Assembly (NCBI GenBank): GCA_014825775.1 | Contig: MVAQ01000219.1 | Location: forward strand, 1-36,036 | Reading direction: 5' to 3' | DNA: 36,036 bases | DNA from: Krasilnikovozyma curviuscula | Lineage: Eukaryota > Basidiomycota > Tremellomycetes > Cystofilobasidiales > Mrakiaceae | Shown here: one piece after another, positions 1 through 36,036 of the stretch | How positions within the stretch are numbered: position 1 is the first letter of the stretch | Layout: each line of letters starts with the position of its first letter | Notes under the pieces: model-generated | What the model was told of the DNA's origin: nothing | Databases searched by the model: none | What the model saw: the letters and a program-made list of their open reading frames with translations, nothing else | Made by a program: the position numbers and the translations under genes

Positions 1-3000
1 GACTCACAATGGAACTGTAGTCACTGTTTGCGCTGGATTCGCGGTCGCGACAGCTTGTGCTTGAGCAACAGTGAGAGGAATACTACAGTTAAATTAATTA
101 GAAGAACATATTTTTCGCTTTCCTAGAAAATATATTTCTCTTACAATTGCTCTCCCGTCAACAGGTAGGTGGGAGTGTCACGTTCCATGAGCAGATGCAT
201 ACCACGACGCGCAAAAAGGCGAGACCGAGGAACAGCGCCAGGTGTAGATGAAGTAACATTCGTGTAAATGTAAGGGTGCTCTTCAGTTACGCCTTGCGTA
301 TCAGATACCGCAGGACTAGAATATGAAAATAGTTAGCTCGACACTTTCTGGAGACAACGGGAATGGGCACACCATTGGATGTTGTACACTTCAGAATGAA
401 GGACGAATTAGCAAATGACTAACGCTGACAGAAAAACCATGTCACCACTTACAACTGACCCACTCTGGACCAGAAATGTAAAATGTTGAAGAACATAACT
501 GAAGATATGAGACTTCTGGGCAGTTGTCAATGCACTGTGATACAGAGTGTGAAGAATCAGCTCAACCGCTCGCTCACTGGAAAAGACGAGTTGGGAACTC
601 ACGTTCTGATACGTCTCTTCAACTAGTCGAGCGGCACATTGACCTGGTTTCCATGAAATAAGAGTTGAGTGGGTGTTTGATCCCTATATTTGGAGACAGT
701 ATACATACAGTCTGGCGGATATAAATCCAACGCACCACTGCTTACAATACAGATCCTGTTTTCGACTGTTTCTATTGCTCCGCAAGCAGCGTTGCAAGCG
801 CTCGAGTCGGTTGGCCAAGACAGATCCAGTTCATAAGGGACTACAAAGAAGGGATGTTTTGTAAACGGTAATGAGTAAATGGTAGAAGGACTCACTGTCC
901 AGAACTGGATAGAAGATGTGGAGAGTGATCAGTTTGTAACTCTATTCAAAAATATTAAAATGGCAAGCTACTTACGTTGTCCATTATAAGGGTATTCAAG
1001 ATCTATAAAAGAAGTCAGTATCAATATATTGTTCCATTAAGTACCATGCTTGACTCACTACCACACGGTGCTGTCACAGGCAAGTACAAGAACGCTGTCA
1101 GTGAGGAATTCGAAATTTTGAAAACTAATAAAGGCTATGCCAACTAACTAGCAGGACCAAAAGTTGGAGAGGCAGATGGTGCTGCACTTGATGAAACAGT
1201 CGTGCGAGCGACGACGCTGGATGCAACACTTTCGGAGGTAGCTGGCGTAGTCGAAGCACTGCTCTCAAGCACAGGTGTGGAAGTGACACTAATGGCGGAG
1301 ATAGGAAGCGAGCTTAAGACGACAGGTAGAGAGTTCGACAAAGAGCGAGTACTGGTCACAATGTAGGTGCTGGACGTAGGTGTTAGGTAGTTACTGGATA
1401 AGCTGGAGGATGAGGCCGCAGAAGATGAAGTATAGGAAAATAGTGAGCCTGAGAGATCACCTGGTCAAAGCATATGGCGAGTAGATATTCAGCCATAAGC
1501 GCAGCTGCGAAGTGGAGAGAAGTCACACTCACTACTGTCGGAAAGCGAGGTAGAAGTTGCGCTGGTGGATGAAGTCTGTCTGGCGGTAGTCGCTGAGGTG
1601 ACAGTACCTGTCCAGGAGTGAGAGATCAGTGCTCAACACAAAGTTTCAGGCCGCAAACTGGACACAAACTTACTAGTGGCGATAGGCAAGGTCACTAAAA
1701 TAACGTTTTATCAGTCAATTCTAAGTGGAGTGTTCTGAAGATGACAAGTCGCTTACAAGTCGCATTGTTGAAAGGTTTGCTTAACCATCCAAAATGGGAT
1801 AGATCAAGTCAATGTGGGATTAAAGATAGATGTAATATCCCACAAGAGCTCACCAGTGACTATCAAAGTCTGATTATATGTGTTTATTTGGTCAAAGATC
1901 AGATCATTCAAGTATCATGAAGCGATCAAGGGGTGGAACTTACTATCCACGAAGTCATTCAAAAAAAGTATTTCTTCGATGGGGATTTGAGATGACAGAC
2001 CTGTAGGATCGAAATACACATGTATGTAGAGGAGACTAGGACAGGTGTTGAGGCACTGAACAAGCAATGACGAGTCAGAACTTGTCAAAGGGTGCGCGCA
2101 GTCAATGGCTTACATTCTGCAAGTCAAAGTGCACTGGGTCTGTACAGTAGCCTAAATCAAACCAGAGGAGTATAATGAGTTCTAAAAGATTGCACCTGAA
2201 ATTTTGAAACTAACTTACAAGCGGTGTTATTTCCACAATATGATGGAAATGCAAACCCGCTGAAATAATCCACAGGCGAGTTTGAGGGTAGATCAGCTAC
2301 CATCTGATTGCATACAGTACACTAGATGAAAGCGAAAGAGATCAATATTTTGGTTTGGAAGGGCATAATAGTAAGCCATACGTTGATTGTCCATTCTAAT
2401 CCGTAATTGTCTGAAGATCTGTAGCTTCGATCTTGAAAAATTGTAACTAGAGATACACCTGAGTTCACCCATCGAAAAATGGAGAAGAGTTAATGTATAA
2501 TCAATGAAGCATCAAAGCAGGGCACGTCTTACCATTGGTGACTTGAACCTCTATTGCATGTCCATCAAGTTTATGTTCATCAAGTTATGGAGAGAATAAG
2601 TTTCTATTCCTGTGGTGCTTTAATAACGCGAAAAGGGACTGACCACTAGCCAGTGTGTGACTACTGCCAGGAGGGTAGCCTGATATTGAAAGAGATTGTT
2701 CAGCATACGGTATGGAATTAGTGAATGAAATAACACTCTCTTACCAGTCTGCCCAGGAGGGACAACTAGTATCGGGAGAATGCAGATGTGGAAGTAGTTA
2801 GATACGATCTGACCGCGAGTCAAACCCTGGAGACAACTCACGGCTGGCCCCATTGATTGGTCGACTGGATAATAAAGGAACGTCCTAGGTCAAAATCAAT
2901 GATAAATGAGAAATATAAAAAGCTTCTCACCATCGCTGGTTGTAATCTGGTAAGAACCCGGTGGGAGATGTCAGAAAGCAGCTACGATTACGCTAAGCTG

Positions 3001-6000
3001 CAAAGCACAATATCTGACTTACTATTCGTAAATACTGACAAATCTTGGGGTCCTTCACCCGGAATCTGGGATGACGGACCGGATGGATCGAAAGACACAT
3101 ATAAATAGAGTAAAGAAGAGCATGTATCGATGCACTTCACAACAGACCAAGAGTTCAGATAATGTTTTATGTAGCACAACTCCAACACTCACCCTTTGAA
3201 GATCATAGTGCAATGGCTCTGAGCAATAACCTGGGTTCAAGTAAACAAATTGATCAGCTCAACAGTCTCTTGTTTGTGAAGAAAAAAAAAAACACGAATA
3301 GCTTCAACCTACACGCTGTGTTGTTTCCGCAATAGGACGGAAACCCTGAGCCGCTAAAGTAATCAATTCTTGAATTCAAGGGTAGGTCGTTGACTACCTG
3401 GTCGCATACTGTACACTGGAGAACTGTATCAGAAAAGCTTTATCTTGATTTTCAGGAGCACAACTGACATTCGTCGTCCACTGTATTCCATAGTTGGTAG
3501 CTGAAGACGGTGTATAATCTTGATAGATCGTAACGAGAGAGACTCCTACAGTACAAGAGGGAGGGGGGAAGTCTCAGCGCAAGTCGGTCTGGAAACCTAG
3601 TGTACTAACCGTTCACGACTTGAGTCTCTAAGGAGTGGTAAGGGAACAGAAATAGAGGCAATTCAGGTTTTATCGCAGTTTGGCGTCTCCAAAATAAGCG
3701 AAAAGCTGACAGTTACTTACCATTGGCGTATGTGTGACTGCTAGCCGGTGGTAGGCCCACTGTACACACAAACAGAAAAAAGAAAAGAAGTGTGTAAAAA
3801 CGGGAGTACAGAATTAGCTCTTAGTGGGCGCACCATCTTCTCCTGGATAAGTCACTAAAAAAACGAGAGCAAGCTTAGTTGTAGCCTAGCAAGCAATCGG
3901 CATACTGGGTCTACCCAAACTCACGACTTGCGCCATTGATTGGCCGGCTGACAAACACGCAAAATATTGGTCAGAAAAAACAAGCGTGACAAGAACTCCG
4001 CGCTTCATAGCTTGACTCAAGCTATTCTTACCACCTGTTGCTGTAGGCTGTAGGTTATTGTTTTCGAACAAGTCAGCTCTGGATTTCTTTCAAGTCGCGT
4101 GTTTCAGCCATGAGGACGTACGATTCACAAAATATAACAAATCAGTTTCAGTAGACTCTCCCGCGATCTGAGATGCATCACTTGAGGGGTTAAAAGAAGT
4201 CTGTACGTAGAGTACCCCGGGACAATTGTCAAGGCACTGAGCGAGGTGGGCAGGTCAGAAATTATTATTTCACTCGAACAAATGAGGAAGCCTAACTGTT
4301 TGAACATTGTAGTGGAAAGGATCCGAGCAATAACCTAGAAGAACATTTCCGACACACCAAAAAAGTTAGTTGCGTAGGGGTCGAGTGTTCCGATGTTGTG
4401 CAAGGAACTAACAAGCTGTGTTGTTCCCACAGTAGGAGGGAAAACCTGCTCCATTGTAGTAGTCCACTCTTGAGTTCTGGGGAAGAACAGAAAATAGGGC
4501 ATCACACGCAGTGCACTGTACCAGAGAAATGAGTGGGTGCAAATAAAGTTGTCTCATTGAATGTACCTACATCCGCAGGAAATTCCAATCCGTAGCTTAT
4601 TGCCGCGCTAGCAGTATAGTCCTGAAAGATGGTCACCAGAGATACTCCTATAAAGAGATCAAAGCATCAGCTTGTTAATTACAACACCAACCAAGAAGCT
4701 TACCGTTGACGACTGTCGTCGCTGTGCAATCGGCGAGTGTAATGAGTTAGTACGAGAAAAAAAAGCATAGTAGGTATTACAGTACCTACCGTTTGCGGCT
4801 GGAGATGGGTTAGGGTCTGTTATACGTCAAACGAGAGAAGTTAGATCAACCAATCGCCGTGAAGTTGAATAAGACAATATTTACTGCTTTGTCCAGGGTA
4901 AAGTACTAACCGGCCAAGAGATTTAGTATTTTCGTAGCAAGATAAGTGTTGAACGGACTCACAGCTGACACCGTTGTACGGGCGACTGAAATGTCAGAGA
5001 GAAAGGAAGCAAGGTCAGCCACTGAGATAAGATCCATGTTTCGACGCGGAGATTGCTTTTTGAATTATCTTACCAGCGCGTCGTGTATGCTACATAATCA
5101 AGGAAACAAACATTAGCCCTCGTATTTAGAAAGATTCGGATCAGATGGACTTACAGCTGGAAAAGTAGAACATATCATTGTATGAATTCAAATACGGAAC
5201 CTGCGACGCCGGACCAGAGGGATTGAATAGGACCTGAAGGTAGGTGAGATTTGGGCAGTTGTTGATACACTAAATGAGAAGCAAGCTTTCAGGATGTGGG
5301 CTTATACGGAAAACTAGAATGGTTGACCTTTTGGATATCTTCATGGAGCGGGTCAGCGCAAAAGCCTAGAAGACATTTTTCAGAGTGAAAGATAGTATCA
5401 TCAGAGGCGGAGGTAGTATCCCTTACAAGCGGTGTTATTTCCACAGTAGGAGGGAAAGACAGTGCTTTGATAGTAATCGATTCTAGAGTTTAGAGGTAAA
5501 TCAGATACCAGTGGACCACAGACATCAGTACACTGATTTCCATAAACAAAAAATCTCTGAGCAAAGGAAAATGGGAAGTAAGAGAGTGAGTAATCTTTAC
5601 GTTACTGGGCCATTCCAAAGCATAACTTGTGGCAAAAGTAGGAGAATAGTCCTGGAAGATAGTGACAAGTGATACTCCTTGTGAATAGTACAGTTATACA
5701 TCAGATTCTGATACCAAAGAGAGAAAGAGTACACTCACCATCCACAACCGCGGTACCTGTGATAGGGAGATAGATGGGCGTGAGAGCTCTTTGGGACATC
5801 GTATTAGACCCAGACTCCCATTCATTAACTTACCGGTTGGAAGAGGGGAAGCACTTATTTCTATGTAGAGAAGATGTAATTATTGGTTCGTTTCGACGTC
5901 ATTCATCCTAAGCTGATAGACTCACCACTGCTAGTTTCCGAAGCGCTAATTGAGTAGGATGAATCTATTGAGAGTGATAAACTAAGATTGTCTACTACAT

Positions 6001-7736
6001 TTGCTTGATATCTTGACTAAGTAGATACTTACCACCAACGAACTTGTTGAAAGGGGAAAACCTTACACCGCTAGCACTAGGAGAGATCGCTGAACTTGAG
6101 AAAGTACTACTAGGGAAGTTCCCACCCAGTGATGCAGCAGAACCTGTTGTGGGGCTCGTGGTAATAAGCAAGATAGTTTCAAATGAACTCTTGGTTGGAT
6201 ATAGACTCACTGTCAGTGAGTGATGCTCTGACTGAAGGAGCATTGCTAATCTCGAAAGCAGAACTTGAAATCCCATTAGTAGCTTCTGATAAGAATTCTG
6301 TTAAAGAGGCAAATACCGAGCTGGAGGCAGCACCTGCGGCGCAAAGCGGTTATCATACGTACTCTCTGTCCTAGCGAAAGGGGTGTTTGAACATACTAGG
6401 CATCACTAAAGAGCTATCGCCAAATGCTGGGCTACTCGTAATAGAAGCTGTAGCTATAGAAGATGAGGGAAAGCTAGAGCTCGTGCCTGACAAAGGAGCA
6501 CCGTCGGTGAAAAACATCACTGTGAGATAGATGCTTTCACTGGAGACTCACTGCTGACGGTCGAGGAGCCATTACTAGAAAAACTACTGGTCGGAACAGA
6601 AGGAGATGATTCTGAATATGATGTCAGGATAGATTTGTTGACTGTTGAAATAAGGATGCCAATGGCTGAGATAAAACAGTGAAATTGACCACTGAAGACG
6701 TACCGTTAACGATTGAAGAGCTAGCACTGATCCTTTGGCTGCTAAAAAGAGTTACGCTAAAAGTTTCTGAAGAGGTCGGAATAGAGCTAGTACCTGTCGA
6801 CGCAGGGGCTGTATCTGTGATTGAGATACCATCTTAGAAACGACAAACAGAAGTAAATACTCACTAGGATTTATGGTCGAAGAGCTGTTAGTAAGAGCAC
6901 CACTGTTTACTGAAGAAGCGTCGAAGCTTGATGTTAATGATGATACCGTAGTGCTGAAACCTACAGGAAGAGCATTATTAGATGCTGGTGGACTACGAAA
7001 GAAGGACAACTGATGTCTTACTGCCGACGACAGAGGAACTATCACCTGGGATATCACTGCTCACTATAAAAGAACTAGTTTTTGAAGATAAATCTGAGCT
7101 AATGCTAGTACCTATAGAAGAAATGCGGTTAGTGGCTAAGATCTCACGACTGGTATCTTTGAAGACTGACTGCTGATGGCGAGAGAAGAGCTGCTGGTTA
7201 AGATAGCACTGCTTATAGCAGCGCTCAAAATCACCGTAGTTGAGGATGAAGTTAAAAAAGAGCTAGAAATTGAACCTAAAATATCATCGGCCCAAGGCTG
7301 ACCGAGATCAGCCATCTCCGTTGATTAGAAAATGTAACGTAGTAAAACCACGACTTACTGGTTGAAATTGAGGCCGTTGTGCTGGAGATGACAGAAGATT
7401 CAACAGAAGACGAAGAGCTGCTAGAAAAGTTGATGGCTACAGTTGGAGTAGCTGGAGCTGATTCCATGAAGCAACATGATTCGACGAATTGTTAATAATG
7501 AATTAAGGACGCTATCAAAGTTGACTCACTATTTGAGCTACTTGAAAGACTGATTGAATTGAGCTGACGTTGGTAAATTGAAACTGAGAGAGGGGAAGAA
7601 TGAGATGAGAGATTAAAATGCTCAGAAGGAAATATTGATCGGAGAGCAGTGTGATGGGGGACCCACATCTAGAAGCTATGGGTTGTACGTTTACCAAGAG
7701 TGCTAAAACTACCCAAGCAGAATTGGAAAGCTTCAT
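1..7736 (-). CDS. Large secreted Cys-rich modular surface protein (partial at left edge)
   Basis: Function unknown; probably cell-wall or extracellular. The start at 7736 opens a signal peptide (MKLSNSAWVVLALL, followed by an intron). Next come many short Ser/Thr-rich exons between about 7530 and 5800 (for example PATPTVAINFSSSSSSSVES), which look like an O-glycosylated stalk. Four tandem modules follow, each with exons of matching length and phase and a core of the form C-x2/3-C, ~24 residues, C-G-N-N-T-A-C-x-C-x-[DE]-P-x-H, then C-x3-C. A second Ser/Thr-rich linker lies at about 1600-1145 and a divergent fifth module at about 1000-453. The last visible exons (about 320-15) are less repetitive and end at a GTGAGT donor, so the gene runs off the window. 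The cysteine order resembles CFEM domains with a longer first loop (inference). A frame closes with TAG at 1144-1146, but a GTTAGT donor overlaps it. Two adjacent genes therefore remain possible, the split falling near 1144. Exact exons of the stalk are uncertain. Confidence 0.6.
453..1000 (-). repeat. Divergent fifth module of the surface protein
   Basis: The same order of elements is visible but diverged. An exon near 945-895 (YKLITLHIFYPVLD) corresponds to the VSLVTIFQD exon. It continues after an intron into PYELDLSWPTDSSACNAAC, matching the Trp-Pro and C-x3-C region. A 41-base exon near 645-605 (QCAARLVEETYQN) corresponds to the 38-base exon. The 82-base exon 534-453 starts CIDNCPEVSYLQ. 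The 77-base exon of the other modules is split by an extra intron here, and the YCGNNTAC motif is not recognisable. Confidence 0.5.
1144..1640 (-). other. Second Ser/Thr-rich linker exons
   Basis: Two or more exons encode Ser/Thr/Ala-rich sequence between modules 4 and 5, such as TVTSATTARQTSSTSATSTS (about 1605-1535) and SSASTTPATSESVASSVVAR (within 1360-1144). They resemble the stalk near the N terminus and were probably O-glycosylated spacers between module groups. The frame meets TAG at 1144-1146. A GTTAGT donor just upstream overlaps this stop and would splice into an exon near 1090-1060, so the linker may or may not be the C terminus of the gene. Confidence 0.5.
1944..2550 (-). repeat. 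Tandem exon module 4 of the surface protein
   Basis: 18-base microexon 2550-2533 (VQVTNG); 77-base exon 2458-2382 (VSLVTIFQDRSYRSSDNYGL); 103-base exon 2321-2219 (starts CTVCNQ, ends YCGNNTAC); 38-base exon (CYCTDPVHFDLQN); 112-base exon 2055-1944 (starts CLNTCPS). I could not find the 23-base RPxNGxS microexon after it, so the module seems to end early before the second Ser/Thr-rich linker. Offset from module 3 is about 1,090 bases. Confidence 0.7.
2842..3627 (-). repeat. Tandem exon module 3 of the surface protein
   Basis: 18-base microexon 3627-3610 (TQVVNG); 77-base exon 3545-3469 (VSLVTIYQDYTPSSATNYGI); 103-base exon 3415-3313 (starts CTVCDQ, ends YCGNNTAC); 38-base exon (CYCSEPLHYDLQR); 112-base exon 3134-3023 (starts CIDTCSS); 23-base microexon 2864-2842 (RPINGAS). 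The position of the 16-base exon is not clear here; a candidate before the donor near 2732 has a different length. Offset from module 2 is about 1,100 bases. Confidence 0.72.
3925..4721 (-). repeat. Tandem exon module 2 of the surface protein
   Basis: Same exon series as module 1: 18-base microexon 4721-4704 (TTVVNG); 77-base exon 4647-4571 (VSLVTIFQDYTASAAISYGL); 103-base exon 4515-4413 (starts CTAC, ends YCGNNTAC); 38-base exon (CYCSDPFHYNVQT); 115-base exon 4236-4122 (starts CLDNCPG); 16-base microexon 4047-4032; 23-base microexon 3947-3925 (RPINGAS). Offset from module 1 is about 1,030 bases. Confidence 0.75.
4963..5756 (-). repeat. Tandem exon module 1 of the surface protein
   Basis: Exons in coding order: 18-base microexon 5756-5739 (ends VVDG); 77-base exon 5677-5601 (VSLVTIFQDYSPTFATSYAL); 106-base exon 5532-5427 (starts CTDVC, ends YCGNNTAC); a 38-base exon near 5340 (CFCADPLHEDIQK); 115-base exon 5269-5155 (starts CINNCPN, ends SSC); 16-base microexon 5089-5074; 23-base microexon 4985-4963 (RPYNGVS). 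All have GT/AG boundaries and reading phase is preserved throughout. This is the only copy with a three-residue gap in its first cysteine pair (CTDVC); modules 2-4 have two. Confidence 0.75.
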
Positions 7737-7818
7737 AATGACCTAGATTGAATGCTTTCTTCTGAGGAGAAGAGAAAAAGTACGGAGTGAGAATAAAAGA
7801 TTCACAGAAAACTGCTAT

Positions 7819-8408
7819 TTATTTAGAGTCCCTTCGTGGACCACTTTGAATCTCTGATTCATCGTCCCTTTCATGAGACAAAGGCCTTTTTTTCCAGCCT
7901 AATCGCTGGTGATCCCAATTAGACCCAGATACAGCGCCATGGCGCACGGCGAACCAAGTGATCGGATCCCCAATTTCAATTGAGTTCTCTAATGTGGGCA
8001 TATCCATATCCAAGTCTTTCAGCTCGCTCATTTTCGATACACCTCTCTGAACACATACTTTAAGCACTGCTTACTGAGAAAATGAAGTAATAGTCAAGTG
8101 AAAAGGCAAGGATAGGGAAGAGTGCAAATCAACCGGTTCTCACATCGCGGAATTGTCCTGCAAGTATGTACCTCGACGAAACTTTTGAAAGTCGCATCGT
8201 TTAACTACTGACCTTGAGACACCAGGAGTAGTTACGGTGCCATCTTTTAGTTCGGGTGTCGACTTGAAACATACTTTCACTTTCTCCAACTCAATTGAGT
8301 TGGTTGATGGAGCGATGTGGTTTGTAAATCGTTTGTTTCCTTCGAGCGCCAGACACGGAAGCTATAGTTGTCGCTCTGGATTGTTGAGCTAATGGTATGA
8401 CTGACCAT
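7819..8408 (-). CDS. Orphan hypothetical protein, about 137 residues
   Basis: No family recognised. A phase-consistent model has four exons: ATG alone (8408-8406), 8361-8213, a 14-base exon 8157-8144 and 8066-7819, with GT-AG introns of 44, 55 and 77 bases. The product begins MLPCLALEGNKRF and ends in a charged tail (SGPRRDSK). Two stretches resemble each other: KVKVCFKSTPELKD in exon 2 and LKVCVQRGVSKMSELKD in exon 4, which may be a small internal duplication. No signal peptide or membrane segment is evident. The gene lies between the dehydrogenase and the surface-protein gene on the same strand. The one-codon first exon is the weakest part of the model; the last exon could instead start alone at an internal ATG (MSELKDLD). 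Confidence 0.45.
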
Positions 8409-8636
8409 CAAATCTGTTATCGCCCAACTCTTGTAACGGTTTCTACTGTCTTAGAGGAATTTCGATACGAAGCAAGGGACAGACGGCTGCGCTTGTAAAA
8501 TGCGATATGAAGACTGCGAAACTTTTGAAGGTAAACAAAATTCTATATTGTAAGAACGCATCTTCTAAGCGTTTTAAATAATATCTCTCATCTAAGCGTT
8601 AACTGCACTCTACTGATCCTTCTCAGTCGTTGAATC

Positions 8637-10464
8637 TCACGCCAAGGCAGCACCATTTTCGAGGTTAGCCAACACGAATCTGTATCGGGCCTTGGAAGCG
8701 TGCATGTCGACGACGGCACTGTTGACATCCTTCATGTCGTACTTCTTGATCCAAGGGTGAATCTTTTGAGTTGCTGCAAGGTCGAGCATCTCGCGGATCA
8801 CCTTGGGAGTGCCGATGAGGGAGCCACAGACGTGCACGTTGGACATGACTGGTTTGCGGGAAGGCGAAAAAGGTCAGGAAGTGCGAAAGAGAAACAATAT
8901 AGAAAGAAAGAGGTAACGAACTGAGTTGGAAAGCTGAGAATCTTGGGAGATCTTCTTCTGGGGCTGTGAGGAAGAACAGAGCGTGGAGTCAGTCGGAGGT
9001 ACGCCTTTGAGACGAGCAGAGTAAGAAACGTACCACCAACGAGAACAAGGTGTCCACCTGGTCTCAAGAGCTTGAGGTATTCCGAGATGGGCATCGAGGC
9101 ATCGTCTTCGGTTTGAAAACCTCATCAGTTAATCGATCCAAAACCTGAAACGTCGAAAGAGAACTCACTAGTAGTCGACACAATCAAGTCCAAACTTCTC
9201 TCGTGGCCCTTAGCGAAGTCGGTAGAGCCGTGGGTCGCAATGAATCTCTCTGCGCCCATCTTCGCGGCGTCGGCCTTCTTCGACTCAGAGTGCGAGATGG
9301 CGGTGACGTTGGCGCCCATGGCTTTGGCGAAGAGGAGGCCGAAGTGGCCCAATCCACCTATATAAGCAAAAGTAGGAGGGGGATGAAAGGTTGGTGAGAA
9401 GCCAAGAGGGATTTGGAGAAAGGAGAAAGGGAAACGAACCGATACCAATGATACCGACGTCCTTTGCAGTCGTACCGGCGCCGTATTGCTTCAGAGGGGA
9501 GAAGACGGTGACACCACCTGATTCAGGATAAAGGGGAGCGCACCTTGTAAATAAACAGTAGAAGTTGTGCAAGCAGTAGACAGGTACATACCGCAAAGCA
9601 TTGGAGCAGCAAGAGCAGGATCAAGACCTGTTGGAATCTTCATAACAAAGTGGCCTGGCGCACTGTTTATGTTACCATAAAGCTATCAGATGACGAGAAA
9701 AAGATGAAGAGTAATGGAGAAACGAACCGGTTGTAGTTGGCGTATCCACCCCAGGACTTGTCACCTTTACGAGCTTCACGCTGGTAGATGCCGTTGTAGG
9801 TACCGACGTTTCCTGTCATCATTAGCAATGCCGAGTTAGTACAGAGCTTTGTTTCCAGTTGAACTAAAGGGGGGAATGCAGCGAACCATTGTCACAGTAA
9901 GTCTCCTTGTCGGCTTTGCAGTACTGGCACTCCAAACAGCTGTCAGACTGCGCTCCCACACCGGCGATATCTCCAACTTTGACATGGGTGACTTGAGATC
10001 CAACACGAACAACCTCACCGACGATTTCGTGGCCGACAACTAGACAAAAAAAAAGTTAAGTGCTTTAGTCAGTGAATATTCTCCGGAAAGAGTGGGAGTT
10101 TTTTTTTTTACCTTGAGGGTAGGTTTGGTTTGGGTCCCAACCTCCAGACATAGTATGCAAATCAGATGCACATACTCCACTGTACAAGATCTTGACTAAT
10201 GTGAATAAGTACTTGTCAGCGCGCGTGAACGAAACGTAATCAAAGCACCAAAAAAAAAGAAAAACGTACTGTCAACCATGTCCTCAGACCACGTTGGAGG
10301 GTTGTACTCGAAGAACTTCAGCTCTCCCTTGATTGAGTTCTTGTCGAAGGCTCCCCATCCCTATTCGCAGCAAAAAAAAAAAAAGTTGGTATCAATTGAA
10401 AGTCGACAAGAAAGTCAGAGGGAAGATATATACGTACTTCGAACTTGTAGTCGGTAGCAGACAT
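8637..10464 (-). CDS. Zinc-dependent alcohol dehydrogenase, NADP(H)-type (ADH6/7, cinnamyl-alcohol-dehydrogenase-like)
   Basis: Predicted cytosolic medium-chain dehydrogenase interconverting primary alcohols and aldehydes. It starts MSATDYKFE at 10464 and is split into about ten exons by short introns. The catalytic-zinc region is visible: GVCASDLH, then VVGHEIVGEVVRVG, and the Cys of PMLCGGVTVFSPLK. The structural-zinc loop has four cysteines (SCLECQYCKADKETYC). The Rossmann fold carries GLGHFGLLFAKAMGANV followed by ISHSESKK; a small residue and Lys/Arg after the second strand is typical of NADPH-using members. The C terminus (KARYRFVLANLENGAALA) matches the usual family ending. Length of about 350-360 residues is normal for the family. 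A TATA-like element lies about 105 bases upstream of the start, and the gene is divergent from the peptide transporter. Family assignment is firm; the natural substrate is not known. Confidence 0.9.
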
Positions 10465-10567
10465 GTTGATTAAGATTTACTTTGAAGGGAAGGTGAGAGT
10501 AGGCTTGGTTGGTAGAAATGAGTTGGAATGGTAATTCGGAGAGGGGACAGTTGTCGAGTCGAGGGCT

Positions 10568-10574
10568 CTTTATA
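10568..10574 (-). promoter_or_regulatory. TATA-like element upstream of the alcohol dehydrogenase
   Basis: On the minus strand the sequence reads CTATAAAGAG, with TATAAAG at 10574-10568, about 105 bases before the start codon. A pyrimidine-rich leader follows. Placement fits a core promoter; not otherwise tested. Confidence 0.4.
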
Positions 10575-12397
10575 GCAACGTTGACGTCGTTTCCTTGGAG
10601 GCAAAAGACAAAAAGCCAGTTGGAGGTGATGATTAAAAATATGGGAGGTAAAATCTGCTTCCATGTCTGTCTGTTTGGGGAGGGGAGACCATGCCACCTC
10701 ACCTCCACCCTTTGCGTCGCGAGAAAAACTGGCGCGCGCCGCTGGTGGGAGCTGCCATGCCGATATAAAATGGATAAGGGGGTGCTGCTGCTGGAATGAG
10801 ATCAGACAGGAGGATCAACCCAGTGGATAGAGAGAAGGATAGGAGAGAAAATCAGATCCACCCGGTCCAGTCCAGTTGCCGAGTCGGTGAGGGGGCCCCT
10901 GCGCTGCAGCGATCGATCAAAACCCGCGAGCATCGACTTGTGTCATCGTGATTGAGAACGATTGAGAACAAAGGTGTCTCTTCTGTGTTGGTATGTTGAT
11001 TTGAGTTGATGTGGGCCATGATTCGGGGGGTGAAACGAAAAACAAAGGTTATTAGTCGCATCGGAGCCGGTCGGGAAGAATTTTATTGTGCATAGCAAAG
11101 TGGCAGCGATTTCTTCCCGTCATTGAGCGTTAACACAACTCGCTGAGCGCAATCCCACTGGTAGCTATGGTAGCTACAGGCAGGTATTTTAGGTGAGACT
11201 GTTGCGGCTAGTACTGCTGGCAACGATTATTATTCCATCACGGTTGTTTCCTTCTCGCCCACCGACTGAAAGCTCCACCTTCAGAATCGAAAAATTGGCA
11301 CTCACTACGTCGACGTCAGCCTTGGAACGTAGAGGACCAGTCTACAGAAGCTATCTAGATGGTGTGGTTGTATTACGAACAGCACAAAGGCAAGGAAGAT
11401 GTGGATAGGTGAGAAGTAAACGACGGCACTGGGCTGTACCAATAGACGTCCCTGCCCGGGAGACTTCGACAAAGTTTGTGCCATCAGCTACGTGGACTGA
11501 TATGGTTCTACTCTTGCTCTGGATATATTGGAGGGTGAACTTCCTTATAGCCTAGGCAGAATGCTATGGTGAACTTGTACCACTTCTCCCCTTCACCCAG
11601 CAGAATATTGCCTCGCTAGGAAGAGACCTGAGTAGACATCAGGCACTCAACACACCGTGACAGACATTGATGTGGTAGAATCCAAAGGTAGTGCTGATTT
11701 CGGAGAACGAAGCAACACCTGGTGGTAAGCTCTCTTCTCTTGTTGGTGCGTACGTGTGCCGCTTCAATTTCGGGCCCACGCAGGACGATACCTTGTCCTA
11801 TCTTGCTCTTGGCCGTGCAAAAAATAGCCCTAACGTGATTTTCTACAAGTCCGCCAGTCTAACTGCGCTATACGACTGATTGTCTCCGGCCTCTCTCATG
11901 TTGGCGTTGCGCTAAACTGTCGACCCCCTCGTACAACCCTCTACTGGTTTATTATCATTCTTTTTTCTCCAGATGTAATCTGCTGCTGCCCTGCTGCATC
12001 CCAGCCTCGTTAGCCTTGCTGTACACATGCTGGTTCCACGCTGTTCCTTAAGGCGTCTAAAACAAACCGCGGTGGCTTGGCGGACAGCAGCGACCAAGGG
12101 AGCGAAGGGCTGGAATCATACTCACCGCCGGCACAGTGCGAAGGGATCCCCTCACTAGCGCACGCCTTGTCTTGTCGTATCTGTGCAGGCATTCATGTGG
12201 TTTCATCGGTGAAAAGAGAGCGCTCCTGTCGTATACCGCCTCAACATTAGCGCGTAGTTCGTCTGGTCTCTCTAGCCGATTGTCTTGCCATCTCTTGCTA
12301 CTGATTGTAGATCCCTCTTTCTTCTCTCAAATTAACTCTACCCCACTGACACTGACCACCATCATTCATACATTGACTACTTCGGACAGGTGTAGTC
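10575..12397. other. Intergenic region between divergent dehydrogenase and transporter genes
   Basis: About 1.8 kb without a convincing gene. Open frames here (for example 10852-11061, 11193-11408, 11691-11879) are short, lack matching splice-connected neighbours and show no recognisable motif. The region must hold the promoters of both flanking genes. The stretch near 12340-12397 is a pyrimidine-rich leader just before the transporter start. Confidence 0.5.
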
Positions 12398-15300
12398 ATG
12401 CAGTCCACCAACCAGTTCAGAGACGAAGGCGAACACACGTCCGATGCCGCCATCTTGGTTTCCACTACTGCGTACAGTAACAACGCCGTCAAAAAGTCCT
12501 CTGCCCTTGAGTCAAGCATAGAGGATATCGATGAGAAGAAGGAGGACTTCAACATCCATGCTGTTGAGGTTGGTCCAGAGAAGGAGTTCAGCGAGGTTGA
12601 GGCCAAGGGTGATGATGATGATCCTGGTGCGTGCAACACTTCGAGTGTTAAGTCGTCGTCCCAACGCCATCTCACTCTTCTTGTTTTTATAATAGAGTTC
12701 AACACCCTCCCCCTCATTGTCAGAGAGTTGTGTGATTTTGAAGACGACACGAGCGTCCCGATCCTAACTTGGAGGTAAGCAATCCAGCCATCTTCGTACT
12801 TTACGAATTCTCCCAGCTTAAAGACTCTGTACTAGGTTCTACGTTCTGAGTGGTATCTTCACCGCTCTTGGAGGTGAGTCACGCTGAAATGGATCAAAGG
12901 TCCTATTGCGCCGCGCTCGCCCCTGACGGTTCCCCCGCTCGCTCGTGTTTTGATAGCATGGCTCACGCAGATGGGATTCTTCCGTACTACCTATGTGCCA
13001 TACAGGTACGTTATCCCGCCCTCATATGACAGTAAAGAGGAGTTTGTCTCTAACCATTCCTTCTGGAATCCAACTACAGTATCTACTTCGTGCAGATCAT
13101 CACTCTTTACCTTGGTCGACTTCTCGCCAAAACGCTTCCTTCCAAACAGATTGGGTTCGGCAGGTTCAAATTCGAGTTGAATCCTGGTATGTTTCTCTAT
13201 CTTTTCCTCCCTAATGCTCTTATCGGCGATTGACTTCCTCGCGTGGTCGGTTTGACAGGCCCATTCTCGGTAAAGGAGCATGTTGCTATCGTTCTGGCTG
13301 CCAACACAGGTGCCACTAACAATTTGGGTGATTATGTACTTGCTCCAGTGAGTGCTCTTTTCTTGATGACTGATCATCTAGAATTATTTGACACTGACGG
13401 TTGAAATTCTTGCGTTTTAAAAGCTAATTGTCTTCTATGAGAAGCCGTAAGTTGATTAGTGACATCAGCCTTGCAACGCATCAACTTTATTCTGATCAAA
13501 AACGTAATTTGCTATGTTGATAGAATGAATGGATTTGCAGCCATCTTCTTGTGAGTTGCACTACGCATCTGTCGTCTGACAACGGCCATCCTGAACAATT
13601 CTTAATTGCAGCATGTGGTCCGCCGTCTTCATGGGCTTTGTAAGTTTTTTTTTTTCTCATATCAACTTAAATCAAATCTAAGCAGTTGCTGAGGGTCCCT
13701 TGCCTTAGTCTCTCGCTTCGTTTGCGAAGCCGTTCCTGGTCGAGAACCCACAAACGATGTTCCCGCTCACTCTCCAGCAAGTCTCGGTTTTCAAAGGTGA
13801 GCCTAACCACTTCTTATTATTACTTTCGAGACTCTGATGGATGACCAAATGCAGCCATGAGAAATTCGTTCGAGAACGATTCCGTCACAACTGTCAGTAA
13901 AATCCACCTTGTTGCGTCACTCCGAGCTCACCACGTTGTCAAACATCTAGCGCAAACAAATGCGTTTGTTTTGGTTCACTATCCTCGCCTTCTTCTGGTA
14001 TGTCTTTCCTTTTATCTGCCTCTCCCACCCGCTCTACGATCTCTGATTCAAAACCCATACTCTCCAAACAAAAAGTTGGGAGTTCCTCCCCGAATACGCG
14101 TTCCCCATGCTCTCATCTCTCTCCATTATCTGCTGGGTCACATCGAATCCAACTGCTGTCTTCTTGGGAAGTGGGTGAGTGAAGTTCCAATCTCAAGATT
14201 CATCTGACTGAATAAGGTTCGGCGGCGCGGCTGACCTTTCCACTTCTGCATTGAAAATAGTCTCGGTGGGGCTGGTATTTTGAATATCACCCTGGATTGG
14301 TCTAACATTGGTGAGTTGATCTTTTCATTCAATCAAATGTAGATACTAAGGTGGAGTATTTGTTTACAAGGCTCATCCTTGATCTACTACCCATGGGTGC
14401 GACGTCCTTTCTCTTGTTCCGCTTGCTGCGCGATCTGACATTCATATGTACCCTCAGTGGACACAACTCAATATCTTTGCTGCTGGAATACTCGGAGCGT
14501 GGATTTTGATCCCCATCTGCCAGTTCACTGGCGTCTGGAGCTCAGACATCTACCCGGTGATGAGTCAGACGCTCAGATTGAGGAATGGATCCACCTATCC
14601 CACGGCTAAAATGATGACTGCATCTTATGGCTTAAATACTGAGCTCTTTGAGGAACTTGGGTTCGTTTCAAAATCTTCTCTCTTTTTCGATGCGTTTCTA
14701 TATGCTCACAATAGCGCTTTCGTTTGTTGGTGGCTCGCAGACCTCCAATGATGTCAGCTTCGCTTCGTTGGGGTTACTTCTTCTCATACACTGCCTACTT
14801 GGGAAGTTTCGTCTCTCTTGCTCTTTTCCAAGGACCAATGATTTGGAACACTTTCAAGGCGTCGAGAAGCGGAGGACGTGCTTACAACGATCGTCTAACG
14901 AAGCTCATCAGAGCTTATCCTACCGTACCACTTTGGTGGAATTTGGTTCTCTTCTTTGTGCCTCTTGTCATTCTCATTGGTGAGTGACATTGCTCTACCT
15001 GTCCTCCAACTAGCCTTTGTAAACACCCTTTCTGATTCTCTTCCATCTATCATCAGTCTTGACCGTTACTGGAACTCTGTACATGCCCATCTACATGTTG
15101 TTTATTGGTAAGCTTTGTCATTTTGCGTGCCAACACGCGCTCCAGTCTAAGCGCAGATTACTCCATACATTATGTCCCTTTCTTCTCAATTCGCCCCGTA
15201 CGTGCTTTGAAACATCTCCTACCCTTCAGGTATTGCTTTTGGTGCTTGCATCGTAAGTCCTTTCCTTTCGCTAGATGTACGAACATTGCTTCATACCTGC

Positions 15301-16800
15301 TCCTCCCTTCTGCCCTCAGGTTATCCCCATGGGATACATCTACTCCGTCTCTGGCTACCAGATGCAGGTTGGATATTTTAATGAGCTTTTCTACGGGTAT
15401 GATCTGCACAGTCTCTTTCCATCACGAACCCTAAAATCTGAAACAAACTCCTTGCTGTTCTTCAGATACTGCATCAATGCCGGCGGTTCAAGGCACCCTG
15501 TAGGTTCACTGTCTTACCGAGTTATTTCTGGTCAGTGCTGGTATGAAGCTTGCTCCATGTTAGCGGATATGAAGGTGAGACGGCCTTCAATATCGACTAC
15601 TTTCCCACAGATGGAATCAATTTCATGCTGATGGTGTCTTTCATTAGCTTGGACACTACTTCCACATCCCACCTCGTGCAGTTCTTTTTGCGCAGGTCTG
15701 GGGTATCCTGGTCGGTGTGCCCGTCAACTACGCTACCATTCTGTAAGTCTTCATACTTGCTCTTCTGCTTGAAGACCTGCTAATTTTTGCTCATTTAGCT
15801 GGGTCTGCAATACAAAAGGTGGATACTTGTCTGGTGCTGTGAGCGACCCCAACAAGCAGTGGACAGGTTCTACTGTCATCTCACTCAACGTAAATTTAAC
15901 ATTTTCTTACCTCTTTGCTCACAATTCCTACACTAATTTTTCTCTCATAAACATGATGTTCTAGAATCAAGGCATTAGTTTTGCGTTGATTGGTCCCAAG
16001 CTGATGTTTGACGACCCAATATACGCCCCCATGTGAGTACACCGAGTTTCAAACCTCTACAACTCAATTTCTACCTATTAAATGTACAGTACTGATGAAA
16101 GTTGACAAAACGATTCTTTTCAGGCTCTATGGCTTCATCCTCGGTGTTGGTATTCCCATCATCCTCTATGGCTTGCACCGCGCGATGCCAAAGGCACGCT
16201 TTGATCTTGTCTCCGTCCCAATTTTTGCGACCACAATGGAAAACCACTGGATTTATATTTCTAACTCGTTCTTCACTTGGTTCCTGCTCGGTAAGTCTGT
16301 TTTTTTGACGGTCGGCGGTCGCATCTACTCTAACCTGACTGCCATCTTTCCATTCTCCACCCCACACAACAGGTACTGCTAATCATTTGTGGCTGAAGAA
16401 GTACAGGTACGAATTCTGGAAAAAGTATGCGTACATCTTTGGTGCTGGTGCAGACACAGGTAAGACTTTAGTTTACCTTATAAAGCCGTCGAGACCTAAA
16501 ATGATTTAAAACCTCTTATTTGTTTTGCGTGTGTAGGCTACAATCTTTGTATCCTCTTGATCTTCATCTGCTTCTCAGGTAAGCCTTCCTCTTCCTTTGG
16601 CTCTTCTTTTCTTACTTATATTCATTGACTGGCTTTGTGTTAGCTGGAAAAACCATTACCATGGTGAGTTGTTGCTTATAGATATTTCCTTTGGTTTCTG
16701 AACTCCCTAGTTCTGACGTAGCGCTTCTTGTCTCACAAAGCCTACTTGGTGGGGTAACAACGCGGATTCAGTTGAAAGATGCTTCCCTTCCACCAAATAA
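12398..16800 (+). CDS. OPT-family oligopeptide transporter
   Basis: Predicted plasma-membrane proton-coupled importer of small peptides (OPT family, as in fungal Opt1/Opt2/Isp4). It starts at 12398 with a long acidic cytosolic N terminus (about 75 residues, ending DDDDPE) and is split into about 20 exons; the first junctions carry phase cleanly. Family motifs seen: FKFELNPGPFSVKEHVAIVL (the NPG...KEH block), AANTGATNNLGDYVLAP, FLPEYAFPMLSSLSIICWVT, LGGAGILNITLDWSNIGSS, and a C-terminal PTWWGNN before the TAA at 16798-16800. Many hydrophobic segments lie between them. The central motif region around 15300-15800 was not fully spliced by eye. The gene is divergent from the alcohol dehydrogenase 1.9 kb away. 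Family assignment is firm; peptide length preference cannot be read from the sequence. Confidence 0.88.
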
Positions 16801-17722
16801 ATACGAGAAGTGTAAACCACTCTCGTTGCGAGGGAAATTTTACAGGTGCCAACCTATTGGAATCGCGGCGTTACACGCTTTTGCTTTTCCTTTCCTTTCC
16901 ACTCTTGTATTGACTTTAACCGCGCTACTTAATTACGAATTGCAATGGATTCAACCTTCAATACTCGGGATCTGATAATCTAAGTAAACTTTCAGCACGC
17001 CAGAAGAGTAGTAGGGCACATGGAGTCTGATTAAAAAGATCATTCTTCAATAGGTCAGAGTCACACCAACTCTCTTCATCCCTACGCGCCCGTCTATCTT
17101 TTTCACCCCATTCCAAGCCGCCCGATGGCGCGAATGGCGACGTGCATGTTCATTCCGATTCGAGATGTTTCGGACTAGAACAAATGTCACAAGGCAAGAG
17201 AGGGCGAAAAGACGTAAAGAGAGCATTAAAAAAAAGTATCAGACACAAATCCGACCACAGGACGCAAGGAGCAAAAAAGATGTACGAGCTCGTTGTTCAT
17301 GTTGAAGATGATAAGGCAATACATGCCGGTATGGTGCAGAATACTTCAATGCAGCTAAGTTTGAACAAAGAGCAAGCCATCAGTGATCGTCCGTATGGCC
17401 ATCTCAGAGAAAAGAAGTAAAGTCACCCTCTACCTTCCGCCTCTTTCTTCCTCTTAGTCTTTCCTGTAGGCACTCATCTCTCATAGCTCTTCCCAGACCA
17501 TGGTGATGGGGACGACGGAGTGCGATGCCTAAAATGGTGTATCCGTAGCCTGTGGTCGGATGTGGATGGCGCTGTGTCGGCGGGTGGAGGAAACGGGGCG
17601 AGTGTTGGGGGCGAAGTGGGAACTGGATTGAAGGGTAAAGGAGATGCTAAAGTTGTTAGGTTGTAGGACACGAGGAAAGTAATTCGACACGGCACTTACG
17701 AGGGAATCTATGTTATCATAAT
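16801..17722. other. Convergent intergenic region
   Basis: About 920 bases between the stop codons of the transporter and the 203-residue orphan gene, so mainly 3' UTRs. It contains a 92-codon plus-strand frame (17142-17420) and open Pro-rich minus-strand frames (17474-17690). None has a motif or a splice-consistent link that I would defend, although the Pro-rich frame could be an alternative 3' exon of the orphan gene. Confidence 0.4.
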
Positions 17723-18828
17723 TCACCAGTCTTTGATTTGAGAGCGTAGTTGCAGAAGGGGGAAATTCACAAGAAGAGATGGAACTTTGACACCTGATTG
17801 TAGGTCTACCTGATGGCTTGTTTATCGGTTGAGGTTCAGACTGCGACCAATGTTTGCAAGACCAATGTTAAATTTCAACTATATGCCACAGAGAGTTGAA
17901 ATTGACAGTAAAATAAGGACTCACGAAGTCGACAAAATAAGAGTCGGAATTTTCGAGGTTATGTGGGGTTCGTAGCTGACTCCGAGGTCCAGAGAAAGTT
18001 GGGCGGTAAACATTGGGGCGGCAAGGCGCTGCAACGTCACCCTTGAGTAGTTGTTTAAATGTCAGTTGATCATCATGAACAAAAGAAGAACGATCAACTA
18101 GTCTTTGAATAGACTAACCATAGTGTGAATATCAGCTCCATCCACTTCTGGTTGAGTTTGGCTTCTCCGACGAAGGAACGGAAGGTCAAGTTTGTAGGCT
18201 GAAATCACCGGCCTGTCAGCCGGCACCTGAATTCAACCAGAAGTTGCAGAGAAGTAAAGGGTTCTTTAATCAATACTGGCAGCTAGTTAGGGCATGTTTA
18301 CTCACTGGATCATTTAAGTCATTCTTTACATTCCTGAATTTTCTCAGGAAATCAAGCAGACCCATCATAGACTATAAAAACATTAATAAAACATTAATCC
18401 AAGAAAAAGTTTCAGCTGGTGAAGCTGGTTCTTTTGAAGCAGTGTGAGACGCACGGACGGCCCTAGAACCCCTCCCTCTCCTTCCAACTCCTCCACCTCA
18501 TTTTCATCCCTGGGCGGTCTTCGGAAGTGACCCCAGACCCTTTTTAGCCACTTTGAATGATTATAAGTTACTGACTCTACTGTGAAGGATCCAGCGATTT
18601 CCTAGCTGACGTACCGTTTCATGTTGATTTTTGTGTTCATGATGATTCTGATTTTCCCTGGCTTCTTCGTCCTCTTCACCAGAAGTTTCAGCCCATCTAG
18701 ATTTTCTCAGGAATTTTTTCCATCTTGGTGTAGCTCCCTATCTCAAAACAATGGTGAAGAGACGTGGGAAAGTGAAGATTGGTTGAGCGTGAACAGGAGA
18801 ACGTTGAACGGACCATTTTTTCACCCAT
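17723..18828 (-). CDS. Orphan hypothetical protein, 203 residues, seven phase-0 exons
   Basis: No family recognised. A splice model gives exons 18828-18814, 18737-18615, 18550-18455, 18371-18306, 18226-18119, 18041-17925 and 17809-17723. Every exon is a multiple of three (5, 41, 32, 22, 36, 39 and 28 codons), every junction is in phase 0, and the frame ends at TGA 17725-17723 (QLRSQIKDW). The N-terminal half is charged, with an acidic/His-Asn stretch (GEEDEEARENQNHHEHKNQ). Four consecutive exons carry a similar basic-aromatic motif: RWKKFLRKSR, WLKRVWGHFRRPPR, LLDFLRKFR and LDLPFLRRRS. No signal peptide or membrane helix is seen. Intron 1 uses an unusual GTCCGT donor, so translation could start instead at MMGLLDF (18368). 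The four downstream exons alone form a consistent 124-residue protein. Confidence 0.6.
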
Positions 18829-19296
18829 TTTACTTGTTATTGGTGTCTAATTAGAAATACTTGATGTGCTATACATACCCTATAGAAGAATCTGGTAGAG
18901 TAATACCGTCATTAACAGTCGGGAAGAGGCGGGCGGCGCATCCTTTTCAGGGGCGAGAGAGTCTGCGCTGTGACCTTCTTGGATTTTCGGAAACTAGCCA
19001 GATTAGTCAGATTAGCACCCTTAGAATTTATTGAAGAAATGACTAGGATGTTGAGAGCTGCTAGATGAAAGCAAGTTAGGACGCGCTGCAATTTGGGACG
19101 CGACTGACTTATGGTGCGGCCACGGCGAGGTGAGTACGGCGAGGACAGAGGAAGTCTGGCAAGTTAAAATCTGACGCAAACAGTTTGATACACTATAATA
19201 TTTATCAAGCGAGCAAATACTTAATTAGTTATGAGGCAGTATTGTAAAAGAATCGACTTCTATGGGGTATGTTTGCGGGATCTCCGACCAGACCAT
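18829..19296. other. Intergenic region upstream of the 203-residue orphan gene
   Basis: About 470 bases between the orphan gene start and the end of the first seven-helix gene, both on the minus strand. No gene or repeat was recognised. It presumably contains the orphan's promoter and the 3' UTR of its neighbour. Confidence 0.4.
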
Positions 19297-20803
19297 CTAG
19301 ACAGAGTTGGCGCCTTGGTATACTACTGGCGTCCTCTGTTGTTCGTGTATTCCAGTGGTCATTGGTGGGGGATACGACGGCGCGGGGAACCTATTGTAGT
19401 TGTGGTTGTTGTTTTGATCCAACATGAACTCTGTCGAGCTCGTCTGGGTGTTGTTTCCGCCCCGTCCATAGTTGGGGGTGATTGTGTTAGAGATATTGTA
19501 ATTCTTGTTTACGTTATTGCCTGTAAATCGTGCAAAGATTCCAGAGGGTGGAGCGTTCGGATCTTTAGGCGGGGCAGGGAAGCGAAGGGGGAAGTTGATG
19601 GAGAGCACAATGCAGCAGACGATTAACTCCATCGTAATTAACTATATTTTTAAAGAGGTGGAGAGTAAATCACTGGGCGGATCTGAGGAAGAACAGGTTG
19701 AGGAGCTGTGACATACCAAGATCCAAAACGCGGTTTGGCTGTGAACCCAAGCAGTGGGGTTAGTGATGTTGGCGTTGGCGAGCTTGAAGATTGGAGTAAC
19801 TCCAAGGAAAGTTGCTCCCAAGGGAATAACGACAACGCCGTAGTTGCCTACTGGATACTGCAATTTGGCGAAGAAGGTGCCGAAAATTAGAGCTAAGCAT
19901 ACGACTGAAGGAGAGTTGGGAAGGGTCGGTTTTTAGCGAAGAATGAACAAAATTACAGGGAATACAGAGATAACTCACCGAGAGAGAGAATGTAGTTGAC
20001 AAGACGGAGAGTCTTGAGCTCGCTGGCGGTGCTACCATTGGGATTATTCACTGCATCGGAGAAATCAGATCCAGCGATGACACCTAAAAAAGATGGAACG
20101 AGAAGTTGAATTAGAATTGGGGCTTTTCAAGTAAGCTGAATGTGGCTTAAACTTACCAGTGATAACAACTCCCAACAGGGCTAGTCTCAAGATCCTAGCC
20201 ATGATCTGCAAGAGGCCGCCTTGGTTGGGCTGCGTATGTTCGGCGACCATGTTCTTGAAAGCTGAAGTGGGGAAAAAATCAAGAAATTCAGCTCAGAGTT
20301 CTAGACAATCTCTCAGATATCAGTACTGACCTTGAATGAATGGGTCGGCCAAAAAGACGAAACCAACCAGCAGGAAGACTTGCTCAATGACTGTGGGAGA
20401 GAGGGTCCAGCTACAGTCAGCATTCGTTTCAGAAATAAAAAAACAGGGGAAATTAAAACACTGACTGAAGATGGTTTCATTGTAGTTGCCTTTGCTCTGA
20501 TACGCCCGCAAAGCAAAGAAGACGATGCGCATTATCACGAAGAGCGTGGGTCGAATGAGCACGGTCGATCGGGACGACTTTGAGATTATTCTCCAGAGGA
20601 CAACCGGTATCAAAGCGACGTACTGTAGAAAACACACCGTGAGATAATCAGTGTTTTTCGTAAACTTGACAGGGTGGTCGGTGGCGGGGGCAAGAACTCA
20701 AGAGACTCACGAGAAGACAAAAGATGATTGAAGGCGCTAATGAGCTCGAAGTTGGGTATCCTCCTAGGATCAAGGTGGATGGTTCTGTCGACGTTGAAGA
20801 CAT
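19297..20803 (-). CDS. Seven-helix integral membrane protein, paralog A
   Basis: A fungal multi-pass membrane protein of about 340 residues; function not known. The start at 20803 (MSSTSTEPSTLILGGYPTSS) gives an extracellular-type N-terminal tail, then seven hydrophobic segments: around SIIFCLL/YVALIPVVLW, RPTLFVIMRIVFFALRAY, VIEQVFLLVGFVFLADPFIQ, RILRLALLGVVITG, ALIFGTFFAKL, NYGVVVIPLGATFLGV and FWIL/MELIVCCIVLSI. A hydrophilic Asn/Tyr/Pro-rich cytoplasmic tail ends at 19297 (TPVVYQGANSV). Topology resembles fungal RTA1-like or other seven-helix families of unknown function (possibly DUF7702; unverified). It is a close paralog of the divergent gene at 21931, with introns at the same places (after IIFCLL, after ETIF, after FIQ, after VVIT). 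A TATA-like element lies about 55 bases upstream. Confidence 0.8.
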
Positions 20804-20857
20804 GGTGGTGGTGGTGGATTGGATGAGTGGATGGAAGAAGGGACTTGGATCCTGCCT

Positions 20858-20864
20858 TATATAG
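20858..20864 (-). promoter_or_regulatory. TATA-like element of paralog A
   Basis: The minus strand reads CTATATAA at about 20865-20858, about 55 bases before the start codon of the paralog A gene, followed by a leader containing a short (CCA)n run. Confidence 0.4.
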
Positions 20865-21930
20865 GGCTGCCTTCGCTTCTTCATCTCAACTCCCTCCGGA
20901 AATAATACAGCACGACACAGCATTTTTGAAACCAGTATGATGATCTAAAGGGGGGCAGTTTGCGATAGCGAGCAACTCACCTCGCTGCACATCTCGCTTC
21001 TTCACTTACTCTTACGTAATAGACATCTAATTTTCCTACATTATTTTCCTATTTTGTTTATCCTCAAGGCGAAGACGGATATGGACACACAGAATCGAGA
21101 TAGAATAGGAGCATATAGTTATGGAGTCAGAAGCAGTATCCAGGTTCCTGTGTCGAGTTGGTTGGTTGGTTGAGCGCAACACCACACTACACTGAAGTGT
21201 TGCTCTCAGTTGCGATCGTACTTTCTATGTTTATGTAGAGCCATTCTCTCTGATCATCATCATAACTATCTCACTTCTGTCTCTGAAGACTTCAGGCAAT
21301 GCTTTCCTTGACATTTCCGCCCTTCCTTCCCCAGCAGCGGATGGCCCCCTTCGACCCGTGGAGTTACAAACACCAACAACAGCCTCAGAGTCTGTTATTA
21401 GTATGCATCGTATATGTGGTGATCATCATCCGACGCTACTTCGCGGCGCTAGTCCGTGGGAGATCAGTGTTGTTTGCAGTGGAACTCATCGTGCGGCCCC
21501 ATGTGCTGTGATTCCATTTCCATACCCCGCGCTCTGCTCGCTGCATGAACAGCTGCCCTTTCTGCCCCCAATCTTCCTGAGTGTAATTATCCTGCAGTAA
21601 GACGTCACCATCGTTGTGCGCCACGCCAGATCGGTCCAAATGGCCTGCCTCGCTCCTCGTCTCGCTGCTGTTGTCCTCGCCCCTCCGCAACCACGGCTCC
21701 TCTACCTCAGTGCCTATAAATGACTCCCTGCTGGTGAAATCTTACTTTTCTGCAAGGTCGTCTTATAATGACATCAGTATGAGTGAAGAAGCGAGCATGC
21801 CAGTCTGGAATAAAAGGGGAGGGGGTCGAGTTGTTATTAGAGTGCGTTCCTTCCTTTCTTTTCCGCCCCCAAAAAATCTTTATCAAGAAACAGGCCCATC
21901 CTTCAATCAGAGGGCATAACACAGTGAGCT
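20865..21930. other. Shared intergenic region of the divergent paralog pair
   Basis: About 1.07 kb between two divergently transcribed paralogs. No convincing gene: the open frames here (21299-21511, 21436-21690, 21707-21922) lack motifs and overlap each other on both strands. TATA-like elements lie near each end. This is a plausible shared regulatory region. Confidence 0.45.
21715..21720 (+). promoter_or_regulatory. TATA-like element of paralog B
   Basis: TATAAA on the plus strand about 210 bases before the start codon at 21931. The distance implies a long 5' leader if it is used. Confidence 0.25.
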
Positions 21931-23377
21931 ATGTCAGCACCAACGAATGCGTCTCCAACCCTCCTCCTGGGCGGCTACCCTACCAACTCATCTCTGGTCC
22001 CAAGCATCATCTTCTGTCTCCTCGTCAGTTTCCGTTCTTCTTCGTCCCCCCGTCCCCCCAACCCTCTCTCTCTCTCTCTCTCTCGCTCTCCTCTGACTAT
22101 TCCCCTCTTTGTGTGCAGTACATCGTCCTCGTTCCCGTCGTCCTATGGAGGATCTGCTCTCCTTCGTCGAGATGCATGACGCTCGTCCGTCCGACGCTGT
22201 TTGTGATTATGAGAATCGTCTTCTTCGCTCTCAGAGCGTACCAGAGTAAAGGTCATTATGGAGAAACTATGTTCAGTGGGTCTTCTTCTTTTTCAGCTGG
22301 TTCCCGCTGCTTTGAGATCTGACAATGGAAAACCAATTACAAAAACATCTCTCGGCTGTTCTTCTCATTGGCAGTCATCGAACAGGTCTTCTTATTGGTC
22401 GGGTTTGTCTTTTTGGCTGATCCTTTGATTCAAGGTTAGTTTTCTCTCTTATTGTATTGTTATTGGCCTCTGATACTGAGTTCCAAGTATCGTTCTGTTC
22501 ATCTTCCCAGCGTTCAAAAACATGATCGCTCTCCATACCGCTCCTGGGGAGGGAAGTCTTCTTCAGACAATGGCGACCGTCTTGAGGCTTGCACTGTTGG
22601 GTGTTGTGATCACTGGTCAGTTCCCTTTCTCAACCACCCATCTTGCCATCGCCATCGCACCTTGATGACCTGACTCACCGTCTCTTTACACTGTGCAGGT
22701 GTCATCGCAGCCACCGATTTCTCGGACGCAGTAGATAACCCCAACGGTTCGGACGCAAAGGACCTGAAAACTCTTCGATTGGTTAACTACATTCTCTGTC
22801 TCGGTTCGTTCCACTTTCTCTTCGCATACTCATCCCTCCTTCATCTAACCTTCTCCCATCGCCTCCTCTACAGTTGTCGTAGCCGCACTCATTTTCGGAA
22901 CGTTTATGGCCAAAGCATCGTACCCAATTGATAACTTCGGTCTGCTAGTTATCCCACTCGGTGCGCTTGCGCTTGGAGTTACCGCGCTGTTCAAGCTTGC
23001 CAACTCTGAGATCAAGAACGCCAATGACTGGGTTCATACCAACACGGCTTTCTTCATCTTCGTGAGTAACCACCTTTTTCACTGTTGTTGAATTTAGTGA
23101 GTTCTGAGGCTGATCCTGGGACCATACACAGGTCGTGACATTCGAATACATCGCATGCTGCATCGTCCTCGCCATCAACTTCCCCCAGCGCTTCCCAGTC
23201 ATACAACGGAATGGTGGTCCACCAGGAATGTTTGGTGGCCGCTTCAACTACAATGGAGGAGGTGGAAATGGCGGAAATGCTGGTGGGAATGAGTTTGGAA
23301 TTGATCAGGCGGGGTATAAGCAACAGGCTTACCCTCCCCAGGTCTACCAGTCTACCAGACCTGGATATCAAGCGTAA
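21931..23377 (+). CDS. Seven-helix integral membrane protein, paralog B
   Basis: A membrane protein of about 330 residues, clearly paralogous to the gene at 19297-20803 in sequence and intron positions. It starts MSAPTNASPTLLLGGYPTNS. Hydrophobic segments: SIIFCLL/YIVLVPVVLW, RPTLFVIMRIVFFALRAY, IEQVFLLVGFVFLADPLIQ, TVLRLALLGVVITG, VVVAALIFGTFMAK, NFGLLVIPLGALALGVTALF and VTFEYIACCIVLAI. The tail differs from paralog A: it is Gly/Asn-rich (GGGGNGGNAGGNEFGIDQ) and ends Tyr/Pro-rich (STRPGYQA) at the TAA 23375-23377. Intron 1 (after IIFCLL) contains a CT dinucleotide run. Function unknown; the same family caveats apply as for paralog A. Confidence 0.82.
22064..22084 (+). repeat. CT dinucleotide microsatellite in intron 1 of paralog B
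   Basis: An uninterrupted CT run of about ten units lies inside the first intron, upstream of its acceptor. It extends the pyrimidine tract and is likely to vary in length between strains. Confidence 0.8.
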
Positions 23378-24015
23378 TTGCTGAACTGGATGTGGGGGGA
23401 AGGAGCACTCTCTCGCTCGCAACTAACCCGCCAGGCGGGTTGTTTCTTTCTCCCGTTCCTTGTTTTACATTAGAGGAACATCCAGCCCTTGATATCTATA
23501 CAGTAGTGAACGTTTAGTCACTCATTTAAGGACGTCTTACCGAATGGTGACATTGACATTTCAGCTCGCGCACATCGGTCGAGCAGTGTTGCTTCTCAAA
23601 GTTGGTTGCTACAGTCAACCTTGGCGCTCGTGTTTGACAATCGCACATACTCTGAAGTAGAAATGTAGGCTGAGGGATGCTTGTATTGGAGCTGGGAGAG
23701 TTGGACATATTGAGGCTAATAGTCGAATCGCAAACCCTTTCCAGCAACAAGTACGTGTTATGTATTTGTCATCTCAAGCAATCGTCATGAAGAAGAGAAG
23801 GTTATATCAAGCAGACATATCAGGTGGTACAAGTCACGGAAAATTTGACTAATGCAAGTGGAGAATGAATCGATCGAATTGTCCTTTGATCGTTGATTGT
23901 TATTACGGAGAACATCTATTGTCCAAGAGGCTCAATATGTGGTGTTGGTAAAACAACTGTAATGCGGTGTTCGTTTCAAGCATATGTGTGAGAGTGTGTA
24001 TACGTTATTAGTGTT
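23378..24015. other. Convergent intergenic region
   Basis: About 640 bases between the 3' ends of paralog B and the Ser/Pro-rich gene. A 74-codon minus-strand frame (23526-23750) has no motif and no splice partner. I see only likely 3' UTR sequence. Confidence 0.45.
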
Positions 24016-27000
24016 TCAGCGGGAGGCAGTAGCAGCAAAGACAATGGCAAGAACCATTCCTGGGATGACAACAACGCCAGATATGATCTGTTGTGCAGAG
24101 GTCTCGTTAATGCTCGATCTCGAGTGATTCAACGACGAGGAATAAGACTCACTGCAGCAACTCTATTCCTCCAAACCCATTTATTCATCCCTTCCGTCAA
24201 GATCTTTGGTACACCCACCGTCGTCCTTCTTTCATTTCTGAATCTGCCCCCCATGGCGTTTGACGATGCTCGGTGGTGACGATGAGAGGCGAAATTGCTC
24301 GCATAGCTCGACTGGAGATTTCGGATTGTGTTGTAGTTGAGGGTACTTGATGAAGCATCTAAGCGACTTGAGATGGTTGATCGGCCCATGAGGAAGAGGC
24401 CATCTGCAGATAGGCCCCTGTGATGTCGCAGAAGACGATTTAAAAAAAAAAAAAAAAAAAATCAATGTACATCAGTTTGAGATTCCAATCGAGGGGCGGA
24501 TACAACAGGGAGAGTAGAGCAACTTACCAGCCGCCATATAACCACACCCATGGACCCAGCACAAAACCCAAAAAGAATATTGCCTGAGCGGGCAGCAGCA
24601 TCTCGCTCAACCAACCACCTCTGATACTTCCTTCTGCAGCAACAAATGAGTTACTCTCACGACCATGGCGTGCTTCAGCAACCATCACACTCAGCCGCCT
24701 GTCGTTATCGTTGAGTGTCGCCTGACGTAGCTGGTCTGCTGACAAACGAGCTTTGAGTAGACGCGTTGAAGGGTCTGTGAATCCGTGCGATGCTGGCGCT
24801 GCAGCATACTGGTGGTTCTGGTGGTAGTACTGATTATCGGCCTCAGCAATGCTCATCCCATTACTGTTCTCTCTCGAACTCGAGCTCGTAGCTAGCCCTT
24901 CATGGACAGATACCAGTTCAGTCGGCCTTAGCATCTCCTGCCGCTTCAGCTCGCCGTCGTCGTTTGCCTCCTCCGACTCCCATTGCATTTCAACGACACT
25001 GCCGCGGTTCTTTCTCCTGCGCATAGCCGCAGCTGGGGGACGAGCAGGGGAGCCAGCGATGGTAGGCAGATCGGTCGGCATGGCCGCCAGGTGTTTTGTC
25101 CACTTGACGCGCCTCGGAAGCTGATGCTGTGGGTGAGGGCCAACAACAGGTGTAGTTGGTGGTGATGGCAGGGCAATGGTGGGTGAGAGAATGATCGACG
25201 GCGTCGAATGGAACGTTCGCAGACCCTTTGTCGATGTTGGTGATGACAGCTGGGGCTGTGGGACTGGTCGTAGAGGCGGACTAGGAGTGCAGCCGAAGCT
25301 ACCTACACCAGAAATTGGGCGGGGGACGGTAAGTGCAACAGGAGGGTGTCTGAGCTGGGAAACGGTGCGTGTCAGTGGTGAGCCGCCAACGGCGTCGCTG
25401 GCAGTTGGGACAGTAGTCCACATGTCAGGCGACGGAGATGCCGGGCTAGACGAGGTATGGTAGGATAATTCTGAAGATGGGGAAGAGGGGAAGGGGAAGG
25501 AGCCACGGTGTTTTTTAGCGCCGTTTGTGCCAGTGAACCAAGCTCGGATTCCACTACCAGAGTTTGGCGTACCCGGCGCTGAAACTTCTCCACGTTCCAG
25601 AGAAGACGCATCAGGATACGTCTTGAGAGACTCCACATGGTGCGGCTTGGAGGTAGAAGATGTCGAAGATGAGAACCATGATTTGGCAGTGGAGAACAGT
25701 GGAGTGCGTGGTGACGACGGCGATGGGGACGGGTAGACGGGCGGGGTTGGATTGTAGACGTATCCAAACGGGGACCTGTAAGTTTACAAGGCACAGAAGA
25801 CGGAATCCGGTTTAGCTGAGTTTTGAATGAAAGGTAGAAATGACTACAGAAAACTTACGAAGGCGCGCTCGTCCACACCTCCTCACGGCGATCAACTTTC
25901 TCAACCGTAATTGAAGCAGGCCCAACTGCCCCAAGCCCCAGTCCAACTAACCCGACGCCCCTCTCACTATGCAGCTCATCATCGTAACTCACCCTCAACC
26001 CGCCTTCACTCTTGACTTTCCTGACTGTGCTGCTCGTCGATGACGCCAGCCCTTCGTCAATAGCAGGCAAACTACTCTTCTTCTCTCCCATTGGCGTACC
26101 CTCCAGGGCAGAAGAAGAATCCCAGAAGAGCCCGCCGGAACGGGCCTCGGATTCTGAGGAGTGCCAAAGGCGCTGCGCTGTAGAGTAGGAGGACTCGGTG
26201 GATGATATGATGGATGCGAGTGAGTGAGAGGGAGGGATGTTTCTCTCCCCAACCACTGCCGCTGCTGCTTTCGGCAATGGTAGTAGTGCTGGAAGGGAGG
26301 GTTCCGAAAGCGCCAACGACGCTTCAACCGCTTCCTCATCATCATCGACGTTCTTTTCTTCTTCCTCAACGACAACAACACTCGTTGGCCTCGACCTCAT
26401 TCCTCCTCTATTCAAGCCACCAAATTCACCACCACTCGTGGTGGATGAAGAGGAGATGTAAGAGATGGAGCTTCCCCGCCTCACATGTCCCGGCGCCCTT
26501 CTCACCGGCGGCGGCCCTGGCAATGCATTTTGCAGTTCTGAGGAAGAGAATGAAGAAGAGGACATCGATGCAGGTGAAGGGTTGGGAGGCCGTTTGTATG
26601 GCGACTCCACCGCCGAGGCGTTCGCTATTGAGGCGGGTGAGGGGGTGCGAGTTGGTGGATGTTCCAGGAGTACTTCCTGTCGCCCTTCGTACGGTGAAGA
26701 GATGTTGAACGTTACTTTTGCAGTTGATCGTGCTACTGCTGTCGGGGGCTCTGGTAGAGGCCAGTCGACCGGCCGGCGAGCAGGCTCAAAGTCCCATGCG
26801 AAGTTGAGGTTGCATTCTGACTCACCGGTCTTCCCTGATTCCTCCGAAGACGATACATGCGATTGTTCGGAAGCGGCAAGGATAGAAGACTGGGTTGACA
26901 ACCGATGGGAGGGGGTTGAAAAGAGGCCACCGGAAGGCTGGAGGACGACTAGGCTTAGGGGACGGATTTGGGAGCGACGTTTGAAGGAGGATGGGGTTGG

Positions 27001-27884
27001 AGACGGCGGTTGCGATGACGAAAGAGAAGAGGCGGCCTGGATTGTAATTTATTTCATTTTTAGGTGGGAGAAGAAAGAAGAGACGTGCGTCAGAAGGACA
27101 GAATGGGCGTGATTGTTATTTATTTTGCTCTTGAACACTTACTGGGTCTGTACGCGAGGTCACAGATGCAGGAGGCTGGGAAGTTGTTCGAGGGGGTGGT
27201 TTAAACGGGGAATTCGATGGTGCTCGAAGAGGCGAAGGTTGCTTTTCAATGAATAAAAAAAGAAATATACAAGGGGGTGGCGTCAACAAAAACAACAAAA
27301 CAGACTTCTTTCACCGGCGAGATGACATGAGAAAAAATAAAGCAAAGGAAGCTTACTGTTGCCAGATCACGACTGGTATGCTCTTTCAAGCCCTTCGCAT
27401 GTAAATGGGGGAACTCGACTTCGTGCTTCTCCAGAAAACCATCCCTAACTGGATCAGGCGACACGACGACCGGCTGGTGGTCCAACACCTCTTTCTTCTT
27501 CTCCTCGACAACCACCATCTTCTTCTTTCCATGATCAACGCTCACATTCTTGCTCCTCGTTCCCGTTGTTGAAGAAGAGGAAGCAAGGGGTATGAACTGG
27601 AAACTGCTTGCCGAGCTCTGCGACGGTTTCCGGTGCTGGATATTGACCGTCCTGCCAGGAAAAACAATCACCTCGGCGGTACTGCTCGTCGACCGCTTAT
27701 GAACCGGGGGGACTGAGGGCTTCTTCAGTGGTGATGGCTGGTTGGGCGAGAGGGAGGATGAGAGGCGGCGGTGCGGATGACGCAGTATTTTTTGAGGGGA
27801 GGTCGAGGTGGATGAGGAGTTTGACGAGGTCGATTCTTGTAAAGGGTAGCGAGGAGTTACATGAGATGAGGAGGACGACGACAT
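24016..27884 (-). CDS. Ser/Pro-rich low-complexity protein with two C-terminal membrane segments
   Basis: Function unknown. Six exons join in phase: 27884-27357, 27241-27143, 27036-25859, 25775-24528, 24417-24153 and 24087-24016, giving about 1,129 residues. It starts MSSSSSSHVTPRYPLQ. The first ~970 residues are Ser/Pro/Thr-rich and probably disordered, with acidic (VVVEEEEKNVDDDEEAVEA) and basic patches. Near the C terminus lies a hydrophobic segment (AQAIFFLGFVLGPWVWLYGG), then a basic Ser/Asn-rich loop of about 85 residues ending EGMNKWVWRNRVAA. A final hydrophobic segment (IISGVVVIPGMVLAIVFAA) ends at ATASR. Other fungal Ser-rich proteins also pair a long disordered N terminus with a hydrophobic, Trp-containing C-terminal hairpin, so a membrane-tethered scaffold is plausible (inference). 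The start is the first in-frame ATG. Exon joins are well supported by phase and GT/AG. Confidence 0.75.
24442..24461 (+). repeat. Poly(A) homopolymer in an intron of the Ser/Pro-rich gene
   Basis: A run of 20 A (T on the coding strand) between exons 4 and 5. On the coding strand it forms part of the pyrimidine tract before the acceptor at 24418. Confidence 0.9.
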
Positions 27885-29238
27885 TGTATGTGAAGAAGAG
27901 GGCTCTCTATGAGAGCTTTGCTGTTGGAAGGAGGGCTGAATGTAATTTCGAGGTGTGCGTGACTATTTTCCACTCCTCAGTTGGAGAAATCCATTGCTAC
28001 TTCTCTATTACAGTTGAGAATTGTCGCTGGATAGACTGTACAAATGTTAAGCTGTGTTGGTGAAGGAATTCAAGGGGTGGAAGTGGAATCTGAACGAAAT
28101 TGCAGAGGGGGAAGGAAGAAAGGTAACAAAGAGCGTGATATTGAAAGGAGCTGCAGCAGGAAACCAAATCATTCAGCGTCCTCCTTCTTACGTATATTGG
28201 GGTGTATTACTCACAGAAAGAAAGAAATCGAAGGGCAAGAAAAGCAAAAATCGAAAATTGACAAGGTGAAATTGGGTTGGGATGAGAGGAAAAACACGCA
28301 GCAAGAGCCCTCCTGTGTTGATTTTGGTGGCGTCACAAAAACTGAGGGGGAAAAGCAAGCGCGGAGCATCACAAGAGCCACAGTAGGATGGATCAGGCTC
28401 AAATTAAAAAGAATCCTCTCCCAAGCGAATGCTGAACCCAAGTGTTGAATCTATAATAGAGTCTTAAGCTGACGGCAAGTGAAGATGAAGTGATGATAGC
28501 GCCTAAATGTAGGTGGCCAGGTATGCCTCCTGGTATGCTTGTGGCTGATACCAATAGACTCAAGAAAGGATTAATACGAAGAAAGAGTGATCATTCAATG
28601 TTCCCGTGGGCAGCAACGACGACTGAAGGAAGCCTGCAGCAGGTGCTCGTCGGCTGCTTTCACCATCGCTTCTTTTACGTTTGGGCTTTGAGATCAGGGG
28701 ACGGCCCTTTGCTGTACAGCTACACCTACGAGAACCCAACTATCAGCTATCGTTCGTGTCGAGTCCTCTTCGGTTCCCCTTCGCGACCCTGCCCATTCCA
28801 TTTATGTACTGCTCCCTACACACTTTCACAGCAAGAACTGTTCTCGAAGCAGCTGTCTTTCTCTAAAACCTCCAGACATTTTACATCCGAGGTACGATAG
28901 CATAAGACCGGAAGACAAGAGCCTGCTGTGTAAATGCCTCAGAGAATAGGTTGTTTTCAATCTCCAACTCACGGCCTGGCCAGGGCCGACGGGGTTCTAA
29001 CTACGGGATTGTGGCGTTGACCAGTAACCGAGAGGAAATTCCGTCCATCAAAGCGTGGATTCCAACTGTAGACGAGGTCGGCACCAGGATCAACAGCAGA
29101 GAAAGCTTCAGGTATGAAAATGATGTTTCTCTGTTCAACAGGCAGGGTCTGACTCTCTGGTTCTTTCCCCCTTTCTGTCGTCGTGCTGCTTGGCTGACGA
29201 ACCTAACCACTGCACCGATTGTCGTACAGCACAGCAGG
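27885..29238. other. Intergenic region between divergent genes
   Basis: About 1.35 kb. Several open frames (28044-28448, 28490-28900, 28951-29340) lack motifs. The first is Lys/Glu-rich and runs against an equally open minus-strand frame. No splice-connected gene was found. The 3' end of the region is the leader of the hydroxyacid dehydrogenase. Confidence 0.45.
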
Positions 29239-30918
29239 ATGACCACCCCGACCAAGCAGAGAGTCCTTCTGATAGGACCACCAGTCTCAGAGAGAGCTCA
29301 GCCAGTGTTTAACGATGTAAAAACCAAGTTTGGTGAGTAACCGCTTTGAGTATCTGTAGAAAAACTCGTCGTCGTCGAAGCTTGCATTTTCGCTGACTAC
29401 AGTGTTCAAATAGATGTCGTCATTATCCGGCCTGTCCAAGGAAAGAGAGCAGAGGCCATCCAGTGGATTAAAAACGAGGTTGCTGCCCACGGTGGATTCG
29501 TCGCTTGTTGTACTTATCTATTTCTTGCCATCCTTCTGTCGACCGAACTCTTTGATAGCAACGGGTGGAATTCTAATGGACTTTTCTTCAAACACAGTGG
29601 TGTTCTTTTCTGGCCTCTTCCCTATCTTGCCAATTGACCCAGAACTCCTTGATCCTCTGTACGTTGTTGCCTATCTCGCGCCAATATGGCGTCACCCTTT
29701 CGTCGCGCGGACAAACCGACAAATCGTTGTCCTGACCTGCATGCATTTTGTTTTCTTTTACAGCGTCGCAACCGGTCTCAAGCTTGTTGGTGGTCCTGGT
29801 GCTGGATACGATAAGGTAGGTGGAGCTTTGGTCCAAGACTGATTCATGGCGTGTTAGCTGATCTTGACGAGGAGCAAACACAAGGCTCCCATTGAGTACC
29901 TCACACAGAACAACGTCCTCTACTGCAACACCCCTCTGAGTGTCGCTGAGCCAACTGCTTCCCATGCTGTAAGGTCATCCGAAAATTTCTCTCCACAGCA
30001 TTGAGCGATCTAACCTCAACTTGCAACCGCGATTTGTAGATGATCCTGATCCTCACGACCTTGCGAAAGACCGTCGCCGCTGATGCTCAAGTCCGACGAG
30101 GGGATTGGGCGGCCGGAAAAATCACTCCTGAAAAACGTCTCATGGGTGTTTCTCAAGTCGGGTTGAGGCTGGGTATTTTGGGAATGGGCTCGATAGGTCG
30201 AGTGAGCTCCTGTCCACGGATCACATACTTCCAGCGATTGTAATGATGTCTGAACTTTTTTGATCAGATCTTGGCAAAATACATGATTGCTCTCGGCATG
30301 AAGGTGACTTACTACAATCGAAAGAAACTCCCAACCGAGCTTGAAGGGGGCGCTACCTACGTCAACTCGATGGAAGAGGTGAGTAAACTCTCTTATACCC
30401 ACCGTTTAATCTAGAACTGACGATTATCCTCCAAACAGCTCCTGAAAACATCAGATGTCCTCTCCGTTCACGTCCCACTCTCATCAGCAACCCGCCATCT
30501 CATTGGTGCCAAAGAAATCGCGTTAATGCCTGACAACTCATTCATCATCAATACTGCTCGAGGAGCCGTCATTGATGAATCTTCTTTGGTCGAAGCATTA
30601 CAATCTGGGAAACTTGCAGGGGCTGGACTCGGTAAGCCTGTTGTCGTCTCTGTCTTTCTCGCCGTCTCCTGAAAGTGATCTCAACATTTCCTTTCTATTC
30701 CTTATCTCCACCTGAACAAAACTTTTAAAACAGATGTATTTGAGGAAGAACCTAAAGTGCCAGAGGTACTCTTCGGGATGGACAACGTGGTACTCACAAG
30801 TCACTTCGCGTGCAACCTCCCTAGTGTTCTCGATGACTTTGAGATCGAGCACTTCGACAACCTCACCAGCTGGGCAACAACTGGTAAGCCCACTAGTGTA
30901 GTCAACTTTCCTGCCTGA
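29239..30918 (+). CDS. D-isomer-specific 2-hydroxyacid dehydrogenase (glyoxylate/hydroxypyruvate reductase-like)
   Basis: Predicted NAD(P)H-dependent reductase of 2-oxo acids such as glyoxylate or hydroxypyruvate. It starts MTTPTKQRVLLIGPPVSER. After short exons, the second contains VVIIRPVQGKERAEAIQWIK. Then come LVGGPGAGYDK, the coenzyme-binding loop LGILGMGSIGR, and YYNRKK after the second Rossmann strand; Arg-Lys there suggests NADPH preference. The catalytic Arg is in INTARGAVIDE and the Glu in GLDVFEEEPKVPEV. The His lies in VVLTSHFAC, where most relatives have T-P-H. It ends GKPTSVVNFPA with TGA at 30916-30918. About 330 residues, usual for the family. Joins around 29470-29600 are less certain: the donor used after NEVAAH is ambiguous. 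Confidence 0.87.
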
Positions 30919-31611
30919 TAGTGGGAGGTGGAAAAGCGACGTGGAATGTCCAGCTCGCTAGTTTCGTAGCAGATAGGACCATTTAGGTTCGAGATAGACA
31001 TGCGTTAGACTTTGATCGCATCACACTTAGAAGTTCGAGTTTGAAGAAAGGTGATTTGACGGAGGGTACAGATGAGCAGCGATCGCCCAGAGTCGGCATT
31101 GCACCATGTAAAGCTTCACAGGTTTTCTACCATTATGAACGTCCTACTGCCGTAGCCAATACATGTAGACCAAATGTGAAGCTTGGTAAAGCTTCCTGCA
31201 CTGGATTATTATCTGATTTTTTGTCAACATATTCCATCTGAACGCGTACTCGCAGATATCACCTCCTCTTTCTTCACAGGTGAAGGGCAGCTTTACAAAG
31301 GGCAGTTCTCTCAGGTTACCATTCTCTTTGCACTTCTCGAAATCAGAAGGTACATTTCAGGAGTACCTCGAATTCAGCAAGGGGGTGGCACCGATTTTTT
31401 GTCTGAATTATGGTCATCCAGCCAGATTTCCTGCCTTCCTTCCTCAGAAACACGCGATGAACGTCGACTTACCCTGACGTACCCCGGAATGGTTGCTATA
31501 TCGTGGGGCTACTGTCACATAATAGTTGCGGGTAAGTTGGCCTCTTTGGATCAGTTATTAGAGCATAGGCTGATCTTTTCCTTCTCTTTCGCACTTGTTC
31601 GCACAAGCATC
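30919..31611. other. Intergenic region
   Basis: About 690 bases between the hydroxyacid dehydrogenase and the PHD-finger gene, both on the plus strand. An open frame continues upstream of the PHD-gene start but has no motif, so I treat it as 5' leader. Nothing else was recognised. Confidence 0.4.
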
Positions 31612-34120
31612 ATGTCCATCACGCACGGATACAGATCTTCATCAGCCAGACCAGCTCAAGGCGTATTACCCTTTCAAACACTTCCCACCGATGGCGTAAG
31701 CAACTCGATATCAAAGTCGCCTTGGGTCTCCGACGATGCCGCTGCACCTTTCAGCTGCCATTGGAAGCCATGTCCCATGGTCTTTAACCACCAGTCCAGC
31801 CTCGTTAAGCATCTGACCTCTGGAGAATGTGTGTACGTCGTTTTTGATGAAAAGGACTATCCATTGCGATGTGTGGCAGGAAACGGGTGTCAAAAGAGGT
31901 TCAAGAGTCAAGTAGCTCTAAGGTGAGCCCCTGAATCTCTCTACGACTTATAGATGCTTACAGATGGATATTCTTTCATATATATTTGTGGATAAACAAG
32001 AGCTCATATTGCTAGCGAAGACCAACACCCAGACCTGAGCACCAGTGGCAATCGAAACCCAATCAGTGATTGCAACACCTTGACGCCGGTTTTATCTTTA
32101 TCTTCACGGTCCGCCTCAGTCTCGAATAGTCGTAGGTGTTTATCTCAGTTCAATGGTCGGTCTTTTGCAGACGGGCAGTCGATGAAGCTCTCACAGCTGG
32201 AATTTTCACGAGACATCCAACCCTGCGGGGCCCAACTGCAGCCTCTGTTTTCAGACTTTTACGATAACTCTTCAGGCAATCCCATCTCCTCTCTTTGTTC
32301 TACATACACCACCCAGCCTGTTAGAACTCTATCTCAAGAGAATCTATTACCCAAACCTGACCTGGAGACCGAAACACATACTACGTCACCATCACTATCA
32401 CTGTCGCATCAACCAACTGTTGTACCAAGTACCACAGCATGGGAAGAAATTTCATCTTCGGCGACATGTTCTCTGTCTGTACCAAGCCATTCACGGGCAA
32501 CTGCCGATACCTTGCCTATGTACTCGTACAGGTACTCGAACAGACTACCACCAGCTGAGCCTCTCACTTTGAATACTTTCGTGGTTTCTTGTTTTTGTGG
32601 TAGATCTGATAAAATCGGAGAACTCGTCCAAGTAAGTGTGCAGTAATTAATAATTTATTTGACCTCGGCTGATCGATACCTCCAATTTGCAGTGTGACAA
32701 GTGCTATGTTTGGCAACACTCTTACTGTAACAACTTCGAAGATGAGTATGGTCAACCAGTACCAGATCAACTGCAGCTGAAGGATATCGATCAATTCTTC
32801 TGCGAACTCTGTAATTACCGGAAGGTTGATGTCGACGGGAAGAGAGCTGGCTGGGATCAGTGGGAGCAGACATCCCATTCAGGGTCTCCAAAACAGAAAG
32901 AGAAGGTCATAAATTGCGCCAATGGTTGCATTGCAGCTACATCCAGCTCGACGAACTCGATGTTTGCAGACGCGTCGGAGGATGTGGATGAGATTGTCAG
33001 GCGTGGGACGAAGATGGGCAAGAAGAGGAAGCTCCCTCTTCGAGTTGGATCAGCACCCTTTGAGGAATCTTCATCCAAAAAGAAGAGGGCTTCTATCAAG
33101 TCACCGGCTACTGTAGAAATTACCAACATTACTACAAACCCCAAGCCCGTAAAGCACCCTCGCGTCACTCCTCTTGTATTGGAACCGACTCCCCTCATGC
33201 CCCTACTATCTCCAACTTCAATTCAAGGGTTGACACACATGTCACCTCAGATATTCCAGCCACCACTGTCGGTTGCACAGCAACTATCTCAGCCTCCAAG
33301 AGCGAAGGAGGGGCTTTCGATGGATTCGATTCATTCTACAATCATCCCTGAAACTCCTCTTTCACTCATCGCATCATCAACTTCCTCTTCAAAAGAACCG
33401 GAAGCACCTTTTTCTGTATTTCAATCTTCGACATCCTCTGAAAGGGCCCTATCACCAGCAACCTTGGCGTCCAAAGCTGGTCCAAGTTCACAATGGACCT
33501 CAATCAAGTCACCATCCCTCTCGCATATAAAACCATTTTTGGCCCGTCCAGCAGTTATTCTACCTCAGTTGAACTCGGCGGGAGCAATTCCAACAGGTGA
33601 TGGAGCCAGGGCGGTTGTAGGTGAAGACTCACTCCCAGCTGCAATGGACGTCCTGGGAACACCCGAGTCTCGATTTGAGGACGAAGATGAAGAGGTAGAG
33701 AATCAGGTTCAACTCGCACTTTCACCTTCTACTGAACCTGAAGAAGCAGCCCAGATGCATGTTCAATCACCACCACGACTACCAACCTCCTTGCAATCAC
33801 AACAGAATCAAGAAGCTGGTGCTTGTGATGGCTCAAATGACGATGTCGTGTTTGTGTTGGAGAACAACAAGAAAAAAACCACTCGCCGCCATCAGTCTCA
33901 GATCCAAGAAGAAACCAGGGTCAAGGCTGAGGAGGAGGACGATGTGCCATTACTGAATGCGAGTGGGCGCCAGTTGGGTCTGCCGACTGGACCCCGTGTG
34001 ATTGATCGTGACGAAGAGGATGATGTTCCTATCGTTAGGAGAAGCTGTAGAAATAACAGACCTATAGAAAGGAATCCCCGTGGTTATTATCTGCCACAGC
34101 TAGGCCGGTCTAGGAATTGA
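31612..34120 (+). CDS. C2H2-like and PHD zinc-finger nuclear protein
   Basis: Probable chromatin or transcription regulator. Three exons (31612-31922, 32016-32631, 32693-34120) join in phase to give 784 residues. The N-terminal part has a C2H2-type finger (FSCHWKPCPMVFNHQSSLVK, then HLTSGEC, with Cys in place of the last His) and a second, degenerate one (CVAGNGCQKRFKSQVALR). A Ser/Thr-rich linker follows. A PHD finger spans the exon 2/3 junction: CFCGRSDKIGELVQ, then CDKCYVWQHSYC, and FFCELC after ~22 residues; this matches C4HC3 spacing and resembles the PHD of Set3/Cti6-type proteins that read histone H3 tails. Basic nuclear-localisation-like patches follow (GKKRKLPLR, SSKKKR). The rest is a long Pro/Ser-rich and acidic tail with a conserved-looking basic end (RRSCRNNRPIERNPRGYY). 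The aromatic Trp of CYVWQH is retained. Confidence 0.85.
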
Positions 34121-34704
34121 ATAGGACGATGTAGATTTTGACAAAAAGCATACAATTTTTGTAATTCTGTGTAGCACTTGAAAGAAATTCAGAGAAAGAG
34201 GTGACAGGGTTTCTAGCGCTCAGTACCATCATTAGTGGAGGAGTGGAATTACCGGCAGTACCTTATTCATTGAAGTACAGAGCGCTGGAAGAAATTATGT
34301 AATCAATTTTTCAGGAAGAAGGAGTAACTCTCGACAGAGAGTTGGGATATACGGTGATGAAACAACGCCGCGTTGGTTGGCCGTTCGCCAGCCGCTTCGA
34401 GAAACGGGGGAGCAAGCCGAAGGCCTCAACTATACCATCTATCCTTCTAAGTCAAATTTCTGTATAAGATTGGACTCAGTGAACAATTCCGGAGGGGAGC
34501 AGTCGAAGTCGGGTTTAGCAAAGGCGCGCTCTCTTTTCTCCGTAGTGAAATGACTCGAAATCAGAGCAATGTCTTCAGCACCCGACGGTGATGCTTTTTT
34601 TCGTGAGTAGAACTCTCTCGAGCTTGGACGCTAATTTCATGATGCTAACAACCTGTCCCGGCGACCTTTTCCTGCTGGCTCTGGTGAATAGGAGTGACTC
34701 AAGC
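34121..34704. other. Intergenic region upstream of the acetyltransferase gene
   Basis: About 580 bases on the same strand as both neighbours. An ATG near 34570 opens a short frame with a GTGAGT donor, but it does not join the acetyltransferase frame in phase. No other gene was recognised. Confidence 0.4.
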
Positions 34705-35943
34705 ATGGTCTACAAGAACACTTTCAAGCACGTCCCACTGCAGACAGATCCCAACATTCATCTCAATACGAGGGTAGAGGACTACGACTTCAACTTCTGC
34801 CTTACCGGGGCTGCCATTTAAAGTCTGAAACAGGACGATGTCAAGGTGGAAATACGGCCGTTTGTAGTCGGTCTCCTTCCTCTCCTCCGGTCGAGCGCTT
34901 TATATGGCTAGAATTTGGCTGATACTAAGCCAAATTATGTCTCTTTTATCTTCCCTCTTCCTATTTTTTGGTGCTACAGCCCTCGCTCTACGCCGCTGAG
35001 ACTGCACTCGCGACCAGAGGCCACCCTGAGCTATTCGACTGGCTTCCTCGACACCCTTGGAGATCGACATCTGACGTCTGTTTATGGGCAGAAGAGTGGG
35101 CTAGAACAAACTCTGTGAGCCCCGGACTTGTCCCCCGCACCTGTCTTCAACTTCCTTCGCCGTATAAAACGGCGCTAATGAAATTCATGTGATACTCTCG
35201 CTATCATCTTCTCAACCATCCAGAGCTGTATAGCGTATGCTATCTTTGATCTCACCAAACCATGCCCGGATCACTGTCAGTTGGATCCTGAGAACTGGCC
35301 AGGCTCGATCGCAGGAGTCATATGCTACTCCAACTCCTCTCAGGAGAATTTAGTCAGTGAGCTAGACTTTGCGATGATGTCAGTATTTTTTCGGTGCTCT
35401 TTGGAGCTCGTCTGTCTTCTGTCCACTTCCGAGCCTGATATCTCGATCTCAATGCCGCTGTACATCACGTCTTCAGCTTCCCATCAGCTCAACGAACACA
35501 CGTCGCGACTCATACCAACTGGTTGATGCTTGATCACGCTTTCAAGTTGCCTTCTGAAGGGGAACTAGGGATGCGACGAATGCAATGGGTCGCTCATCAG
35601 TTATGCCTTCCATCGTAGGGACACCAGCTTCTGATCTTTCGCAGCCAATCTTATCATAATCCCCACTCACCGCTTTTCTTTTCTGGATACACATACTTCA
35701 CTTTGTGGTTCTTTCTGTTGTGGCAGACGCGACGCTGCACTTCGTCTTGGGTTCACGTTTGAAGGCACTATCAAACAATCTCGAATCTTGCCGCTGGGAA
35801 AAGTCGGATCCTGGCCCGGTCGAGAAAATGACGGAAAGCACCCACATTTCAGTAGAGACACGATGTCGTTTGCTATGACGTACGATGAATGGGAGGGTGG
35901 GTTGAAGGAGAAGGGGCTCGCGTTGGTACAGAAGAAGTATTGA
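34705..35943 (+). CDS. GNAT-family N-acetyltransferase with in-frame stop (possible pseudogene)
   Basis: Resembles fungal RimJ/RimL-like GNAT proteins (Acetyltransf_3 type), which transfer acetyl groups from acetyl-CoA to amines. Start at 34705 (MVYKNTFKHVPLQTDPNIHL); the family's N-terminal motif appears as DFNFCLTGAAI, directly followed by TAA at 34819-34821. The same frame then continues with SLKQDDVKVEIRPF to a donor at 34864. Later exons are intact: 34980-35114 (GHPELFDWLPRHPW), from 35224 (AYAIFDLTKP, WPGSIAGVICYSNSSQENLV), then AQRTHVATHTNWLMLDHAF, GMRRMQWVAHQ and DAALRLGFTFEGTIKQSRIL. It ends at TGA 35941-35943. The QRTHV and R-x-A-A-x-R-LGF blocks mark the acetyl-CoA-binding core. 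No intron I can find removes the stop without losing the conserved FNFCLTG motif. Nonsense mutation, assembly error or readthrough are all possible. Confidence 0.65.
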
Positions 35944-36000
35944 GTCCTCGTTGCTGACTCTTCGTACCGCTACCATCTTTTTTGTTTCGCGATCTTGTCG

Positions 36001-36032
36001 TTTTTTTTTTTTTTTTTTTTTTTTTGGGGGGG
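36001..36032 (+). repeat. Terminal T25-G7 homopolymer tract
   Basis: The last bases are 25 T followed by 7 G and then TTTA. This is not the TTAGGG-type repeat expected of a fungal telomere. It could be a natural poly(T) tract or a low-quality sequence end. Confidence 0.7.
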
Positions 36033-36036
36033 TTTA

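What the first reader, a model, noticed from the sequence alone, without database searches (positions are those of the whole stretch)
1944..5756. Tandem copying of a whole multi-exon module encoding a CFEM-like Cys-rich domain
Four successive modules repeat with near-constant offsets (first Cys exon starts at 5532, 4515, 3415 and 2321). Exon lengths are nearly identical across copies: 77 bases in all four; 106/103/103/103; 38; 115/115/112/112. Introns have diverged much more than exons. The spliced cysteine order, C-x2/3-C ... C-x5-C-x-C-x10-C-x3-C, recalls CFEM domains, which bind haem or act in adhesion, but with a much longer first loop and Asn instead of the usual Asp before the C-x-C. This may be an undescribed repeated surface domain.
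Basis: partly seen in the sequence, partly recalled or inferred. Interest (0 to 1): 0.8.

Follow-up and report, generated by a model that had tools for sequence, protein, structure and literature searches.

The report
Intron-shattered fungal cysteine-module surface gene
A yeast-like fungus carries a gene chopped into at least 59 mostly short exons that appears to encode a cell-surface protein with four tandem copies, plus one more diverged copy, of an undescribed disulfide-type domain that resembles the known CFEM domain in cysteine order but could not be shown to be one.

Summary
On the minus strand, four modules start their first Cys exon at exactly 5532, 4515, 3415 and 2321, with the stated exon lengths. 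The modelled gene has 59 exons from ATG 7736 to the contig end: signal-like start, Ser-rich stalk, four modules, second stalk, divergent fifth module. Modules are constrained (pN 0.23-0.30, pS 0.81-0.90); intron similarity is at noise level. At least five paralogs share the fifth-module domain. In 16 of 17 family modules, introns at the fourth and sixth cysteines keep position and phase.

CFEM membership is not supported. No window module matches PF05730; three of eight motif elements are met; one weak paralog match is reproduced by shuffles keeping only the cysteines. A remote CFEM fold is not excluded, because no structure prediction was run.

Most likely a GPI-anchored wall glycoprotein displaying tandem disulfide domains. 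Function is inferred. Organism unnamed; Cystofilobasidiales-like by inference.

The parts
7667..7736 (-). Exon 1: start ATG and signal-peptide-like N terminus (by eye)
   Evidence: model; signal-like starts also in the C371, C19 and C97 models, not in the C27 and C380 models
5926..7583 (-). Ser/Thr-rich stalk encoded by 11 exons, all phase 1-1 (54,99,105,90,96,111,90,90,123,111,39 nt)
   Evidence: nine of the 11 exon peptides were compared and resemble each other more than composition explains (0 of 200 shuffles reach it)
5739..5860 (-). Two microexons (27 and 18 nt) before module 1, like the pairs between modules
4885..5677 (-). Module 1: exons 5677-5601 (77), 5532-5427 (106), 5365-5328 (38), 5269-5155 (115), 5089-5074 (16), 4985-4963 (23), 4905-4885 (21)
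4704..4816 (-). Linker microexons 27 and 18 nt
3834..4647 (-). Module 2: exons 4647-4571 (77), 4515-4413 (103), 4334-4297 (38), 4236-4122 (115), 4047-4032 (16), 3947-3925 (23), 3854-3834 (21)
3610..3759 (-). Linker exons 39 and 18 nt
2745..3545 (-). Module 3: exons 3545-3469 (77), 3415-3313 (103), 3230-3193 (38), 3134-3023 (112), 2946-2931 (16), 2864-2842 (23), 2765-2745 (21)
2533..2679 (-). Linker exons 36 and 18 nt
1674..2458 (-). Module 4: exons 2458-2382 (77), 2321-2219 (103), 2151-2114 (38), 2055-1944 (112), 1869-1854 (16), 1779-1757 (23), 1694-1674 (21)
1149..1607 (-). Second Ser/Thr stalk, exons 75 and 312 nt
896..1070 (-). Microexons 12, 27 and 9 nt leading into the fifth module; the same 12-27-9 run occurs in 5 of 6 family genes
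   Evidence: C97 differs: 24/27/30
373..840 (-). Divergent fifth module (M5), C-x3-C-x10-C-x13-C-x-C-x11-C-x3-C-x8-C-x18-C: exons 840-709 (132), 643-603 (41), 534-453 (82), 388-373 (16); the last Cys is completed in the next exon
   Evidence: homologous to the N-type modules by profile (97%; 0 of 60 shuffles) and by intron positions; the first exon boundary was set by hand and is borne out by the fused C371 exon
8..315 (-). C-terminal part up to the contig end (exons 315-145 and 82-8); the gene is cut by the contig edge, the rest probably on contig C12

Best explanation
The gene encodes a large secreted, probably GPI-anchored, wall-associated surface glycoprotein. Shown by sequence: signal-like start, long Ser/Thr stalks, four tandem eight-cysteine modules, a C-terminal Cys domain that is itself a diverged fifth module, and paralogs that end in GPI-type hydrophobic tails. 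Inferred: the stalks are O-glycosylated and hold the modules away from the wall; each module folds on its own, probably with four disulfides; and the array acts as a multivalent ligand-binding or adhesive head. Because each copy is bounded by phase-1 introns, copies could be added in frame by unequal recombination inside introns. The duplications are old: introns and synonymous sites are saturated, while splice positions and protein sequence are kept. The module has a CFEM-like cysteine skeleton but is not shown to be a CFEM domain; loss of the haem-ligand Asp argues against CFEM-type haem binding.
For: Exact four-fold exon architecture. pN 0.23-0.30 against pS 0.81-0.90 in 6 of 6 module pairs, and dN/dS 0.045 (dS 2.8, so rough) between window M5 and the C371 copy. 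Intron positions relative to Cys: all five sites in 8 of 9 N-type modules, and the C4 and C6 sites in 16 of 17 modules. Exon fusions in paralogs sum exactly to separate exons elsewhere (255 = 132+41+82 in C371; 272 = 82+16+174 in C27), which supports the modelled splice points including a 16-nt exon. Hydrophobic GPI-type tails in 5 of 5 paralog models, and a headless tail of this kind at the start of contig C12.
Against: No transcript, proteomic or structural data. Adhesion is an analogy from domain layout. The gene's own C terminus is not on this contig and the C12 link is inferred. Two of five paralog models (C27, C380) lack a signal-like start. The gene finder used for paralogs was trained on the window gene, and the window gene, C371 m2, C97 m1/m2 and C369 were completed by hand with the pattern in mind, so part of the agreement is circular; C371 m1 and M5, C19, C27, C380, C90 and C97 M5 exons were taken as the finder gave them. 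The kinship of the two single-module genes is not supported by profile comparison (1.8% with N-type, 15% with M5), only by intron sites.
Confidence: 0.6

Rival explanations
1. A diverged tandem CFEM protein (Csa1-like): modules fold as CFEM helical baskets and bind haem or another small ligand, as proposed for ferric-reductase N-termini with Asn in place of Asp. (Not exclusive with the best explanation.)
For: Same order of C1-C7 with C-x-C, x10/11 and x3 spacing; eight Cys; loop C2-C3 falls within 8-12 in 8 of 17 family modules and Asp stands at the right place in 2 of 17; whole-family profile vs CFEM 14.0 against 9.35 +/- 2.03 for Cys-fixed shuffles, 1 of 60 reaching it. Precedent: C. albicans FRE N-termini keep CFEM cysteines with low sequence homology (six of eight in 10 of 12 proteins), Asp replaced by Asn in six (PMC9635878, section 12).
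Against: 0 of 5 window modules hit PF05730. The C97 M5 core hit (E 0.12; E 0.077 for one of 17 cores) is matched by 2 of 10 Cys-fixed shuffles, one better and one slightly worse, and vanishes with the full-length domain. N-type profile alone: 19 of 60 shuffles reach the score, C-type alone: 12 of 60. C7-C8 spacing and P-x-C1 met in 0 of 17. Window modules carry an N-x-T sequon (NNT) next to the place of the haem-ligand Asp (sequence, 4 of 4).
Confidence: 0.22
2. A structural cell-wall glycoprotein: the modules are disulfide spacers that cross-link or stiffen the wall, without specific ligand.
For: Long stalks, GPI-type family tails, tandem similar modules (50-61% identity), and different N-terminal domains on the same C-terminal domain in paralogs C27 and C380.
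Against: Conserved non-Cys segments such as FPSYCGNNTAC and strong constraint suggest more than spacing; no direct evidence either way.
Confidence: 0.2
3. Gene-prediction illusion: the repeats are real but some microexons are not used, or the locus is a decaying gene.
For: No RNA evidence; 22 of 59 exons are 27 nt or shorter; the model was completed by hand, and GT-AG ends were required, so 58 of 58 GT-AG introns is no test.
Against: No in-frame stop in 1266 codons; pN far below pS; the 12-27-9 run recurs in 5 of 6 genes, and fused exons in paralogs sum to the modelled lengths.
Confidence: 0.05

Closest known systems
CFEM domain (PF05730); Csa2/Rbt5/Pga7 and tandem-CFEM Csa1 of Candida albicans
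   Same: Extracellular, eight cysteines, C-x-C then x10/11 then C-x3-C, GPI-type anchoring in the family, tandem copies (Csa1 tandem CFEM domains: PMC9635878 passages)
   Different: No profile match for window modules; C2-C3 loop 24 (motif 8-12), C7-C8 37-38 (motif 15-16), no P-x-C1, Asn instead of Asp; extra N-terminal segment before C1
Ferric reductase N-terminal CFEM-like domains (FRE)
   Same: Precedent for CFEM-like domains with low sequence homology to CFEM, most Cys kept and Asn for Asp in six cases (PMC9635878 section 12)
   Different: No ferric reductase membrane part seen in the window gene or the modelled paralogs (by eye; Pfam was run on the window protein, and on paralog pieces); no structure available here for the module
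Schistosome micro-exon genes (MEGs)
   Same: Secreted-type protein and many small symmetrical exons (MEG definition from PMC4350168 passages): here 31 of 59 exons are symmetric, 14 of these 36 nt or shorter
   Different: Fungal, introns of 50-93 nt, has Cys modules, most of the coding sequence is not in microexons, no evidence of alternative splicing
Intron-rich Cystofilobasidiales genes (Phaffia, Mrakia)
   Same: Window GC 47.0% against 47.1-47.3% for Phaffia, and very high intron numbers (7.65 introns per gene; PMC5103461 passages and section 6 part 1)
   Different: 58 introns in 3.8 kb of coding sequence, 15.3 per kb, is far above that average; mean intron 68 nt against 110-112 nt in Phaffia; organism identity is inferred, not shown

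Membership tests
CFEM (PF05730) | Match to the Pfam profile at or near the curated cut-off (22 bits) | tested here: not met
   0 of 5 window modules and none for the whole window protein at E<=10; the two CFEM controls score 57.0 and 56.4 bits
CFEM (PF05730) | C-x-C, then x9-14, C, x3-4, C | tested here: met
   4 of 4 window modules M1-M4 and M5; of 17 family modules 17, 17 and 15 meet the three elements
CFEM (PF05730) | P-x-C1-[AG]-x2-C2 and C2-x8-12-C3 | tested here: not met
   0 of 17 for P-x-C1 and for C1-[AG]-x2-C2; C2-C3 in 0 of 4 window modules M1-M4, 8 of 17 in the family
CFEM (PF05730) | Asp before C-x-C (haem-iron ligand) | tested here: not met
   Asn in 4 of 4 window modules M1-M4; Asp at that place in 2 of 17
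CFEM (PF05730) | C7-x15-16-C8 | tested here: not met
   37-38 residues in window M1-M4; 0 of 17
CFEM (PF05730) | Sequence similarity beyond Cys spacing | tested here: inconclusive
   Whole family: 1 of 60 Cys-fixed shuffles reach the score; N-type 19 of 60; C-type 12 of 60. Pfam hit of the C97 M5 core is matched by 2 of 10 shuffles. Only two CFEM sequences were used, one of them synthetic
CFEM (PF05730) | Helical-basket fold and its disulfide pairing | not testable with these tools
Micro-exon gene (MEG-like) | Most of the coding region in very small symmetrical exons | tested here: not met
   31 of 59 exons are symmetric, but only 14 of them are 36 nt or shorter
Micro-exon gene (MEG-like) | Alternative splicing of the microexons | not testable with these tools
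   No RNA data
GPI-anchored fungal surface protein | Signal peptide and Ser/Thr-rich stalk | tested here: inconclusive
   Stalk: 125 Ser and 33 Thr in the first 340 residues of the model. Signal peptide judged by eye; no signal-peptide program was run
GPI-anchored fungal surface protein | C-terminal GPI signal | tested here: inconclusive
   Seen by eye in 5 of 5 paralog models and in the headless C12 tail; the window gene's own end is off the contig

The most novel reading that the evidence does not exclude
An undescribed fungal extracellular domain family whose introns are fixed at its cysteine codons, in genes built largely from symmetric phase-1 exons and microexons, so that stalks, linkers and whole modules can be skipped or duplicated without loss of frame: a fungal counterpart of schistosome micro-exon genes that makes variable surface proteins by splicing and by intron recombination.
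Probability: 0.13. Interest if true: 0.8.

Novelty: new variant of a known kind. Interest (0 to 1): 0.55.

Why it matters
It gives a disulfide-type domain family without a Pfam name, with 15 well-linked modules (17 with two uncertain ones) in one genome, enough to express and solve. It also gives an unusually clean record of domain duplication in which introns have lost detectable sequence similarity but not their positions. Fungi are not the usual place to look for phase-1 modular genes (my recollection), and a fungal gene modelled with 22 exons of 27 nt or less is a direct test case for how very short exons are recognised. If the module proves to have the CFEM fold, it would widen that fold well beyond its present motif.

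Tried and rejected
Protein database searches with the window protein, the C371 paralog and a generic CFEM query all returned nothing; since even the CFEM query found nothing, the first two negatives say nothing about novelty. PDB profile search with the five window modules: none. NCBIfam, two proteins: none. Rfam on the window: none. DUF7247, Evf and CGL160_C matches are far below cut-off and were discarded. A generic CFEM query and PF05730 found nothing in the window's own genome; because genes there are split into short exons, this does not show that CFEM genes are absent. Haem binding as the leading function was dropped for lack of the Asp and for the adjacent sequon. The idea that introns still share homology was tested and dropped. 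The profile link of the two single-module genes to the rest was tested and is weak (1.8% and 15%). The gene finder gave an unusable model for the neighbouring dehydrogenase gene and for C369; it is tuned to this family, and its recovery of 56 of 59 exons is a test on its own training gene. Baseline intron density: in the same genome eight chaperonin-family genes match in 4-8 pieces each over a 490-position profile, and two further gene-like clusters on C243 in 3 and 2 (53 matches in all); this is a lower bound, well below 15.3 introns per kb. A bacterial-type promoter scan is irrelevant for a fungus; tandem-repeat search found only a 29-base array and a terminal poly-T. Besides CFEM, two unrelated families were hit by the shuffled controls at E 0.17 and 2.7, as expected by chance. 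Ten paper searches showed no description of this domain or gene in the rows listed, but for seven of them I saw only the top rows (for example 8 of 435, 10 of 740); the library lacks most subscription journals.
Full report
WHAT WAS CHECKED. All stated starts and exon lengths are right, and a repeat search without any gene model shows the same four-copy families with spacings of about 1.0-1.1 kb.

GENE MODEL. A dynamic-programming gene finder with hand-set scores, followed by hand curation, gives 59 exons, 3800 coding bases and 1266 codons without a stop, from ATG 7736 to position 8, where the gene is cut by the contig edge. The 58 introns are 50-93 nt, mean 68 (GT-AG by construction); 43 are in phase 1; the median exon is 41 nt; 22 exons are 27 nt or shorter; there are 15.3 introns per kb of coding sequence. 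As a rough baseline, eight chaperonin-family genes of the same genome match in 4-8 pieces each over a 490-position profile, and two more clusters in 3 and 2. The layout is: signal-like N terminus; Ser-rich stalk of 11 symmetric phase-1 exons; four modules; second stalk; microexons 12-27-9; a fifth Cys domain (M5); C-terminal part. Nine stalk exon peptides resemble one another beyond composition (0 of 200 shuffles), so the stalk probably also grew by exon duplication. Of the 43 codons split by phase-1 introns in the whole gene, 7 are AGT Ser, so intron gain at Ser codons is an alternative.

THE MODULE. Each of the four copies reads, after splicing, 26 residues ending in a YGLEWP-like stretch, then C1-x2/3-C2-x24-C3-x5-C4-x-C5-x10-C6-x3-C7-x37/38-C8. 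Module pairs are 50-61% identical in protein, with pN 0.23-0.30 and pS 0.81-0.90, too saturated for dS. Corresponding introns are no more alike than non-corresponding ones (0.35-0.45 against 0.33-0.42). The duplications are old and the coding part is under strong constraint.

THE FAMILY. Module 2 finds only this gene in the genome (12 of 12 matches), but the M5 query finds paralogs on C371, C27, C19 and C380 and a weak match on C90, and a C371 module adds C97. Gene models show: C371 with two N-type modules and M5; C97 with two and M5; C19 with one and M5; C27 and C380 with other N-terminal domains and M5. All five models end in a hydrophobic GPI-type tail (by eye); C371, C19 and C97 start with a signal-like stretch, C27 and C380 as modelled do not. 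Two smaller genes, on C90 and C369 (found with the C90 protein; exons read by hand), hold one module of similar Cys order, each followed by a likely transmembrane stretch (by eye). Profile comparison does not support their kinship (1.8% with N-type, 15% with M5); it rests on shared intron sites. A tail without a head begins contig C12 and is probably the missing end of the window gene.

INTRON POSITIONS. Relative to the cysteines, introns sit at C1 phase 0, C4 phase 1, C6 phase 0, five codons before the last Cys phase 1, and the last Cys phase 2. Eight of nine N-type modules have all five; C19 m1 has four. Of all 17 modules: C1 site 11, C4 site 16, C6 site 16, last-Cys-minus-5 site 13, last-Cys site 14. 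The C1 intron is absent from 6 of 6 M5 domains; the two single-module genes were not resolved beyond the C6 site. C27 and C371 have fused exons whose lengths sum exactly to separate exons elsewhere, which supports the modelled splice sites, including a 16-nt exon. Random placement would give the four M5/N-type coincidences with probability about 1.5e-8 under a simple model. Together with the profile match of N-type to M5 (97%, score 61.6 against 14.5 +/- 3.6 for Cys-fixed shuffles, 0 of 60) this makes M5 a diverged fifth module. The window gene and C371 m2, C97 m1/m2 and C369 were completed by hand and are partly circular. That four of five intron sites fall in or just before a Cys codon has a chance of about 1e-4 under a uniform model, a test made after the fact.

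IS IT CFEM? The published motif is PxC[A/G]x2Cx8-12Cx1-3[x/T]Dx2-5CxCx9-14Cx3-4Cx15-16 (PMC4530338, introduction shown with the outline; passages). Window modules M1-M4 meet three of the eight elements I tested. Pfam gives no CFEM match for any window module and one among 17 family cores, at E 0.077 (the member is not named there, I take it to be C97 M5). A 53-residue cut of C97 M5 gives E 0.12, the full 112-residue domain nothing, and the two controls 57.0 and 56.4 bits. Shuffling that cut with Cys fixed gives CFEM hits of E 0.044 and 0.17 in 2 of 10: the weak signal is cysteine spacing. Profile comparison with two CFEM sequences (one from 4Y7S as shown, one generic) is weak; the whole family lies above all but 1 of 60 Cys-fixed shuffles, the N-type group does not (19 of 60 reach it) nor the C-type group (12 of 60). 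Ferric-reductase N-termini are a precedent for CFEM-like folds with little sequence identity and Asn for Asp (PMC9635878 section 12). So it may work like a CFEM protein, but it is not filed as one.

FUNCTION. Most likely a GPI-anchored wall glycoprotein presenting tandem disulfide modules on a stalk, for adhesion or ligand binding. Shown: layout, constraint, family tails. Inferred: glycosylation, anchoring of this copy, disulfides, adhesion. The Asn-Asn-Thr sequon in 4 of 4 window modules next to the haem-ligand position argues against CFEM-type haem binding (inference).

ORGANISM. Window GC 47.0% and extreme intron density fit Cystofilobasidiales, which have 7.65 introns per gene (PMC5103461 passages and section 6 part 1); against it, introns here are shorter than Phaffia's 110-112 nt. 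This is inference; no marker gene was compared.

NOVELTY. No Pfam family above cut-off and no NCBIfam family covers the module, and ten paper searches listed no description (most seen only in their top rows), but wider distribution among fungi could not be tested. The kind, a tandem Cys-rich GPI-type surface protein, is known; the module and the microexon architecture look new. Microexons in fungi are called little characterised in PMC11121469 (passages).

Noticed in passing
L031 (C27) gene 7665-3986 minus; L033 (C380) gene 2918-7335 plus: Two paralogs carry a different N-terminal domain (once in C27, about three tandem copies in C380, by eye) on the same C-terminal Cys domain and tail; it recalls KNH-type wall domains from memory, but Pfam gives no match.
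   Followed up: partly
L034 (C90:10000-19990) about 4038-4900 plus: Apparently decayed remnant of the family's C-terminal part and tail: short matched stretches, one with an internal stop, and no M5 core found beside them. Described only.
   Followed up: no
L075 (C12:1-1300): A GPI-type Val/Thr-rich tail without its head begins at the first bases of contig C12; probably the missing 3' end of the window gene.
   Followed up: partly
L034 2589-3353 plus; L063 about 4724-3550 minus: Two small genes with a single module of similar Cys order and the same C1, C4 and C6 intron sites, each followed by a likely transmembrane stretch read by eye; profile support for kinship is weak.
   Followed up: partly
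window 373-5677 and paralog modules: Four of the five conserved module intron sites fall within or directly before a cysteine codon (C1, C4, C6, last Cys).
   Followed up: partly
L032, L030, L075 tails: The C-terminal tails are long Val/Thr-rich arrays of degenerate short repeats (by eye), possibly wall-spanning.
   Followed up: no
window about 8637-9490 minus: Zinc-type alcohol dehydrogenase gene upstream of the finding's gene (PF00107 in the frame 9125-9490; the end at 8637 read by eye).
   Followed up: no
window 32663-34120 plus: Open frame with a sub-threshold PHD-finger match (20.4 bits against a cut-off of 24).
   Followed up: no
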